The notes under the pieces are model-generated. The model was not told the DNA's origin, made no database searches, and was given only the letters and a program-made list of their open reading frames with translations. From positions 71,344-135,343 of the forward strand of contig NZ_JWID01000002.1 of the NCBI RefSeq assembly GCF_001466305.1: a stretch of DNA of 64,000 nucleotides, written 5' to 3'. A program made the translations under genes and the position numbers. Positions 1-64,000 of this stretch are shown here, piece after piece; position 1 is the stretch's first letter, and every line of letters begins with the position of its first letter. This DNA comes from Defluviitalea phaphyphila (GTDB lineage Bacteria; Bacillota; Clostridia; Lachnospirales; Defluviitaleaceae).

Positions 1-2
1 AT

Positions 3-500
3 AGATTAATTGCAGAAGAATTTGTGGAAAATAGGCCGAGAAAAGGTATTTTTGCTGCAGAAATATCAAAAAAAGATCTTTATAAAATGTTAGATGTTAG
101 AGTTGCATTAGAAACACTTGCAGTTACAGAGTGTTGTAAATTGATTACTGATGAACAAATGAATGAATTAAAACAATTATATAAAGACTATACAGAAAAA
201 TTAAATAGTGGAGAATATGCAAAAGCAAGTCAATTAGATAGTCAAATACATAAATATATAGCTATAGTTACAAATAATCAAAAATTAGTAACATACATAA
301 GTGAAATAGAAGATATTTTTGCGTACACTAGGCCTTGCAATGTGAAATGGACAAAAACAAAGATTAATAGATCAATACGAGATCATAAAAATTTAATTGA
401 AGCAATTTTTAATAGAGATGAAGAAAGAGCAATGGATTTAGTAAGAGAAGATATAGAAGCTATGAGAGATTTACTTAAACAAAATGAAAAAATATCTTGA
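3..500 (+). CDS. GntR/FadR-type transcriptional regulator, C-terminal part (cut by left edge)
   Basis: This is the ligand-binding (FCD, all-helical) half of a GntR-family repressor. The frame stays open to the left edge, and the residues before the first possible GTG (position 24) read like the end of a winged helix plus the usual PR(K/R)GIF linker. That GTG is therefore not the real start; the DNA-binding domain lies outside the window. FCD metal-site residues are visible as Asp and His in LDSQIH and His in RDHKNL. The last usual His (REH in relatives) appears as Asp here (VREDIEAM), so metal or ligand binding may differ. It lies 30 bp before the catabolic genes in the same direction and probably controls them in response to a sugar-acid intermediate. 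The family call is firm; the ligand is unknown. Confidence 0.85.
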   Translation, partial: RLIAEEFVENRPRKGIFAAEISKKDLYKMLDVRVALETLAVTECCKLITDEQMNELKQLYKDYTEKLNSGEYAKASQLDSQIHKYIAIVTNNQKLVTYISEIEDIFAYTRPCNVKWTKTKINRSIRDHKNLIEAIFNRDEERAMDLVREDIEAMRDLLKQNEKIS

Positions 501-530
501 TAATAATTTTTAAAATGAGGAGATGAAGAT

Positions 531-1364
531 ATGAAATTATGTTATCAAGTTGCAACTCCAGATGTAGCAATTGCAGATTCGGTTACAGCTTATCAAGGAC
601 CTTTGGAAAAAAGTTTTTATGATTTAGCTTCCTTTGGATATGATGGAGTAGAGTTAATGACATTAAATCCATCAGAACTAAATTGGGATTTTGTAAGAAA
701 AGAAGCAGAAAAAAATAAGTTAGATATTGTATTAGTATGTACTGGAGAAATATTTGGACAATTAGGATTAAGTTATACGAATCCAAAAGAAGAAGTAAGA
801 AAAGAAGCAATAAGAAGAACAAAAGAAATAATAGATTTTGCTTCAGCCTTAAATGCAAATATTAATATTGGTAGAATTAGGGGTCAGTACTGTAGTGAAC
901 TTTCTAAAGAGCAAACAGAAAAATATGCAGTTGATGCATTTAAAGAAATCAGTGAATACAGTGGAAAGAAAAATGTAGAAATTGCTTTAGAAACTGTAAC
1001 AATTATGCAAACTAATTTTATTAATACCTTAGAAGAAGCAGTCAATATAATTGAAGCAGTAGATAATCCATATTTTAAACTTATGATGGATGTGTTTCAT
1101 TTAAATTTAGAAGAGAAAGATATTTGTGAGGCAATAAAACAATATAGTAAATACAATATACATGTTCATTTAGCAGATAATAATAGAAGATATCCAGGTC
1201 ATTGTGGCCTAGATTTTGAAAAAATCATAACTACATTCAAAGAATGCGGTTATAATAGAAATTTTTGCACAGAAATTTTCCAAATTCCTAATCAAGAAGC
1301 AGCAGCTAAGGGAGCAATTAATCATCTTAGACCTATATTTGATAAAGTTTATGGGAAAAAATAA
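531..1364 (+). CDS. Xylose-isomerase-like TIM-barrel sugar isomerase/epimerase (hydroxypyruvate-isomerase-like)
   Basis: A 277-residue protein of the AP-endonuclease-2/sugar phosphate isomerase-epimerase superfamily. It has the usual length and typical barrel elements: GYDGVELM near residues 39-46, ALETV near 154-158, MMDVFHLN near 186-193 and HVHLADN near 211-217, which carry the Glu/Asp/His metal ligands of this fold. The start follows a GAGGAG ribosome site. Members interconvert ketoses, epimerise free sugars or isomerise hydroxypyruvate and tartronate semialdehyde. With a hydroxyacid dehydrogenase and a glycerate kinase downstream, a hydroxypyruvate or tetrulose/pentulose step is plausible. 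It is clearly different from the other two barrel enzymes of the operon (3171-4067 and 10493-11404). The exact substrate is inference. Confidence 0.75.
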   Translation: MKLCYQVATPDVAIADSVTAYQGPLEKSFYDLASFGYDGVELMTLNPSELNWDFVRKEAEKNKLDIVLVCTGEIFGQLGLSYTNPKEEVRKEAIRRTKEIIDFASALNANINIGRIRGQYCSELSKEQTEKYAVDAFKEISEYSGKKNVEIALETVTIMQTNFINTLEEAVNIIEAVDNPYFKLMMDVFHLNLEEKDICEAIKQYSKYNIHVHLADNNRRYPGHCGLDFEKIITTFKECGYNRNFCTEIFQIPNQEAAAKGAINHLRPIFDKVYGKK

Positions 1365-1384
1365 ATAATAAAGGGGGAAGTATT

Positions 1385-2212
1385 ATGACAAAAGAAAGGA
1401 AAGAAGAACTTAAAAATTTATGTTTTAAATTTAGAAATGATTTAATAGATCTTTTATATAGTATTCAAACAGGTCATCCTGGAGGGTCTTTATCTTCAAC
1501 TGAAATTATTACAACATTATTTTTTGAAGAAATGAATATTGACCCTAAAAATCCTAATAAAGAAGGAAGAGATAGATTTATAATGTCAAAGGGTCATGGA
1601 TGTCCCATGCTTTATTTAAATATGGCTGAAAAAGGGTATTTCCCTAAAGAAGATTTAAAAACTTTAAGACAAGTAGATAGTTATTTACAAGGTCATCCAT
1701 GTGCGCATAAAACTCCAGGGATTGAGCTTTCTACAGGACCTTTAGGTATAGGACTTGGTGCAGGTCTTGGTATGGCATTAGGAGAAAAATTAAAAAATAG
1801 TACTGCTAATATTTATGTTTTATTAGGAGATGGAGAAATACAAGAAGGAGGAATTTGGGAAGCAGCAATGGCAGCTTCAAAATTTAAAGTCAATAACCTT
1901 ATTGCTATATTAGATAATAATGGAGTGCAATTAGATGGTACATTAGAAGAAATTATGCCAATGGGGAATATTGGAAATAAATTTGAAGCTTTTGGGTGGA
2001 ATGTTATACATTGTGATGGTCATGATGTTGAATCAATTTCAGATGCTATAAATCAAGCAAAAAAATCTAAAGATAAACCTACAATCATTATTGCAAAAAC
2101 TGTAAAAGGAAAAGGAATATCCTTTATGGAAGGAAAAAATACATGGCATGGTAAGCCTATAGGTGAAGAAGAGTATAAATTGGCTAAAGCCGAACTAGAG
2201 GGGGTAGTTTAA
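1385..2212 (+). CDS. Transketolase, N-terminal (thiamine diphosphate-binding) subunit
   Basis: At 275 residues this is the first half of a two-gene transketolase. Visible are TGHPGGSLS near the start, the SKGHGCPMLY region, GPLGIGLGAGLG and the ThDP/Mg motif GDGEIQEG followed about 25 residues later by LDNNG. It needs the partner at 2212-3153 for an active site, since ThDP binds at the interface. The stop and the partner's start share one base (TAATG), so translation is coupled and a 1:1 complex is expected. Split transketolases occur in central metabolism and in dedicated pathways, for example the AptAB apulose-4-phosphate transketolase of D-apiose use. Here the operon context argues for a pathway-specific role. 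It would move a two-carbon ketol unit to or from an aldose phosphate. Confidence 0.92.
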   Translation: MTKERKEELKNLCFKFRNDLIDLLYSIQTGHPGGSLSSTEIITTLFFEEMNIDPKNPNKEGRDRFIMSKGHGCPMLYLNMAEKGYFPKEDLKTLRQVDSYLQGHPCAHKTPGIELSTGPLGIGLGAGLGMALGEKLKNSTANIYVLLGDGEIQEGGIWEAAMAASKFKVNNLIAILDNNGVQLDGTLEEIMPMGNIGNKFEAFGWNVIHCDGHDVESISDAINQAKKSKDKPTIIIAKTVKGKGISFMEGKNTWHGKPIGEEEYKLAKAELEGVV

Positions 2213-3153
2213 TGGTAGAAAAGATTGCAATTAGAGATGCCTATGGAAAAGCATTATTAAATTTAGGAAAGAAAAATGAAAAAGTTGTAGTTTTAGAATC
2301 AGATGTTGGAAATTCTACTAAGAGTATTTTATTTGGGAAAGAATTTCCTAAACGTTATTTTAATGTAGGAATTAGTGAATTTAATATGGTATCAATGTCT
2401 GCGGGTTTTGCTTGTGAAGGATTTATTCCTTTTATAAATACATTTGCAGTTTTTATGACTACAAGAGGAGCAGATCCTATGCAAAGTTTAATTGCATATG
2501 ATAAATTGAATGTTAAAATTGCTGGTACATATGCAGGATTATCAGATTCTTATGATGGAGCAAGTCATCAAGCAATTACAGATATATCTTTTGTAAGGTC
2601 TATACCAAATATGACAGTAATATCAGTAAGTGACCCTATAGAAACAGAAAAAGCAGTTGAAGCGATTGCAGAATATGATGGTCCAGTTTACTTAAGATTA
2701 AGTCGTGCTGCTGCTCCAATTATATTTGATGAAAATTATGATTTTAAAATTGGAAAAGGCGTACAATTAAGAACTGGAAAAGATGTTGCAATTATTGCGA
2801 CAGGAACAATTTTGCATAATGCATTAGAAGCTGCAGAATTATTAAAGGAGGTGGGAATTGAGGCAACAGTTATTAATATTCATACTATAAAACCTATTGA
2901 TGAAGAAATAATTATAAATGCTGCAAAATTTACAGGAGCAGTTGTAACTGTAGAAGAACATAGTATACATGGAGGATTAGGTAGTGCTGTATCAGAAGTA
3001 TTATCTAAATATTGCCCAACTCCAATGGAATTTGTTGGAGCTGTAGATTTTGCAGAATCAGGAGATTACAATCAGTTGTTAGAAAAATATGGCTATGGGC
3101 CAAAAGCAATAGTAGAAAAAGTAAAAATGGTTATTAATAAAAAAACTAATTAA
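2212..3153 (+). CDS. Transketolase, C-terminal (pyrimidine-binding plus C-terminal domain) subunit
   Basis: A 313-residue second half of the split transketolase. The pyrimidine-binding domain shows VGISEFNMVSMSAGFA, including the catalytic Glu that activates ThDP, then the YAGLSDSYDGASHQAITDI region. The transketolase C-terminal domain follows (ATGTILHNALEAAELL, VVTVEEHSIHGGLGSAV). It overlaps the N-terminal gene by one base. Together the pair is as long as a normal one-chain transketolase minus part of the linker, so this is a natural split and not a frameshifted gene: each half has its own start and complete domains. The operon gives no reason to see it as the housekeeping enzyme. The substrate is inferred to be a ketose or ketose phosphate made by the neighbouring isomerases. 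Confidence 0.92.
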   Translation: MVEKIAIRDAYGKALLNLGKKNEKVVVLESDVGNSTKSILFGKEFPKRYFNVGISEFNMVSMSAGFACEGFIPFINTFAVFMTTRGADPMQSLIAYDKLNVKIAGTYAGLSDSYDGASHQAITDISFVRSIPNMTVISVSDPIETEKAVEAIAEYDGPVYLRLSRAAAPIIFDENYDFKIGKGVQLRTGKDVAIIATGTILHNALEAAELLKEVGIEATVINIHTIKPIDEEIIINAAKFTGAVVTVEEHSIHGGLGSAVSEVLSKYCPTPMEFVGAVDFAESGDYNQLLEKYGYGPKAIVEKVKMVINKKTN

Positions 3154-3170
3154 TTGAAAGGAATGATATT

Positions 3171-4067
3171 ATGAAAGATTCAATACATAAATATTTTCAA
3201 ATAGGAACAATTCAATGGATGAGTCATCCAACATATGATGTGCTTGACTCTATAAAAACAATTGCGTGTGATGATTTTTTTGATGCAATAGAAATATCAA
3301 AATTTAGCGATGATGAAACAAGAGAAAAAGCAAAAAAAATGTTAGAACAATCTCATTTAAAAGTATGTTATGGAGCACAACCTAGATTACTTGGTCCTAA
3401 ATTGAATCCTAATGATATTGATGAAGAAGGAAGAAAGGCAGCAGAAGCTACTTTAATTGAGGCAATTGATGAAGCAGAATATTTAGGAGCAAAAGGAATT
3501 GCTTTTTTAGCAGGTAAATGGGAAGAAGAAACAAAAGATTTAGCATATGCTCAACTATTAAAGACAACAAGAAATGTATGTGATTATGCTGCAAAAAAAG
3601 GAATGACTGTTAACTTAGAAGTATTTGATTTTGATATGGATAAAGCGGCATTAATAGGCCCTGCACCTTATGCAGCAAAATTTGCAGCTGATATGAGAAC
3701 TACTCATAATAATTTTGGACTTATGGTAGATTTATCTCATTTCCCAACAACTTATGAAACTTCTAAATTTGTTATTAGAACTTTAAGACCATATATCAAT
3801 CATTTTCACATTGGAAATGCAGTTGTTAAAGAAGGTTGTGAAGCATACGGAGATCAACATCCAAGATTTGGTTTTCCAAATAGTGCAAATGACACACAAG
3901 AATTGTTAGATTTCTTTAAAGTATTAAAAGAAGAAGGTTTCTTTGATGCAGAAAATCCATATGTACTTTCTTTTGAAGTAAAACCATGGAAAGATGAGGA
4001 CCCAGATATTATATTAGCTAATACCAAAAGAGTTATTAATAGAGCTTGGGCACTTTTAGAAGATTAA
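3171..4067 (+). CDS. Xylose-isomerase-like TIM-barrel enzyme, paralogue A
   Basis: A 298-residue TIM-barrel protein of the sugar phosphate isomerase/epimerase superfamily. It is a close paralogue of the protein at 10493-11404 in the same operon: both have a YG(A/G)QPRLL segment near residue 65, LEVFDFDMDK/LEIFDYDIDK, GLMVD(L/S)SH, HFHIGN/HAHMGN, YGD.HPRFGFPNS and SFEVKP near the C-terminus. Glu in LEVFD, Asp and His in VDLSH, His in FHIGN and Glu in SFEVKP are the likely metal/acid-base residues. Known relatives include epimerases, isomerases and at least one sugar-acid decarboxylase (OiaC-type, isoapionate pathway), so epimerisation and decarboxylation are both possible. The paralogues may form a heteromer or catalyse consecutive steps. 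The family is firm; the reaction is not known. Confidence 0.75.
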   Translation: MKDSIHKYFQIGTIQWMSHPTYDVLDSIKTIACDDFFDAIEISKFSDDETREKAKKMLEQSHLKVCYGAQPRLLGPKLNPNDIDEEGRKAAEATLIEAIDEAEYLGAKGIAFLAGKWEEETKDLAYAQLLKTTRNVCDYAAKKGMTVNLEVFDFDMDKAALIGPAPYAAKFAADMRTTHNNFGLMVDLSHFPTTYETSKFVIRTLRPYINHFHIGNAVVKEGCEAYGDQHPRFGFPNSANDTQELLDFFKVLKEEGFFDAENPYVLSFEVKPWKDEDPDIILANTKRVINRAWALLED

Positions 4068-4114
4068 ATTTAAAATATAAAATATAAAATTAAATTATAG
4101 AAAGGAAGATAAAT

Positions 4115-5074
4115 ATGAAAATAGTTATTTTAGATGGATATACTGAAAATCCTGGAGATTTATCTTGGGAAGGTTTTGAAAAATTAGGAGATTTAACTGT
4201 TTATGATAGAACTCCTAATGACAAGATAGTAGAAAGAATTGGAGATGCAGATATAGTATATACTAATAAAACACCAATAACAAAAGAAACTTTAGAGGCG
4301 TGTCCTAACATTAAATTTATTGGATTACTTGCTACAGGATATAATGTAGTAGATGTAAATGCTGCAAAAGAAAAAGGAATTCCTGTATCTAATATTCCAA
4401 CTTATGGAACAGATGCAGTTGCCCAATTTGCTATAGCATTATTATTAGAATTATGTCATCATATTGGAGAACATTCAAATTGTGTAAAAAGGGGAGAGTG
4501 GAGTAATAATCCTGATTGGTGTTTTTGGAAATATCCTTTAGTAGAACTTGCAGGGAAAACTATGGGAATTATAGGATTTGGAAGAATTGGACAAGCTACT
4601 GCAAGAATTGCACAAGCTTTAGGAATGAAAGTGTTAGCATATGACTCATATAAAAATCCTGAGTTAGAATCAGAAACATGCAAATATGTAGAGTTAGATG
4701 AGTTGTTTGCTAATTCTGATGTAATTTCTCTACATTGTCCATTATTTCCTAATACAAAAGGCATTATTAATAAAGATACTATTTCAAAAATGAAAGATGG
4801 AGTTATGATTATAAATACTTCTAGAGGACCATTGATTGTGGAAGAAGATTTAAGGGATGCTTTAAATAGTGGAAAAGTTGGTGGGGCAGCAGTAGATGTA
4901 GTATCCGTTGAACCTATTAAAATGGATAATCCTTTATTAGAAGCAAAAAATATGATTATTACCCCACATATTGCTTGGGCTCCTAAAGAATCAAGACAAA
5001 GATTAATGGATATTGCTGTTGAGAATTTAAAAGCCTTTATTAATGGTTCACCAATTAATGTAGTTAATAAGTAA
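4115..5074 (+). CDS. D-2-hydroxyacid dehydrogenase (glycerate dehydrogenase / hydroxypyruvate reductase type)
   Basis: A 319-residue NAD(P)H-dependent dehydrogenase, the normal length for the family. The Rossmann motif GFGRIG is at residues 154-159 and the catalytic triad is complete: Arg237 in NTSRGP, Glu266 in SVEP and His285 in TPHIAW. The N-terminal pattern (KIVILDGYTENPGDLSWE) is typical of the bacterial D-glycerate dehydrogenase branch. It probably reduces hydroxypyruvate to D-glycerate, which the glycerate kinase starting 38 bp downstream would phosphorylate. The start follows an AAAGGAAG site at good distance. The alternative is another 2-ketoacid reductase of the same branch, such as glyoxylate reductase. 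Confidence 0.85.
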   Translation: MKIVILDGYTENPGDLSWEGFEKLGDLTVYDRTPNDKIVERIGDADIVYTNKTPITKETLEACPNIKFIGLLATGYNVVDVNAAKEKGIPVSNIPTYGTDAVAQFAIALLLELCHHIGEHSNCVKRGEWSNNPDWCFWKYPLVELAGKTMGIIGFGRIGQATARIAQALGMKVLAYDSYKNPELESETCKYVELDELFANSDVISLHCPLFPNTKGIINKDTISKMKDGVMIINTSRGPLIVEEDLRDALNSGKVGGAAVDVVSVEPIKMDNPLLEAKNMIITPHIAWAPKESRQRLMDIAVENLKAFINGSPINVVNK

Positions 5075-5111
5075 TTTTTATACAAATGAGACCCATTAGG
5101 AAGTGACAATT

Positions 5112-6254
5112 ATGAAAGTTGTAATAGCAATTGATTCACTAAAAGGAAGTTTATCATCTATAGAAGCAGGAAAAGCTATTAAAGAAGGAATTTTAAGAGC
5201 TATAAATGCAGAAGTAGTTATTAAGCCTCTAGCTGATGGAGGAGAAGGTACTACTGAAGCTTTTGTAGAAGGTTTTGGAGGAGAATATATATCTGTAGAT
5301 GTAACAGGACCTTTAGGAAAACCGGTAAAGGCTACCTATGGATATCTTAAAGAAAGCAAGACAGCCATCATGGAGATGGCTGCTGCTTCAGGTATTACTT
5401 TAGTAGATCCTAGAGAAAAAAATCCAATGAAAGCAACAAGTTATGGTGTCGGGGAAATGATAAAAGACGCTATAAAAAAAGGATGCCGTCAATTTATATT
5501 AGGCATTGGAGGAAGTGCTACTAATGATGGTGGAATTGGAATGCTTGCAGCATTAGGATTTGAGTTTTTAGATTCAAAAGGTAAAGCGGTATCTTATGAT
5601 GGAGAAGGCCTTGCTCATATTACATCTATTAAGACAGATAAAGTATTAAAAGAACTTAGAGAGTGTAAATTTAAAATAGCATGTGATGTGAATAATCCGT
5701 TATATGGCCCTAATGGAGCAACGTACGTTTTTGGCCCTCAAAAAGGGGTTACTAATGAGATGAAAGAAATTTTAGATAATGGCATGAAAAATTATGCAAA
5801 GGTTACTAAACTTTTTATGAAAAATGATTATGCTAAAGAGCCTGGAGCAGGAGCAGCTGGTGGACTTGGATTTGCTTGTATAAGTTATTTAAATGCTACT
5901 TTAGAACCAGGAATATCTCTTATATTAGATGCCATTAATTTAGAAAATGATCTAAAAGATGCTGATTATGTTATTACAGGAGAAGGAAGATTAGATTATC
6001 AGACATCCATGGGGAAGGCACCTATAGGGGTAGCTAAGCTTGCTAAAAAATATAATTGTAAAGTTATTGCTCTAGCAGGAAGTGTAACAAAAGATGCTAT
6101 AAAGTGTAATGAAGAAGGAATAGATGCTTATTTTTCTATTTTAACTCAAGTTGTTTCATTAAAAGAAGCTATGGATAAAGAAATAGCTAGAAGTAATATA
6201 ATTCAAACTACTGAGCAAATATTTAAATTGATTAAAACTATAAAAGAGAAATAA
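5112..6254 (+). CDS. glxK: Glycerate kinase (GlxK/GarK family)
   Basis: Phosphorylates D-glycerate with ATP (2- or 3-phosphoglycerate depending on class), feeding lower glycolysis. At 380 residues it matches the family. Hallmarks are the N-terminus DSLKGSLSS, PLADGGEGT, GIGGSATNDGG, GAGAAGGLGF and TGEGRLDYQT. I prefer the ATG at 5112 over an in-frame GTG at 5103, because the AGGAAG ribosome site overlaps the GTG and sits 8 bases before the ATG. With the preceding dehydrogenase it makes a hydroxypyruvate to glycerate to phosphoglycerate branch. It is the only obvious kinase of the operon, so any acid-sugar phosphorylation needed for the PdxA2-like enzyme has no dedicated kinase here. Confidence 0.92.
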   Translation: MKVVIAIDSLKGSLSSIEAGKAIKEGILRAINAEVVIKPLADGGEGTTEAFVEGFGGEYISVDVTGPLGKPVKATYGYLKESKTAIMEMAAASGITLVDPREKNPMKATSYGVGEMIKDAIKKGCRQFILGIGGSATNDGGIGMLAALGFEFLDSKGKAVSYDGEGLAHITSIKTDKVLKELRECKFKIACDVNNPLYGPNGATYVFGPQKGVTNEMKEILDNGMKNYAKVTKLFMKNDYAKEPGAGAAGGLGFACISYLNATLEPGISLILDAINLENDLKDADYVITGEGRLDYQTSMGKAPIGVAKLAKKYNCKVIALAGSVTKDAIKCNEEGIDAYFSILTQVVSLKEAMDKEIARSNIIQTTEQIFKLIKTIKEK

Positions 6255-6302
6255 TTATAGATTTTGAATTTAAGAAACGGGGAATATTAGGGGGGTGTAA
6301 TA

Positions 6303-6752
6303 ATGAGTAAAATTACAACAAAAAAAATAATACCACTTTTGTTTATAGCAGTAGGTCTAGTATTTGCAATTGTAGGTTTTACACACCTTGGCTTTTGGGA
6401 TACAGTAGAAGGACCAATGCCCGGTTTTTTTCCATCAATTATGGCAATTGTTATGATTTTTTCAGGAATAATTGCATTTATTCAGTCTTTTAAAGAAGAT
6501 GGGAATGTAGAATATAAAGCACCTGAATTTCTAGTAATTAGTGCGGGAATAGGAATTTTTGTTGCAACTTTTATTATTGGATTAATTCCAACTATTATAG
6601 TATATATAATTCTTTGGCTTAAATTATTTGAAAAAAGTAGTTGGAAAAATACTCTTATAATATTAGCTATAACGTTGTTTATCACAATAGGAGTTTTTGG
6701 AACGTGGTTAGGCATCCAATTCCCAAAGGGAATACTAGAAAATATATTATAG
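6303..6752 (+). CDS. tctB: Tripartite tricarboxylate transporter, small membrane subunit TctB
   Basis: A 149-residue integral membrane protein with four hydrophobic helices, at roughly residues 9-28, 42-60, 74-97 and 112-135. This is the size and topology of TctB. The motif around GPMPGFFPSI between helices 1 and 2 is characteristic. It works with the large permease TctA and the lipoprotein TctC encoded next; the TctB-TctA-TctC order is canonical. The system imports a carboxylate driven by an ion gradient, which implies that the substrate of this operon is acidic. A GGGGGGTG ribosome site precedes the start. Confidence 0.88.
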   Translation: MSKITTKKIIPLLFIAVGLVFAIVGFTHLGFWDTVEGPMPGFFPSIMAIVMIFSGIIAFIQSFKEDGNVEYKAPEFLVISAGIGIFVATFIIGLIPTIIVYIILWLKLFEKSSWKNTLIILAITLFITIGVFGTWLGIQFPKGILENIL

Positions 6753-6768
6753 AGAGAAGGTGCAAAGA

Positions 6769-8277
6769 GTGGGAAATTTAGAATTATTATTAAAAGGTTT
6801 TGCAATTGTTTTAACACCTCAAAATATAGGAGCAGCACTTGTAGGTGCTATATTAGGACTTGGAGTTGGAGCAATGCCAGGAGTAGGAAGTTTAGCAGGA
6901 GTTGCATTATTACTTCCTTTGACTTATAAATTTAATCCAACGACGGCAATTATTATGTTAGGAGCTCTTTATTATTCCAATATGTATGGAGGAAGTTACA
7001 GTGCGATATTGCTTAATATCCCTGGAGATTCTCCAGCAGTTATGACTGCTTTAGATGGATATCCTATGGCCAAAAAGAGAAAAAGACCTGGACAAGCTTT
7101 ACTTACTGCAAATATGAGTTCTTTTATTGGTGGTACAATTGGTATGATTATACTTACTTTTGCAGGACCAGGACTTGCAAATCTTGGATTAAAGTTCGGG
7201 CCATCTGAAATGACGGCTATATTATTAATCGCTATGACTTCTATAAGTTGGTTAGTTGGAGAAAATCCAATAAAAGGTATATTAATTACTATGGTAGGTA
7301 TTTTGATGGCAAGTATAGGGATGGATACTTTATCAGGATCACCTAGATATGATTTTGGAAACATGTACTTATTAGGAGGAATTCCTTTTACTCCTTTTGT
7401 AATTGGTACAGTTGGATTCTCTCAAGTAATAAGTTTAATTAATGAAAGAAATAAAACTACTAAAAAAATGGATACAAAGTTGTCTATTCGTGGAAGTATG
7501 TTAACTAAAAGAGATTTTAAAAGATTAGTCCCTCCTGCTTTACGTTCTGGATTTTTAGGAACATTTGTAGGAGTACTTCCTGGAGCTGGAGCTACTACTG
7601 GTTCATTTATGGGATATGCAATTCAGAAAAAATTTAAAAATGAAGATGAGCTAGGGACAGGAGCAGTAGAGGGTATAGCAGCCTGTGAAGCAGCTAATAA
7701 CGCAGCGGCAGCAGGAGCTTTTGCACCACTTTTAGCACTTGGTATACCTGGTTCAGGGACAGGAGCAGTACTTCTTGGTGGATTAATGATGTGGGGACTT
7801 AATCCTGGACCTTTATTATTTAAGAATGAACCTGATTTTGCATGGGGATTAATTTCTTCTCTATTTTTATCTAATATTTTAACACTTATTGTGGCTATTA
7901 TGGTTATTCCATTTTTAACTAAAATATTATCAGTTCCTACAAAATACATGATACCAATTATTACAGTTGTTTGTGTGGTAGGTTCTTATAGTACTACTTA
8001 TTCTATGTATGGTGTATTTATCATGTTAGCATCAGGAATATTAGGATACTTTCTACAAAAAAATGATTATCCTGTAGCACCAATGTTATTATCTTTTGTA
8101 TTAGCACCATTATTAGAAACAAATATGAGAAAAGCATTTATTATTTCAGAAGGAAGCTTAAGTATCTTTTTTACAAGACCAATTACTCTTGTATTGATGA
8201 TAATTTTTATTTCATTAATTACCGTACCTATTATAAGAGGTATATTAGGAAAAGTAAAAAAACAAAAAACAGCTTAA
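6769..8277 (+). CDS. tctA: Tripartite tricarboxylate transporter, large permease subunit TctA
   Basis: A 502-residue polytopic membrane protein and the main permease of a TTT transporter. Family signatures include GAMPGVGSLAG near residue 40, YYSNMYGGSYSAILLNIPGD, LPGAGATTGSF near 270 and the internally repeated AANNAAAAGAFAPLLALGIPGS segment. The two Gly/Pro-rich repeats are the substrate/ion-site halves typical of TctA. I choose the GTG at 6769, since the AGAAGG site lies 8 bases upstream; an in-frame GTG at 6760 would put the ribosome site on top of the start. It forms an operon with tctB and tctC. Confidence 0.93.
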   Translation: MGNLELLLKGFAIVLTPQNIGAALVGAILGLGVGAMPGVGSLAGVALLLPLTYKFNPTTAIIMLGALYYSNMYGGSYSAILLNIPGDSPAVMTALDGYPMAKKRKRPGQALLTANMSSFIGGTIGMIILTFAGPGLANLGLKFGPSEMTAILLIAMTSISWLVGENPIKGILITMVGILMASIGMDTLSGSPRYDFGNMYLLGGIPFTPFVIGTVGFSQVISLINERNKTTKKMDTKLSIRGSMLTKRDFKRLVPPALRSGFLGTFVGVLPGAGATTGSFMGYAIQKKFKNEDELGTGAVEGIAACEAANNAAAAGAFAPLLALGIPGSGTGAVLLGGLMMWGLNPGPLLFKNEPDFAWGLISSLFLSNILTLIVAIMVIPFLTKILSVPTKYMIPIITVVCVVGSYSTTYSMYGVFIMLASGILGYFLQKNDYPVAPMLLSFVLAPLLETNMRKAFIISEGSLSIFFTRPITLVLMIIFISLITVPIIRGILGKVKKQKTA

Positions 8278-8341
8278 ACTTATGTATATAATTTATTTAA
8301 TTAAATTATATAAATATAAAAAAATTATAGGGGGTCTTAAA

Positions 8342-9331
8342 ATGAATATTAAGAAAAAGTTAATTATCTTATTAGCAGTGTTAAGCATTTGTTCAACATC
8401 TTTAATAGGATGTCAAAACAAGGAAACTTCTAAAACATATGAACCATCTTCAACTATTAGCTGGATAGTAACAAGTAGTCCTGGAGGAGGTAGTGACATA
8501 TTTACAAGAATGATTTCTGATATCATGACTACAGAAAATATAGTTGAAGGAACAATTGTAGTTACAAATAAGACAGATGGTGGCGGTGAAATTGGCCGTA
8601 ATGAAGTAGCTCATTTAACAGGAGAAAAGGCTAATAATACTTTATTAACTTTTAATAGTGGAGATTTGATGCCAATGGTTCAAAATACTCAAAATCGTTC
8701 AAGCAATTTTAGAATTTTAGCTATTATGGCAGTAGATAAACAATTGATTTTTAAAAGTGAACATACAAAATATAATGATTTTAAAGAAGCAATTGAAGCA
8801 GCAAAAAATGGAGAAAGTGTTGTAATTGGCGGTTCAAAAGGAGATGATATTGCTACTTATGAAGCAATGATTGAAGAAATTGGTGTTTCTCAAGATAATA
8901 TGAAATATATTACATATGATTCAACTGGGGATGCAATTACAGCGGCATTAGGAGGACATGTTGAATTTGTAATTTCTAAGCCAGCAGCAGCATCAGAATA
9001 TGTAGAAGCAGGCCTTTTAATTCCTGTATTAGCACTTGCTAATGAAAGATATACTGGGAATTTAGCAGATGCTCCAACATTAAGTGAAATAGGAGATTAT
9101 GAAAATGTTGAAATTCCTGTTTGGCGTGGTGTAGCAGCTCCTGCTGCTATGAGTGATGAAGCAGTAGCTTTTTGGTCAGAAGCATTAGGAAAAGTTGCAG
9201 AGACAGAACAATGGAAAAATGATTATATAGAGAAAAATAAATTAATTCCTGATTATAAAGATACAGTAGAAGCAACTGAATATGTAACACAATATGAAAA
9301 AGAATTTATGGAAGCTAATGGAATTGAATAA
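8342..9331 (+). CDS. tctC: Tripartite tricarboxylate transporter, substrate-binding lipoprotein TctC
   Basis: A 329-residue extracytoplasmic solute receptor of the Bug/TctC family. The start at 8342 is chosen over a longer reading from 8282 because a GGGGGT site precedes it and it gives a clean lipoprotein signal: Lys-rich N-region, hydrophobic core and lipobox LIGC with the lipidated Cys at residue 24. The receptor body starts with the conserved WIVTSSPGGGSD segment that binds the carboxylate, followed by VVTNKTDGGGEIG. Bug proteins hold carboxylated ligands through two ordered waters and that first loop, supporting an acidic substrate. A 13-bp stem-loop just downstream may raise the receptor's mRNA level over its neighbours. 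Confidence 0.9.
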   Translation: MNIKKKLIILLAVLSICSTSLIGCQNKETSKTYEPSSTISWIVTSSPGGGSDIFTRMISDIMTTENIVEGTIVVTNKTDGGGEIGRNEVAHLTGEKANNTLLTFNSGDLMPMVQNTQNRSSNFRILAIMAVDKQLIFKSEHTKYNDFKEAIEAAKNGESVVIGGSKGDDIATYEAMIEEIGVSQDNMKYITYDSTGDAITAALGGHVEFVISKPAAASEYVEAGLLIPVLALANERYTGNLADAPTLSEIGDYENVEIPVWRGVAAPAAMSDEAVAFWSEALGKVAETEQWKNDYIEKNKLIPDYKDTVEATEYVTQYEKEFMEANGIE

Positions 9332-9379
9332 TTTATTTAGTATCATATATTTTAACTATTAGTTTATAGTTAGTTTTTC

Positions 9380-9422
9380 AAGAAGTGCTATTAAAAACAA
9401 TTTAAATAATAGCACTTCTTTT
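9380..9422 (+). terminator. Intra-operon stem-loop after tctC
   Basis: Perfect 13-bp inverted repeat, AAGAAGTGCTATT at 9380-9392 and its complement at 9408-9420, with a 15-nt loop and only four T residues (CTTCTTTT) before an A-run. It can act as a partial terminator or a 3' mRNA stabiliser behind the binding-protein gene, as in many transporter operons. The next gene starts 42 bp later, in the same direction and without a clear promoter. Confidence 0.6.
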
Positions 9423-9464
9423 AAAAATTATTAATTTAATATATTTAAATTTAGGAGGTAAATA

Positions 9465-10466
9465 ATGAATAATAAACCTATTTTAGGAATAATCATAGGA
9501 GATGCAGCAGGAGTAGGTCCTGAAATTGTAGCAAAATTAGCAGCAAATAATTTTTACTATGAATATTGCAGACCAATTGTCTTAGGGGATGCAAGAATTT
9601 TACAAATGGGAGCAAAGGCAGCAAAGGTAAATGTTCCTATGGAAATTATAGAGGATGTAGAAGATGCAAAATGGGAAAAAGGAATTCCAGTTCTTGACCA
9701 GAAAAACTTAGATCCTAATAATATTGTATATGGACAATTAAGTGTAGAAAGTGGCAAAGCTTGTGTTGATTTATTAAGGCTTGCAATTGAGTTATATAAA
9801 GAAGAAAAAATAGATGGATTTTGTTTTGCGCCTTTAAATAAATCTGCAATGATTTCAGCAGGATGTAAATTTGAGAGTGAACATCATTACATGGCACATT
9901 TATTCAATCATACAGAACCTTTTGGAGAAATAAATGTAGTTGAAAATCTATGGACAACAAGAACAACAAGTCATATTCCAATTAGTCAGGTAAGTGCTAA
10001 TTTATCTGTTGAAGCTATTATGAGAGCTATTCGATTAGCAAATACTACATTAAAAAATGCGGGGATTGAAAAACCAAAACTTGGAATAGCAGCCCTTAAT
10101 CCTCATTGTGGAGAAAATGGTAAATGTGGTAGAGAAGAAATAGATATTATTGCTCCAGCCATTAAAAAAGCTAATGAAATGGGAATAGATGCACAGGGCC
10201 CATTTCCTTCCGATATTCTATTTATAAAAGCGTTTAATGGTGATTTTGATGGAGTAGTAACTATGTATCACGACCAAGGACAAATAGCCTTAAAACTTAA
10301 AGGATTTGAACAAGGAATTACTATTGCAGGAGGGCTTCCAGCTCCTATTGTTACTTGTGCTCATGGTACTGCTTATGATATAGCAGGAAAAGGAATAGTA
10401 AAGACATCTGCTTTTGAAAATGCTGTAAAGATGGCTTCAAGAATGGCACAACATACTAAAAGATAG
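9465..10466 (+). CDS. pdxA2: PdxA2-like 4-phospho-sugar-acid dehydrogenase (4-hydroxythreonine-4-phosphate dehydrogenase family)
   Basis: A 333-residue member of the PdxA family, which oxidises a hydroxyl beta to a carboxylate with NAD and then decarboxylates. The three metal-binding His are kept: His170 (TSHIP), His214 (NPHCGE) and His269 (YHDQG). The N-terminal GDAAGVGPEI and C-terminal GTAYDIAGKG segments are typical. No other pyridoxine gene is near. The surrounding sugar kinase, transporter and isomerases point to the PdxA2 branch, which acts on 4-phospho-D-erythronate or -threonate and yields dihydroxyacetone phosphate and CO2. The usual DUF1537 kinase partner is absent from the window, so the true substrate may be unphosphorylated or be phosphorylated by another enzyme. 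An AGGAGG site precedes the start. Confidence 0.82.
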   Translation: MNNKPILGIIIGDAAGVGPEIVAKLAANNFYYEYCRPIVLGDARILQMGAKAAKVNVPMEIIEDVEDAKWEKGIPVLDQKNLDPNNIVYGQLSVESGKACVDLLRLAIELYKEEKIDGFCFAPLNKSAMISAGCKFESEHHYMAHLFNHTEPFGEINVVENLWTTRTTSHIPISQVSANLSVEAIMRAIRLANTTLKNAGIEKPKLGIAALNPHCGENGKCGREEIDIIAPAIKKANEMGIDAQGPFPSDILFIKAFNGDFDGVVTMYHDQGQIALKLKGFEQGITIAGGLPAPIVTCAHGTAYDIAGKGIVKTSAFENAVKMASRMAQHTKR

Positions 10467-10492
10467 AAAGCAAGAGAAAGAAGGATAAAAAC

Positions 10493-11404
10493 ATGAATGT
10501 TTCTATGAGAAAATACATGAAAGTAGGAATTATTCTTCATATGGCATTTGATGGACTTGCTAAAGGAGAAGGACCTATACTAGAAAATCTAGAAAAAATA
10601 GTAAAAGATGATTATTTTGAAGTTGTAGAAGTAACTCAAATAAAAGATCCAATGGTTAGAAAAGCGGCAGCTGATATGATTAAATGTGGACATATGGAAG
10701 TTGCTTATGGTGGACAGCCAAGATTACTAACAACAGGAATGAATATTAATGATTTAGATGAAGAAAAAAGAAAAGCAGCTGTACAATCATTAAAAGAAGG
10801 TATAGATGAAGCATATGAGTTAAATGCAGTAGGATTTTCATATCTTGCAGGAAAATATGAAGAAGATAGGAAAGAAGAAGCTTTTCAAGCTTTAATAAAA
10901 TCAAGCAAAGAATTATGTGAATATGCTAAATCAAAAGGAGATATGCCTGTTGTATTAGAAATTTTTGATTATGATATTGATAAAAAATCTTTAATAGGCC
11001 CTACGTATATGGCAAAAAGATTGGCAGAAATTATGACAGCTGAATATGATAACTTTGGTTTAATGGTTGATTCAAGCCATATTCCAATGCTTCATGAAAC
11101 TTTAGAAGAAAGTTTATTTCCCATAAAAGATTATATAAAACATGCTCATATGGGTAATACGGTAATTAAAGATTCTAAATATCCAGCATATGGAGATACT
11201 CATCCTCGTTTTGGTTTTCCAAACAGTGAAAATGATGTAGAAGAATTAGCAGATTATTTAAGAATGTTAATAAAAATAGGATATCTTAGTGAAAATAAAC
11301 GTTCTATTGTAAGTTTTGAAGTAAAACCTTTTGGTAATGAGGATAGTGAAATAGTAATTGCAAATGCAAAACGTACATTAAATTTAGCTTGGGAACTGGT
11401 ATAA
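10493..11404 (+). CDS. Xylose-isomerase-like TIM-barrel enzyme, paralogue B
   Basis: A 303-residue paralogue of the barrel protein at 3171-4067, with the same signature segments throughout: YGGQPRLL, LEIFDYDIDK, GLMVDSSH, HAHMGN, YGDTHPRFGFPNS and SFEVKP. The candidate metal and acid-base residues (Glu, Asp, His, His, Glu) sit at equivalent places. The N-terminal 30 residues differ and carry an insert (FDGLAKGEGP). Keeping two diverged copies in one operon suggests two epimers, two successive intermediates or a hetero-oligomer. It starts 26 bp after pdxA2. The reaction is unknown; epimerase, isomerase or decarboxylase all fit the family. Confidence 0.75.
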   Translation: MNVSMRKYMKVGIILHMAFDGLAKGEGPILENLEKIVKDDYFEVVEVTQIKDPMVRKAAADMIKCGHMEVAYGGQPRLLTTGMNINDLDEEKRKAAVQSLKEGIDEAYELNAVGFSYLAGKYEEDRKEEAFQALIKSSKELCEYAKSKGDMPVVLEIFDYDIDKKSLIGPTYMAKRLAEIMTAEYDNFGLMVDSSHIPMLHETLEESLFPIKDYIKHAHMGNTVIKDSKYPAYGDTHPRFGFPNSENDVEELADYLRMLIKIGYLSENKRSIVSFEVKPFGNEDSEIVIANAKRTLNLAWELV

Positions 11405-11427
11405 AAATAGAGATAGGTGTGATAGTT

Positions 11428-12093
11428 ATGAAAAGTATTGCATTAATTCACACTGTAAAAAGTGTAGCAAATACCTTTGAAGATAAAATAAGGGAATATA
11501 TTGATGAAGAAATAAAAGTGCATAATTTATTAGATGATTTTTTAGCAAATAACCCTAATGAAATTGGTGAATTTAGTATTATTAATTATAATCGTTTATT
11601 AAATGATGTAAAAAATGCAGAATTAACAGGAGCCGATATAATTGTAACAACTTGTTCAACATTGACTCCTATAATAGAAATGATACGACCGTTTATTAGT
11701 GTTCCTATAATTGCGATTGATGATGCCATGACTAAAAAAGCAATTACTTATGGAGAAAAATTAATGGTTTTGGCTACAGCCAATAGTACCATAGAACCTA
11801 CAAAAAATAAATTATTTATGGAAGCAAATAAAGCTAGTGTTAGTATATCAGTTGATACAAAGGTTTGTAGTGCTGCATTTAAAGCTATGAAAGCATTAGA
11901 TATGAAAACCCATGATAACTTGTTAAAAGAAGCGGCTTTAGATATAAAAGGATATGATTGTATAATTTTAGCACAGGCATCTATGGCTCATTTAGAGAAT
12001 GATATTTCTAAAATATGTAATTGCCCTGTATTATCAAGTCCTAGATTATGTCTAGAACAGATAAAACAAACATTAAAAAATTTAAATAAATAA
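11428..12093 (+). CDS. Asp/Glu/hydantoin racemase-superfamily protein with one catalytic Cys missing
   Basis: A 221-residue protein of the aspartate/glutamate racemase fold. The first catalytic Cys is present in the usual context (IIVTTCST). The place of the second Cys, normally within a GC(T/S) motif of the C-terminal half, reads ILAQASMAH, so Ala replaces it. Two-Cys racemases and maleate isomerases need both; one-Cys members such as arylmalonate decarboxylase catalyse decarboxylation or one-base proton transfer. A role on a 2- or 3-keto sugar acid fits the operon better than amino-acid racemisation. The start at 11428 follows an AGGTGTGAT site; a longer reading would overlap the preceding gene by 16 bases. 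The function is inference. Confidence 0.7.
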   Translation: MKSIALIHTVKSVANTFEDKIREYIDEEIKVHNLLDDFLANNPNEIGEFSIINYNRLLNDVKNAELTGADIIVTTCSTLTPIIEMIRPFISVPIIAIDDAMTKKAITYGEKLMVLATANSTIEPTKNKLFMEANKASVSISVDTKVCSAAFKAMKALDMKTHDNLLKEAALDIKGYDCIILAQASMAHLENDISKICNCPVLSSPRLCLEQIKQTLKNLNK

Positions 12094-12169
12094 AATAAAG
12101 TTTTATATATCTATAACTAGATAAAGGTCGTAGATGCTAGTATTAGATGGACATTAAAGGAGTGTATAT

Positions 12170-12817
12170 ATGAAATTATTTATTGATACTGCTAACGTGG
12201 AAGAAATTCGCAAAGCAAATGATATGGGTATAATATGTGGAGTTACCACAAATCCTTCTTTAATTGCTAAAGAAGGACGAGATTTTGTAGAAGTTGTAAA
12301 AGAAATTACAAGTATAGTAGATGGTTCTATTAGTGCAGAAGTTATTAGTCTTGAGGCAGAAGGAATGATCAAAGAAGCAAGAGAATTAGCTAGAATTCAT
12401 AAAAATATAGTTATAAAAATTCCTATGACTATAGAAGGATTAAAAGCTGTAAAAATACTTAATGCAGAAAATATTAAAACGAATGTTACCCTTATTTTTT
12501 CATCAGCTCAAGCTTTACTTGCTGCAAAAGCAGGAGCAACATATGTAAGCCCTTTCTTAGGAAGACTTGATGATATTGGAAATGAAGGAATGAATTTGAT
12601 TAAAGAAATTGTTCAAATATTTAATGTACACAATATAAAAACAGAAATTATAGCAGCTAGTATTAGAAATCCTATTCATGTTATTCAAGCAGCTAAACTA
12701 GGAGCTAATATTGCAACTATTCCTTACAATGTTATTATTCAAATGACAAAACATCCTTTGACAAATAATGGAATAGAAAGATTTTTAAAAGATTGGGAAA
12801 CTGTACCTAATAAATAA
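12170..12817 (+). CDS. fsa: Fructose-6-phosphate aldolase / small transaldolase
   Basis: A 215-residue class I aldolase of the FSA/TalC (short transaldolase) family. It shows FIDTAN at the N-terminus, GVTTNPSL, the Schiff-base Lys83 in [18 protein letters not shown] and [11 protein letters not shown] members cleave fructose 6-phosphate to dihydroxyacetone plus glyceraldehyde 3-phosphate; TalC members transfer the dihydroxyacetone unit. As the last gene of the operon, after a 76-bp gap and before a strong terminator, it could condense or cleave the C3 products made upstream. A short palindrome (TATCTA-4 nt-TAGATA, 12108-12123) in the gap might be an operator but is unsupported. An AAAGGAGTG site precedes the start. 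Confidence 0.88.
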
Positions 12818-12830
12818 TTTAAGATAAAAA

Positions 12831-12877
12831 AGCCATAAATTTTTAGTGTTTTGCTAAAAATTTATGGCTTTTTTTTT
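12831..12877 (+). terminator. Rho-independent terminator ending the catabolic operon
   Basis: Perfect 16-bp stem (AGCCATAAATTTTTAG at 12831-12846 with its complement at 12854-12869), a 7-nt loop and a run of nine T residues to 12877. It lies 14 bp after the stop codon of the aldolase gene. Confidence 0.95.
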
Positions 12878-12984
12878 ATGAAATAAATTAACTTTATTCT
12901 TTAGTTAAAAGTTTTCACTTTTTCATAAAAATAAAATTAAATGAACATAATATAATTAAAATATTAATTTAAAGAAGGGATAAA

Positions 12985-13746
12985 ATGAATTCTAAAATAA
13001 TTATAGGGTTGCCGGCTTATAATGAAGAAAAAGCTCTTCCACAATTATTAGAAAAAATTAAAAATGTCAAAAGGACTATTACTTATCCTTTAGAGATAAT
13101 AATAATAAATGATGGAAGTACAGATAACACTAGAAAAATTTTAGAAGAGTATCAATCAAAATATAGTTATATTAAAGTTATTAATCATAATAAAAATAAA
13201 GGATTAGGAGCTGCTATAAAAACATTATTTTATACGGTTATTAAAAATTATAAAGATAGTGATTTTCTTGTTACTATGGATAGCGATAATACCCATAACC
13301 CATCTCATATAATAAAAATGATTAAAAGAATGGAAAATGAAAATTTAGACCTTATTATAGCTTCACGTTTTACAAAAGGAGGGAAAGAAATAGGGGTTCC
13401 CATTATAAGAAAACTTTATAGTAGAGGGGCAAAATATTTTTTTAAAATATTTTTTGGTATAAAAAATATAAATGATTATTCCTCAGGATTTAGAGTATAT
13501 CGTATAGGATATATTCGTAAGTCTATAGATTTATATCAAGATAATTTAATCACTACTAATGGATTTGATTGTATGGCAGAAATATTAGCTCGTTTTAGTA
13601 AGATAGGAGTTAAAGCAGGGGAATATCCTCTTATGTTAGAGTATAACTTAAAAGAAGGGAAAAGCAAGATGGATATAGGAAAAACAATTTTAGGATATTT
13701 AGGATTGTTAAAAAGAGTGAAAAAGCCTGTTTTAAAAAATAGATAA
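12985..13746 (+). CDS. Family 2 glycosyltransferase (polyprenyl-phosphate sugar synthase type)
   Basis: A 253-residue GT-A fold transferase of the DPMS/bactoprenol-phosphate glycosyl synthase group. Visible are the N-terminal GLPAYNEE, the INDGSTDNT motif, the DxD-like TMDSDNTH near residues 91-98 and SRFTKGG. No clear membrane segments follow, so it is the short, single-domain form. It would load a sugar from a nucleotide donor onto undecaprenyl phosphate at the inner membrane face. Two genes follow directly, a small 4-TM protein and a GT-C transferase. This matches the three-part scheme of synthase, flippase and periplasm-side transferase (GtrB-GtrA-Gtr or ArnC-ArnEF-ArnT). The sugar is not predictable. 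Confidence 0.85.
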   Translation: MNSKIIIGLPAYNEEKALPQLLEKIKNVKRTITYPLEIIIINDGSTDNTRKILEEYQSKYSYIKVINHNKNKGLGAAIKTLFYTVIKNYKDSDFLVTMDSDNTHNPSHIIKMIKRMENENLDLIIASRFTKGGKEIGVPIIRKLYSRGAKYFFKIFFGIKNINDYSSGFRVYRIGYIRKSIDLYQDNLITTNGFDCMAEILARFSKIGVKAGEYPLMLEYNLKEGKSKMDIGKTILGYLGLLKRVKKPVLKNR

Positions 13747-13757
13747 AAGGTGAAGTT

Positions 13758-14120
13758 ATGAAAAATCTAGGAATTATATTATTTTCAGTTATTTCAGGAG
13801 CAATAGGACAAATAATATTAAAAGTTGGAGCAAATAAATTAGGAGAATTGCCTTTTAATTTTAATACTATATATAAAGATATTATAAGAATTATTACGGT
13901 TCCAGAAATTATACTAGGGATAATATTTTTTTCTATAAGTTTTATTTTATGGATTAAAGTACTAACAAAAAACGAATTAAGTTATAGCTATCCTATGGTA
14001 AGTTTAAATTATGTGATAATAATTATTATGTCTTATTTTTTATTTAATGAGGAATTAAGTTTAAAAAAAATAATAGGTATAGGACTTATTGTTTTGGGGG
14101 TTTGTATTATTTATGTTTAA
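13758..14120 (+). CDS. Small EamA/SMR-type four-helix membrane protein, probable lipid-linked sugar flippase
   Basis: A 120-residue protein with four hydrophobic helices (about residues 2-22, 45-65, 75-95 and 101-120) and the drug/metabolite-transporter start pattern (SGAIGQIILKVGANKLG). Size and topology match ArnE/ArnF and small multidrug-resistance proteins. Lying between a polyprenyl-phosphate sugar synthase and a GT-C transferase, it most likely moves the lipid-linked sugar across the membrane. Its last codons overlap the start of the next gene (ATGTTTAA), which implies coupled translation. A GGTGAAG site precedes the start. Confidence 0.75.
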   Translation: MKNLGIILFSVISGAIGQIILKVGANKLGELPFNFNTIYKDIIRIITVPEIILGIIFFSISFILWIKVLTKNELSYSYPMVSLNYVIIIIMSYFLFNEELSLKKIIGIGLIVLGVCIIYV

Positions 14121-15540
14121 AATAAAAGAAAAGATAATTATTACTATTATATTCATATTTATTTTAGGTCTTAGGATACCTTATATTAATAATTCACCTT
14201 ATGAAACTGGCGAAAGATGGAGACAATCAGATACGGAATCAATTGCTCGTAATTTTGTAGAATATAAATTTAATATTTTTTATCCTCAACTTAATTATGA
14301 TGGACCTATGCCCAATTATGTTCAACTAGAATTTCAAATAACTACTTATATTATTGCAATATTATATAAAATATTTGGGTATAAATATTGGATTGCTAGA
14401 TTAGTACCAATTAGTTTTTTCATGGGGTCTTGCTTTTTTTTATATTTAATTTCAAAAACATATTATTCCATAGAAAAAACTATGATAACTCTCATTTTTT
14501 ATGGAATTTTTCCTATTAACATATTTTTTTCTAGAGCAATTATGCCTGAATCTGGGGCATTATTTTTTTATTTAGGAGCGTTTTATTATTTCATTAAATG
14601 GACTAATACTTCTAAGATAAAGTATTTATATATTTCTTCTATATTTACTGCTTTAGCAATTTCTCAAAAAATACCTATAATATTTGTTGGAATACCTATG
14701 ATAGTAATAGCATTAAAAAAATATAAAACAGATATATTTAAAATTAAAGAAATCTATTATTTTGGAATAATATCTCTAGGATTTCCTTTGTTATATTTTA
14801 CTTGGGCAAAAAATATTGCAGAATTTAAATTTGTAAGTAATATTGCTAGTAAGCATATCTTTTTAAGAATGTTTACAGATTTTTTAACTAAAGAAGCTTT
14901 AGAATTTTTTAAAAGTAAAATGATTCAGGGATATACTTTACAGATTTTATTATTATTTTTAATAGGAATATTTATGATTAATTGGGAAAGGGAATTTGAT
15001 ATAGGAATTTGGTTATTAGCTATGATTTTGGAATTTATCTTAATTGTTGCAGTTATTAGACTTTATTATTATTTAATTTTTATTAGTCCATTGATTGCTA
15101 TTATAGCCTCTAAACCTTTATCTATGATATGGAAACATAAATATGGAGGAGTATGGATTAGTTTAATTATAATGTGGATTGGAATTACAACTTATAAAGG
15201 GTTAATTCCTTATTATATTGAAAAAGTAGATTTAATAAAACAAGCTGATATGGTTAAAAAATATACGAAAAAAGAAGATTTAATTGTTGTAGGAACTCAA
15301 GACCCGGCTCTTATTAATGCTAGTGAAAGAAAAGGATGGAGAGCTAATATAAAGTATTATGATTATATACCAAAAGATCTAGAAAAAGAAATAGAATATT
15401 ATATAAATAATGGAGCAAAATATTTTGTCCCCATGAAAGGATGGATATATAATGATAATGGAGAGTATAAGAGATATCTTGATAACAATTTTAAAAAAAT
15501 TAAAAATACAGAAGGATACTATATATATAAACTTAAATAG
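14113..15540 (+). CDS. GT-C membrane glycosyltransferase (ArnT/PMT-like)
   Basis: A 475-residue polytopic membrane protein with about ten hydrophobic segments and a soluble C-terminal tail from about residue 370. The first extracytoplasmic loop carries an acidic patch (RQSDTES, NYDGPMPNY), where GT39/GT83-type enzymes hold their catalytic Asp/Glu. It would transfer the sugar from the lipid carrier to a surface acceptor such as wall polymer, lipid or protein. I choose the ATG at 14113, which overlaps the flippase stop by 8 bases and has a GGGGG stretch 12 bases upstream; a TTG at 14089 is the alternative. The acceptor is unknown. Confidence 0.75.
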   Translation: MFKIKEKIIITIIFIFILGLRIPYINNSPYETGERWRQSDTESIARNFVEYKFNIFYPQLNYDGPMPNYVQLEFQITTYIIAILYKIFGYKYWIARLVPISFFMGSCFFLYLISKTYYSIEKTMITLIFYGIFPINIFFSRAIMPESGALFFYLGAFYYFIKWTNTSKIKYLYISSIFTALAISQKIPIIFVGIPMIVIALKKYKTDIFKIKEIYYFGIISLGFPLLYFTWAKNIAEFKFVSNIASKHIFLRMFTDFLTKEALEFFKSKMIQGYTLQILLLFLIGIFMINWEREFDIGIWLLAMILEFILIVAVIRLYYYLIFISPLIAIIASKPLSMIWKHKYGGVWISLIIMWIGITTYKGLIPYYIEKVDLIKQADMVKKYTKKEDLIVVGTQDPALINASERKGWRANIKYYDYIPKDLEKEIEYYINNGAKYFVPMKGWIYNDNGEYKRYLDNNFKKIKNTEGYYIYKLK

Positions 15541-15662
15541 ATTATAATAATAATTAGAAATTTTTATAAAAAATAAAAACTAAAAATATTTTGTTATTTA
15601 AATTTATGATGAATAATAAAATAATACTATTTATATGAAAATGAGATTGAGGGGGCGAAAAT

Positions 15663-16817
15663 TTGGATATACATAAACTAGAAAGCTTACTTCGTAAACC
15701 AGAAGGGTTTAAACTAGATTTTAAAGAAAAGCTTAAGTTAAATACAGAGACAGATAAGAAAGAATTTGTAAAAGATGTTTGTGCTATTGCTAATACTAAT
15801 GGAGGAAGAGGGTATATTATTTTTGGAGTAAAAGATAAAACTAAAGAAATCATTGGAGTAGAATTAAAGCCTTTTAATGAAGAAAAAATTCAACAAATTA
15901 TATGTAATAGATGTGATCCTCCTGTTCCTATTCGGGTAGATATTATAAATTACAAACAAAAAAATATAGCAGTAGTTACTATATTTAAAAGTGAGCAAAG
16001 ACCTCATCAAATTAGACAGACAGGAACTTTTTATATTAGAAGGGGTTCTACAACAGATGTAGCTAGAAGACACGAAATAGCAAATATGCTTCAAGAAAAT
16101 GGACTTATAAGCTATGAACAAGTAATATGTAGAAAAGTTCAAATAACAGAATTGGATGAAAATTTATTAAAAGAGCATATTTTAGGTACAGGAATTATTC
16201 TTAAAGAAAAGAAAGAAATTTTATTAGAGGGATTGGGAATAATAGGAAAAGAAACTGAAAAATCTATATATCATCCAACTATGGGAGGACTTCTTTTATT
16301 TGGGAAATGTCCTCAGAATTATTTACCCCATATAGGAATAAAGATTGATTATAAAAACAAAATTTATAATATTAAAGGTAATATTTTAGAAATGTTAGAT
16401 AAGTGTGAAAATTTAATATCTGATTTTTTTAAAAATACTTCTTATCCAGTAGTATCTATTTATGATGCCATTGCTAATGCAGTAGTGCATAGGGATTATT
16501 GGGATATGAGTAGAGAAATAGTGATAAGTATTAAAGATGAAAAAGTAGAAATATCAAATCCTGGTTCTATTAGTGTAGGAGGAAGTTTTAAAAAAATAAC
16601 GAAGAGACAAGAATTACATAGAAGAAATCCATGGCTTTATCAACGTTTACTTTTGATGGATAAAAAAGGACGTTTCCTTAAATATGGGTTAGGAATGCAA
16701 AGAATTAAAAAACCTTTTAAAAACATTGGAAAAGTAAAAGTAATTAATCTCCCTAATAAAAATTTATTTAAAATTATACTTCCAGGAGAAATTTATTTTT
16801 CAAATAAAAAAAATTAA
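15663..16817 (+). CDS. AlbA_2 (Schlafen-like) domain protein with HATPase-type C-terminal domain
   Basis: A 384-residue protein. Residues 10-130 form an AlbA_2/divergent AAA_4 domain, with E/D pairs in FKLDFKEKL, NTNGGRGYIIFGV and FYIRRGSTT. The C-terminal part (about 260-370) has an HATPase_c-like nucleotide fold with AIANAVVHRDYW (N-box-like) and ISNPGSI (G1-like). Such proteins act as ATP-binding transcriptional regulators or, in defence settings, as nucleic-acid-binding Schlafen-type factors. The start is a TTG after a GAGGGGG site. It stands alone between the glycosylation cassette and the hydrogenase region, with no partner to suggest a target. Confidence 0.75.
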   Translation: MDIHKLESLLRKPEGFKLDFKEKLKLNTETDKKEFVKDVCAIANTNGGRGYIIFGVKDKTKEIIGVELKPFNEEKIQQIICNRCDPPVPIRVDIINYKQKNIAVVTIFKSEQRPHQIRQTGTFYIRRGSTTDVARRHEIANMLQENGLISYEQVICRKVQITELDENLLKEHILGTGIILKEKKEILLEGLGIIGKETEKSIYHPTMGGLLLFGKCPQNYLPHIGIKIDYKNKIYNIKGNILEMLDKCENLISDFFKNTSYPVVSIYDAIANAVVHRDYWDMSREIVISIKDEKVEISNPGSISVGGSFKKITKRQELHRRNPWLYQRLLLMDKKGRFLKYGLGMQRIKKPFKNIGKVKVINLPNKNLFKIILPGEIYFSNKKN

Positions 16818-16850
16818 TTTTTCTGTTATAATATTTTTATAATAAAATAT

Positions 16851-16880
16851 TTGAAAATTATAAAATTAAAAAAATATATT
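16851..16880 (+). promoter_or_regulatory. Candidate sigma-A promoter for the hydrogenase-accessory operon
   Basis: TTGAAA at 16851-16856 and TATATT at 16875-16880 with an 18-bp spacer, about 36 bp before the start at 16916. In such AT-rich DNA this match is only moderately informative. Confidence 0.4.
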
Positions 16881-16915
16881 GGTAATTTATTTATAAAATA
16901 AAGGGAGAGTTGTGC

Positions 16916-17287
16916 GTGAAATTAAGTGAGGTAAAAGAAATTTTAGATGCAGAAGTTTTAGTAGGAGAACATAATTTAGATAGGGAAGTATATTTAGCTT
17001 GTGGTTCAGATTTAATGAGTGATGTATTAGCTTTTGTAAAGGATAAAGTTTTATTACTTACGGGGTTAGTAAATCCACAAGTAATAAGAACAGCTGAAAT
17101 GATGGATATTAAAGCTATTGTTTTTGTGAGAGGAAAAAAACCTAGTGAAGAAATTTTAAAATTAGCAGAAGAAAAGGATATGATTATATTAACTACAAAG
17201 TATCCATTATATATTTCTTGTGGACTTTTATATAGCAAGGGGTTAACAGGACAAGAATCTAAACAGGAGGGAGGACATGAAACTTAA
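16916..17287 (+). CDS. DRTGG-domain protein (first of two)
   Basis: A 123-residue single-domain protein of the DRTGG family, resembling the regulatory domain that sits next to CBS pairs or in phosphotransacetylases. It shows KLSEVKEIL at the start, VGEHNLDREVYLACGSDLMSDVLAF and MMDIKAIVFVRGK. It probably binds a small ligand or nucleotide and has no catalytic motif. The GTG at 16916 is 8 bases after a GGGAG site and is preferred over a TTG two codons upstream. Its end overlaps the next gene by 11 bases. A second DRTGG protein lies at 19033-19368. The set precedes the hydrogenase genes and is probably a regulatory module for them (inference from context). Confidence 0.8.
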   Translation: MKLSEVKEILDAEVLVGEHNLDREVYLACGSDLMSDVLAFVKDKVLLLTGLVNPQVIRTAEMMDIKAIVFVRGKKPSEEILKLAEEKDMIILTTKYPLYISCGLLYSKGLTGQESKQEGGHET

Positions 17288-17687
17288 TTTTGAAGTAGAT
17301 GGAGATGAATTTATTTTAGCTGGAGAAGCTTCAAGTCAAGTAAAAAAAATATTAAAGCAATTAGGAGTATCATCAGAAATAATAAGAAGAATTGCAATTG
17401 CTATGTATGAAGCAGAAATAAATATGGTAATTCATGCAAATGGAGGAAAAATAGAAGTCGAAATTACTCCTAAAAAGGTGTATATAGTTTTGAAAGATAC
17501 AGGACCGGGAATTCCTGATATAGATTTGGCAATGCAGGAAGGATACTCAACTGCTTCTGAAGAAGTAAGAGAGTTAGGATTTGGTGCAGGTATGGGCCTA
17601 CCTAATATGAAAAAATATAGTGATGATTTAAAAATAACATCAGAAGTTGGAAAGGGAACAACAGTAGAAATTACAGTATATATTTAA
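17277..17687 (+). CDS. RsbW/SpoIIAB-like ATP-binding protein (serine kinase/anti-sigma type)
   Basis: A 136-residue GHKL ATPase of the HATPase_c_2 type. The N-box is AMYEAEINMVIHANGG, G1 is LKDTGPGIPD and G2 is GFGAGMGLPNMKK; GKGTTVEI follows. No dimerisation or receiver domain is attached, so it resembles anti-sigma-factor kinases (RsbW, SpoIIAB) or RsbT. No STAS anti-anti-sigma partner or sigma factor is adjacent. It overlaps the DRTGG gene upstream and is followed by a sensory-type [FeFe]-hydrogenase homologue, so it may pass on a redox or hydrogen signal. The family is firm and the target unknown. Confidence 0.85.
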   Translation: MKLNFEVDGDEFILAGEASSQVKKILKQLGVSSEIIRRIAIAMYEAEINMVIHANGGKIEVEITPKKVYIVLKDTGPGIPDIDLAMQEGYSTASEEVRELGFGAGMGLPNMKKYSDDLKITSEVGKGTTVEITVYI

Positions 17688-17704
17688 TTTAAGAAGGTGA
17701 TAAA

Positions 17705-19018
17705 ATGTGTAAACACCTGCATTCTGTGACTCTTCAAGAAGATAAATGTAGGGGATGTACAGATTGTATAAAAAGATGTCCTACAGAAGCTATAAGAGTA
17801 AGAAATGGAAAAGCCAAAATTATAAATGAGAGATGTATAGATTGCGGTATGTGCATAAAAGTATGTAAAAATCATGCGAAAAAAGCAGTAACAGATACTT
17901 TAGATAGTTTATCAGAATATAAGTATAAAGTAGCAATGCCAGCACCTACTTTATATGCACAATTTAAGAATATATTAGATGTTAATGTAATCTTAACAGG
18001 ACTTAAAAAACTAGGTTTTGATGAAATATTTGAAGTTGCTAGGGGAGCAGAAATTGTTACAGAAGCTTCAAAAAAAATGATAAAAAATTCTTCATTAAAA
18101 AAACCTATTATATCGTCAGTTTGCCCTGTTATTGTCAGATTAATTCAAATTAGGTTTCCTGAATTAATTGATAATATACTCCCCATTATGTCTCCTATGG
18201 AAGTAGCAGCTAGGATAGTAAAAACTAATTTAATAAATAAAGGATTTAAAAAAGAAGATATAGGAATATTTTTTATTAGTCCTTGTGCTGCTAAAGCAAC
18301 AAATGCAAAAAATCCTATAGGGTTTGAAAAATCGTTTGTGGATAAAGTAATTTCTATAAGAGATGTATATATGAAGCTTATTCCTATTATAAAAAAGATT
18401 GATAAAGTTCAAGAGATTAGGCAAAGTACTAGAAAAGGCATTGGTTGGGCTATGAGTGGAGGAGAAGGAGAAGTTTTAGGAATTGACAATTATATAGCTG
18501 TAGATGGAATAGAAAATGTAAATAGAATTTTAGAACAAGTGGAAAATGGAAAATTAGAAGATGTGGAATTTATTGAAGGATTAGCATGTGATGGAGGATG
18601 TCTTGGAGGTCCTTTAACAGTAGAAAATAGTTTTGTTGCAAAAAATCATCTCAAAAAAGTTTTAAATTATTCTATGAATCAGGCAAAAAATATAGAAGAA
18701 GAAAATTTTAATATAGAAGGGAATTTAACATGGAATAAAGAAGTAATGTATAAACCTGTTATGACATTGGATGAAGATATGGAAAAAGCAATTAAAAAAA
18801 TGGAGGAATTAGAAAGAATATATGAAAAACTTCCACATATAGATTGTGGTTCTTGTGGCACTCCAAATTGTAGAGCTTTAGCAGAAGATATAGTAAGAAA
18901 TAATGCTAACATAGAAGACTGTATATTTATGTTAAGACAAAAAGTTAGAAAAATGGCTGAAGATATGGTTTGTTTGTCTCAAAAATTGCCTCCAGCCATT
19001 GGAAGAGAAAAGATGTAA
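17705..19018 (+). CDS. Sensory-type [FeFe]-hydrogenase homologue with ferredoxin and FeS domains
   Basis: A 437-residue protein. Two N-terminal 4Fe-4S clusters (CRGCTDCIKRC and CIDCGMCIKVC) are followed by an H-cluster domain and, near the C-terminus, a DCGSCGTPNC cluster of the PF04060 type. The L1 motif reads SSVCP: Cys140 is kept as cluster ligand but Val139 replaces the proton-relay Cys of catalytic enzymes (TSCCP). L2 is SPCAAKA (Cys194) and L3 is ACDGGCLGG (Cys295, Cys299). All four H-cluster ligands are present while the proton path is changed, as in hydrogen-sensing HydS-type proteins. There is no PAS domain. With the ATPase and DRTGG neighbours it probably senses hydrogen or redox state for the hydABC genes. 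This role is inference. Confidence 0.82.
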   Translation: MCKHLHSVTLQEDKCRGCTDCIKRCPTEAIRVRNGKAKIINERCIDCGMCIKVCKNHAKKAVTDTLDSLSEYKYKVAMPAPTLYAQFKNILDVNVILTGLKKLGFDEIFEVARGAEIVTEASKKMIKNSSLKKPIISSVCPVIVRLIQIRFPELIDNILPIMSPMEVAARIVKTNLINKGFKKEDIGIFFISPCAAKATNAKNPIGFEKSFVDKVISIRDVYMKLIPIIKKIDKVQEIRQSTRKGIGWAMSGGEGEVLGIDNYIAVDGIENVNRILEQVENGKLEDVEFIEGLACDGGCLGGPLTVENSFVAKNHLKKVLNYSMNQAKNIEEENFNIEGNLTWNKEVMYKPVMTLDEDMEKAIKKMEELERIYEKLPHIDCGSCGTPNCRALAEDIVRNNANIEDCIFMLRQKVRKMAEDMVCLSQKLPPAIGREKM

Positions 19019-19032
19019 TAAGGAGGATATTT

Positions 19033-19368
19033 ATGACAGTTAAAGATATGGTTGAAAAATTAGGATTATCTATCATAGCTGGAAAAGAGGGGGTAGATAA
19101 AGAAATTACTACAGGATATGTAGGAGATTTACTTAGTTGGGTAATGGCAAATGCTAAGGCAGGAGCAGTATGGATTACTATTCAAAGTCATGTAAATATT
19201 ATAGCAGTTGCTTCTTTAATTAACTTATCTTGTATTATTGTGGCAGAAGGAGCTACTATAGATAAGGAAACAATTGTAAAAGCAAATGAAGAAAAAATTC
19301 CTTTATTATCAACTAATAAAAATAGTTATGAAATAATAAAAGAATTAATTGAGATAGGTATAAAGTAA
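19033..19368 (+). CDS. DRTGG-domain protein (second of two)
   Basis: A 111-residue DRTGG-like protein, similar in size and layout to the one at 16916-17287: TVKDMVEKLGLS at the start, GKEGVDKEITTGYVGDLLSWVMANAK, then LINLSCIIVAEGATID. The ATG at 19033 follows a perfect AGGAGG at 7 bases; a longer reading from 18970 would overlap the upstream gene and lacks a ribosome site. It has no catalytic residues. It is tightly packed between the sensory hydrogenase homologue and the PHP protein. It may pair with the other DRTGG protein. Confidence 0.75.
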   Translation: MTVKDMVEKLGLSIIAGKEGVDKEITTGYVGDLLSWVMANAKAGAVWITIQSHVNIIAVASLINLSCIIVAEGATIDKETIVKANEEKIPLLSTNKNSYEIIKELIEIGIK

Positions 19369-19378
19369 GGGGATATTT

Positions 19379-20077
19379 ATGAAATATGCTTATGATTTAC
19401 ATATTCACACGGCATTATCTCCCTGTGCTGATGAAGATATGACACCTAATAATATAGTTAATATGTCTATTTTAAAAGAATTAGATATTATTGCAATTAC
19501 AGATCATAATTCCTGTGAAAATGCAGAGGCAGTTATGAAAGTAGCAAAGGGAACAGATTTATTGGTCATTCCAGGTATGGAAATAGAAACATCAGAGGAA
19601 ATTCATATGGTTTGTTTATTTCCTAATATTGATTTTGCTAATAAAATGCAAAATATAGTATATGATAATTTGCCAAAGTTAAAAAATGATAAGAATATTT
19701 TTGGAAAACAATTAATTTTAGATGATAAAGATGACATCGTTGGGGAAAATGAAAAACTTCTTTTAACAGCAACTAAATTAAGTATTTATGATGTTGTAAA
19801 ATATACAAAAGAATTAAAAGGAGTATCTTTTCCTGCTCATATAGATAGAAAATCTTATAGTATTATATCTAATTTAGGTTGGATTCCTAAAGATTTAGAC
19901 ATACATACTATAGAGGTTTCGAAATATTGTAATATTGATAAAATAATATCGAAATATAATGATTTTATGATTATAAAATCTTCAGATGCTCATTATTTAA
20001 CAGATATATTAGAAAGAGAACAATTTATAGAAATTAAAAGCAAATCTATTGAAGAAATTATTAAGTATTTATCCTAA
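19379..20077 (+). CDS. PHP-domain phosphoesterase
   Basis: A 232-residue protein with the polymerase-and-histidinol-phosphatase metal motifs in order: DLHIHT (residues 6-11), TDHN near 41, GMEIET near 65, a His in FPAHIDR and SDAHYL near 200. Such stand-alone PHP proteins hydrolyse phosphomonoesters or short nucleotides, such as 3',5'-bisphosphonucleosides or 5' RNA ends, with two or three metals. It starts 10 bp after the DRTGG gene and ends the accessory set; hydC follows behind its own candidate promoter. PHP proteins are often seen beside such hydrogenase clusters, but their role there is not established. Confidence 0.85.
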   Translation: MKYAYDLHIHTALSPCADEDMTPNNIVNMSILKELDIIAITDHNSCENAEAVMKVAKGTDLLVIPGMEIETSEEIHMVCLFPNIDFANKMQNIVYDNLPKLKNDKNIFGKQLILDDKDDIVGENEKLLLTATKLSIYDVVKYTKELKGVSFPAHIDRKSYSIISNLGWIPKDLDIHTIEVSKYCNIDKIISKYNDFMIIKSSDAHYLTDILEREQFIEIKSKSIEEIIKYLS

Positions 20078-20083
20078 ATTATT

Positions 20084-20112
20084 TAGAAAATAAAGTATGT
20101 TTATGTTATAAT
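20084..20112 (+). promoter_or_regulatory. Candidate sigma-A promoter for hydC-hydB-hydA
   Basis: TAGAAA at 20084-20089 (4 of 6 matches) and a perfect TATAAT at 20107-20112 with a 17-bp spacer. It lies in the only sizeable gap of the hydrogenase block and would give a leader of about 120 nt. Confidence 0.45.
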
Positions 20113-20182
20113 ATTGACAATTATATAAGAAATATGATAGTTTTTTATTAGTATGTATACATTAATCTTTTTTTATGTAAAT

Positions 20183-20203
20183 AACTTCAAATTTTTTGAA
20201 GTT
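20183..20203. repeat. 21-bp perfect inverted repeat in the hydC leader
   Basis: AACTTCAAA at 20183-20191 and TTTGAAGTT at 20195-20203, with three bases between. No T-run follows, so it is not a terminator. It could be an operator for an unidentified regulator or a small leader hairpin 38 bp before hydC. It does not match the Rex consensus known to me for hydrogenase genes. Confidence 0.5.
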
Positions 20204-20241
20204 TAATTATTATATTTTAACATTTAGAAAGGGGAAGGGAA

Positions 20242-20733
20242 ATGGCTAATTGTGTAAGTTGCACAAATAAATTATCAGAGCAAGGATTTCAGAAATTAGA
20301 ACAGTTTATTGATGAATTGGATGAAAAAAATGGAGCTTTAATTTCTGTATTGCATAAAGCTCAAGAAATTTTTGGATATCTTCCAAGAGAAGTGCAACAA
20401 TTCGTTGCAAAAAAGTTAGAAATACCAGTATCTAAAGTATATGGTGTTGTTAGTTTTTATTCATTTTTTACCATGATTCCTAAAGGAGAACATCCTATTT
20501 CTGTCTGTATGGGAACAGCATGTTATGTTAGAGGAGCAGAAAAAGTATTAAATGAGTTTAAAAGAGAATTAAACATTGATATCGGAGAAACAACTAAAGA
20601 TGGTAAATTTTCCCTTGATGCTCTTCGCTGTGTAGGAGCTTGTGGATTGGCTCCAGTTGTTTTAATTGGAGAAAAAGTATATGGGAGAGTTACGCCTGAC
20701 CAAGTGAAATCAATTTTAAAAGAATTTGAATAA
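20242..20733 (+). CDS. hydC: Bifurcating [FeFe]-hydrogenase, NuoE-like subunit HydC
   Basis: A 163-residue thioredoxin-fold 2Fe-2S protein equivalent to NuoE. The four ligands are in CMGTAC and, 37 residues on, CVGACG; the helical N-terminal half (LISVLHKAQEIFGYLP) is typical. In the HydABC complex it relays electrons between the HydB flavin site and the HydA clusters. It is encoded first, ahead of a 2Fe-2S protein, hydB and hydA, the common clostridial order. An AAAGGGGAAGG site precedes the ATG. Together the complex couples NADH and reduced ferredoxin oxidation to H2 production, or the reverse. Confidence 0.93.
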   Translation: MANCVSCTNKLSEQGFQKLEQFIDELDEKNGALISVLHKAQEIFGYLPREVQQFVAKKLEIPVSKVYGVVSFYSFFTMIPKGEHPISVCMGTACYVRGAEKVLNEFKRELNIDIGETTKDGKFSLDALRCVGACGLAPVVLIGEKVYGRVTPDQVKSILKEFE

Positions 20734-20750
20734 TATGGGGAGGTAAAATA

Positions 20751-21149
20751 ATGGCAAAGATAAAATCTTTGGAAGAATTAAAACAACTTCGAGAACAGTT
20801 TAAATCAAAAGTTGATCTAAGGGAAAAAGGCGATAAAATGGAAAAAATGATACAGATTCGTGTAGCAATGGCTACTTGTGGTATTGCAGCAGGAGCTAGA
20901 GATGTCATGAATGCTTTAGTAGATGAAGTTAGTGCTCAAAAATTAGATAATGTAGTTATATCTCAGACAGGATGTATGGGTTATTGTTATGCAGAACCAA
21001 CTGTAGAAGTAACTATTCCCGGGAAAGAACCTGTAGTTTTTGGGGAAGTAGATAAAGAAAAGGTTAAAGAGATAATAGAAAAATATGTGAAAAACGGAGA
21101 GCTATTAGATGGCATTATACCTGTAACTCATAAAACAGTAGATGAGTAA
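20751..21149 (+). CDS. Thioredoxin-like 2Fe-2S ferredoxin of the hydrogenase operon
   Basis: A 132-residue protein with a thioredoxin-like ferredoxin fold: ATCGIAAGARDVMNAL near residues 43-58 and GCMGYCYAEP near 76-85. Only three Cys are visible in the cluster region, as seen in this subfamily next to hydB. It resembles the N-terminal domain of HydB itself (TGC..FCEKGP) and may be an extra electron carrier or subunit. It lies 18 bp after hydC and 22 bp before hydB. Confidence 0.8.
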   Translation: MAKIKSLEELKQLREQFKSKVDLREKGDKMEKMIQIRVAMATCGIAAGARDVMNALVDEVSAQKLDNVVISQTGCMGYCYAEPTVEVTIPGKEPVVFGEVDKEKVKEIIEKYVKNGELLDGIIPVTHKTVDE

Positions 21150-21170
21150 TTCTAAAAGGAGGATTTAGTA

Positions 21171-22964
21171 ATGTCCAAGTATAAAATGCATGTATTAGTG
21201 TGTGGTGGAACAGGTTGTCTTTCTTCTAATTCAAGTCAGATTGTGGATAATATTAAAAAATACTTAAAAGAAAATGGAATGGAAAACGATGTTCAAGTTT
21301 TAAAAACAGGTTGTTTTGGTTTCTGTGAAAAAGGACCAATAGTAAAAATTCTTCCAGATAACACTTTTTATGTACAAGTCAAACCAGAAGATGCAGAAAT
21401 TATTGTAAAAGAGCATTTAGTAAAAGGAAGAAAAGTAGAGAGATTGTTATACAAAGAACCATTGACTAATAAATCTATTGAAGATTCGAAACATATGGAT
21501 TTTTATAAAAAACAAATGCGTGTAGCTCTTAGAAATTGTGGCTTTATTGATCCAGATAATATAGATGAATACATTGCAAGAGATGGTTATCAAGCTTTAG
21601 GAAAAGCATTGACTGAAATGACACCAGAAACAGTTATAGAAGAAGTTAAAAAATCTGGATTAAGAGGTCGTGGTGGTGGAGGTTTCCCCACAGGGCTTAA
21701 ATGGGAATTTGCTCATAAAAACAAAGCTGATCAAAAATATGTTGTCTGTAATGCTGATGAAGGAGATCCAGGAGCATTTATGGATCGTTCAATTTTAGAA
21801 GGAGATCCTCATTCAGTAGTAGAAGCTATGGCAATATGTGGATATGCCATAGGAGCAAATAAAGGGTTAGTATATATTCGTGCGGAATATCCTTTAGCTA
21901 TTCAACGTTTAAGAAATGCTATTAAATCTGCAAGAGAATATGGATTATTAGGAAAAGATATTTTAGGTACAGGTTTTGATTTTGATATTGAAATAAAATA
22001 CGGTGCTGGAGCTTTTGTATGTGGTGAAGAGACAGCTCTTATTCATTCCATGGAAGGGGGAAGAGGAGAACCTACAACAAAACCTCCATTCCCAGCTGAA
22101 TCAGGTTTTTGGGGAAAACCAACCAATGTAAATAATGTAGAAACATTTGCCAACATTCCTGTAATTTTATTAAAAGGAGCAGATTGGTTTAGTTCTATTG
22201 GAACAGAAAAATCTAAAGGAACTAAGGTATTTGCTTTAGCTGGTAAAATTAATAATGTGGGTCTTATTGAAGTACCTATGGGAACGACTTTAAGAGAAGT
22301 TATATTTGATATTGGTGGCGGAATTAAAAATGGTAAGAAATTTAAAGCAGTTCAAACAGGAGGACCTTCTGGAGGATGTTTAACAGAAAAAGATTTAGAT
22401 ACTCCTATTGATTTTGATAATTTACTTGCTAAAGGTTCAATGATGGGTTCTGGTGGAATGATTGTTATGGATGAAGATGATTGTATGCCAAGTGTAGCAA
22501 AATTCTATTTAGAATTTACAGAAGATGAATCCTGTGGTAAATGTACTCCTTGTAGGGTTGGAACTAAAAGATTATCAGAAATTTTAACTAAGATTACTGA
22601 AGGAAAAGGTACAATGGAAGACCTTCAAACCTTAAAAACTTTAAGTCAAACTATTAAAGATACAGCTTTATGTGGATTAGGACAAACAGCTCCAAATCCA
22701 GTACTATCTACTATAGAAACTTTTTGGGATGAATATGTAGCTCATGTAAAAGAACATAGATGTCCAGCAGGACAGTGTACAGCTTTATTACAATATAAAA
22801 TTCTTGAAGAAAAATGTATTGGATGTACAGCTTGTTCAAGAGTTTGTCCTGTAGGTGCAATTTCAGGTAAAGTAAAATCAACTCATGTAATAGATCAAGA
22901 TAAATGTATTAAATGTGGAGCTTGTTACGATAAATGTAAATTTAGTGCAATTGTAAGGCAATAA
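21171..22964 (+). CDS. hydB: Bifurcating [FeFe]-hydrogenase, NuoF-like flavoprotein subunit HydB
   Basis: A 597-residue subunit. The N-terminal thioredoxin-like 2Fe-2S domain shows CGGTGC and TGCFGFC. The NuoF core has the NADH/FMN motif GLRGRGGGGFPTG near residue 163 and GAGAFVCGEETAL. A 4Fe-4S site follows (SCGKCTPCRVG with a later CGLGQ), then two C-terminal 4Fe-4S clusters (CIGCTACSRVC and CIKCGACYDKC). This is the full layout of the bifurcating HydB, where FMN and surrounding clusters split electrons between NAD and ferredoxin. An AAAGGAGG site precedes the ATG. Confidence 0.95.
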   Translation: MSKYKMHVLVCGGTGCLSSNSSQIVDNIKKYLKENGMENDVQVLKTGCFGFCEKGPIVKILPDNTFYVQVKPEDAEIIVKEHLVKGRKVERLLYKEPLTNKSIEDSKHMDFYKKQMRVALRNCGFIDPDNIDEYIARDGYQALGKALTEMTPETVIEEVKKSGLRGRGGGGFPTGLKWEFAHKNKADQKYVVCNADEGDPGAFMDRSILEGDPHSVVEAMAICGYAIGANKGLVYIRAEYPLAIQRLRNAIKSAREYGLLGKDILGTGFDFDIEIKYGAGAFVCGEETALIHSMEGGRGEPTTKPPFPAESGFWGKPTNVNNVETFANIPVILLKGADWFSSIGTEKSKGTKVFALAGKINNVGLIEVPMGTTLREVIFDIGGGIKNGKKFKAVQTGGPSGGCLTEKDLDTPIDFDNLLAKGSMMGSGGMIVMDEDDCMPSVAKFYLEFTEDESCGKCTPCRVGTKRLSEILTKITEGKGTMEDLQTLKTLSQTIKDTALCGLGQTAPNPVLSTIETFWDEYVAHVKEHRCPAGQCTALLQYKILEEKCIGCTACSRVCPVGAISGKVKSTHVIDQDKCIKCGACYDKCKFSAIVRQ

Positions 22965-22985
22965 AAGAAAAGGAGTGTAAAACCA

Positions 22986-24749
22986 ATGTCAGATATAAAA
23001 GTTACAATTGATGGAAAACAGGTTGTAGTTCCTAAAGGAAGTACAATTTTACAGGCAGCTCAAAAAGTAGGAATTCATATCCCTACATTATGTCATCTTG
23101 ATTTACATGATATTAAGATGGTTAATAAAGCAGCTTCTTGTAGAATCTGTGTTGTTGAAGTAGAAGGTAGAAGAAATTTAGCACCTGCTTGTGCAACTCC
23201 TGTGTTTGATGGTATGGTTGTAAAGACCAATACAGTTAGAGTATTAAATGCAAGAAAGGTTGTTTTAGAATTACTATTATCAGACCATCCAAAGGATTGT
23301 CTAATTTGCCCAAAATCAGGTAATTGTGAATTACAAGAATTAGCAGAAACCTTTGGATTAAGAGAAGTAAGATTTAAAGATGCTAAACAATCAACTTATA
23401 GAAAAGATTATTCTACAACAATTATTCGTGATATGGATAAATGTATTATGTGTAGAAGATGTGAAACTATGTGTAATGAAGTACAAACAGTAGGAGCATT
23501 ATCTGGAATAAATAGAGGCTTTAATGCTGTTGTTGCCACATCTTTTGAAGTTAACTTAGAAGATTCTGTATGTACTCATTGTGGACAATGTGTTGCAGTA
23601 TGTCCTGTAGGAGCTCTTAGTGAAAAAGATTATACATGGGATGTTGTAGAAGCTTTAGCAGATCCAGATAAAGTGGTAGTTGTTCAAACAGCTCCAGCAG
23701 TTAGAGCAGCTTTAGGAGAAGAATTTGGCATGGAACCTGGAACTTTGGTTACAGGAAAAATGGTAGCAGCTCTTAGAAGATTAGGTTTTGATTATGTTTT
23801 TGATACAGATTTTGCAGCAGATTTAACTATAATGGAAGAAGGAACAGAATTATTAGATAGAATAAAAAGATTTTTAGATGGAGATAAAACTGTAAAACTT
23901 CCAATTCTTACATCTTGCTGTCCAGGATGGGTAAATTTCTTTGAAAGTCAATTTCCAGAATTATTAGATGTTCCTTCAACAGCAAAATCTCCACAACAAA
24001 TGTTTGGAGCTATAGCAAAATCTTATTATGCTGAAAAATTAGGAATTCCAAGAGAAAAAATGGTGGTAGTTTCTGTTATGCCATGTTTAGCTAAAAAATA
24101 TGAGGCATCTAGAGATGAATTTGCAGTAAATGGTAATCCAGATGTAGATATTTCTATTTCTACAAGGGAATTAGCACATTTAATTAAAAAAGCTAATATA
24201 GAATTTAAAGATCTTGAAGATGAGGATTTTGATAAACCTTTAGGAGAATCTACTGGTGCAGGAGTAATTTTTGGTACTACTGGAGGAGTTATAGAAGCAG
24301 CAACAAGAACAGCTTATGAATTATTTACAGGCAAACCCCTTGAAAAAGTTGAATTTGAACAATTAAGAGGGATGGAAGGAGTTCGTACTGCTACAGTTAA
24401 AATGGGCGATTTGGATCTTAATATTGGGATTGCCCATGGATTAGGAAATGCAAGAAAACTTCTTGAGGAAATAAAGAATGGTAACCCAAGGAATTTTCAT
24501 GCAATAGAAATTATGGCTTGTCCTGGTGGATGCATTGGTGGAGGAGGGCAACCATATCACCATGGAAATATTGAAATTTTGAAAAAACGTGCAGAGGCGA
24601 TTTATAGAGAAGATGCTAATAAGCCAATTAGAAAATCCCATGAAAATCCAGCTATTAAAGAGTTATACGATACTTATTTAGGGCATCCAATGAGTGAAAG
24701 AGCACATAAACTCCTTCATACAAAATATACCCCTAAAGAAAGAGTATAA
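22986..24749 (+). CDS. hydA: Bifurcating [FeFe]-hydrogenase catalytic subunit HydA
   Basis: A 587-residue catalytic subunit. Clusters in order are an N-terminal plant-type 2Fe-2S domain, a His-ligated 4Fe-4S site (HPKDCLICPKSGNC), two 4Fe-4S clusters (CIMCRRCETMC, CTHCGQCVAVC), then the H-cluster domain. L1 is TSCCPGW with proton-relay Cys311 and ligand Cys312, L2 is MPCLAKK (Cys367) and L3 is MACPGGCIGG (Cys512, Cys516). The short C-terminal small-subunit region closes the protein. All catalytic residues are intact, unlike the homologue at 17705-19018. It is the last gene before a terminator and needs HydEFG maturases, which are not in the window. Confidence 0.97.
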   Translation: MSDIKVTIDGKQVVVPKGSTILQAAQKVGIHIPTLCHLDLHDIKMVNKAASCRICVVEVEGRRNLAPACATPVFDGMVVKTNTVRVLNARKVVLELLLSDHPKDCLICPKSGNCELQELAETFGLREVRFKDAKQSTYRKDYSTTIIRDMDKCIMCRRCETMCNEVQTVGALSGINRGFNAVVATSFEVNLEDSVCTHCGQCVAVCPVGALSEKDYTWDVVEALADPDKVVVVQTAPAVRAALGEEFGMEPGTLVTGKMVAALRRLGFDYVFDTDFAADLTIMEEGTELLDRIKRFLDGDKTVKLPILTSCCPGWVNFFESQFPELLDVPSTAKSPQQMFGAIAKSYYAEKLGIPREKMVVVSVMPCLAKKYEASRDEFAVNGNPDVDISISTRELAHLIKKANIEFKDLEDEDFDKPLGESTGAGVIFGTTGGVIEAATRTAYELFTGKPLEKVEFEQLRGMEGVRTATVKMGDLDLNIGIAHGLGNARKLLEEIKNGNPRNFHAIEIMACPGGCIGGGGQPYHHGNIEILKKRAEAIYREDANKPIRKSHENPAIKELYDTYLGHPMSERAHKLLHTKYTPKERV

Positions 24750-24758
24750 TTAATTAAC

Positions 24759-24792
24759 AACTTCCGTCATATATATTTGGCGGAAGTTTTTT
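24759..24792 (+). terminator. Rho-independent terminator after hydA
   Basis: Stem AACTTCCG at 24759-24766 with CGGAAGTT at 24781-24788, a 14-nt loop and six T residues to 24792. The next gene starts 18 bp later, so some read-through is likely. Confidence 0.85.
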
Positions 24793-24809
24793 AAAAAAGG
24801 AGGACTAAA

Positions 24810-26051
24810 ATGGCTATTTTAAGAAGTTTTAAAGCAATAAGGCCAAGAAAGGATATTGTACATAAAGTAGCTGCGTTACCATATGATGTCATGAGTAGTG
24901 AAGAAGCAAGAAATATGGTAAAGGATAATCCCTATTCATTTTTACATGTTGATAGAGCAGAAATAGATTTAGATAGTGACATTGATTTATATGATAAAAA
25001 GGTGTATGAAAAGGCAAGAGATAATTTAAATAAAATGATAGATGAAGGGATATACATAAAAGATGATAAACCTTATTTATATATTTATAAATTAGTCATG
25101 GATGATAGAGAACAAATAGGGATTGTAGGATGTACTTCTATTGATGAATATCGAGATAATATAATAAAAAAACATGAATTAACAAGAGAAGATAAAGAAT
25201 TAGATAGAATAAATCATGTAGATTATTGTAATGCTCATACAGGACCAATATTTCTAACTTATCGTTCTAAACAAGAAATAAATAATGTAATAAAAGTTTG
25301 GATGAAAAATAATGAACCAGTATATAATTTTAAAACAGAAGACAACATTAAACATATTATTTGGGTAATAGATAATGATAATATTATAGAAAAAATAAAA
25401 GAATATTTTAAAGAAGTTAAATATCTATATATTGCAGATGGACATCATAGAGCAGCTTCTGCTGTAAAAGTAGGACTTAAGCGAAGAGAAAAAGGATTTT
25501 CAGGAGATGAAGAATTTAATTTCTTTTTATCCGTTTTATTTCCCCATGACCAATTACACATTATGGATTATAATAGGGTAGTAAAAGATTTAAATGGATT
25601 ATCGGAAGAAGAATTTTTAAATTCTTTAAATGAAAAATTTATTGTTGAAAAATTAGAAGATAATGAACCTTGTAAACCAGTTAAAAAACATGAATTTGGG
25701 ATGTATATAAACAATAAATGGTTTAAATTAACAGCTAAAAAAGGTAGTTTTAATATAAAAGATCCAGTAGAAAGACTTGATGTGTCAATTTTGCAAAATA
25801 ATATTTTAGAGCCTATTCTTGGTATAAAAGACCCTAGAACTGATAAAAGGATTGATTTTGTAGGTGGAATTAGGGGATTAAAAGAATTAGAAGCAAGAGT
25901 ACATAATGGAATGAAAGTAGCTTTTTCTATGTATCCAACAACTATAGAAGATTTAATGGATATTGCAGATGCTAACAAAATTATGCCTCCTAAATCTACT
26001 TGGTTTGAACCTAAATTACGCAGTGGAATATTTATTCATTCTTTATCTTAA
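24810..26051 (+). CDS. DUF1015 family protein
   Basis: A 413-residue protein of the DUF1015 family, recognised by the N-terminal IRPRKDIVHKVAALPYDV, SFLHVDRAEID, the central YIADGHHRAASAVK and the late RTDKRIDFVGG. The HHR motif resembles a nuclease/ParB-like catalytic loop, but I know of no proven activity. In many clostridia it sits near serine-metabolism or hydrogenase genes. Here it follows hydA directly, behind a terminator, with an AAAGGAGG site. The function is unassigned. Confidence 0.85.
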   Translation: MAILRSFKAIRPRKDIVHKVAALPYDVMSSEEARNMVKDNPYSFLHVDRAEIDLDSDIDLYDKKVYEKARDNLNKMIDEGIYIKDDKPYLYIYKLVMDDREQIGIVGCTSIDEYRDNIIKKHELTREDKELDRINHVDYCNAHTGPIFLTYRSKQEINNVIKVWMKNNEPVYNFKTEDNIKHIIWVIDNDNIIEKIKEYFKEVKYLYIADGHHRAASAVKVGLKRREKGFSGDEEFNFFLSVLFPHDQLHIMDYNRVVKDLNGLSEEEFLNSLNEKFIVEKLEDNEPCKPVKKHEFGMYINNKWFKLTAKKGSFNIKDPVERLDVSILQNNILEPILGIKDPRTDKRIDFVGGIRGLKELEARVHNGMKVAFSMYPTTIEDLMDIADANKIMPPKSTWFEPKLRSGIFIHSLS

Positions 26052-26128
26052 AATAAAATTTATAAAAAATTCAATTTATTGTAACAAAAATGTAACAATT
26101 ATAGTTCATATTATTGATGTAATTAAAT

Positions 26129-26261
26129 ATAGATTGTTGAATAATTATGGAATTCAATAACAGCTTATTCCCCTATTATTTTAAGCTATTTATCCTTTTT
26201 GTCATATTTTATTTTTTAATTTTAAATATTATATTTATTTATTGTTTATTCAACAATCTAT
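26129..26261. repeat. Inverted-repeat-bounded segment, MITE-like or long hairpin
   Basis: ATAGATTGTTGAATAA at 26129-26144 recurs as a perfect inverted copy at 26246-26261, bounding a 133-bp AT-rich, non-coding segment. I see no clear target-site duplication outside the arms. It may be a tiny non-autonomous transposable remnant or the arms of a long RNA hairpin. No second copy is visible in the window. Confidence 0.5.
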
Positions 26262-26273
26262 TCTAATTTTTTG

Positions 26274-26301
26274 AGATATGGTTTACCATATCTTTTTTTT
26301 T
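26274..26301 (+). terminator. Rho-independent terminator upstream of spoIIGA
   Basis: AGATATGG at 26274-26281 and CCATATCT at 26286-26293, a 4-nt loop and nine T residues to 26301. It isolates the sporulation genes from the DUF1015 transcript, whose stop codon lies 223 bp upstream. Confidence 0.9.
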
Positions 26302-26314
26302 GCAATCAGATGAT

Positions 26315-26347
26315 TTTACAAAAAATGGATAAATATTTTTGTATAAT
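26315..26347 (+). promoter_or_regulatory. Candidate long-spacer spoIIGA promoter
   Basis: A perfect TATAAT lies at 26342-26347. No -35 is seen at 17 bp, but TTTACA lies at 26315-26320, a spacer of 21 bp. The Bacillus spoIIG promoter likewise has an over-long spacer (22 bp) and depends on Spo0A. No perfect Spo0A box is visible nearby; TTTTGTCAT near 26198 is a partial match about 110 bp upstream of the -35. Confidence 0.4.
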
Positions 26348-26415
26348 AGTAATATGAATTTTGGATAAATAATATACATGGAATAAGTAATTATATAAAT
26401 GGGGGAAGTTTAACG

Positions 26416-27345
26416 ATGAATGGCTCTTTTCAGATAGAAATATATGCAGATGTAGTATTTGTTCTTAATTTTATAATGGATTATTTTATATTATGGATAG
26501 TAAGTAAAATTATTAAACAAGATATTACTATAAAAAGATTATTATTAGGAGCATTTTTAGGAGCTATACTTTACTGTTTAATGATATTTATACCTGTATT
26601 TAGAGCAACATATAATTTAATAGGAATTATAATATTACCTATGATTCCTTTAATAATTACTTATAAACCTAAAAGTATAAAAAAACTTGTAAAGATATTT
26701 ATTTTATTTCATATTACTGCTTTTTCCTTAGGTGGAATTGGAATTGCCCTATTTTATTATTTAAATATAGGGAAATTAATTAAAAATGTTCTTGATTTTA
26801 GAATAGAAAATTTTCCTATTGTATTACTTATAGTTTCATGTATTATATCTTATTTTCTTATAAAGATTATATGGACTTGGATTAATAAATTTTTAAATAA
26901 AGAAGGGATTGTATATCCAATTAATATTTATTTCAATGAAAAAAAAATATGTACAACTGCTTTATTAGATACTGGTAATGCTTTATATGACCCATTTAGT
27001 AAAAATCCTGTCATTGTTGTTGAATTTTCTTCTATTAAATCTTTTTTACCGGATTCTATTCAAAATATATTTAATAATAATAAAGAGAATGACTTAGATT
27101 TACTTATAAAATCTATTATAAAAACTTCTATTAGTTCAAAAATAAGAATGATTCCTTTTTCAAGTTTAGGAATGCCAAATGGTATGTTATTAGGATTTAA
27201 ACCAGATCAAGTTGAAGTAATAGAAAAGGATAATAATATAACTGTGTTAAAAGATGTAGTAATAGGAATATACAATCAAAGGCTTTCGCAAGATAATAAA
27301 TATCAAGCATTACTTCATCCTGACATATTTCATAAAATAGCATAA
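26416..27345 (+). CDS. spoIIGA: Sporulation sigma-E processing peptidase SpoIIGA
   Basis: A 309-residue membrane-bound aspartic protease that cleaves pro-sigma-E in the mother cell after a signal from the forespore. Five hydrophobic helices fill about residues 1-160. The soluble half carries the catalytic DTGNALYDP with Asp185, and later PFSSLGMPNG. SpoIIR, its activator, is not in the window. It is followed after 24 bp by its substrate gene sigE, the conserved arrangement. The ATG follows a GGGGGAAG site. Confidence 0.93.
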   Translation: MNGSFQIEIYADVVFVLNFIMDYFILWIVSKIIKQDITIKRLLLGAFLGAILYCLMIFIPVFRATYNLIGIIILPMIPLIITYKPKSIKKLVKIFILFHITAFSLGGIGIALFYYLNIGKLIKNVLDFRIENFPIVLLIVSCIISYFLIKIIWTWINKFLNKEGIVYPINIYFNEKKICTTALLDTGNALYDPFSKNPVIVVEFSSIKSFLPDSIQNIFNNNKENDLDLLIKSIIKTSISSKIRMIPFSSLGMPNGMLLGFKPDQVEVIEKDNNITVLKDVVIGIYNQRLSQDNKYQALLHPDIFHKIA

Positions 27346-27369
27346 TTATATTAAATAAGGAGGAATAAT

Positions 27370-28107
27370 ATGCAAATATTTAAAGAAGTTAAATTTAAGA
27401 TTCAACATTTTTGGAATGAGTTACTAAATACCATGGGGCTAGATAAGAGGGATACCATATATTACATAGGAGGAAGTGAAATATTACCACCACCTTTAAA
27501 TAAAGAAGAGGAAAATGAACTTATAAATAAATTAGGTGGGGAAGACGACTTACATATAAAATCAGTTTTAATAGAAAGAAATCTTAGATTAGTAGTATAT
27601 ATAGCTAGAAAATTTGAAAATACAGGGATTGGAATAGAGGATTTAATATCTATAGGAACTATAGGACTTATTAAAGCGATTAATACTTTTAAACCTGATA
27701 AAAAAATTAAATTGGCAACTTATGCTTCTAGATGTATTGAAAATGAAATTCTTATGTATCTTAGAAGAACTAATAAATTAAAGACAGAGATTTCTATAGA
27801 TGAACCCTTAAATGTAGATTGGGATGGAAATGAATTATTACTTTCAGATATATTAGGAACTGATCCAGATATTATTTATAGAAGTATTGAAGATGAAGTT
27901 GATCATGAATTGTTAAATAAGGCTATGAATAAATTATCTAATCGAGAGAAAGAAATAGTAGAACTTAGATTTGGACTTAAAGGAGAAGGAAAAGAAAAAA
28001 CTCAAAAAGAAGTTGCAGATCTTTTAGGGATATCTCAATCTTATATATCAAGATTGGAGAAAAAAATAATTTATAGATTAAAAAAGGAAATAAATAGAAT
28101 GAGTTAA
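27370..28107 (+). CDS. sigE: Sporulation sigma factor sigma-E (pro-form)
   Basis: A 245-residue sigma-70-family factor for early mother-cell genes. An N-terminal pro-sequence of about 30 residues with basic and amphipathic character precedes the conserved [12 protein letters not shown] around the expected cleavage area. Region 2 ([27 protein letters not shown]), region 3 and region 4 ([34 protein letters not shown]) follow. It lies directly after spoIIGA and before sigG. An AAGGAGG site precedes the start. Confidence 0.96.
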
Positions 28108-28180
28108 ATCAAATGTATAATTTAGTTTCCTCTGGTAATCATTTTAATAAGTGAATTATAATGATACTGGAGGGAACATC

Positions 28181-28954
28181 ATGGCAATCAACAAAGTGGA
28201 AATATGTGGGGTAAACACCTCTAAATTACCTGTTCTTAGTAATAAAGAAAAAGAAGAATTATTTAAAAGAATTTTAGAAGGTGATCAGGAGGCAAGAGAA
28301 GCATATATTAAAGGGAATTTAAGATTGGTATTAAGTGTTATACAAAGATTTAATAACAGAGGAGAACATGTAGATGATTTATTTCAAGTAGGATGTATTG
28401 GACTTATAAAAGCTATAGATAATTTTGATATAACTCAAAATGTAAAATTTTCAACTTATGCAGTTCCAATGATTATAGGAGAAATAAGAAGATATTTAAG
28501 GGATAATAATTCCATAAGAGTAAGTAGGTCCCTTAGAGATACAGCGTATAAAGCATTACAAGTTAAAGAAAAATTAATACGTAAAAATTCTAAAGAGCCT
28601 ACTATTACAGAAATAGCAAAAGAATTAGGAATGCCTAAAGAAGATGTAGTATTTGCCTTAGATGCAATACAAGAACCTATTTCTTTATTTGAACCGGTTT
28701 ATCATGATAATGGAGATGCTTTATATATTATGGATCAAGTAAGTGATGATAAAAATCAAGATGAAGCATGGTTAGAAAATATTGCTATAAATGAAGCTAT
28801 GAAAAAATTAAATGAAAGGGAAAAACATATATTATCATTACGATTTTTTGAAGGAAAAACTCAAATGGAGGTGGCTGAAGAAATAGGAATTTCTCAAGCA
28901 CAGGTTTCAAGATTAGAAAAAACAGCCCTTAAACATATGAGAAAGTATATATAA
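28181..28954 (+). CDS. sigG: Sporulation sigma factor sigma-G
   Basis: A 257-residue late-forespore sigma factor. The diagnostic N-terminus NKVEICGVNTSKLPVLSN is present, then region 2 (GNLRLVLSVIQRFNNRGEHVDDLFQVG), region 3 and the HTH of region 4 (TQMEVAEEIGISQAQVSRLEK). The ATG at 28181 follows a GGAGGG site and matches the usual start; the 10-codon extension upstream lacks one. A GTATA at 28115 and CATTTTA at 28140 resemble forespore (sigma-F/G) promoter elements, but their spacing is long, so sigG autoregulation is only suggested. Confidence 0.96.
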   Translation: MAINKVEICGVNTSKLPVLSNKEKEELFKRILEGDQEAREAYIKGNLRLVLSVIQRFNNRGEHVDDLFQVGCIGLIKAIDNFDITQNVKFSTYAVPMIIGEIRRYLRDNNSIRVSRSLRDTAYKALQVKEKLIRKNSKEPTITEIAKELGMPKEDVVFALDAIQEPISLFEPVYHDNGDALYIMDQVSDDKNQDEAWLENIAINEAMKKLNEREKHILSLRFFEGKTQMEVAEEIGISQAQVSRLEKTALKHMRKYI

Positions 28955-28980
28955 AAAATAAATGATAAAAAATAATTATG

Positions 28981-29015
28981 CACTATATGAAATCCTCATA
29001 TAGTGTTTATTTTAT
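28981..29015 (+). terminator. Rho-independent terminator after sigG
   Basis: CACTATATG at 28981-28989 and CATATAGTG at 28997-29005, a 7-nt loop and a T-rich tail (TTTATTTTATT). Confidence 0.85.
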
Positions 29016-29075
29016 TGTGATTTTAAAAAAATTTTTGAATATAATGTAATATAATATTGAAAGAGGGGATTAATT

Positions 29076-29339
29076 TTGGTTAGAATTTATGATATGAAAC
29101 AAAAAGAAGTAATTAGTACTTTAGATGGGTCCCGATTGGGATATATATGTGATATAGAAATAGATTTGCATGAAGGGAGAATTAAAAAAATTATTGTTCC
29201 AGGGCCTGGAAAACTTTTAGGTTTTTTTGGTAAGGATATGGAGTATCAAATTCCTTGGAATAAAATAAAAAAAATAGGAGAAGATATTATTTTAGTAGAT
29301 ATTACTTCCGAAGATGTATTAAAAGAGTCAGAATATTAA
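29076..29339 (+). CDS. ylmC: YlmC/YmxH family PRC-barrel sporulation protein
   Basis: An 87-residue PRC-barrel protein. It shows RIYDMKQKEVIST, DGSRLGYICDIEID, GRIKKIIVPGPGK and YQIPWNKIKKIGEDIILVDI, the full fold with nothing added. It follows sigG in many spore formers and affects sporulation only mildly; no enzymatic activity is known. The start is a TTG after an AGAGGGG site. Confidence 0.88.
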   Translation: MVRIYDMKQKEVISTLDGSRLGYICDIEIDLHEGRIKKIIVPGPGKLLGFFGKDMEYQIPWNKIKKIGEDIILVDITSEDVLKESEY

Positions 29340-29378
29340 AACATAGTTTGTGAAATTTAGAAAATATTATAAAATGAA

Positions 29379-29407
29379 TTGACTAACAATATTTTGTGGT
29401 TTATAAT
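29379..29407 (+). promoter_or_regulatory. Sigma-A promoter of nrdR-nrdD
   Basis: TTGACT at 29379-29384 and TATAAT at 29402-29407 with a 17-bp spacer, an excellent match. The leader to nrdR is about 36 nt. NrdR boxes occupy the spacer and the start region. Confidence 0.85.
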
Positions 29408-29430
29408 TTTAAGTACACAAAATATTGTTT
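29384..29430 (+). promoter_or_regulatory. Tandem NrdR boxes
   Basis: Box 1 is at 29384-29399 (core CAATATTTTG) and box 2 at 29415-29430 (core CAAAATATTG). Each matches the known NrdR-box core CwAtATaTwG at 9 of 10 positions. Start-to-start distance is 31 bp with a 15-bp linker, the canonical three-helical-turn arrangement. Box 1 fills the promoter spacer and box 2 covers the first transcribed bases, so NrdR would block RNA polymerase and repress its own gene and nrdD. The two boxes are also exact inverse copies over 14 bases and followed by seven T residues, so the transcript could fold as a terminator-like hairpin. Confidence 0.8.
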
Positions 29431-29449
29431 TTTTATGAGGAGGAATGAA

Positions 29450-29914
29450 ATGAAGTGCCCTTTTTGTAATGGAGAGGATACTAAGGTAGTAGATTCTAGA
29501 CCTTCAGAAGAAAATAATTCTATTAGAAGAAGAAGACAATGTGAAAAATGTGGAAGACGTTTTACAACTTACGAAAAAATAGAAACTATTCCTATTATGG
29601 TTATAAAACGGGATGGAACAAGAGAAGTTTTCGACAGAAACAAAATTTTAAATGGGATTGTTAAATCTTGTAATAAAAGATCCATATCAATGCAAGAAAT
29701 GGAAAGTATAGTAGATGATGTTGAAAATGTAATTTTTAACACCCTTCAAAAAGAGGTTCATAGTACTCAAATAGGAGAACTAGTTATGGAAAAATTAAAA
29801 GCAGTGGATGAAGTTGCTTATGTTAGATTTGCATCTGTATATAGGCAATTTAAAGATATAAATACATTTATGGATGAATTAACAAAGTTATTAAAAGCAA
29901 AACAAAATAAGTAG
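29450..29914 (+). CDS. nrdR: Ribonucleotide reductase repressor NrdR
   Basis: A 154-residue nucleotide-sensing repressor. The N-terminal zinc ribbon has CPFC (Cys3, Cys6) and CEKC (Cys31, Cys34). The ATP-cone domain ([20 protein letters not shown] onward) binds ATP or dATP to set DNA binding. The ATG at 29450 follows AGGAGGAATGAA and gives the standard MKCPFC start. It is co-transcribed with nrdD 14 bp downstream and has NrdR boxes in its own promoter. Confidence 0.97.
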
Positions 29915-29928
29915 TAGGGGGATTTATT

Positions 29929-32265
29929 ATGTTAATGAAAGTTAAAAAAAGAGATGGAAGAATTGTAGAATTTAATCAAGAAAAGATAGCAATGGCTATT
30001 TATAAAGCAGCTATGTCTGTTGGAGGACATGATTACAAAACTGCACAAAAACTTAGTAATGATGTAGTAGAATATTTAATAAATACTCTTCCTAAAGATG
30101 AGATTCCAGATGTTGAAACTATACAGGATAGTGTAGAAAAAATATTAATTGAAAGTGGGCATGCTAAAACTGCAAAATCTTATATTTTATACAGAGCAAC
30201 TAGAACAAGGATAAGAGAAAGTCAAACAAGACTTATGAAAACATATCAAGGTATCACTTATGAAGAAGTAGAAAAAAATGATTTAATGAGAGAAAATGCT
30301 AATGTAGACGGTAATACAGCTATGGGGGCAATGCTTAAATACGGTTCAGAAGGAGCAAAGGAATTTTATCATTTACATGTTTTAAATCCAGAGCATTCTA
30401 AGGCTCATCAAGAAGGAAGAATTCATATACATGATTTAGACTTTTTAACTTTAACTATGACTTGTTGTCAAATAGATATTATTAAATTATTTAAAAATGG
30501 ATTTTCTACAGGACATGGTTTTTTAAGAGAGCCTCAAGATATTTCAAGTTATGCAGCTCTTGCAGCAATTGCTATTCAAAGTAATCAAAATGATATGCAT
30601 GGAGGACAATCCATTCCAAATTTTGATTTTGGATTAGCACCAGGAGTGGCGAAAACTTATATTAAATTATATAAATCTAATTTAGCTAAAGCTCTTGAAT
30701 TTTTATTGGAAATTTCTAATGAAGAAGCAAAAGAAATTGCTTATAAAGTTGTTGATACAATAAAAGAGAATAGAGGTTTAACTCCTCAGTTAGATATGAA
30801 AGATGAATATATTAAACTAGAATCAGAAGAAATAAAAAAATATTTGAATATAGATAATACAGATTTAATAAAAAAAGCTCAAAAATTTGCAATAAAGCAT
30901 TCTAAAAAAGAGGTTGATGAAAAGACCTTTCAAGCTATGGAAGCGTTTATACATAATCTTAATACAATGCATTCAAGAGCTGGAGCGCAAGTTCCTTTTA
31001 GTAGTATTAATTTTGGAACAGATACGTCTCCAGAGGGAAGAATGGTATCTAAAAATCTTTTATTAGCTACAGAAAGAGGCCTTGGTAATGGAGAAACACC
31101 TATATTCCCTATATCAATCTTTAAAGTTAAAAAAGGGATTTCTTTTGAAAAAGATGACCCAAACTATGATTTATTTAAATTAGCTTGTAGAGTAAGTGCT
31201 AAGAGACTTTTCCCTAATTTTAGTTTTTTAGATGCTCCGTTTAATAAAATTTATTATGAAAAACATGGTACAGCAGGAGAAGTAGCTTATATGGGATGTA
31301 GAACTAGAGTAGCCGCTAATAATTTTGATCCTAGTAGAGAAATTACTTATGGTAGAGGGAATTTAAGTTTTACTTCTGTTAACTTACCTTATATAGCCAT
31401 TATTTCAAAAGGAAATAAGGAAGTATTTTTTGATAAATTAAATGAAACTATTGATTTAGTTATTGATCAATTATTAGAAAGATTTGAAATTCAAGCCAAG
31501 AAAAAAGCTAAAAATTTTCCATTTTTAATGGGACAAAAAATATGGATTGATTCAGATAAATTAGATAGAAATGATGAAATTAGAGAAGTTATAAAACATG
31601 GAACATTAACTATGGGATTTATAGGCCTTGCAGAAACTTTAAAAGCATTAATAGGCAAACATCATGGAGAATCTAAAGAAGCTCAAGAATTAGGACTTGA
31701 AATAGTTGGATTTATGAGAAGACGTATGGATGAAGCTAGTGAAAAATATGGACTTAATTTTTCTTTGATTGCATCTCCAGCAGAAGGATTATCCGGAAGA
31801 TTTACAGCTATAGATAAAAAACGTTTTGGAATTATAGAAGGAGTAACTGATAGAGAATATTATACTAATTCTTTTCATGTACCAGTATATTATCCTATAT
31901 CAGCTTTTGAAAAAATAAAAATAGAAGCTCCTTACCATGAATTATGTAATGGAGGGCATATTACTTATATAGAATTAGACGGAGATCCTGCAAAGAACTT
32001 AGAAGCCTTTGAGATGATAGTGAAATCAATGGCTGAAATGGGAGTAGGATATGGATCTATTAATCATCCAGTAGATAGAGACCCTATTTGTGGATATAAT
32101 GGAATTTTAGACAATGAATGTCCTAAATGCGGTCGTCGTGACGGAGAAAATGGAGTGTATTTTGAAAGAATTAGACGTATTACAGGATATTTAGTAGGAG
32201 ATTTAAGTAGATGGAATAATGGAAAAAGAGCAGAAGAAAGAGACAGGGTAAAACATGGAATATAA
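29929..32265 (+). CDS. nrdD: Anaerobic (class III) ribonucleoside-triphosphate reductase NrdD
   Basis: A 778-residue glycyl-radical enzyme making dNTPs under anoxia. An ATP-cone occupies the first 90 residues. The catalytic barrel includes TMTCCQIDI and the C-terminal glycyl-radical loop is RITGYLVG. The adjoining zinc site shows only three Cys (ICGYNG and ECPKC); the position of the usual first Cys is Asp in RDPIC. The radical-SAM activase gene nrdG, usually next to nrdD, is not downstream and is not in the window. It starts 14 bp after nrdR behind an AGGGGG site. Confidence 0.96.
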   Translation: MLMKVKKRDGRIVEFNQEKIAMAIYKAAMSVGGHDYKTAQKLSNDVVEYLINTLPKDEIPDVETIQDSVEKILIESGHAKTAKSYILYRATRTRIRESQTRLMKTYQGITYEEVEKNDLMRENANVDGNTAMGAMLKYGSEGAKEFYHLHVLNPEHSKAHQEGRIHIHDLDFLTLTMTCCQIDIIKLFKNGFSTGHGFLREPQDISSYAALAAIAIQSNQNDMHGGQSIPNFDFGLAPGVAKTYIKLYKSNLAKALEFLLEISNEEAKEIAYKVVDTIKENRGLTPQLDMKDEYIKLESEEIKKYLNIDNTDLIKKAQKFAIKHSKKEVDEKTFQAMEAFIHNLNTMHSRAGAQVPFSSINFGTDTSPEGRMVSKNLLLATERGLGNGETPIFPISIFKVKKGISFEKDDPNYDLFKLACRVSAKRLFPNFSFLDAPFNKIYYEKHGTAGEVAYMGCRTRVAANNFDPSREITYGRGNLSFTSVNLPYIAIISKGNKEVFFDKLNETIDLVIDQLLERFEIQAKKKAKNFPFLMGQKIWIDSDKLDRNDEIREVIKHGTLTMGFIGLAETLKALIGKHHGESKEAQELGLEIVGFMRRRMDEASEKYGLNFSLIASPAEGLSGRFTAIDKKRFGIIEGVTDREYYTNSFHVPVYYPISAFEKIKIEAPYHELCNGGHITYIELDGDPAKNLEAFEMIVKSMAEMGVGYGSINHPVDRDPICGYNGILDNECPKCGRRDGENGVYFERIRRITGYLVGDLSRWNNGKRAEERDRVKHGI

Positions 32266-32368
32266 GAAATAATTTGTTGAATTAATTTAATAAATAATAA
32301 AGTTTAGTATGTTAAATTAAATTTAAAATAAAAGTTATTAAAATTTTGGTTATTTGTTAATAGTTAAG

Positions 32369-32396
32369 GTGGGATTTTTAAAATCCCACTTGTTTT
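32369..32396 (+). terminator. Rho-independent terminator after nrdD
   Basis: GTGGGATTT at 32369-32377 and AAATCCCAC at 32381-32389 with a 3-nt loop, then TTGTTTT. The stem is strong and the T-run interrupted. Confidence 0.8.
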
Positions 32397-32524
32397 AAAT
32401 TTAGAATTAACAGGCCTATTTAGATTTCTTATATTTTTAAAAAGGGTTTTAATATTTATTGTAGTAATATATAATCGTACTAACTATTAATTTAAAAAAA
32501 GTATCTAAAAGAGAGGATTTTTAT

Positions 32525-33256
32525 ATGAGAATAAATATTATATTAAAAGGAAATGGTCCAATTAATTTACCTTTATCATATAATCAAACTATACAAGGAT
32601 TCCTTTATAAAAATCTTTCTGATCCTTATTTACGAGATTTTATACATAATAAAGGATTTAATAAAGAAAAAAGAATATTTAAATTTTTTTCTTTTTCTAG
32701 GTTGGAAGGAAATTTTAAAATAAATAATAATAAAAAGAGAATAATATTTACGGATAAGGTCACTTTAAAGGTTACCTCCATGTTTCCGCCTTTTATTGAA
32801 AACTTAGCTAATACTTTAATTAAAGAAGATAATCTTACATTAGGGACTAATATAGTTAAAGCCAAGGAAGTTTTTTTAGAAAAACCTTCAATAGAAGAAA
32901 ATATGAAAATTAAAACTTTATCTCCAATAGTGATTTATAGTACCTTGTCTAATGAAAATAAAAAATTTACTCATTATTATTCTCCACAAGAAAAACAATT
33001 TGCAACAATGATTAAAGAGAATCTTATAAGAAAAGCAAGTATATTTAATTCAAAATCTAAAAATATGGATTTTGAAATTAAAACTATAAGCTATAATAAA
33101 AATCCTAATATAATTCGTTATAAAAATTTTATCATAAAAGGATGGATGGGTACTTTTGAATTAAAAGGAGATATTGAACTTATAAAGATTGCTTATAACT
33201 ATGGTCTTGGGAGTAAAAATTCTCAAGGATTTGGAATGATCGAAAAAATTAGTTGA
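32525..33256 (+). CDS. cas6: CRISPR pre-crRNA endoribonuclease Cas6
   Basis: A 243-residue Cas6. The first ferredoxin-like fold starts with RINIILKG and SYNQTIQGFLYKNL. The C-terminal fold ends in the family's Gly-rich loop (YGLGSKNSQGFGMIEK), which binds RNA. Cas6 cuts CRISPR transcripts within the repeat to give crRNAs for the effector complex. It is separated from the cas10 operon by 471 bp that include a terminator and a new promoter, so it is a separate unit. No CRISPR array follows; a single repeat-like hairpin lies 32 bp after its stop. An AGAGAGG site precedes the ATG. Confidence 0.88.
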   Translation: MRINIILKGNGPINLPLSYNQTIQGFLYKNLSDPYLRDFIHNKGFNKEKRIFKFFSFSRLEGNFKINNNKKRIIFTDKVTLKVTSMFPPFIENLANTLIKEDNLTLGTNIVKAKEVFLEKPSIEENMKIKTLSPIVIYSTLSNENKKFTHYYSPQEKQFATMIKENLIRKASIFNSKSKNMDFEIKTISYNKNPNIIRYKNFIIKGWMGTFELKGDIELIKIAYNYGLGSKNSQGFGMIEKIS

Positions 33257-33288
33257 ATACAAAAAGTATATTTTTTATAAAATAAATA

Positions 33289-33328
33289 CTGTCGATCTGT
33301 AATAGTGTAAAGTATAGAAGGTCGACAG
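33289..33328. repeat. Solitary CRISPR-repeat-like 40-nt hairpin
   Basis: CTGTCGATCT at 33289-33298 pairs with AGGTCGACAG at 33319-33328, 10 bp with one G-U pair, around a 20-nt loop. Length, end palindromes and position just after cas6 fit a CRISPR repeat. No T-run follows on either strand, so a terminator is unlikely. Its GC-containing ends stand out against the AT-rich surroundings. It occurs once in the window. Confidence 0.5.
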
Positions 33329-33567
33329 AAAATAAAATTTATATATTTACTATAAAATAAGGATGAATAAAAAAAGATAATATTTATAATATAGAATATA
33401 AATTAAATAAAAATCAAAAATATTATACATTATGTTTATATGTTTTATAGATTACTTAGAAGGAATTGAAATATTATATTTATTTTTTATGGATATACAT
33501 TTGTGGCAGTTTATATAATACTTATAAAGAAATAAAAATACAAAATAATACATTTGTGCATAAGTAT

Positions 33568-33597
33568 AGAAATCTTATTTAAAAGATTTCTTTTTTT
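33568..33597 (+). terminator. Rho-independent terminator between cas6 and cas10
   Basis: AGAAATCTT at 33568-33576 and AAGATTTCT at 33583-33591, a 6-nt loop and seven T residues to 33597. Confidence 0.85.
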
Positions 33598-33640
33598 ATG
33601 TAAATTTTTATATTAATATCTTGTTTTTTAGAAGCAAAAA

Positions 33641-33669
33641 TTGAAAATATAAAAATTTTAAGATAATAT
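33641..33669 (+). promoter_or_regulatory. Sigma-A promoter of the cas10 operon
   Basis: TTGAAA at 33641-33646 and TAATAT at 33664-33669 with a 17-bp spacer, just after the terminator and about 58 bp before the cas10 start. Confidence 0.6.
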
Positions 33670-33727
33670 ATAATTGTGGGTTAAATTACAAATATATAAA
33701 ATAATTTATATTCAAAGGAGGGATATG

Positions 33728-35512
33728 ATGGAGAATATGATGTGTCTATATCCCAAAACTATGGATATAGCGGAATTTAATCAAGGATATAATGAAATAA
33801 AATCTCATATAAATAATGAAAAAATAGAGATTTTAGAAAAATATAAAGATTATCCTTATATATTTAAAGATAATAATGGGAAAAATGTCAAAACACAAGC
33901 TTCTATTTATGATGTAGTAAGGCTATATGTAGCTTTAGACTATATTATTTCAGGTAAAGAAAATAAAAAATTTGATAGAATAAAATCGTATAAGCAATTT
34001 TTTACAGAAGAAAAAACAAAATTAAAATCCTTTATTCATGCTTATTTAAAAGGAGAAAAAGAAGAAGATTTTAAAGAAATAGAAATAGATTTAGTAAAAG
34101 GTTCTATTTATAAAATAAAAAAGTATTTTTTGGAAAATGACAAAATTAAAGATATTCGTGGAGGAAGTGTATTAATAGATTATCTTAATATTCAAGTTAC
34201 AGACAATATAATACAGAATCATTTGATTGATGAATGTAAGATATATAGTGGGGGAGGTAATATAGTTTTAATTACTCCTAAAGATAAGGGGGAACATATT
34301 TGTGAAATTTTAGAAAATAGATATTTTGAGATAGCTTTAACCGTACAAAATGCCTTTGAATTTATTCCTACCAACATAAATACATTTTTATATGATTTTA
34401 ATGAAATTTCAAGAGAATTAACTATAAAACTAGAAGAACGAAAAAAATCTAAAATATATCAAATAAATCCAGATAGTGAAGTGGAAATAACTATAAATAA
34501 TAAAACAATTCATTTTTCTAAAGATGAAAAGGTACAATCTAATGAAATTTGTCCTTTATGTCAAGTAAGAGATGGGAAATATATTATAAATACTGCTGAA
34601 GGGGAAATAGTAGCTTGTCCTTCTTGTTTTAGAAAAAATAAAGCAGGAAAGGATAAATCAAGATTTATGCAAGAATATCAAAATATAACTGGTGGAGAAG
34701 TAAAAAAGTCAATTAAAGTTATAGAAGATTTAAAAGATAAAAATAACAATATTGCTGTAATTTATGGAGACGGGAATAATATGGGGAATGTTGTAAAGAA
34801 TATTGACACTCCATTTAAAATGGCATATTTTAGCCGAAAAACTGATGAAATAACTAAATCTTGTGTATATAATGCTATAAAAAAGAACATGCAGGGAAAA
34901 GCAAGGTTTGAGGTTATAGCTTTAGGAGGAGATGATATTTTTATTATAGTTCCAGCAGATTATAGCTTGGAAATATCAAGAGATATTGTTACAGAATTTG
35001 ATAAAAAATTTAATTATGAAATAACCATGTCTGTAGGTATTTGTATAGGAAAGTTTAATACTCCTATTAGAAATATGTTTTCTATTGCACAAAAAAAATT
35101 AAAATCAGCAAAGCAATATGTAAAATCTAAAAAACTTAATAAAGGATCAATTGATATAGAAGTGCTTAAGGGTGTAGGATTAATTGATTGGAATAATAAA
35201 AGAAAAAGCTTTTTTCCTGCCAGTGCAGAAGAAGTATCAAGATTTATTTCAATTTTGAAAGAAATGAAAAATAATTCTAAAATTAAGCCTTCTCAAATAT
35301 ACAAATTTAGATATGCAGCTGAAAAGATGGAAAAAGAAGAATTTAAGCTCTTTTATTTATATCAGCAATCCCGTATAGGCAATGAATATTCAAAATATAT
35401 GAAAAAATTGTATAACTTTAAAGATATCAATGAATTACTTGAAAATATAGATGATTTTCCTTGGAAAGATATTACGGATTTATTTGATTTAATAAGGGGG
35501 GATTTTGATTGA
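33728..35512 (+). CDS. cas10: Type III CRISPR large subunit Cas10 (GGDD kept, no HD domain seen)
   Basis: A 594-residue Cas10. Two palm domains are present: the first has YGDGNNMG around Asp348, the second the cyclase motif GGDD at residues 400-403, so cyclic oligoadenylate synthesis is expected on target RNA binding. A zinc site (Cys275/278 and Cys297/300) lies between the N-terminal part and the palm. The first 270 residues show no His-Asp pair, so the HD DNase domain appears absent, as reported for subtype III-D. The ATG at 33728 is 6 bases after a perfect GGAGG; a longer reading from 33674 has no ribosome site. It leads an operon with overlapping genes for RAMP proteins and two CARF-HEPN nucleases. 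Confidence 0.9.
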   Translation: MENMMCLYPKTMDIAEFNQGYNEIKSHINNEKIEILEKYKDYPYIFKDNNGKNVKTQASIYDVVRLYVALDYIISGKENKKFDRIKSYKQFFTEEKTKLKSFIHAYLKGEKEEDFKEIEIDLVKGSIYKIKKYFLENDKIKDIRGGSVLIDYLNIQVTDNIIQNHLIDECKIYSGGGNIVLITPKDKGEHICEILENRYFEIALTVQNAFEFIPTNINTFLYDFNEISRELTIKLEERKKSKIYQINPDSEVEITINNKTIHFSKDEKVQSNEICPLCQVRDGKYIINTAEGEIVACPSCFRKNKAGKDKSRFMQEYQNITGGEVKKSIKVIEDLKDKNNNIAVIYGDGNNMGNVVKNIDTPFKMAYFSRKTDEITKSCVYNAIKKNMQGKARFEVIALGGDDIFIIVPADYSLEISRDIVTEFDKKFNYEITMSVGICIGKFNTPIRNMFSIAQKKLKSAKQYVKSKKLNKGSIDIEVLKGVGLIDWNNKRKSFFPASAEEVSRFISILKEMKNNSKIKPSQIYKFRYAAEKMEKEEFKLFYLYQQSRIGNEYSKYMKKLYNFKDINELLENIDDFPWKDITDLFDLIRGDFD

Positions 35513-36045
35513 TTAAAAAGGAATATCAAGTTGATATAGAGTTTAATTCCCCATTCCATATATCATCTGGAGTAGTAGAGAATGGTTTTATAGATGAATA
35601 TATAATCAAGAAAGGTCAAAATCCATATATTCCCGGATCTACTGTAAAAGGAAAGGTAAGAAGTTATTTTAGAATGCTTTTGGAAAGTAAAATGAATAGA
35701 TTAGATGCAGAAAAAATAGAAGCTTTAATATTTGGAGGAGAAGGATATAAGCCTTCAAAAATATATTTTGAAGACTTTATTTCAAATAAGCCCAAAAATA
35801 CAGATATAAGATATGGAATAAGAGTTGATAGATATAAAAAGACTGCAAAAGATAAAGGATTATTTAATTATGAAATAGGAGAAAAAGGAATTTATACTGG
35901 AAAGGTGATTATTTATTTTGATGATATTACTATAAATTATAAAGAAGATTTAGAAATGGCATTTTTAATGGTTGATGCTATTGGAAAAGGTAAGAGTAAG
36001 GGACTTGGACATTGTAAAGTGTTTATTAGGGAGGTGACAAAATGA
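35509..36045 (+). CDS. Small Cas7-like RAMP protein of the type III complex
   Basis: A 178-residue RAMP with the Csm3/Cmr4 pattern: SPFHISSGVVENG near the start, YIPGSTVKGKVRSY and the late Gly-rich IGKGKSKGLGHCKVF. Asp29 (FIDEYI) lies where Csm3-type subunits hold the RNA-cleaving Asp. It is shorter than most Csm3 proteins and could be a backbone subunit next to Cas10. The start is a TTG that overlaps the cas10 stop by 4 bases, with an AAGGGGGG site before it. Confidence 0.8.
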   Translation: MIKKEYQVDIEFNSPFHISSGVVENGFIDEYIIKKGQNPYIPGSTVKGKVRSYFRMLLESKMNRLDAEKIEALIFGGEGYKPSKIYFEDFISNKPKNTDIRYGIRVDRYKKTAKDKGLFNYEIGEKGIYTGKVIIYFDDITINYKEDLEMAFLMVDAIGKGKSKGLGHCKVFIREVTK

Positions 36046-37217
36046 ATATTAGAATGAAATTTAATTCTCCCTTATTAATAGGAGGTAAAAAGTTAACATC
36101 TAATTTTATACAAGGAATCGATTATATTCCTGGAAATGTTGTTAGAGCGGCTTTTGCTAGGCATATATTAAATCATTGTGCCGTTAATAGAGAAAATTAT
36201 GTTGAAATTAATAGAGAAAAAAAATATAACTGGGTATATTTTAGAAATCTAGACGAATGCAAAAAGTGCATATATAAAAATATTTGTAAAAAATTTAGTG
36301 ATATAGAATTTTCATTTTTCTATCCAGAAGATACAGAAGTAGTTCCTCTTACAGCTATGAAGTGTAAAGAAAATGATGAACATGGATATATAGATTGTTT
36401 GGTGGACGAAAGAAAATGTAAAAAATGTGAACAAAGAGTAGAATTTTCCACAGGCTTAAGAAAAAATGATAAACCATATTCTGTTATATGGAATTACTTT
36501 ACTAGAACTTCCATAAATCCATACACTCAAACTTCTAAGGATGGTTCTTTATATACCTTAGTAGCAGTAGAAGGAACAACTAAGGAAAATGATAAAATTA
36601 ATAGCTATTTTAAAGGGAAGATTGAAGGAATAAATGAAGAAGAATTAAAATTATTTAATGATTTACGTATTGGGAAATATATATCTTCTGGTTTTGGACA
36701 AGTTGAATTAGAAATAATATATGAAAATAAAACAGAGGATCAGTCTTTAATAATTAACAAAATGAAAAAATTCGATAAAAAATTTAAAAATTTATTAAAA
36801 AAAGAAAGAAATTTTAAAAATAACAATTTAGATAATTTTTTAGATGATAATTTAAATTATTTTGCTATTTTATTTGTTTCTGATGTTAAATTACCTCATA
36901 TAGAATTAAATGGTTATAAAAAAACAGAAGAATATAAAAAAGAATGGCAAAATCTATTAGATATTAGCGAAGATTATGCCATACAAATGATTTATGGAGA
37001 AACTAATATATATAGGGGATATGATACTTCTAAAGGAACAAATGATAATCGAAAAAGTGCAGTATTACATTTACAAAAGGGCAGTGTTATTGTATTAAAG
37101 ACTAATAATTCCTTTGAACAGATTTATAAAGATTTCTCTAATAAAACCTTTGGGTTAGAAACAGAAAATGGATTTGGATGGATTAAAATTTATGATGGAG
37201 GGGTAGATAATGAATAA
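36042..37217 (+). CDS. csx10: Csx10-like (Cas5-group) RAMP protein
   Basis: A 391-residue RAMP beginning MNIRMKFNSPLLIGG, followed by YIPGNVVRAAFA, the pattern of Csx10/Cas5-group proteins that hold the crRNA 5' handle. Two Cys groups (73/76/82 and 108/119/126/129) could bind zinc. Later segments include SFFYPEDTEVVPLT, STGLRKNDKP, a central FKGKIEG and the Gly-rich YISSGFGQVELE. Csx10 is the marker of subtype III-D, consistent with the HD-less Cas10. It overlaps the preceding gene by ATGA. Csm4/Cmr3-like is the alternative name for the same role. Confidence 0.72.
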   Translation: MNIRMKFNSPLLIGGKKLTSNFIQGIDYIPGNVVRAAFARHILNHCAVNRENYVEINREKKYNWVYFRNLDECKKCIYKNICKKFSDIEFSFFYPEDTEVVPLTAMKCKENDEHGYIDCLVDERKCKKCEQRVEFSTGLRKNDKPYSVIWNYFTRTSINPYTQTSKDGSLYTLVAVEGTTKENDKINSYFKGKIEGINEEELKLFNDLRIGKYISSGFGQVELEIIYENKTEDQSLIINKMKKFDKKFKNLLKKERNFKNNNLDNFLDDNLNYFAILFVSDVKLPHIELNGYKKTEEYKKEWQNLLDISEDYAIQMIYGETNIYRGYDTSKGTNDNRKSAVLHLQKGSVIVLKTNNSFEQIYKDFSNKTFGLETENGFGWIKIYDGGVDNE

Positions 37218-37572
37218 AGAAATAAAAAATAAAATTTTAGAATACATAGATGAAATTAAAAGTAATAATATATTTTGGGAAAAAACAGGGAGTAAAAATT
37301 TAGGTAGTACAAATATTAGAAATATGGCTACAATAGCTTTAAATGCTGATTGTTATAAGGAATTGGAATTATATATAGCATATAAAATAGCAAGAGGAAA
37401 CGGATGGGAAAAAAATTTTAAAGATAATAAAAAATTTGGAGAAATTATTTTAGAATATATGGATAAAATAAAAAAACTTTCTGATACAGAAGAAGAAGCC
37501 TTATCAAATATCAGTAAATTTTTTGGCTATTTATACTGGTTTAGAAAAAGTATTGAGAAAGGAGGAAAATAA
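37210..37572 (+). CDS. Small helical protein, candidate Cas11 (Csm2/Cmr5-like) subunit
   Basis: A 120-residue, mostly helical, charged protein. Segments TNIRNMATIALNAD, YIAYKIARGNGWEKNF and SKFFGYLYWFRKSIE recall small type III subunits. Its size and place between a Csx10-like and a Csm3-like gene fit Cas11, which lines the inner filament of the complex. It overlaps its neighbours at both ends (8 bases with csx10, 1 with the next). Sequence similarity by eye is weak, and a Csx19-type accessory is the alternative. Confidence 0.6.
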   Translation: MNKEIKNKILEYIDEIKSNNIFWEKTGSKNLGSTNIRNMATIALNADCYKELELYIAYKIARGNGWEKNFKDNKKFGEIILEYMDKIKKLSDTEEEALSNISKFFGYLYWFRKSIEKGGK

Positions 37573-38333
37573 TGTTATTTAATAAATTTCAAAATAAGTA
37601 TATTATAAAGGGAACATTATATGCCTTAACTCCTCTTCATATTGGTTCAGGACAAGAAAATTTTGACCCTGTATTAGCAGATAATACTGTTATAAGAGAT
37701 CATAAAGGAATTCCTTATATTCCAGGAAGTTCATTAAAAGGGACTATTAGATCATATATTGAAAGGATTCTTTATAGTGGAGTATATAAAGGATTAAATT
37801 CCTGTTTAATTGTTAATGAACCTTGTGTTTCAGATGACGATATTAAAAAAATAAAAAAAGAGATAAAAGATAAAAACTTAAATGATAAAAAAGAAGCAGA
37901 AGAAATATACAGTAAGCTTTGTAGTGTTTGTAAATTATTTGGTTCTAATTATTTTGCTTCTAAGATACATATTAGAGATGCCAACTTAAAATCAGGAGAA
38001 AAGGTATATATTGATATGAGAGATGGAGTGGCTATAGATAGGGATACAGGAACAGAAAATAATAAATACGATTTTGAGTGTGTAAGTTCAGGAAGTAAAT
38101 TTGATTTTTATATGACCGTTGATAACATTGAAGATGAACTTTTAGAAATATTAAAGTTAATTATAAGCATATTAAAAAATGGAGATTTTCGCATAGGAGG
38201 AAAGACTTCTGCAGGATTAGGAAGTATCCAATTACAAGAAGTAAAAATTTATAAAATTACTATGGATAATCTAAAAACTTATTTAGAAAAAGGATTAGAA
38301 GCTTTAGAAGAAATGGAGTGGGAAAATGTTTAA
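37572..38333 (+). CDS. Csm3-like Cas7 RAMP protein (first)
   Basis: A 253-residue Cas7-group RAMP very like Csm3: LTPLHIGSGQENFDP, ADNTVIRDHKGIPYIPGSS then LKGTIRSYIE, CSVCKLFG, and the late GKTSAGLGSIQL. Asp37 in the ADN segment corresponds to the catalytic Asp of Csm3 that cuts target RNA at 6-nt steps. Two Cys in CSVC may join a zinc site. It overlaps the small-subunit gene by one base and the next RAMP by 8. It probably forms part of the helical backbone that measures the guide. Confidence 0.87.
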   Translation: MLFNKFQNKYIIKGTLYALTPLHIGSGQENFDPVLADNTVIRDHKGIPYIPGSSLKGTIRSYIERILYSGVYKGLNSCLIVNEPCVSDDDIKKIKKEIKDKNLNDKKEAEEIYSKLCSVCKLFGSNYFASKIHIRDANLKSGEKVYIDMRDGVAIDRDTGTENNKYDFECVSSGSKFDFYMTVDNIEDELLEILKLIISILKNGDFRIGGKTSAGLGSIQLQEVKIYKITMDNLKTYLEKGLEALEEMEWENV

Positions 38334-39117
38334 AAAATTACATAATGAAGCCTTTATTTCATATAAATTAAAAACAGTTAGTCCACTTTATATTGGAAGT
38401 CATAATGAAGATAGTTTAAATCCTAATGCAGTGGATAATTCATTTTTAACTGTATATCGTGATGGTAACCCTGTTCCTGTTTTACCTGGGACAAGTTTAA
38501 AGGGAGTTTTACGTTCTAATAGCGAAAAAATTTTAGAGGGTAGTTGCGACCCTTTAAGAAATAATTGTGGGAAAAAAGTAGATAGGAAAAAAGATGATGG
38601 AACGGCAAGGTATAAAAAAAGTTGCCCAGTATGCAAACTATTTGGTTCAACTGCATTAAAAAGTAGAATTCTTTTTGGAGATGCTTATCCTGAAGGAGAA
38701 TATAAAATAGGGGCAAGAAAATCTGTGGCTATTGATAGAATTACTGGAGCTGCAAAAGGAAGTGCTTTATTCGATTTTGAATATGTAGAAGATGCTTTAT
38801 TTAAAGGAAATATACAGATTCAAAATTTTTTTAAATGGCATATAAAATTACTAATAGATTTATTTGAAAGGATTAATGAGGGTTATATTGTTTTTGGAGG
38901 TTTTACTTCTAAGGGATTTGGAAGAATGAAATTAGAAGAATTTAACATTGTATTAAGATACTATGATAAATCAAAATGTAGTAATGAATATATAGATAAA
39001 GGATTTTACATGGAGAAAAAAATAGAAACATTTGAAGATATAAAGAATTTATTACAGAATATATTATTAACTAAAAATGAAACAGATAGGTGTGAATACA
39101 ATGAAAAAGCCATATAG
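38326..39117 (+). CDS. Csm3-like Cas7 RAMP protein (second)
   Basis: A 263-residue paralogue of the preceding RAMP: SPLYIGSHNEDSLNP, AVDNSFLTVYRDG, VLPGTSLKGVLRS, CPVCKLFGS and the Gly-rich GGFTSKGFGRMKLEEF. Asp37 is again at the place of the RNA-cleaving residue, and AIDRITGAAK matches AIDRDTGTEN of its neighbour. III-D complexes often carry several different Cas7 subunits in place of one repeated subunit. It overlaps the next gene by 17 bases. Confidence 0.87.
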   Translation: MFKKLHNEAFISYKLKTVSPLYIGSHNEDSLNPNAVDNSFLTVYRDGNPVPVLPGTSLKGVLRSNSEKILEGSCDPLRNNCGKKVDRKKDDGTARYKKSCPVCKLFGSTALKSRILFGDAYPEGEYKIGARKSVAIDRITGAAKGSALFDFEYVEDALFKGNIQIQNFFKWHIKLLIDLFERINEGYIVFGGFTSKGFGRMKLEEFNIVLRYYDKSKCSNEYIDKGFYMEKKIETFEDIKNLLQNILLTKNETDRCEYNEKAI

Positions 39118-39958
39118 TTTTATACCTTTTTTACCTATGAAAGAATATAAGAAAACTGGGAACGAAGAAGGGAAAATTGATATAAAATTAGAAGTCTTAA
39201 CACCAGTACATATTTCATCGGGACATTTACAAGAACATAATAATTTATTATATAAACAATTTGTTAAATTCAATAATAGACCTATTATTCCTGGTACTAG
39301 TTTAAAAGGATGTATTCGTTCCATTGCAGAGGCAATATCTTATAGTTGTTACCCTAAATCAAAAAATGTAGATTATAAAAAATTTTCTAAAAACAAACTA
39401 GATGAAAGTAATAACTGTATTATATGCAATATGTTTGGGGCTATGGGAAAGAAAAGCAAAATTAGATTTGAAGATTTACAGCTTAGAGAAGAAGATATAA
39501 AAAATAAAATGATTATATTAAATATTCCACAATTTTATCCTCCTAGACCTGAAAATAATTTATATTTAGAAAATAATAAGTATAAAGGTTATAAATTTTA
39601 TCATCATGGGGATAAAAAAATTTTAGAAAAAGGGAAATTTCCTTATGAATTTGTAAATATAGGAGGAATATTTGAAGGAAGTATAAGATTTGAAAATATG
39701 ACAGAGGAACAAGTTAATTTACTTTGTTTTTCTTTAGGACTTAATGGAAGAATTCAGCCTAAAATCGGATATGGAAAACCTGCTTATTATGGAAGTGTTA
39801 AAATAACTACTAATGAACAAAAATGGATAGAAAAAGCAAATAAATATGAAAATCAATCTTCGGAAGAAGTTAAAGGAAATATTAAAAAGTTAATAAATAT
39901 ATTAAATTATGATAGATCCAAAAGAAATATAAGTGAATGGGAAAATGGCATGTATTAG
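39101..39958 (+). CDS. Csm5-like RAMP protein without the catalytic Asp
   Basis: A 285-residue RAMP: LTPVHISSGHLQEHNN, IIPGTSLKGCIRSIAE, CIICNMFG and GLNGRIQPKIGYGKPAYYG. The segment equal to (A/V)DN in the two preceding RAMPs reads NNLLYKQF, so the cleaving Asp is absent. It may cap the complex (Csm5/Cmr6 role). The ATG at 39101 has an AGGTGTG site 8-9 bases before; the earlier ATG at 39077 lies deeper in the upstream gene without one. Confidence 0.78.
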   Translation: MKKPYSFIPFLPMKEYKKTGNEEGKIDIKLEVLTPVHISSGHLQEHNNLLYKQFVKFNNRPIIPGTSLKGCIRSIAEAISYSCYPKSKNVDYKKFSKNKLDESNNCIICNMFGAMGKKSKIRFEDLQLREEDIKNKMIILNIPQFYPPRPENNLYLENNKYKGYKFYHHGDKKILEKGKFPYEFVNIGGIFEGSIRFENMTEEQVNLLCFSLGLNGRIQPKIGYGKPAYYGSVKITTNEQKWIEKANKYENQSSEEVKGNIKKLINILNYDRSKRNISEWENGMY

Positions 39959-39969
39959 GAGAGATGTTT

Positions 39970-40479
39970 ATGGAAAACAAAGGACTACTTTTAGAAGCAT
40001 CAGAAAGAGCTGCAGAATTTATTAATAAAAATCACTATTCAAATTTTATCTCAAAAATTTTAGAATTATTACACGTAGCAAAATATTCTAGTGATGATGA
40101 ATATGAACAAAAACAAAAATTTTTTAGATTATTATATCAACTTAAAAATTCAGCTAAAATAGAAATTATAGGTGGAGGAAAAGAATTAAAAAATGGATTT
40201 AAAGAATTTGTAGATAAATATATTAAATTAAAGAAAAAAGAAGGATTTATTTTAGAAAATGAAGATTTTAAAGATTGTACTTTAGAAGAAATAGAATATA
40301 TTTTAGGATGGACAAGAAGATTAATTAAGGAAGATAAGAATAAAAATACAAAAAATAAAAACTTTAACAAAAAAGTTAAATATAAAAGAAATTATAGAGG
40401 TAGTAAAAATATGTCTAATAATAGTATTGGTAGTTCAGTAATGCAAAATGCATTTAAAGGGTTGGATATTAAATTTTAA
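39970..40479 (+). CDS. Small basic helical protein of the CRISPR operon
   Basis: A 169-residue protein I do not recognise with certainty. Residues 1-110 look helical (SNFISKILELLHVAKY, KFFRLLYQLKNSAK, FKEFVDKYIKLKKKEG), resembling Csm2-type small subunits. Residues 120-150 are a Lys/Asn/Arg-rich tail that could bind nucleic acid. The ATG at 39970 has an AGGAGAG site; the longer frame overlaps the RAMP stop. It is one of two Cas11 candidates, or a subtype-specific accessory. Confidence 0.6.
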   Translation: MENKGLLLEASERAAEFINKNHYSNFISKILELLHVAKYSSDDEYEQKQKFFRLLYQLKNSAKIEIIGGGKELKNGFKEFVDKYIKLKKKEGFILENEDFKDCTLEEIEYILGWTRRLIKEDKNKNTKNKNFNKKVKYKRNYRGSKNMSNNSIGSSVMQNAFKGLDIKF

Positions 40480-40506
40480 GAAGTATTTTTAAAGGAGCGA
40501 GTAACT

Positions 40507-41661
40507 TTGGAAAAAGTTTTAATATCTGTTATAGGGAAAAATACATATCCGGAAACTGAATATATTTTTAAAGGAAAAAGCATAAGAAGTAATTTAGTAA
40601 TGGATGTCTTGTACAATGAAATTAAACTGGATCAAATTTATGTTTTAGGAACAGAAACATCTTTGTGGGAAAATATAGATAAGACAAATATTCCTTATAA
40701 AAAGATAATTATTCCTTATGGCGAACAAAATGAAGATTATATTAAAATTTTTAAAACTATATCTACAATAGAAGTAAAAGATAAAGAAATATATATAGAT
40801 GTAACCCATGGATTTCGTTCCATTCCTTTTTATTTATTTTCAGCTCTTAATTATTTTAGTATTATACAAAATGCAAAAATTAAAGGATGTTACTATGGGA
40901 TGTATCGTGGAGAAGGAGAACAAGCACCCATAGTAGATATGCAATCATTAATGGAATTACAAAAGTGGATTGGGGCTTATCATGTTTTTAATTCCAGTGG
41001 AATTTCAACTGAAATTGCTGATCTTTTAGATGAAAAACAAAATGATTTTTATTTAAATAAAGAAGTAGATAAAAGTAAAGGCCCTAAAAATTTAAAAAAA
41101 GTTTCTAAAGCATTAAAAGATTTATCTTATGCTATAGGATTAAATTATACAAAAGAAGTAAAAGATACTGCACATATATTACTTGATTTATTGCAAGATA
41201 AATCTGTTGAAGAGGAAATAGAATATTTTGTAAAACAATTTTCAATAATTGTCCCTATGCTTAAAGAAGATTTGAAAAATATTGTGGAACATGAATATCA
41301 CTGGCAAATACAATTATTTTTAGCAGAATTATATTATCGTTATAACAGATATACAAATTGCCTTACGACTCTTAGAGAGTTAATTATTACATATTTAATA
41401 GAAATGGTAGAAAATAAACCGGAATATATTTATAACCGTAAATATAGAGAAAGTATATCCAATAAATTGCATGAAAAAGACCATAAGAATGAAGATATAA
41501 AAAAAATAAAACAATTATATAAAGATATTTCAGATATGAGAAATGTCTCAGGACATGGAGGAATGAGGGAAGAAGGACGAATGCGCTTGGGTGCTGCAAA
41601 AGAAAAAATTAAAGATAAGATTGATTTATTAAAGTCAATTTTATTAAAAATTAGTAGGTAG
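40507..41661 (+). CDS. csx1: CARF-HEPN ribonuclease, Csx1/TM1812 family
   Basis: A 384-residue protein. The N-terminal CARF domain has KVLISVIGKN, YVLGTETS and the signature DVTHGFRSIPF from Asp98, typical of the TM1812 branch. The C-terminal HEPN domain has the RNase motif R-x4-H (Arg345 to His350, RNVSGH). It should be a dimer switched on by the cyclic oligoadenylate made by Cas10, then cutting RNA without much sequence preference. The start is a TTG with an AAAGGAGCG site, 27 bp after the small protein. It is followed by a second, different CARF-HEPN nuclease. Confidence 0.88.
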   Translation: MEKVLISVIGKNTYPETEYIFKGKSIRSNLVMDVLYNEIKLDQIYVLGTETSLWENIDKTNIPYKKIIIPYGEQNEDYIKIFKTISTIEVKDKEIYIDVTHGFRSIPFYLFSALNYFSIIQNAKIKGCYYGMYRGEGEQAPIVDMQSLMELQKWIGAYHVFNSSGISTEIADLLDEKQNDFYLNKEVDKSKGPKNLKKVSKALKDLSYAIGLNYTKEVKDTAHILLDLLQDKSVEEEIEYFVKQFSIIVPMLKEDLKNIVEHEYHWQIQLFLAELYYRYNRYTNCLTTLRELIITYLIEMVENKPEYIYNRKYRESISNKLHEKDHKNEDIKKIKQLYKDISDMRNVSGHGGMREEGRMRLGAAKEKIKDKIDLLKSILLKISR

Positions 41662-41678
41662 ATAATCGGAGGATTATA

Positions 41679-43178
41679 ATGAATACAAGAGAAATACAGC
41701 AAAAAACATCTATCTGGATGTCTATGGAAAGAGCTACAAAAGAACAAAGGGATAGAGCGGAAAAATATTATGAAAAAGAATTAATGCCTTTAATTATAGA
41801 AAGCTTTATTAACAGGGGAAAGAATATTATTAATAAACCAGAATATATGATTTTATCTGTAGGAACTTCCTATGAACCTTTGGTACTTTCTTTAAAATTA
41901 TTAAATCCTAACAAAGTATTATTTTTATATACTGAAAAAACAGAAGAAAAAATCGATAAAATATTGGAATTTGTAAATTTAAAAGCAAGCCAATTTAATA
42001 AAGAAAAAGTTGAAGAAACAAATTCTTTAATAATATATCAAAAAATTAAAAAAGTTTATTTAGAATGGGGAAAGCCTGAAAAAATATATGTTGATTTTAC
42101 AGGAGGAACAAAGGCCATGTCAGCAGCTACTGCCATGGCCGGAGCTATGTTAGGAGCTCAATTAATTTATATAGGAAATAAGGAATATTTAAAGGATTTT
42201 AGAAAACCATATCCTGGCACAGAATTTTTAGAAAAAGTACAAAATCCTTACAATGTTTTTGGAGATATAGAAGAGGAAAGAGCTAATGATTTATTAAATC
42301 AACATGATTATGTAGGAGCAAGAAAGATATTTGAATCTTTAGTTGATAAAGTGCCAGATCCTAATAAAAAAGAGTATTTTTATGTACTATATTTAATTAC
42401 TTCAGCATATGAATACTGGGATTCCTTAGAGTTTAATAAAGCTTTATTAAATATGAATAAGGCAATAGAAGAAATAGAAAAATATTCTTTATTAAATTCT
42501 AAGTTTATAATGTTAGATAAATTAGAATTATTAAGAAAACAAAGTGAATTTTTAGAGATAATGACTAATAATACTAAAAAAATTAGGAAAAATAATCCTA
42601 TGGCAATACTTTTGAAAATAGAAGAAATACTTCCTCTTATGTTTACAGTATATCATAATGCTAAAAGAAGAAGTGAACAGGAAAAATATGATATGGCATC
42701 TTTATTATTATATAGACTTTTAGAGATGATAATGCAAAGAAGATTAGTTACTTATGAAATAGATGTTTCAAGACCCATATATAATAAGATTTTTAAAAAT
42801 AGAAATGAGTTAAATATTTTTAAAAATAAAGTAATTGAATATAGAAAAAAAGTTTATGGGAAAAATATAAACATAAATCTTCCTAATAATATTACTTTAA
42901 TGGAAGGATATATTCAGTTAGCAGCTCTTAAAGATAAATTAATCTATGAAACTGATAAAATTAAATTTTTAAAAAGTATTTTTAACAAAATAAAAATACG
43001 CAATTATAATATATTTGCTCATGGATTTTACTCTTTAACTCAAGAAGAATATAAGGATTTTGAGAATTTTGTGCTAAATATTTTTGAACATTTTTGTAAA
43101 ATAGAAGGAGTCGATAAGAAGAAATATGAATATTATATGAAATTTATTCATCCAAAAGAATCAAAATATTATCAGTAG
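41679..43178 (+). CDS. CARF-HEPN ribonuclease, Csm6-like (TIGR02710 type)
   Basis: A 499-residue protein. CARF elements are YMILSVGTSYEPLVL and VDFTGGTKAMSAA (from Val138). A helical, TPR-like middle (about residues 190-400) follows. The C-terminal HEPN motif is R-x6-H (Arg441 to His448, RNYNIFAH). It is a second cyclic-oligoadenylate-activated RNase whose CARF pocket and catalytic spacing differ from the preceding one, so the two may answer to different ring sizes. The N-terminal 50 residues are an extra helical segment. It is the last gene of the operon, 17 bp after csx1. No ring nuclease gene is seen in the window. Confidence 0.87.
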   Translation: MNTREIQQKTSIWMSMERATKEQRDRAEKYYEKELMPLIIESFINRGKNIINKPEYMILSVGTSYEPLVLSLKLLNPNKVLFLYTEKTEEKIDKILEFVNLKASQFNKEKVEETNSLIIYQKIKKVYLEWGKPEKIYVDFTGGTKAMSAATAMAGAMLGAQLIYIGNKEYLKDFRKPYPGTEFLEKVQNPYNVFGDIEEERANDLLNQHDYVGARKIFESLVDKVPDPNKKEYFYVLYLITSAYEYWDSLEFNKALLNMNKAIEEIEKYSLLNSKFIMLDKLELLRKQSEFLEIMTNNTKKIRKNNPMAILLKIEEILPLMFTVYHNAKRRSEQEKYDMASLLLYRLLEMIMQRRLVTYEIDVSRPIYNKIFKNRNELNIFKNKVIEYRKKVYGKNININLPNNITLMEGYIQLAALKDKLIYETDKIKFLKSIFNKIKIRNYNIFAHGFYSLTQEEYKDFENFVLNIFEHFCKIEGVDKKKYEYYMKFIHPKESKYYQ

Positions 43179-43357
43179 AATTTTTTAAAATTAATAATCT
43201 GATAAAAATTGATTTTAGGATATTTAGTTTTTTACTAAATATTATATTATAAAATATATTAACTTTAGAATAAATATCAAATACAATGGATGAAAACATA
43301 TAAATATTTTATTTATATTTGTATATTTTGTAAAAAAATAATGTAATAATATTTTAA

Positions 43358-43418
43358 AAGCTTCAGTATTGTAATTCTACATTTTATAAAAATATAAAAG
43401 TAGTAAATACTGAAGCTT
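43358..43418. terminator. Composite inverted repeat between the CRISPR operon and comM
   Basis: AAGCTTCAGTATT at 43358-43370 and its perfect complement at 43406-43418, with a shorter nested repeat (CTAC/GTAG) inside the 35-nt loop. On the minus strand it begins 8 bases after the comM stop and is followed by TTTTAAAATATT, so it is a likely comM terminator; the convergent CRISPR transcript could use it too. The T-run is weak. Confidence 0.6.
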
Positions 43419-43426
43419 AATTTATG

Positions 43427-44956
43427 TTAAGCCCAATATTTTCTATCTAAACTTCTATACTGTATAGCTTCACTTAGATGTTGAAGTCCAATTTTTTCTT
43501 CTCCTTCTAAATCTGCAATAGTTCTTGATACTTTAAGGATTCTATGATATGCTCTAGCACTTAAATTAAGTTTTTCAAAAGCATTTTTAAGTAAGTCTCT
43601 TTCTTCTTTTCCTAAAACACAATATTTATCAATTTGAGAAGCACTAAGTTGTGCGTTAAAGTAAATAGATTCATTTTTATATCGTTCTTGTTGTATTTTT
43701 TGTGCCTGCAAAACCCTTTTTTTAATACTAGCAGAAGATTCACTTTTTTCTTTAACATCTAAATCATCATATTTAACAGGGGAAGCTTCTACATGAATAT
43801 CTAATCTATCTAATAAGGGACCAGATATTTTTGATAAATATTTTTTAACTTGTTCAGGTTGACAATGGCATTTTTCATCATCTCCTAAATAACCACAGGG
43901 GCATGGATTCATAGAACAAACAAGCATAAAACTAGCAGGATATGTTAGGGTAGCATTTACTCTAGATATGGTGACTTCTCTATCTTCTAAAGGTTGTCTT
44001 AAAACTTCTAGAACATTTTTATTAAATTCTGGTAATTCATCTAAAAATAGCACTCCATAATGGGATAAACTTACTTCGCCAGGTTTAGGAATTCGTCCTC
44101 CTCCAATTAAAGCACTATTAGATACTGTATGGTGAGGTGCTCTAAAGGGTCTTGAGGTTATTAATGATTTTTTATTAGGAAGGAGGCCTGTGACACTATA
44201 TATTTTTGTTATTTCAATACTTTCTTCAAAAGATAGGTCAGGAAGAATAGTAGGAAGTCTTCTAGCCATCATAGTTTTTCCAGAGCCAGGAGGGCCAATC
44301 ATAAGTACATTATGAGATCCAGCAGCAGAAATTTCTAAGGCTCTTTTAACATGTTCTTGTCCTTTAACATCTGCAAAGTCTAAAGTATTGTTAGTATTGT
44401 TTTTCATAAGGGAGTTTATATCTATAATAGTTCTAGGAATAATTTCTTCTTTTTTTAAATGATTTATAGCTTCTTTTAATGTATGTACTCCTATTACTTC
44501 TATGTCTTCTACAATAGCTCCTTCTTCCGCATTTTCAAAAGGAACTATACATTGTTTAATTCCTTTTTTTAGAGCTGAATATACCATAGGTAAAATACCA
44601 TTAACAGGTCTTACTTTTCCATCTAAGGAGAGTTCTCCTATTATCATAGTTGAATCTAAAATTTCTTTATCTATAGGGTCGTTACAGCTAATAATGCCAA
44701 TGGCAATAGGAAGGTCAAAAGCAGAGCCTTCTTTTTTAGTGTCTGCAGGAGCTAGATTAACAGTAATTCGTTTTATTGGAAATAGAAATTCTGAATTTTT
44801 TATAGCAGCTCTCACTCTTTCTTTAGATTCTCTAATAGATGAATCAGGAAGCCCTACAAGATCAAACCCAGGTAGTCCTTCACTTAAATCTACTTCTACA
44901 TCTACAAGATAACCATTAATTCCGTAAAGAGCACAACTTTTTATTTTACTAATCAT
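43427..44956 (-). CDS. comM: ComM/YifB family Mg-chelatase-like AAA+ ATPase
   Basis: A 509-residue protein. The N-terminal Lon-protease-like domain carries GLPGFDLVGLPDSSIRES and VNLAPAD. The AAA+ module has Walker A GPPGSGKTMMARR and Walker B LFLDELPEF, and a zinc segment with CSMNPCPCGYLGD follows. ComM is a hexameric helicase that promotes branch migration when transformed DNA recombines. The ATG at 44956 (reading left) follows an AAAGGAG site. It is divergent from dprA, another DNA-uptake recombination gene, with 257 bp between, and is the only real minus-strand gene here. Confidence 0.95.
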   Translation of the reverse strand: MISKIKSCALYGINGYLVDVEVDLSEGLPGFDLVGLPDSSIRESKERVRAAIKNSEFLFPIKRITVNLAPADTKKEGSAFDLPIAIGIISCNDPIDKEILDSTMIIGELSLDGKVRPVNGILPMVYSALKKGIKQCIVPFENAEEGAIVEDIEVIGVHTLKEAINHLKKEEIIPRTIIDINSLMKNNTNNTLDFADVKGQEHVKRALEISAAGSHNVLMIGPPGSGKTMMARRLPTILPDLSFEESIEITKIYSVTGLLPNKKSLITSRPFRAPHHTVSNSALIGGGRIPKPGEVSLSHYGVLFLDELPEFNKNVLEVLRQPLEDREVTISRVNATLTYPASFMLVCSMNPCPCGYLGDDEKCHCQPEQVKKYLSKISGPLLDRLDIHVEASPVKYDDLDVKEKSESSASIKKRVLQAQKIQQERYKNESIYFNAQLSASQIDKYCVLGKEERDLLKNAFEKLNLSARAYHRILKVSRTIADLEGEEKIGLQHLSEAIQYRSLDRKYWA

Positions 44957-45213
44957 TTTTTTCTCCTTTAACTTTAAATGTATTTTAATTAATAAAAAAT
45001 TTATAATATTTTTATTATGGTTTAAAATTATTAATTAATATCAATTATATTATTCCACATTTTTACAACACGTATAACTAAATTTTAAAATTATATTGAT
45101 ATTTAAATAAAAAATAGTAAAATATATAATATTATATCTTATAGAAAAATATGGTTTAAAATATAGATTATACAAATAAAGAGTATTAATAATAATAAAA
45201 GGTGGATGATAAT

Positions 45214-46326
45214 ATGAATAATGATAGAGATGGTTATTTATATTGGATTTGGATAACTACTATAAAGGGAATAAGAAAAAATATTATAAAAAAACTTTTA
45301 AATTATTTTAAAACTCCAGAAAATATATGGGAACAAAATTTAGAAGAATTAAAGTTTAGATTTAAATTATCAGATAAAGAAATTAGTATTTTTGAAAAGT
45401 CAAAAGATCTTACATTAATAGAAAAATGGATAAAAAAATTAGAACAAAAAAATATTTCTTATTATCCTATAAATCATCCTAATTATCCAGATATTTTAAA
45501 AAACATTCCTAATCCTCCTTTAGGTATTTATGTTAAAGGAAATACAATACCTTTTAAAAAAAGATATCTTGGCATAGTAGGAACAAGAAATTGTTCTGAA
45601 TATGGACGAAGAGTAGCAAGTAAATTGTCAAAAGAACTTTCTTCTAAAGGAATAGGAATTATTAGTGGTTTAGCAAAAGGAATTGATACGGTTGCTCATA
45701 AAAGTACTTTAGAAGTAGATGGATTTACAATTGCTGTTTTAGCTAATGGAGTTGATATATGTTATCCAAAATGTAATATGGAATTAATGAAAAAAATAGA
45801 AGAAAAAGGTACTATAATTTCTGAGTTTCCTCCTGGTACAAGACCTATTCCAGGATTTTTCCCTTTAAGAAATAGGATAATTAGTGGACTTAGTCAGGGA
45901 GTTATTGTTATTGAGGCAGGAGAAAAAAGTGGAGCTCTTATTACAGCAGATTTAGCCTTAGAACAGGGGAAAGAAGTATTTGCAGTTCCTGGGAATATCT
46001 TTAATAAATCTAGTATAGGAACTAATAAACTTATTCAGCAAGGAGCAAAATTAGTAATGAATATAGATGATATTTTAAGTGAAATTATGGATAATTTTTA
46101 TATAAACCAGTATAATAAAGAATTACAATATAAAGAAAAAATAATTAATAGACTTGCAAAGGAAGAAAATATGGTATATGATTGTATAAGTTTTGAGCCT
46201 TCCCATATTGATATTTTATCTAGTAAAACTCAATATCCTATGAATAAACTTCAAAGTATACTTACATTGTTAGAGCTAAAAGGATTAATAAAGCAATTAC
46301 CGGGTAAGAGATTTATACGAAGTTAA
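45214..46326 (+). CDS. dprA: DNA processing protein DprA
   Basis: A 370-residue protein that loads RecA onto incoming single-stranded DNA. A SAM-like helical N-terminus precedes the Rossmann-like core: GIVGTRNCSEYGRRVA, ISGLAKGIDTVAH, LANGVDICYP, FPLRNRIISGLSQG, EAGEKSGALITADLALEQG and VPGNI. A winged-helix C-terminus follows. The ATG at 45214 lies 7 bases after AAAGGTGG; the GTG at 45202 overlaps that site. It is the first gene of the dprA-topA block conserved in Firmicutes. Confidence 0.96.
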   Translation: MNNDRDGYLYWIWITTIKGIRKNIIKKLLNYFKTPENIWEQNLEELKFRFKLSDKEISIFEKSKDLTLIEKWIKKLEQKNISYYPINHPNYPDILKNIPNPPLGIYVKGNTIPFKKRYLGIVGTRNCSEYGRRVASKLSKELSSKGIGIISGLAKGIDTVAHKSTLEVDGFTIAVLANGVDICYPKCNMELMKKIEEKGTIISEFPPGTRPIPGFFPLRNRIISGLSQGVIVIEAGEKSGALITADLALEQGKEVFAVPGNIFNKSSIGTNKLIQQGAKLVMNIDDILSEIMDNFYINQYNKELQYKEKIINRLAKEENMVYDCISFEPSHIDILSSKTQYPMNKLQSILTLLELKGLIKQLPGKRFIRS

Positions 46327-46341
46327 TAATGGAGGGGTATT

Positions 46342-48405
46342 ATGGCAAAATATTTAGTTATCGTAGAGTCTCCAGCTAAAGCAAAAACAATTAAAAAATT
46401 TTTGGGGAGATCTTTTAAAGTGGAAGCGTCCATGGGACATGTTAGAGATTTGCCTAAAAGTCAATTAGGAGTAGATATAGAAAAAGATTTTGAACCTAAA
46501 TATATAACTATTAGAGGAAAAGGTGAATTATTAAAAAAATTAAGAAAGGAAGCTAAAGCCGTAGATAAAGTTTATTTAGCAACTGACCCAGATAGAGAAG
46601 GGGAAGCTATATCTTGGCATTTATATCATGCCCTTGGATTAGAAGAAGAAAAAACTAGTAGAATTACGTTTAATGAAATAACTAAAAATACAGTTAAAAA
46701 TTCTATTAAAGAAGCAAGAAAAATTAATATGAATCTTGTAGATGCTCAACAAGCAAGAAGAGTTTTAGATAGAATAGTAGGATATAAAATAAGTCCACTT
46801 CTTTGGAGAAAGGTTAGAAAAGGGCTTAGTGCAGGAAGAGTTCAATCAGTAGCTTTAAGATTAATTTGTGACAGAGAAGAAGAAATTAGAAATTTTATTC
46901 CAGAAGAATATTGGACTATAGAAGCGAATTTTATGACTTCTGAAAATAAAAATTTTAGTGCAAAGTTCTATGGTTTAAAAGATAAAAAAATAATAATTCA
47001 TTCAAAAGAAGAAGTTGATGATATTCTTAAGGAAATAAAAGATAAAAAATATATAGTAGAAGAAGTTAAAAAAGGAGAGAGGATAAAAAATCCAGTTGAA
47101 CCTTTTACAACCAGTACTCTTCAACAAGAAGCTTCTAAATATCTAGGATTTTCCACTCAGAAAACCATGAGAATTGCACAACAATTATATGAAGGAATTG
47201 ATTTAAAAGATGAAGGGACAGTAGGTCTTATTACCTATATTCGTACGGATTCTGTAAGAATTTCTAAAGAAGCTCAAGAACAGTGTAGAGAATATATTGA
47301 AAATGTTTTTGGGGAAAAATATATAAATTCAAAAAAATCATTATATAAAAGTAAAGAGAATGCTCAAGACGCTCATGAAGCTATTAGACCTTCTTATGTG
47401 AATAAAAATCCAAAAGAAATAAAAGACTCATTGTCAAAAGACCAATATAAACTTTATGAATTAATATGGAGAAGATTTGTAGCTAGCCAAATGGCTCCAG
47501 CTAAGTATGATACTTTTTCTATTAAAGTAAGTGCAGGGAAGTATTTTTTTACTACTTCAGGATCTTCTCTTAAATTTGATGGTTTTCTTTCAGTTTATAA
47601 TAGAGAGGAAGAAAAAGAAACAAAAGTAGGATTTGATATAAAAGAAAACGAAGAGTTAAAATTAATAAATTTAAAAGAAAAGCAACATTTTACCCAACCT
47701 CCAGCAAGATATACAGAAGCATCTTTAGTAAAAACTTTAGAAGAAAATGGTGTAGGAAGACCAAGTACTTATGCTCCTACCATCACTACTATTTTAGCTA
47801 GAGGATATGTAGTAAAAGAAAACAAAGCTATTTGTCCAACTGAATTAGGAGAAATAGTGAATGATATTTTAAAAAAATATTTTGAAAAAATTGTAGATGT
47901 TGATTTTACAGCGCATATGGAAGAACAATTAGATGAAGTGGAAAATGGGGATGTACCGTGGAAAAAAATTATTAGAGAATTTTATCCTGACTTTGAAGAA
48001 ACTTTAAAAATTGCTGAAAAGGAAATAGGAAATATAAATTTAGAAGAAGTAACAGATATTATTTGCGAAAATTGTGGAAGAAATATGGTTGTTAAATATG
48101 GAAGATATGGAAAGTTTCTAGCTTGTCCTGGATTTCCAGAATGTAAAAATACAAAGCCTTTATATGAAGAAGCAGGTGTTAATTGTCCTGTTTGCGGAGG
48201 AAAAGTTATAATAAGAAAAACAAAAAAGGGGAAAAAATACTATAGTTGTGAAAATAGTCCTAAATGTAATTTTATGTCTTGGGATAAACCTACTGGTGAA
48301 AAATGTCCAGAATGTGGTAGTTTTTTAGTGGAAAAAGGAAAAAAACAGGTTAATATATTTTGTAGTAATAAAGAATGTTCTTATAAAAGAACAAGTAAAA
48401 AATAA
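46342..48405 (+). CDS. topA: DNA topoisomerase I TopA
   Basis: A 687-residue type IA topoisomerase that relaxes negative supercoils. The Toprim domain starts YLVIVESPAKAKTI, with DPDREGEAISWH. The active-site Tyr299 is in GLITYIRTDS. Three C-terminal zinc-ribbon domains are intact: CENCG...CPGFPEC, CPVCG...CENSPKC and CPECG...CSNKEC. Length is normal. It follows dprA by 15 bp. In Bacillus, trmFO, xerC and hslVU lie between topA and codY; here codY follows directly. Confidence 0.97.
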   Translation: MAKYLVIVESPAKAKTIKKFLGRSFKVEASMGHVRDLPKSQLGVDIEKDFEPKYITIRGKGELLKKLRKEAKAVDKVYLATDPDREGEAISWHLYHALGLEEEKTSRITFNEITKNTVKNSIKEARKINMNLVDAQQARRVLDRIVGYKISPLLWRKVRKGLSAGRVQSVALRLICDREEEIRNFIPEEYWTIEANFMTSENKNFSAKFYGLKDKKIIIHSKEEVDDILKEIKDKKYIVEEVKKGERIKNPVEPFTTSTLQQEASKYLGFSTQKTMRIAQQLYEGIDLKDEGTVGLITYIRTDSVRISKEAQEQCREYIENVFGEKYINSKKSLYKSKENAQDAHEAIRPSYVNKNPKEIKDSLSKDQYKLYELIWRRFVASQMAPAKYDTFSIKVSAGKYFFTTSGSSLKFDGFLSVYNREEEKETKVGFDIKENEELKLINLKEKQHFTQPPARYTEASLVKTLEENGVGRPSTYAPTITTILARGYVVKENKAICPTELGEIVNDILKKYFEKIVDVDFTAHMEEQLDEVENGDVPWKKIIREFYPDFEETLKIAEKEIGNINLEEVTDIICENCGRNMVVKYGRYGKFLACPGFPECKNTKPLYEEAGVNCPVCGGKVIIRKTKKGKKYYSCENSPKCNFMSWDKPTGEKCPECGSFLVEKGKKQVNIFCSNKECSYKRTSKK

Positions 48406-48536
48406 AATATATTCTTGATTTTATATATAAAAAAAGTAAAGTTTTTAAATAAATTTATTGTATAACTTGTTTTTTTGTATAATTAATGATAAGATATATT
48501 TGAAAGAAAAGAGTAACTATTTAGAAAAATTTTACA

Positions 48537-48567
48537 ATAAAGTTGACTAAGTCAGCTTTATTTTTTT
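48537..48567 (+). terminator. Rho-independent terminator after topA
   Basis: ATAAAGTTGAC at 48537-48547 and GTCAGCTTTAT at 48551-48561 (11 bp, one G-U pair), a 3-nt loop and seven T residues to 48567. codY then needs its own promoter within the next 120 bp; I do not see a strong one. Confidence 0.85.
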
Positions 48568-48630
48568 GAAAACTAAATTGAGATAGAGGTGAAAATATAA
48601 AAAAATATATTTGCAATTGTATAAAGTAAG

Positions 48631-48645
48631 AATTTTTAGAACAGA
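48631..48645 (+). promoter_or_regulatory. Candidate CodY box upstream of codY
   Basis: AATTTTTAGAACAGA matches the CodY consensus AATTTTCWGAAAATT at 11 of 15 positions, with the left half nearly perfect, 47 bp before the codY start. A second 11-of-15 match lies at 48516-48530. In DNA this AT-rich such matches arise by chance fairly often. Confidence 0.3.
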
Positions 48646-48692
48646 ATATTAGACAGATAGAAATAAAAAATACTTTTAGAGGAGGAAATAAT

Positions 48693-49469
48693 ATGTCAGT
48701 AGAACTATTAGAGAAAACAAGAAAGGTAAATAGATTATTACAGCACTCAGGATCGGACCCAGTTATATTTAATGATATATGTAAAGTACTTAGTGAAGTT
48801 TTATCTTCTAATTCACTTATTATAAGTAAAAAAGGTAAAATTTTAGGAATACATTATATTGATTCTTCTAGTGTTTTATTAAATGCTGAAGAAGATAAAT
48901 TAGGAAGTTTTATTGAATCTCAGTTTAATGATAAATTATTAAATATTATTGAAACTAAAGAAAATATATTATTATCTGAATTTAATTTACAAGGGTATCA
49001 AAATGACATAAGTAAATATAATAGTACTATTATTCCTATTAGTGCAGGAGGAGAAAGATTAGGAACTCTTTTATTGTATAAAGAAGAAGGAGAATATATT
49101 ACAGAGGATTTAATTTTAGGAGAATATGGGGCAACTGTAGTAGGATTAGAAATACTTCGTTCTCAAAGTGAAGAAACAGCTGAAGAAATTAGAAAGACAA
49201 CTATTGTAAAATCTGCCATAGGAACTTTATCCTATTCAGAGTTAGAAGCAATACTTCATATATTTGAAGAATTAAATGGGTCAGAAGGATTATTGGTAGC
49301 TAGTAAAATTGCAGATAGAGTTGGAATTACAAGATCTGTTATTGTTAATGCTCTTAGAAAATTTGAAAGTGCTGGAGTAATTGAATCCCGTTCTTTAGGG
49401 ATGAAAGGAACCTATATAAAGGTTTTAAATGATGTTCTTTTAGATGAATTAAATAAACTTAGAAGATAA
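48693..49469 (+). CDS. codY: GTP- and branched-chain-amino-acid-sensing global regulator CodY
   Basis: A 258-residue pleiotropic repressor. The N-terminal GAF domain (residues 1-155, with [16 protein letters not shown], and [15 protein letters not shown]) binds Ile/Leu/Val. The winged helix near residues 200-245 ([33 protein letters not shown]) is the highly conserved DNA reader. It represses nutrient, motility and competence genes in rich conditions. It sits directly before the flagellar operon, as in Bacillus, where CodY represses fla/che. An AGAGGAGG site precedes the start. Confidence 0.97.
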
Positions 49470-49492
49470 AACAGTAAAATAATAAAAATTGT

Positions 49493-49521
49493 AAAAAAGC
49501 AGCAAAAGCTGCTTTTTTTTT
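49493..49521 (+). terminator. Rho-independent terminator after codY
   Basis: AAAAAAGCAGC at 49493-49503 and GCTGCTTTTTT from 49508, with a 4-A loop and a T-run to 49521. Confidence 0.95.
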
Positions 49522-49618
49522 ATAAATTTTTATTTTAATTTATATTTTATAAATTTTATGCAATAAATTTTTACTATGAATTTTTTTGAAATAGGTCGAA
49601 TTTATCAATGAAATATAG

Positions 49619-49647
49619 TTGCCCTTTTGTTATGTGCTGTGTATAAT
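49619..49647 (+). promoter_or_regulatory. Sigma-A promoter of the flagellar operon
   Basis: TTGCCC at 49619-49624 and TATAAT at 49642-49647 with a 17-bp spacer; TGTG before the -10 adds a near extended -10. It would give a leader of about 220 nt to flgB. Confidence 0.7.
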
Positions 49648-49683
49648 GTAAACAAAAGTATTTTTAAATAAAGATTTGGAGAA

Positions 49684-49698
49684 TTTTTTCTAAAAATG
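49684..49698 (+). promoter_or_regulatory. Possible CodY box in the flagellar leader
   Basis: TTTTTTCTAAAAATG matches AATTTTCWGAAAATT at 11 of 15 positions with the central TTTTC-W-n-AAAA intact. It lies about 30 bp after the expected transcription start, where binding would block elongation. Weak on sequence alone. Confidence 0.3.
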
Positions 49699-49708
49699 TC
49701 AAACATAA

Positions 49709-49736
49709 TATAAAAATAAATTAAAATGCCGAGTAA
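49709..49736 (+). promoter_or_regulatory. Sigma-D-like flagellar promoter candidate
   Basis: GCCGAGTAA at 49728-49736 resembles the sigma-D -10 GCCGATAT and stands out in this AT-rich gap. The -35 at 15 bp is TATA (3 of 4 to TAAA); a perfect TAAA lies at 13 bp. Confidence 0.4.
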
Positions 49737-49875
49737 GATTTTGCAATAAAATTACTTATAATAATTTTATTAAATTCTTAAAAATTTTATTTAATTTATA
49801 TAATAAATTAAAATATATTTTATAAAAAATTAGCGATTTAGTAAAATATCATAGTTAAATAAAAGGAGGGATTTA

Positions 49876-50250
49876 ATGTTATTTAATAATTTATATTCTA
49901 ATGTAAATATTTTAGAGAAAGCATTAGATGCTTCATGGCTTAGAAATGAGGCAATTGCTAGTAATATTGCCAATGCAGATACTCCAGGATATAAAAGAAA
50001 GGATGTGGAATTTGAGAAATATTTAAATGAAGCTATAAAATTTAATAAATCTATACATGAAATAGATACAGACAAAATTAATCCTAAAATAATTACAGAA
50101 TATAGTAATCTAAAAAATCGAATGGATGAAAACAATGTAGATATTGACGTAGAAATGACTGAAATGGCAAAAAATAGTATAAAATACAATACTTTAATTT
50201 CTCAAGTATCAAATCAATTTAAAAGAATTAGTATTGTATTAGGAAAATAG
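49876..50250 (+). CDS. flgB: Flagellar basal-body rod protein FlgB
   Basis: A 124-residue proximal rod protein. The rod/hook N-terminal motif is SNIANADTPGYKRKDVEFE (residues 34-52), and the C-terminal helix with NNVDIDVEMTEMAKNSIKYN is characteristic. It assembles on the MS ring and starts the rod. It is the first gene of the flagellar operon, behind a GGAGGG site. The length is normal. Confidence 0.96.
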   Translation: MLFNNLYSNVNILEKALDASWLRNEAIASNIANADTPGYKRKDVEFEKYLNEAIKFNKSIHEIDTDKINPKIITEYSNLKNRMDENNVDIDVEMTEMAKNSIKYNTLISQVSNQFKRISIVLGK

Positions 50251-50271
50251 ATTAAGAAAGGAGTCACTTAA

Positions 50272-50715
50272 ATGTCTTTTTTTAACGCAATGAATATAAG
50301 TGCTAGTGGTCTTACAGCCCAAAGACTTAGAATGGATGTTATCTCTCAAAATATAGCAAATGTTAATACGACAAGAACTGAAAGTGGAGAGCCATATAGA
50401 AGAAAAACAGTATTATTTGAAGAAAAAAAAGATTATGTATCTTTTGATTCTATTTTAAAAAATCAGATAAATAGTTTTAATGGGTCAGGAGTTAGAGTAA
50501 CAGATATTGTAGAGGATGATTCAGATTTTCAGTTAGTTTATGATCCAGAGCATCCAGATGCCGATGAAAATGGATATGTAAGAATGCCAAATGTTAATAT
50601 TATTGAGGAAATGGTAAATATGATATCTGCAAATAGATCTTACGAAGCTAATGTAACAGCTATGAATACAAATAAAAGTATGGCACTTAAAGCATTAGAA
50701 ATAGGAAATTATTAG
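50272..50715 (+). CDS. flgC: Flagellar basal-body rod protein FlgC
   Basis: A 147-residue rod protein. It has the N-terminal ASGLTAQRLRMDVISQNIANVNT signature, a middle VRVTDIVEDDSDFQLVYDPEHPDA segment and the C-terminal VNIIEEMVNMISANRSYEANV helix shared by rod and hook proteins. It follows flgB by 21 bp and is exported by the flagellar type III apparatus without a cleaved signal. Confidence 0.97.
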   Translation: MSFFNAMNISASGLTAQRLRMDVISQNIANVNTTRTESGEPYRRKTVLFEEKKDYVSFDSILKNQINSFNGSGVRVTDIVEDDSDFQLVYDPEHPDADENGYVRMPNVNIIEEMVNMISANRSYEANVTAMNTNKSMALKALEIGNY

Positions 50716-50728
50716 TAGGGGGATACAT

Positions 50729-51031
50729 ATGGAAATAACAAAAATAAATCCATTTAATTTGTCAGAATATACAAATAATTCTAAACAAGTAAAATCTAAT
50801 GAAGCAACTTTTGAAGATTTTTATAAAGCAGCTTTAGGATTAATTGATAAAACTAATCAATTACAAAAGGAAGCAGATCAGATCGGATTAGATTTTATGA
50901 TGGGTAAAACTGATAATATTCATAATGTAATGATTGCTCAGGAGAAAGCTAATATAGCACTTCAATTTACTGTGCAAGTTCAAAGTAAAGTATTAGAAGC
51001 TTATCAAGAAATTATGAGAATTACATTATAA
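50729..51031 (+). CDS. fliE: Flagellar hook-basal body protein FliE
   Basis: A 100-residue adaptor between MS ring and rod. The conserved C-terminal half is visible: FMMGKTDNIHNVMIAQEKANIALQFTVQVQSKVLEAYQEIMRI. Its stop codon lies inside a 10-bp tandem repeat (51022-51051). It follows flgC by 13 bp behind a GGGGGAT site. Confidence 0.96.
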   Translation: MEITKINPFNLSEYTNNSKQVKSNEATFEDFYKAALGLIDKTNQLQKEADQIGLDFMMGKTDNIHNVMIAQEKANIALQFTVQVQSKVLEAYQEIMRITL

Positions 51032-51051
51032 TACATTATAATACATTATAT
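51022..51051 (+). repeat. 10-bp tandem repeat at the fliE stop
   Basis: Three consecutive units of TACATTATAA, the last imperfect, run from 51022 to 51051. The first unit encodes the end and stop of fliE; the rest lengthens the gap to fliF. Probably a replication-slippage product. Confidence 0.8.
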
Positions 51052-51073
51052 TGCACAGGAATGAGGTGAATAA

Positions 51074-52717
51074 ATGCAAGAAACGTTATCTAAGATATCC
51101 CAACAAATTACGGAATATTGGAATCGTTTTGATAAAAGTCAAAAAATAAGAATAGGAATTATAAGTTTTATAGGGTTACTTACTTTAGGAATTATTATTT
51201 TTATGGTTACAAGACCGCAAATGGTGAATTTATTTAATGAAGAGTTAACAAATTCTCAAGCTGCAGAAATTAAAGAAGTATTAGATAGAGCTTCTATATA
51301 TAATAGGACAAATGAAGATGGAACGGCTATAAAAGTTAAGAAGGAAGATTATGCTAGGGCTAAAATGGCTTTAGCCAAAGAGGAAATTCCAGACCAGGGA
51401 TTCACTTTTGAAGATGCATTAAAAAATAATATGGGTACTACTGAAACTGAAAAAAAAGCAAAGTTAAGAGAAGCTAAACAACAGGAATTAGCAGAGGATA
51501 TAAGTAATATTGAAGGAGTAAATAAGGCAGAAGTTCATTTAGTTATTCCTGATGAAGATAATTTTTTTCTAGCATCCACTCAAGAAGCAAGGGCTAGTGT
51601 AAAACTTGATTTAATAAAAGATTTAACTAATAAGCAAATTGTAGGAATTGCTCATTATGTAGCCGGGAGTGTAGAAAATTTAGATGTTAAAAATGTAAGA
51701 ATTATAGATAATACGGGAAATATTCTTTATTTAGGGGATGAAGATAACATCGTTGCAGACATGGATGAGCAACAAAACATAAAATTAGCAGCAGAAAAAC
51801 AAGTTGAATTAAAAGTATTATCTATATTAGGTCCACTTTTTGATGATGTAAGAGTAACTCCTAATTTAGTTTTGGATTTTGATCAATATAAAGAAAGACA
51901 AGAAAAAGTTAGTTCTCCTATTGAAGGAGAAGACAAAGGAATAATTTCTTATGAAAATAAGGCAAGTAGGAAAGTTTCAGGAGGAAGTGAAGGAGAAGAA
52001 CCAGGTCTTGCTGCAAATGCAGGAGAAATTACTCAATATCAAATGGGTGACGAAAATGTTTATGAAGCTCAAGAAAGTCAAAGTGAAATTAAATATGAAC
52101 TAGATAAGCAATATATAGAACTTGAAAAAAGTATTGGTGATATTATACCAGATAAATCTAATATATCTGTAGTTGTATTAAGAGATAAGATTTATGATCA
52201 GGCTACAAAAGAACAAGAAGAAAAAACAGGAGCAGAAGATGAACTTCAAGAAGGAGAAACTTGGGAAGAATATAAGTATAGAATAAAATCAAATCCTTCA
52301 ATAATTGATATTGATAATGAATATCCTGAATTAAATAGACTAGTTGCTAATGCGGCAGGAATAGATGTTGATAATGTAGAAATTGTTGGATATGAAATTC
52401 CTGTATTTATAGATAAAGAAATTAAACCTAGGTCATATATTGAATATATAATATTAGGAGGGTTATTTTTATTAATCGCTTCATTAGCATTTATAATAGT
52501 TAAAAGGTTAAAACCTAGTGAAGAAGAAATAGAAACAGAACCTGAATTATCGGTTGAAGAAATGTTAGAAAGCACTCAAGAAAAGCAAGAAGAAGTAGAG
52601 CCTATTGAATATGGTGAAGAATCAGAGATAAGAAAGCAAATAGATAAATTTGTTGATGAAAAACCTGAAGCAGTAGCAAGTTTGCTACGTAACTGGCTTA
52701 ATGAAGAATGGGAGTGA
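51074..52717 (+). CDS. fliF: Flagellar MS-ring protein FliF
   Basis: A 547-residue ring protein in the cytoplasmic membrane. Membrane segments lie at about residues 26-45 and 456-477. Between them are the secretin-like ring-building domains (EVHLVIPDEDNFF, ASVKLDLI). The cytoplasmic C-terminus (about 520-547, FVDEKPEAVASLLRNWLNEEWE) is the FliG-binding tail. It follows fliE by 42 bp and is linked closely to fliG. Confidence 0.97.
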   Translation: MQETLSKISQQITEYWNRFDKSQKIRIGIISFIGLLTLGIIIFMVTRPQMVNLFNEELTNSQAAEIKEVLDRASIYNRTNEDGTAIKVKKEDYARAKMALAKEEIPDQGFTFEDALKNNMGTTETEKKAKLREAKQQELAEDISNIEGVNKAEVHLVIPDEDNFFLASTQEARASVKLDLIKDLTNKQIVGIAHYVAGSVENLDVKNVRIIDNTGNILYLGDEDNIVADMDEQQNIKLAAEKQVELKVLSILGPLFDDVRVTPNLVLDFDQYKERQEKVSSPIEGEDKGIISYENKASRKVSGGSEGEEPGLAANAGEITQYQMGDENVYEAQESQSEIKYELDKQYIELEKSIGDIIPDKSNISVVVLRDKIYDQATKEQEEKTGAEDELQEGETWEEYKYRIKSNPSIIDIDNEYPELNRLVANAAGIDVDNVEIVGYEIPVFIDKEIKPRSYIEYIILGGLFLLIASLAFIIVKRLKPSEEEIETEPELSVEEMLESTQEKQEEVEPIEYGEESEIRKQIDKFVDEKPEAVASLLRNWLNEEWE

Positions 52718-52722
52718 ACAAG

Positions 52723-53736
52723 ATGGCAGTTGTAAAAGAAGAATATACGGGAAAAGAAAAAGCTGCTATGTTGCTTATTACTTTAGGGCCTGAAAAAGCC
52801 GCCAAAATTTTCAAACATTTAAAAGAAGAGGAAATAGAACAACTTACTTTAGAAATTGCTAATATTCGCACTGTATCACCAAAAGATAAAGAAAAAATAT
52901 TAGAAGAATTTTATCAACTTTGTCTAGCTCAAGAATATATTGCTGAGGGTGGAATTAATTATGCTAGACAAATTCTAGAAAAGGCATTAGGTAGTGAAAA
53001 AGCAATAGAAGTTATAAATAAACTTACTGTTTCATTACAAGTTAGACCTTTTGATTTTATTAGAAAAACGGATGCTTCACAATTACTTAATTTTATCCAA
53101 AATGAACATCCTCAAGCTATAGCATTGATACTTTCATATTTAAAGCCAAGTCAAGCAGCATTAGTATTAGCAGCTCTTCCACAGGAAAAACAAGCTGATG
53201 TAGCAAGAAGAATTGCTTTAATGGATAGAACCTCTCCTGATATTATAAAAGAAGTAGAAAAAGTATTAGAGAAAAAATTATCATCTTTAGTGACGGAAGA
53301 TTATACTGCAGTTGGTGGTGTTGATGCAATTGTAGATATTATTAATTCTGTTGATAGAGGAACAGAAAAACATATTATGGAAACTTTAGAAGTAGAAGAT
53401 ACAGAATTAGCAGAAGAAATTAAGAAGAAGATGTTTGTATTTGAAGATATTATTACTTTAGATAATAGGTCAATTCAAAGAATCCTTAGAGAAATTGATA
53501 ACAATGATTTAGCTATAGCTTTAAAAGGAGCGGGAGAAGAAGTCAAAAATGTCATTTTCTCAAATCTTTCCAAGAGACTTGCTACAATGATTCAAGAAGA
53601 TATGGAATATATGGGACCTGTTAGATTAAGAGATGTGGAAGAAGCACAGCAAAAGATAGTAAATGTAATAAGGAAATTAGAAGATATAGGAGAAATTGTT
53701 ATTTCTAGAGGGGGAGGCGATGAAATAATTGTCTAA
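52723..53736 (+). CDS. fliG: Flagellar motor switch protein FliG
   Basis: A 337-residue rotor protein. The N-terminal domain (KAAMLLITLGPEKAAKIFKHL) binds FliF; EHPQAIALILSYL marks the middle domain. The C-terminal domain with FEDIITLDNRSIQRILREID has the charged helix contacting MotA. The ATG at 52723 is 8 bases after GGGAG; a GTG at 52708 inside fliF is less likely. Its end overlaps fliH. Confidence 0.97.
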   Translation: MAVVKEEYTGKEKAAMLLITLGPEKAAKIFKHLKEEEIEQLTLEIANIRTVSPKDKEKILEEFYQLCLAQEYIAEGGINYARQILEKALGSEKAIEVINKLTVSLQVRPFDFIRKTDASQLLNFIQNEHPQAIALILSYLKPSQAALVLAALPQEKQADVARRIALMDRTSPDIIKEVEKVLEKKLSSLVTEDYTAVGGVDAIVDIINSVDRGTEKHIMETLEVEDTELAEEIKKKMFVFEDIITLDNRSIQRILREIDNNDLAIALKGAGEEVKNVIFSNLSKRLATMIQEDMEYMGPVRLRDVEEAQQKIVNVIRKLEDIGEIVISRGGGDEIIV

Positions 53737-54481
53737 TATTATTAAAAATTTAGCAGTAAATTTAAATCAGGGAGAAGCTGTTTATATAGATATTCAAAAT
53801 AATAATATTCAAAAGACATTAGAAGATGATAAAACTGTAGATAATCTTGAAAAAAATATAAGAGAAGATATTATCTTAAAGGCTAAGGAAGATGCTAAGG
53901 AAATCATTTTGGAAGCAGAAAAAAAGGCAGCATTAATTTTAGATAATGCAAAAAAAGAAGCAGAAAATATAAAGATTAACATAGAAAATATGAAAAAAGA
54001 GGCTAAGAAAAAAGGTTATGAAGAGGGTTTTAAAAGAGGAGCAGAAGAAAGTGAAAAATTATGTAAGCAAGCTAAGTTAGAATTAGATAATGCGATTAAA
54101 GAAAAAGAAAGAATTATAAAAGATATTGAACCTAAGATGGTAGAGTTGATTTTAGATATTTGTGAAAAAATTTTAGGACAAACTATTAGTATAAATAAAA
54201 AATCTATATTTTATTTAATAAGAAAAGGTTTTGTAGAAATTCAAGGCAAAGGAGAAAAGATAACAATTAAGGTTTCAAATGACGATTATAAAAACATATT
54301 AGAATTTAAGGAAGAGTTTATGGATGAAATAGGTTTTAAAGGTGAGTTTAACATAATAAAAGATCCATCTTTGAAATCAGGAGATTGTATTATAGAAAGT
54401 GATTTTGGAAATATTGATTGTAGTTTAGGAACTCAATTTCAAGGATTGAAACAAGAATTACTTTTCCTCTTAGGCTCTTAA
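53729..54481 (+). CDS. fliH: Flagellar assembly protein FliH
   Basis: A 250-residue regulator of the export ATPase. A long Lys/Glu-rich coiled coil (about residues 45-130) with the small-residue pattern [16 protein letters not shown] precedes the globular FliH domain ([31 protein letters not shown]), related to the stator stalk of V/F-type ATPases. The start is a TTG overlapping the fliG stop by 8 bases; GGGGAGG lies about 11 bases upstream. It is followed by its partner fliI. Confidence 0.92.
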
Positions 54482-54504
54482 TTATATATAGGATGGGTGA
54501 GATT

Positions 54505-55818
54505 TTGAGTAAAATTAATATAGATAAATATCGTAAAGTATTAGATAAAAACTATATAAAGTATCAAGGAAGAGTCTCTCAAGTGGTTGGATTAACAATT
54601 GAATCCATAGGCCCCATTTCTAATGTAGGAGATATATGCTTTATTAAATCTCAAAATCAGAAAAATTCTATAATGGCAGAAGTAGTAGGATTTAGAAATA
54701 ATAAGATATTATTAATGCCTTTAGGGGAAATGTTAGGGATAGGACAAGGAAGTATTGTTGAAACTTCAAAAGATACTTTAAATGTTGCCGTAGGACATCA
54801 ATTGTTAGGGAGAGTTTTAGATGGTTTAGGACATCCTATAGATGATGGTGAAATACTTAATTTAGATAATAAATATCCCGTTCAAAACAGTCCTCCTCAC
54901 GTTCTTAAAAGAAATAGAATAAAAGAGATATTACCCTTGGGAATTAAAGCAATAGATGGTCTTTTGACAGTGGGAAAAGGACAAAGAGTAGGAATTTTTG
55001 CTGGTAGTGGGGTAGGAAAAAGTACATTATTAGGAATGATTGCAAGAAATGCAGAAGCCGACCTTAATGTAATAGCATTGATTGGAGAAAGAGGAAGAGA
55101 AGTAAGAGAATTTATTGAAAAAGATTTAAAAAAAGAGGGTTTAAAAAAATCGGTTATAGTTGTAGCAACTTCAGACCAGCCAGCTTTAATTAGATTAAAG
55201 GCTGCTCAAACAGCTACGGCAATAGCTGAATATTTTAGAGATCAAGGTAAAAATGTACTTCTTTTAATGGATTCCCTCACTCGTTTTGCTATGGCTCAAA
55301 GGGAAGTAGGGTTAGCTATAGGAGAACCGCCGGTAACAAGAGGATATACTCCATCTGTTTTTGCAGTTATGCCAAAGCTTTTAGAAAGAGCTGGTAATTC
55401 AGATAAAGGGTCTATCACAGGATTATATACCGTATTAGTAGATGGAGATGATATGACAGAACCTGTTACAGATACGGTTAGGGGAATATTAGATGGACAT
55501 ATAGTATTATCAAGAAAAATAGCCAACAGAAATCAGTATCCTGCTATAGATATATTACAAAGTATATCTAGGGTAATGAATGATATTATTTCTGATAAAC
55601 ATAAAGAAATGGCTTTTAATATAAAAAAATTATTAGCAGTATATAAAGAGGCAGAAGATTTAATAAATATAGGAGCTTATGTTAAAGGAAGTAATGAAGA
55701 AATAGATGAAGCAGTATCTAAATATAAAGATATTTATTCATTTTTAACTCAAAAAGTCGAAGAAAAATATGAATTTAATAAAACTTTAGAAGAAATGCAA
55801 AAAATTGTCTTTAGCTAA
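54505..55818 (+). CDS. fliI: Flagellar export ATPase FliI
   Basis: A 437-residue F1-beta-like ATPase that energises flagellar export. Walker A is [14 protein letters not shown], then [14 protein letters not shown], Walker [19 protein letters not shown] and [15 protein letters not shown] favour the TTG at 54505, which follows GGGTGA and gives the usual MSKINIDKY start. The in-frame ATG at 54493 has AGG directly adjacent and would add four residues; either is possible. Hexamer formation with FliH and FliJ is expected. Confidence 0.95.
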
Positions 55819-55841
55819 AATTCCAAATAAAGGTGAATTTA

Positions 55842-56318
55842 ATGAAACGTTTTATTTTTACAATGGATAATGTTCTAAATATAAGAGAGAAATTAGAAGA
55901 AAAGAAAAAACAAGAATATGGGAAAGCGTTAAATAAACTTCAAAATGAAATAGAGAAAAAGGAAAATTTAATTAAAGAAACAAATACCTTTTTACAAATT
56001 TTAAGTAATAAAATTGAAGAAAAAATTCATTCTAATGAAGTGATTTTATGTAATCAATATATAAATTATTTAAAAGAAAAAATAGATGATCAAGAAAAAA
56101 TAGTTCAAGATGCTGAACAATATGCACAAAAGAAACAAGAAGAACTATTAGAAGCAGTAAAAAAGAAAAAAATGCTCGAAACTTTAAAAGAAAAGAGATT
56201 AATAGAATTTTTACAAGAAATGAATAGAAAAGAACAAATTATAAATGATGAAATAGTTAATTTTAAATATCAAGCACACCTTAAAGATGGGGGGGATGAA
56301 GATGGCAAAATCGGTTAA
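55842..56318 (+). CDS. fliJ: Flagellar export chaperone FliJ
   Basis: A 158-residue, almost wholly coiled-coil protein rich in Lys and Glu (REKLEEKKKQEYGKAL, FLQEMNRKEQIINDEI). That pattern and its place after fliI identify FliJ, the central stalk in the FliI hexamer. The ATG at 55842 follows AAAGGTGA. The last 17 bases overlap the next gene. Confidence 0.88.
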   Translation: MKRFIFTMDNVLNIREKLEEKKKQEYGKALNKLQNEIEKKENLIKETNTFLQILSNKIEEKIHSNEVILCNQYINYLKEKIDDQEKIVQDAEQYAQKKQEELLEAVKKKKMLETLKEKRLIEFLQEMNRKEQIINDEIVNFKYQAHLKDGGDEDGKIG

Positions 56319-57033
56319 ATCACCTAAAGACACAAAAATAGAACAAAGTAAAGAAACAAAAAAAAATAAAAAAAGTAAAAAACCATTAATAATTATTGGT
56401 ATCATTTTACTATTATTTTTAGCTGGAGTTATTATTTATTTTAATATAGGTAATTTAACTGAAAAATATTTAAAACCCTCTTTAGAAAAAATTCCTATTT
56501 TAAGCAATTTGATCGTTAAAACTGAGGAAGATGAATATTCTGATTTATCAAGAGAAGAACTTATATCAAAAATAGAAGAATTACAAAATTTATTAAATAA
56601 AAAGGAAGAATTAATAGATATTAGTGAAGACACTATTGAAAAATTAGAAAGTGAAATTCAAAGATTAAAAGAAATAGAAGAAAATCAAATTCAATATAAA
56701 GAAGATAAACAAAAATTTGATGAAATGGTAGCTTCACAGGATCCAGAAGAATTTATGAGTTTTTATGAAGAAATATATCCAGATACAGCAGCAGAAATAT
56801 ATGAAAAGTTATTAAGTGAAAAAGAACAGACAGAAGATATAAAAAATTATTCAGAAACCTTTGAAAGTATGGATCCTTCAGATGCTGCAGAAGTTTTTGA
56901 AGAAATGATAGAAACTGATATGGATTTGGTTGTTCTTATTCTTAAAAATATAGATAATGAACAACAGGCTGCTATAATAGGAGAAATGAATCCTGAAGAA
57001 GCAGCAAAAGTAGTTAAGGCTATGGCACCATAA
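56302..57033 (+). CDS. MotE/YlxF-like flagellar protein with MgtE-N-type domain
   Basis: A 243-residue protein. A Lys-rich cytoplasmic N-terminus is followed by one membrane helix (about residues 30-52) and a coiled coil (about 90-140). The C-terminal region has the MgtE N-terminal-domain-like repeats ESMDPSDAAEVFEEM and IGEMNPEEAAKVVKAM. This is the layout of MotE/YlxF proteins that sit between fliJ and fliK and are thought to help stator or export function. The ATG at 56302 follows a GGGGGGATGAAG site. Confidence 0.8.
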   Translation: MAKSVKSPKDTKIEQSKETKKNKKSKKPLIIIGIILLLFLAGVIIYFNIGNLTEKYLKPSLEKIPILSNLIVKTEEDEYSDLSREELISKIEELQNLLNKKEELIDISEDTIEKLESEIQRLKEIEENQIQYKEDKQKFDEMVASQDPEEFMSFYEEIYPDTAAEIYEKLLSEKEQTEDIKNYSETFESMDPSDAAEVFEEMIETDMDLVVLILKNIDNEQQAAIIGEMNPEEAAKVVKAMAP

Positions 57034-57055
57034 TATAAAAGAAAGGAGGGGAAGA

Positions 57056-58396
57056 ATGAATTTAACAACATTAAATTTTTCTTCTATACAGACAAATTTA
57101 TCAATTCAATCTGCTGATAAAGAAATATATTCTAATAAAAGTAATAGCAATAATCAATTTGAAGAAACATTGCAAAAAGTACAAAATCAATCGCAAAAAT
57201 ACGAAAATAAAAATGATATAAAATCAAATCAAATTTCACAGAAAAATGAAGATATAAAAACAAATTTAATAAAAAAAGATAGCAATAATTTAGAAGAAGA
57301 AAAAACAGAAATAGAAGAACAATCAAAAATTCCAAGTGAAGAAGAAATAATCTTATTACTTGAACAAAAAACAGATTTATCTATGGAAAATATAGAAGAA
57401 ACATTAAATGAATTAGGATTTACAGTATATGATTTATTTTCAGTTCAAAATTTACAACAATTTATGAAAAAAATCCAAGGAGTAGACAATGTAATAGATT
57501 TACTTTCTATTCCTGAAGCTGTTGAAACATACAAAAATATAATGAATATTTTAAATGAAATAAAAGAAGAAATTCCTAATATTGAAAATATCATTTCTAA
57601 AAATAATTTATCTAATACCACAGATATTGTTAAAGATATTAATTCTAATAAAGATACTTTGATAAATAATTTCCATAATGATGGATTAAATTTATCAGAA
57701 GAAAAGGTAGGAAATAAAGAAATACTTACAGAAAATTTTAGTCAAGAAGAAAGCTCGAAGAAGGAAATTTTAGAAAAAGAGTTTTCACAACAAAAAATAT
57801 CTACTAATAAAGATAATAATATGTCAGAAGTTGAAGTAAAAGAAATCATAGTAGAAACAATAGACAATAATAATGGAAATATTATTAACCAAAATATTAT
57901 TTATGAAAATAAAATAATAAAAACGGAATTAAGTCAAATTAGTTCAGAATCAGTTCAGCAACCACAACAAATAATAGAACAAATGGTTGAATACATAAAA
58001 GTTAATTTAGCAGAAGACATAACTGAAATCAATCTTAATCTTAAACCAGATTATTTAGGGAAATTATCTCTTAAAATTGTTAGTGAAAAAGGAATCATGA
58101 CAGCACGTTTTATTGCAGAAAACCAAGTTGTAAAAGAAGTTATAGAAACAAATTTAAATCAACTTAGAGATGTATTAGAGGATCAAGGCATAAAAGTAGA
58201 TAAATTAGAAGTTTTTGTAAAACAAGAATTTGATGGTCAAGGATTTAATTTTAATCAAGAAAAGTTTTCAAAATCTAATAAAAGAATATCTTCTATAATT
58301 GCCAATTTGGATGAGACAATAGAAGAGATATATGATGATGTAGAAACTAAAAATCCTTATATCTTTTCTGAAAATAAAATCGATTTTTTGGCATGA
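57056..58396 (+). CDS. fliK: Flagellar hook-length control protein FliK
   Basis: A 446-residue protein. The first 340 residues are low-complexity, Asn/Glu/Lys-rich and probably extended, forming the molecular ruler. The conserved Flg_hook domain (about 345-415) shows INLNLKPDYLGKLSLKI, GIMTARFIAEN and LNQLRDVLEDQGIKVDKLEVFV. It sets hook length and switches export specificity through FlhB. An AAAGGAGGGG site precedes the start. Confidence 0.92.
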   Translation: MNLTTLNFSSIQTNLSIQSADKEIYSNKSNSNNQFEETLQKVQNQSQKYENKNDIKSNQISQKNEDIKTNLIKKDSNNLEEEKTEIEEQSKIPSEEEIILLLEQKTDLSMENIEETLNELGFTVYDLFSVQNLQQFMKKIQGVDNVIDLLSIPEAVETYKNIMNILNEIKEEIPNIENIISKNNLSNTTDIVKDINSNKDTLINNFHNDGLNLSEEKVGNKEILTENFSQEESSKKEILEKEFSQQKISTNKDNNMSEVEVKEIIVETIDNNNGNIINQNIIYENKIIKTELSQISSESVQQPQQIIEQMVEYIKVNLAEDITEINLNLKPDYLGKLSLKIVSEKGIMTARFIAENQVVKEVIETNLNQLRDVLEDQGIKVDKLEVFVKQEFDGQGFNFNQEKFSKSNKRISSIIANLDETIEEIYDDVETKNPYIFSENKIDFLA

Positions 58397-58433
58397 TATT
58401 AATTGATTATTAATCTTTATAAGGGGGGATTTT

Positions 58434-59243
58434 ATGTCCAGTATATCAAATACAAGCTATATTAGTGCTACTGATTCTAAAATTCAGTATACACAAGAGA
58501 CTACTACAGCAGAAAATGAATTAGATAAAAATGCTTTTTTAAATCTCTTAGTAACCCAGTTAAAATATCAAGATCCTTTAAATCCTACTGATGATAAAGA
58601 ATTTTTAGCTCAAATGGCACAATTTTCATCCTTAGAACAAATGCAGAATTTAAATAGAAATTTTGAAGCTACAAAAGCATTTTCCTTGTTAGGTAAAGAT
58701 ATTCAAGCGACCATAACTAATGATTTAACGTCAGAAGTAGAAACTATTCAGGGCAAGGTTGATTTTGTGAAAATAAAAAATGGAAATGTTTATTTAGTTG
58801 TTGATAATAAAGAAATTTCTATTGATGATGTAGAGGTAGTAACAGACTCTCAATTGTTTGATATAGATACAGATATTACCAATGTTTTTGAACTAATAGG
58901 AGAAGTTGTACAAGTAAAAAGAAATAATCCAGAAACAAATGAAACAGAATATATTGAAGGAAAAGTTACGCATATAAATATGGAAAATGGTGTTCCATAT
59001 ATAGTTATTGGAAGTGGAGAAAGTTCTATTGAAGTAACTTTAGAAAATTTAGAAGGAGTTATAGATAAAGAATCCTTAACTGGCAAAAAAGTTATAGCTT
59101 CTTTCTTTAATGATGAAACAGGTGAAAATGAGGAAATAGAAGGAGAAGTAGAATATATTTTAGTTAAAAATGAGGTTACTTATGTAATAGTAGATGGAAA
59201 AGAAATTTCAATTAAAGATGTTGAAAAGGTATTTGATAATTAA
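58434..59243 (+). CDS. flgD: Flagellar hook cap / scaffold protein FlgD with triplicated C-terminal repeat
   Basis: A 269-residue protein. The N-terminal part is classic FlgD: FLNLLVTQLKYQDPLNP then EFLAQMAQFSSLEQM. The rest consists of three related blocks at about residues 85-136, 154-209 and 215-266. Each starts L-x-G-(K/E) and ends in an (E)GKV-x5-NG-x2-Y-(L/I)-V-x5-E-S-I-x3-E pattern. The usual FlgD Ig-like cap domain is not recognisable. FlgD caps the growing hook. A GGGGGG site precedes the ATG. Confidence 0.92.
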   Translation: MSSISNTSYISATDSKIQYTQETTTAENELDKNAFLNLLVTQLKYQDPLNPTDDKEFLAQMAQFSSLEQMQNLNRNFEATKAFSLLGKDIQATITNDLTSEVETIQGKVDFVKIKNGNVYLVVDNKEISIDDVEVVTDSQLFDIDTDITNVFELIGEVVQVKRNNPETNETEYIEGKVTHINMENGVPYIVIGSGESSIEVTLENLEGVIDKESLTGKKVIASFFNDETGENEEIEGEVEYILVKNEVTYVIVDGKEISIKDVEKVFDN

Positions 59244-59260
59244 TTATAGGGAGCGATTTT

Positions 59261-59623
59261 ATGAAAATAAATAATGTTTCTCCCATTAATGCCTTTAATC
59301 TTAATGCAAATAAAGTTAATACTAACAGTCAATTTGAAGAAATATTAAAAAATAAAATATCTTTTAATGAACAAATAAAGTTTTCTAAACACGCTACTAT
59401 GAGACTAAATTCTAGAAATATTCAATTTACAGACGAACAAATAAAAAGACTTAACAAGGGAATTACAAAAGCACAGGAAAAAGGTATTAAAGATTCTTTA
59501 ATCTTAGTGGATCAAGTTGCTTTAATAGTCAATATAAAAAGTAAAACAGTAATAACGGCAATGGATTCAAATAAAACAGAAGAAAATGTATTTACAAATA
59601 TTGATGGAGCTGTAATTATTTAA
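59261..59623 (+). CDS. TIGR02530-type flagellar operon protein
   Basis: A 120-residue protein of the family found between flgD and flgE in clostridial and bacillar operons (TIGR02530). The conserved core is KFSKHATMRLNSRNIQFTD, GIKDSLILVDQVALIVNI and TVITAMDSNKTEENVFTNIDGAVII. The role is not established; a chaperone-like or hook-assembly function is suggested by position only. It starts 17 bp after flgD. Confidence 0.88.
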   Translation: MKINNVSPINAFNLNANKVNTNSQFEEILKNKISFNEQIKFSKHATMRLNSRNIQFTDEQIKRLNKGITKAQEKGIKDSLILVDQVALIVNIKSKTVITAMDSNKTEENVFTNIDGAVII

Positions 59624-59718
59624 CCGGACCTCGAAAGAGGAGGTTTTCATCTTGGAATGATTGAAAAGATGAATTACAGTTCTCTAAAGAAAATGTTTAT
59701 AATAGGGAGGTCATAAAT

Positions 59719-61038
59719 ATGATGAGATCTATGTTTTCTGGAGTTTCTGGACTCAGAGTTCATCAAACAAAAATGGATGTTATAGGTAATAATATAGCAA
59801 ATGTAAATACAACTGCATTTAAATCAGGACGTGTTACTTTTAATGAAGTATTTAGTCAAACTCTTCAAGGAGCTAGTGGACCTAGTGAATATACTGGTAG
59901 AGGCGGTATAAATCCTATGCAAGTAGGATTAGGAGTTAATGTTTCTTCCATAGATACTCTTATGACAAGTGGTGCAGCACAAAGAACAGATAATCCTTTT
60001 GATTTAATGATAGAAGGTGACGGTTTCTTTGTTGTAGGAGATGAAAGTGGAACTTATTTTACAAGAGCAGGAATTTTTAGAAAAGATGATTCAGGGAATT
60101 TAGTTATTCCTAATGGAATGAAAGTATATGGATGGGATACAGTAGAAACTGATGAGGATACTGGAGTTCAAACAGTAGTAAGAGGGAATGTTGCTCCTCT
60201 TAAACTAGATACCCCAGAAAATTTAGTAGCAGAACCGGAGGCAACAACGAGAATTAATATTCAAGGAAATTTAAATTTAGTAGACGGAGAAGAAGGAATA
60301 ACTATCCAAGTACAATTTTATGACACTTTAGGTAATCTATTTTCAGGTAATTTACAGGCTACATATGATGCAAGTAGTGGAGAATGGACTATACAAGCAA
60401 TTGATGAAGATGGAAATGCCGGAAGTGATATGTATATTGTAAGTTCTGATGGAGAAATTGAGACTACCATTACTGGACTTAGCGATTTAAATATAACTTT
60501 TGATTCTTCAGGAAATCCCGTTTATCCAAGTGGAGTAGATGAATTAATTTTCCAAATTCCTGAAGGAGATTTACAAAATTCTAGTGGGACAACTATATCC
60601 AAAATAGGTCCAATTGAGATTTCATTTGATGATATAACACAATATAATTCAACTACTAGCATAGACCCAATAAGAGTTGATGGAAGAGAAGTAGGAACTC
60701 TTCAGGGATATAGTATTGGTTCAGATGGAATAATTACTGCTTCTTATAGTAATGGAGATACAAAAGTTCTTGGACAAATAGTAGTAGCAAATTTCATAAA
60801 TCCTGCAGGTTTAGAAAAAGTAGGAGATAATTTATATGCGACCACTCCTAATTCTGGAGATTTTGATGGAATAGGAGAAGAAGGAACCTTACAAGGTGGA
60901 GTTTTGGAAATGTCAAATGTTGACCTTTCTTATGAATTTACAGAAATGATAACAACCCAAAGGGGATTCCAAGCTAATTCAAGGATTATTACAGTATCAG
61001 ATGAAATGCTTCAAGAATTAGTTAATTTAAAACGTTAA
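59719..61038 (+). CDS. flgE: Flagellar hook protein FlgE
   Basis: A 439-residue hook protein. The N-terminal rod/hook signature is VSGLRVHQTKMDVIGNNIANVNT. The body includes PFDLMIEGDGFFVVGDE and TRAGIFRKDD. The C-terminal signature is LEMSNVDLSYEFTEMITTQRGFQANSRIITVSDEMLQEL. The length is typical of Firmicutes. The 95-bp gap before it has a small hairpin (ACCTC/GAGGT near 59626) but no promoter I can support. An AGGGAGG site precedes the ATG. Confidence 0.97.
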   Translation: MMRSMFSGVSGLRVHQTKMDVIGNNIANVNTTAFKSGRVTFNEVFSQTLQGASGPSEYTGRGGINPMQVGLGVNVSSIDTLMTSGAAQRTDNPFDLMIEGDGFFVVGDESGTYFTRAGIFRKDDSGNLVIPNGMKVYGWDTVETDEDTGVQTVVRGNVAPLKLDTPENLVAEPEATTRINIQGNLNLVDGEEGITIQVQFYDTLGNLFSGNLQATYDASSGEWTIQAIDEDGNAGSDMYIVSSDGEIETTITGLSDLNITFDSSGNPVYPSGVDELIFQIPEGDLQNSSGTTISKIGPIEISFDDITQYNSTTSIDPIRVDGREVGTLQGYSIGSDGIITASYSNGDTKVLGQIVVANFINPAGLEKVGDNLYATTPNSGDFDGIGEEGTLQGGVLEMSNVDLSYEFTEMITTQRGFQANSRIITVSDEMLQELVNLKR

Positions 61039-61043
61039 TATAG

Positions 61044-61093
61044 AAAATCCCCACTTTAAGGGTATAAGTAGATATAATTAAAGTGGGGATTTT
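61044..61093 (+). terminator. Strong hairpin between flgE and flbD (attenuator or stabiliser)
   Basis: AAAATCCCCACTTTAA at 61044-61059 and its perfect complement at 61078-61093, 16 bp, with an 18-nt loop. The right arm ends in only four T residues and runs directly into the flbD ribosome site (AAAGGAG). It can reduce read-through, stabilise the flgE 3' end or restrict flbD translation. Confidence 0.7.
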
Positions 61094-61107
61094 AAAGGAG
61101 AATATCA

Positions 61108-61311
61108 ATGATTGAAGTGACAAAATTAAATAACATAAAAATTGTTATTAATGGAGATTTAATAGAATTAATTGAAGAAACTCCTGACACAGTAATCACA
61201 ATGACAACTGGTCGAAGGATTGTTGTAAAAGAAACAGTTGATGAAATTATAAATAAGGTAATTCAATATAAGCAAAAAATTTTCATACCAACGAAGACTT
61301 TATCAAAGTGA
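61108..61311 (+). CDS. flbD: Flagellar protein FlbD (SwrD type)
   Basis: A 67-residue protein of the Firmicutes FlbD/SwrD family: IEVTKLNNIKIVINGDLIE, ETPDTVITMTTGRRIVVKE and IINKVIQYKQKI. In Bacillus, SwrD raises motor power. It is unrelated to the Caulobacter regulator of the same name. It lies between flgE and motA, its usual place. An AAAGGAG site formed at the end of a hairpin precedes the ATG. Confidence 0.93.
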   Translation: MIEVTKLNNIKIVINGDLIELIEETPDTVITMTTGRRIVVKETVDEIINKVIQYKQKIFIPTKTLSK

Positions 61312-61321
61312 GGTGACGATA

Positions 61322-62119
61322 TTGGACCTTTCAACCATAATAGGAATTATAAGTGGGATTATATTTGTAGTATTATCTATTATGCTAAAAGGAAGATTAG
61401 GATTATTTGCTGATATTTCTTCCGTTATGATTACTATAGGAGGAACTTTTGCTTCAGTATTAATTTCTTATCCTCTAAATAAATTTATTAATTCAATAAA
61501 AACAATGGGATTAATTTTTAAAAATAAAGAATTAAATGCTGGAGAAGTAATAAAACAAATTATAGATTTAGCTAATATTGCTAGAAAAGAAGGACTTTTA
61601 GCTCTTGAAGAAGCAGCTCAGGAAATGGAAGATAAATTTTTACAAAAAGGAATCCTTCTAATAGTTGATGGAACAGACCCAGAATTAGTTAGAAATATTA
61701 TGGAAACAGAATTAGCTTTTGTAGAAGCTCGTCATAAAGAAACTCAAGGATTTTGGGAAACAATAGCAAAGTTAGGGCCTGCTTGGGGGATGATTGGGAC
61801 ATTGATTGGTCTTATTATTATGTTAGACCAGCTTGATGACCCTACCAAGATAGGTCCGGCTATGGCAGTTGCTTTGCTTACAACTTTCTATGGTTCGATT
61901 TTAGCTAATTTATTAGCTAGTCCAACCGCTAATAAATTAAAAGTTAGAAGTAGTGAAGAGATATTATTAAAAGAGGTTATGATCGAAGGACTTTTATCTA
62001 TTCAAGCAGGAGAAAATCCAAGAATAATTGAAGAAAAATTAAAGGCATTTTTATCACCAACTCTTCGTAATAGTATGGAAGAAAAAGAAGAAGAAAAAGT
62101 TGTAGAGGTAGGTGAATAA
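61322..62119 (+). CDS. motA: Flagellar motor stator protein MotA
   Basis: A 265-residue stator subunit with four membrane helices (about residues 3-20, 31-50, 145-165 and 178-198). The large cytoplasmic loop carries the conserved charged region (RNIMETELAFVEARHKE) facing FliG. The LGPAWGMIGTLIGL segment is family-typical. The TTG at 61322 is 6 bases after GAGGTGA and gives the MDLSTIIG start; the GTG at 61313 overlaps that site. motB follows 2 bp later. Confidence 0.95.
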   Translation: MDLSTIIGIISGIIFVVLSIMLKGRLGLFADISSVMITIGGTFASVLISYPLNKFINSIKTMGLIFKNKELNAGEVIKQIIDLANIARKEGLLALEEAAQEMEDKFLQKGILLIVDGTDPELVRNIMETELAFVEARHKETQGFWETIAKLGPAWGMIGTLIGLIIMLDQLDDPTKIGPAMAVALLTTFYGSILANLLASPTANKLKVRSSEEILLKEVMIEGLLSIQAGENPRIIEEKLKAFLSPTLRNSMEEKEEEKVVEVGE

Positions 62120-62121
62120 AA

Positions 62122-62907
62122 ATGTCAAGAAAGAAAACAATTCAAGAGGTAAACGAAGGCTCTCCAGATTGGCTAAATACTTATGGAGATATGGTTACCT
62201 TATTACTTACTTTTTTTGTACTTCTTTTTTCAATGTCTACAATTGATATAGCTAAATTCAAAGCTTTTATTAACTCTATTGAAGGATCTTCTGGAATATT
62301 GTCAGGGGGTTCTAGTATAGGAGATGGAAGTGAGGTAGGAAATGGAATAAATCAGTTATCCAATTTGGATATATATTTTGATAAAACTAATGAAGAAGAA
62401 ATACAACTTAAAACACAGGAAGAATTAAAGCAAATGCATTCAGATCTAAAAAATTATATACAAGAAAATAATTTAGAAGAAGAAATAAATGTTACTTTAG
62501 GAAATTATTATGTTGTATTAACTTTTAAAGATGGAGTACTTTTTGACAGTGGGAAAGCGGAATTAAAACCAGAAGCTATAGAAATATTAAATAAAATAGG
62601 TACACAGCTTTCTAAATATGCAGATAATAGAATACGTTTTGAAGGCCATACGGATAATCGTCCGATTAATACTATAAGATTTCCAAGTAATTGGGAGTTA
62701 TCTGCTGCAAGAGCAATAGCAGTTGCAAAATATTACATAGATGAGTTAGGATTTGACCCAAAACAATTTTCTACAGAAGGATTTGGAGAATATGCCCCTA
62801 TAGCTGATAATAACACTGAAGAGGGGAGAGCAAAAAATAGAAGAGTAGAAATTAAGATTTTAAGTAAATATGTTTCATATGCAGTGGAAACTGAAGCATT
62901 GCAATAA
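62122..62907 (+). CDS. motB: Flagellar motor stator protein MotB
   Basis: A 261-residue stator subunit. After a short basic N-terminus, the single membrane helix contains the ion-binding Asp23 (NTYGDMVTLLLTFFVLLFS). The C-terminal OmpA-like peptidoglycan-binding domain shows FDSGKAELKPEA, FEGHTDNRPI, SNWELSAARAIAV and GRAKNRRVEIKI. Whether protons or sodium drive it cannot be told by eye. It follows motA by 2 bp. Confidence 0.96.
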   Translation: MSRKKTIQEVNEGSPDWLNTYGDMVTLLLTFFVLLFSMSTIDIAKFKAFINSIEGSSGILSGGSSIGDGSEVGNGINQLSNLDIYFDKTNEEEIQLKTQEELKQMHSDLKNYIQENNLEEEINVTLGNYYVVLTFKDGVLFDSGKAELKPEAIEILNKIGTQLSKYADNRIRFEGHTDNRPINTIRFPSNWELSAARAIAVAKYYIDELGFDPKQFSTEGFGEYAPIADNNTEEGRAKNRRVEIKILSKYVSYAVETEALQ

Positions 62908-62918
62908 GGGGGATTATA

Positions 62919-63407
62919 ATGGAAAAAAACAAAACATTAATTTTTATTATAATAGGAGTCTTATCAATAACTGTAATAGTTATGGCAACTACGCTTTTTT
63001 CGACGCTTAATTCTTTAAAAGAAGCTACAGAAAACAAAAAAAATTTGACATTTGAAGAAGTTTCAATTGACACAGAAGATATATCTATTTTTTCTATTTC
63101 AGACCCTATAACTGCTAATCTACTCAATAATGAAGAAGATGATACTCAGCATATTCTTCGTATTTCTGTAGGATTAGGATTAGATAGCAAACAAAAAGAT
63201 TTTAAAGAAGTAAATAATGAATTAACAGAAAAAACAACTATTATTAGAGATATTATCATTAAAACAATTAGAAATAAAACTTATGAAGAAATGCAAAAAG
63301 CTAATGCGCAAGAGTTAATAGGGGATGAAATTTTAAGTAATATAAAACAAGAATTTCAAACAAATACCATAGTAGATATTTATTTTGAAGAATTTTTTGT
63401 TCAATAA
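62919..63407 (+). CDS. fliL: Flagellar basal-body-associated protein FliL
   Basis: A 162-residue protein with one N-terminal membrane helix (about residues 5-27) and a periplasm-side stomatin-like FliL domain (TQHILRISVGLGLDS, IRDIIIKTIRNKTYEEM, IVDIYFEEFFVQ). FliL forms a ring around the stator and supports torque. It sits between motB and fliM. A GGGGGAT site precedes the ATG. Confidence 0.93.
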   Translation: MEKNKTLIFIIIGVLSITVIVMATTLFSTLNSLKEATENKKNLTFEEVSIDTEDISIFSISDPITANLLNNEEDDTQHILRISVGLGLDSKQKDFKEVNNELTEKTTIIRDIIIKTIRNKTYEEMQKANAQELIGDEILSNIKQEFQTNTIVDIYFEEFFVQ

Positions 63408-63449
63408 CATTTTTAAATAATTTTATAAGCTAGAATGGGAGGTGGTTTA

Positions 63450-64000
63450 GTGGGTGAAGTTTTATCACAAAGTGAAATAGATGAATTATTAAAAGCCTTA
63501 AATACAGGAGAGTTAGATGTTGAAGATATTCAAGCTAACGATAGAGAAAAACATATAAAAAATTATGATTTTGCTAGACCTTCTAAGTTTTCAAAAGAAC
63601 AATTAAGAACTTTAGAAATTATATTTGAAAATTATTCCAGAATAGCTTCTACATATTTATCTGGATATTTAAGGACTCCTACTAAAGTAGAAGTTATTAA
63701 TGCGGAAGCAGTTACTTATTATGAATTTAGTAATTCTCTATCTAATCCTGTAATATTATCTATAGTAGATTTTTATCCATTAAAAGGATCAATAATATTT
63801 GAAATATCTCCAAATGTTGGTTACTGTATTATAGATAGAATTTTAGGAGGAAAAGGCTCTGCAATTGATAAAATAAGAGAATTTACTGAAATAGAGAGAA
63901 TTCTTTTAGAAAGAATAGTAGCGCAATTATTAAATTTATTAAAAGAACCTTGGGAAAATGTATTAGAAATTAATCCAAAGCTTGAAAAAATTGAAACCAA
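63450..64000 (+). CDS. fliM: Flagellar motor switch protein FliM, N-terminal part (cut by right edge)
   Basis: The first 183 codons of FliM. The GTG at 63450 follows AGGTGG. The N-terminal CheY-binding peptide is LSQSEIDELLKAL, followed by YDFARPSKFSKEQ and the start of the middle domain with LGGKGSAIDKIREFTEIERILL. No stop occurs before the window ends. FliM joins FliG and FliN in the switch complex that sets rotation direction. Confidence 0.95.
   Translation, partial: MGEVLSQSEIDELLKALNTGELDVEDIQANDREKHIKNYDFARPSKFSKEQLRTLEIIFENYSRIASTYLSGYLRTPTKVEVINAEAVTYYEFSNSLSNPVILSIVDFYPLKGSIIFEISPNVGYCIIDRILGGKGSAIDKIREFTEIERILLERIVAQLLNLLKEPWENVLEINPKLEKIET

Follow-up and report, generated by a model that had tools for sequence, protein, structure and literature searches.

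A leader inverted repeat before a decayed CRISPR array in Defluviitalea phaphyphila, a candidate duplex-DNA docking site for spacer acquisition

A 40-nt palindrome that stands alone behind a cas6 gene of Defluviitalea phaphyphila is almost certainly an inverted repeat of the leaders of arrays that serve type I-B and type III CRISPR–Cas systems. The array behind it has decayed to repeat, spacer and repeat. The reading we prefer, and hold to be reasonably probable, is a leader inverted repeat before a decayed array that would serve as a duplex-DNA docking site for spacer acquisition; a role in acquisition (adaptation), taken by itself and judged by analogy, could equally well hold or fail.

In the window (the whole stretch of 64,000 nucleotides that was analysed), the palindrome, CTGTCGATCTGTAATAGTGTAAAGTATAGAAGGTCGACAG, lies at 33289-33328 on the + strand, where both its sequence and a covariance model identify it, and starts exactly 32 bp past the stop of cas6 at 33256. 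The cas6 gene (32525-33256, + strand, 243 aa) is supported by Pfam (Cas_Cas6_C, 1.3e-37) and PADLOC (Cas6b, 4.9e-75). The 5' arm CTGTCGATCT (33289-33298) and the 3' arm AGGTCGACAG (33319-33328), both on the + strand and seen in sequence and fold, pair over 10 bp around the asymmetric centre GTAATAGTGTAAAGTATAGA (33299-33318, + strand), which holds the family motif RTAGTGYAAA. The predicted fold has an energy of -16.3 kcal/mol (z -5.0), and none of 200 shuffles was equally stable. The tail AAAATAAAATTT is without a T-tract and there is no terminator-like site in 32900-33800 of the window, so an intrinsic terminator was rejected as an explanation: no U run follows the stem. Coordinates, arms, fold and terminator scan thus all agree with the sequence-only reading, which had described a 40-nt palindrome 32 bp after cas6 without terminator features.

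The remainder of the leader (33327-33442, + strand) extends for 116 nt from the family core, a spacing class that functional leaders share; the core itself (33291-33326) is two bases short of the 38-nt norm. Then come a decayed repeat, TTTTATAGATTACTTAGAAGGAATTGAAAT (33443-33472, 26/30 identity to GTTTATAGATTACCTATAAGGAATTGAAAC, profile score 20.9), a relict spacer of 36 nt (33473-33508) with no significant phage match, and a second decayed repeat, GTTTATATAATACTTATAAAGAAATAAAAA (33509-33538, 24/30 identity to GTTTATAGAATACCTATAAGGAATTGAAAC, profile score 0.4), all on the + strand. The repeats begin 116 and 182 nt downstream of the element, i.e. exactly 66 nt apart, which is the usual array period. 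A profile of functional first repeats was run over the + strand of the window: the two scores are those of its best and second-best sites (60 simulated windows searched with the same profile gave a maximum of 16.8 and a mean of 0.3), and only two + strand 30-mers of the window, with 26 and 24 identities, reach at least 24/30 identity to known repeats. Because of these repeat matches, the 66-nt period and a 116-nt gap within the spacing range of the family, we read the stretch as element, leader, repeat, spacer and repeat, all decayed; repeat-like units stand at the array period behind a leader. No TTGACA/TATAAT promoter is recognisable at the usual place in this leader (the scan did no better than on shuffles), and the promoter has probably decayed. 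The sequence-only reading, which missed the two decayed repeats, had taken the palindrome for a possible last repeat marking the leader side of a collapsed array; the leader side is borne out by the repeats from 116 nt downstream, whereas the last repeat is not, as relatives of the palindrome precede unrelated repeats.

Further downstream lies a type III-D effector operon (33674-43178, + strand; gene calls, Pfam and PADLOC) with cas10, RAMP genes, a csx10-like cas5, a csm2-like subunit and two CARF-HEPN genes; cas1 and cas2 are absent from it. The genome has three type III effector operons (this one, L014 11455-17038 and L023 4385-12916), whose types are III-D, III-A and a third that is Cmr-like, together with four Cas6-like genes and a single cas1.

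The 36-nt inner form of the palindrome occurs once in the 2.54-Mb genome at up to three mismatches, and no array built from its sequence is found in the window or in the genome. A covariance model (R1), which replaced a loose pattern used beforehand, scores the window element at 41.8 bits (E 1.1e-8, whole genome) and finds 14 family members in the genome, all dispersed. For example, one lies behind the cas6 gene of another locus, of type III-A, on contig 75, and others are on contigs 5, 9 and 37. Behind most copies, at ~125 nt, comes an array whose repeat is unrelated, e.g. GTTTCTAGCCTACCTATAAGGAATTGAAAC; at least four of the 14 precede worn-out or single repeats. Rfam has no family above its gathering score at the element (chance-level matches only), and the arrays themselves match CRISPR-DR2. 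The genome's sole cas1 belongs to a type I-B locus (contig 13) whose leader has an inverted, degenerate copy ~60 nt before the first repeat and no other; the copies linked to type III would therefore need that Cas1 in trans, a point against a docking role in acquisition.

In three more collapsed arrays of the genome (L196 1653-1706, L162 2295-2348 and L197 127-181) the element has behind it one repeat, which is worn or has been partly deleted. On contig 5 a good copy (L023 17744-17780) is flanked by two sugar-metabolism genes that converge on it; it has no repeat in its vicinity and is perhaps a leader whose array was deleted. In a relative (G001, L025 7378-7475), an apparent broken cas6 tail upstream of a second element suggests duplication of the cas6-leader-array unit. 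Some early matches of the loose pattern in other families of the order (L026-L033, L036, L037 and L039) were set aside as chance or unrelated palindromes. Another genus (L028, L029, L036, L039) has near-identical dispersed palindromes, GTCGATTGCGGGAGTGCAAAGCACGCAGCAATCGAC, with three copies in one genome, which are apparently unrelated to CRISPR.

The family, with a 38-nt consensus of GTCGACCTCCAGTAGTGCAAAAACCCCTGGGGATCGAC, is dispersed and found in CRISPR leaders. Scanning one genome per species for GTCGAYCN{3,5}RTAGTGYAAAN{8,16}TCGAC gave at least 116 stretches. Among the matches listed, almost all are exactly 38 nt long, and they come from Clostridia (Clostridium, Tissierellia), Listeria, Bacillales, Synergistetes, Atribacteria and Chloroflexota; single MAG records labelled Ignavibacteria, Bacteroidales, Saprospiraceae and Sebaldella also have the element, and it precedes an array on one contig of a viral collection. 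Small Geobacillus plasmids (L160 3997-4400 and L161 3997-4400) have CRISPR arrays with the element in the leader, and no annotated cas gene in the 8-kb stretches analysed.

98 of the matches listed have enough flanking DNA to be evaluated. Downstream of 86 of these, and on their strand, an array begins at a distance of 95-170 nt, which holds for 0.8% of sites drawn at random from these loci; four more are inverted and have an array within 90 nt, and of the eight left over at least four (L060, L087, L104, L154) show a single or short array by inspection. Where an upstream neighbour within 250 nt was recognised, it was cas2 (20 times), cas6 (four times) or cas1 (twice), in every case on the strand of the element; other copies follow unrelated genes. 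The arrays behind the element have mutually unrelated repeats. The element is thus found upstream of the first repeat, in a consistent orientation, and conserved over unrelated repeats and species. By the covariance model it is present in 42 of 391 genomes of the class, and Cas6 was found in 35 of these 42 vs 41 of the other 349 (p 6e-22).

Two symmetric half-sites with a consensus of nnnnGTCGAYCYCC flank an asymmetric centre, RTAGTGYAAAAA. Because the search pattern prescribes GTCGA, RTAGTGYAAA and TCGAC, these are bound to be invariant in the scan set; it does not prescribe the two conserved A after RTAGTGYAAA (109 and 104 of the 115 listed) or the conserved G at positions 29, 30 and 32. The outer arms covary (TGTC/GACA, AGTC/GACT, ATCT/AGAT and GTTT/AAAC, with 20-31 double changes per pair; covariation 0.254 vs 0.154 +- 0.007 in shuffles), and since they change together the inverted repeat is maintained.

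We infer a protein bound at the element. On the preferred reading, a docking site for spacer acquisition, the element would act as double-stranded DNA, with the two half-sites flanking a centre that would set direction. A putative protein would bind it 100-150 bp upstream of the leader-repeat junction, the leader would bend, and the bound protein could help the Cas1-Cas2(-Cas4) integrase to dock at the first repeat, where new spacers would thereby enter. Distances between element and array cluster near 100, 111, 124, 136 and 148 nt, with a period of 12.0 nt (p ~0.001 over 22 leader clusters) that is exploratory, as it comes from a scan over periods with a jitter control; helical phasing of 10.5 bp had p 0.2 over these 22 clusters and was not significant (p 0.1-0.2) in the two coarser leader clusterings. 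That the period fits 12 nt and not the DNA helix speaks against the docking reading.

The main rival, which we consider unlikely, is that a dimeric transcription factor uses the element as its operator and controls the array promoter rather than acquisition. As a DNA palindrome that lies ahead of a sigma-70 promoter, the element would suit this: 42 of 95 leaders have a recognisable promoter, TTGACA-16/18-TATAAT, between element and array. Moreover, of 12 leaders whose arrays have GTAAAT-type repeats (from Listeria among others), seven (L098, L120, L147, L070, L077, L083 and L157) carry the arm word TCGACAG once more, roughly 55 nt ahead of the first repeat, and an eighth (L150) carries TCGACAA there, a position that holds although total leader length varies and that overlaps the -35 box in Listeria; a putative DeoR/WYL-like regulator gene, assigned by eye, adjoins cas6 in L013. 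However, an extra half-site is found in only one of 74 leaders of the main repeat class, probably by chance, and the conserved centre is long and asymmetric. The promoter also mostly keeps its place relative to the repeat (in most cases the -10 box ends 13-15 nt before it), whereas its start varies from ~59 to 105 nt downstream of the element.

It is still less probable that the element is an RNA hairpin in the cas transcript, i.e. a Cas6 target, an antiterminator, an mRNA-stabilising end or a terminator. The strong fold and the covarying stem would fit, as would the frequent same-strand position just behind cas2 or cas6, and the T-rich stretches that follow some clostridial copies. But wobble is not favoured (76 G-T vs 95 A-C cells), the inner pairs 8-31 (Fisher p 1.0) and 6-33 (p 0.26) are uncoupled, and inverted copies sit 59-83 nt from arrays; the element goes with arrays, even those distant from cas genes, and the window copy has neither a T-tract nor an Rfam match. 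The lack of wobble excess, the uncoupled inner pairs, the inversion and the promoter downstream favour two half-sites read on duplex DNA, and on these points the element does not behave as a structured cis-regulatory RNA. The same observations, with copies after cas2 and other genes, speak against a hairpin bound or cut by Cas6 in its own transcript, which the sequence-only reading had put forward. A last rival would make the palindrome a relic of an array whose own repeats measured 36-40 nt and were targets of the adjoining Cas6; it fits the repeat-like size and stem beside cas6 and can practically be discarded: the genome and relatives yielded family members that stand singly, with no inspected copy arrayed, the copies precede arrays with different repeats, and true decayed repeats of the usual class sit downstream.

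Neither the core string AGTAGTGCAAAAA nor a description of the element family was found in the literature searched. We tentatively regard the docking site as an uncatalogued DNA element of type I-B and III acquisition, spread over several phyla and repeat families, usable in either orientation, at preferred distances that differ by steps of ~12 bp, and with a predicted protein partner. Type I-B and III systems without a recognised IHF-like factor must still find the leader end of an array, and a conserved, sequence-defined leader site is a direct bait for finding the factor; the element is also a genomic marker for collapsed arrays and for the direction in which arrays run. Phased upstream leader motifs that are subtype-specific, and whose phase matters for adaptation, were reportedly described by Santiago-Frangos et al. 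(Curr Biol, 2021); as upstream leader motifs they would resemble the element.

Leader inverted repeats as such are already known, in type I-F and in the type I-B system of Clostridioides difficile. In C. difficile 630 two inverted-repeat motifs are found upstream of every array (Maikova et al. 2021, PMC8406132), likewise conserved and in a clostridium; their likeness to the element is by description, and in the part consulted that paper does not mention a wider family or a core motif, or analyse spacing or orientation. In type I-F, a leader inverted repeat is contacted by Cas2 of Cas1-2/3 (PMC12259127): like the element, it is an inverted repeat that precedes the first repeat within the leader and acts at the DNA level, but it belongs to another CRISPR type, is IHF-assisted and has its binding shown by structure, whereas the element is known from sequence. 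In the type I-A system of Sulfolobus islandicus, Csa3a binds a distal leader motif (-143 to -94) that is needed for efficient adaptation (PMC9456107); this motif lies at a similar distance upstream of the first repeat, although the system is archaeal and different and its binding factor is known. It is because of the analogy with the type I-F inverted repeat and this distal motif that we propose for the element a docking role in acquisition on a folded leader.
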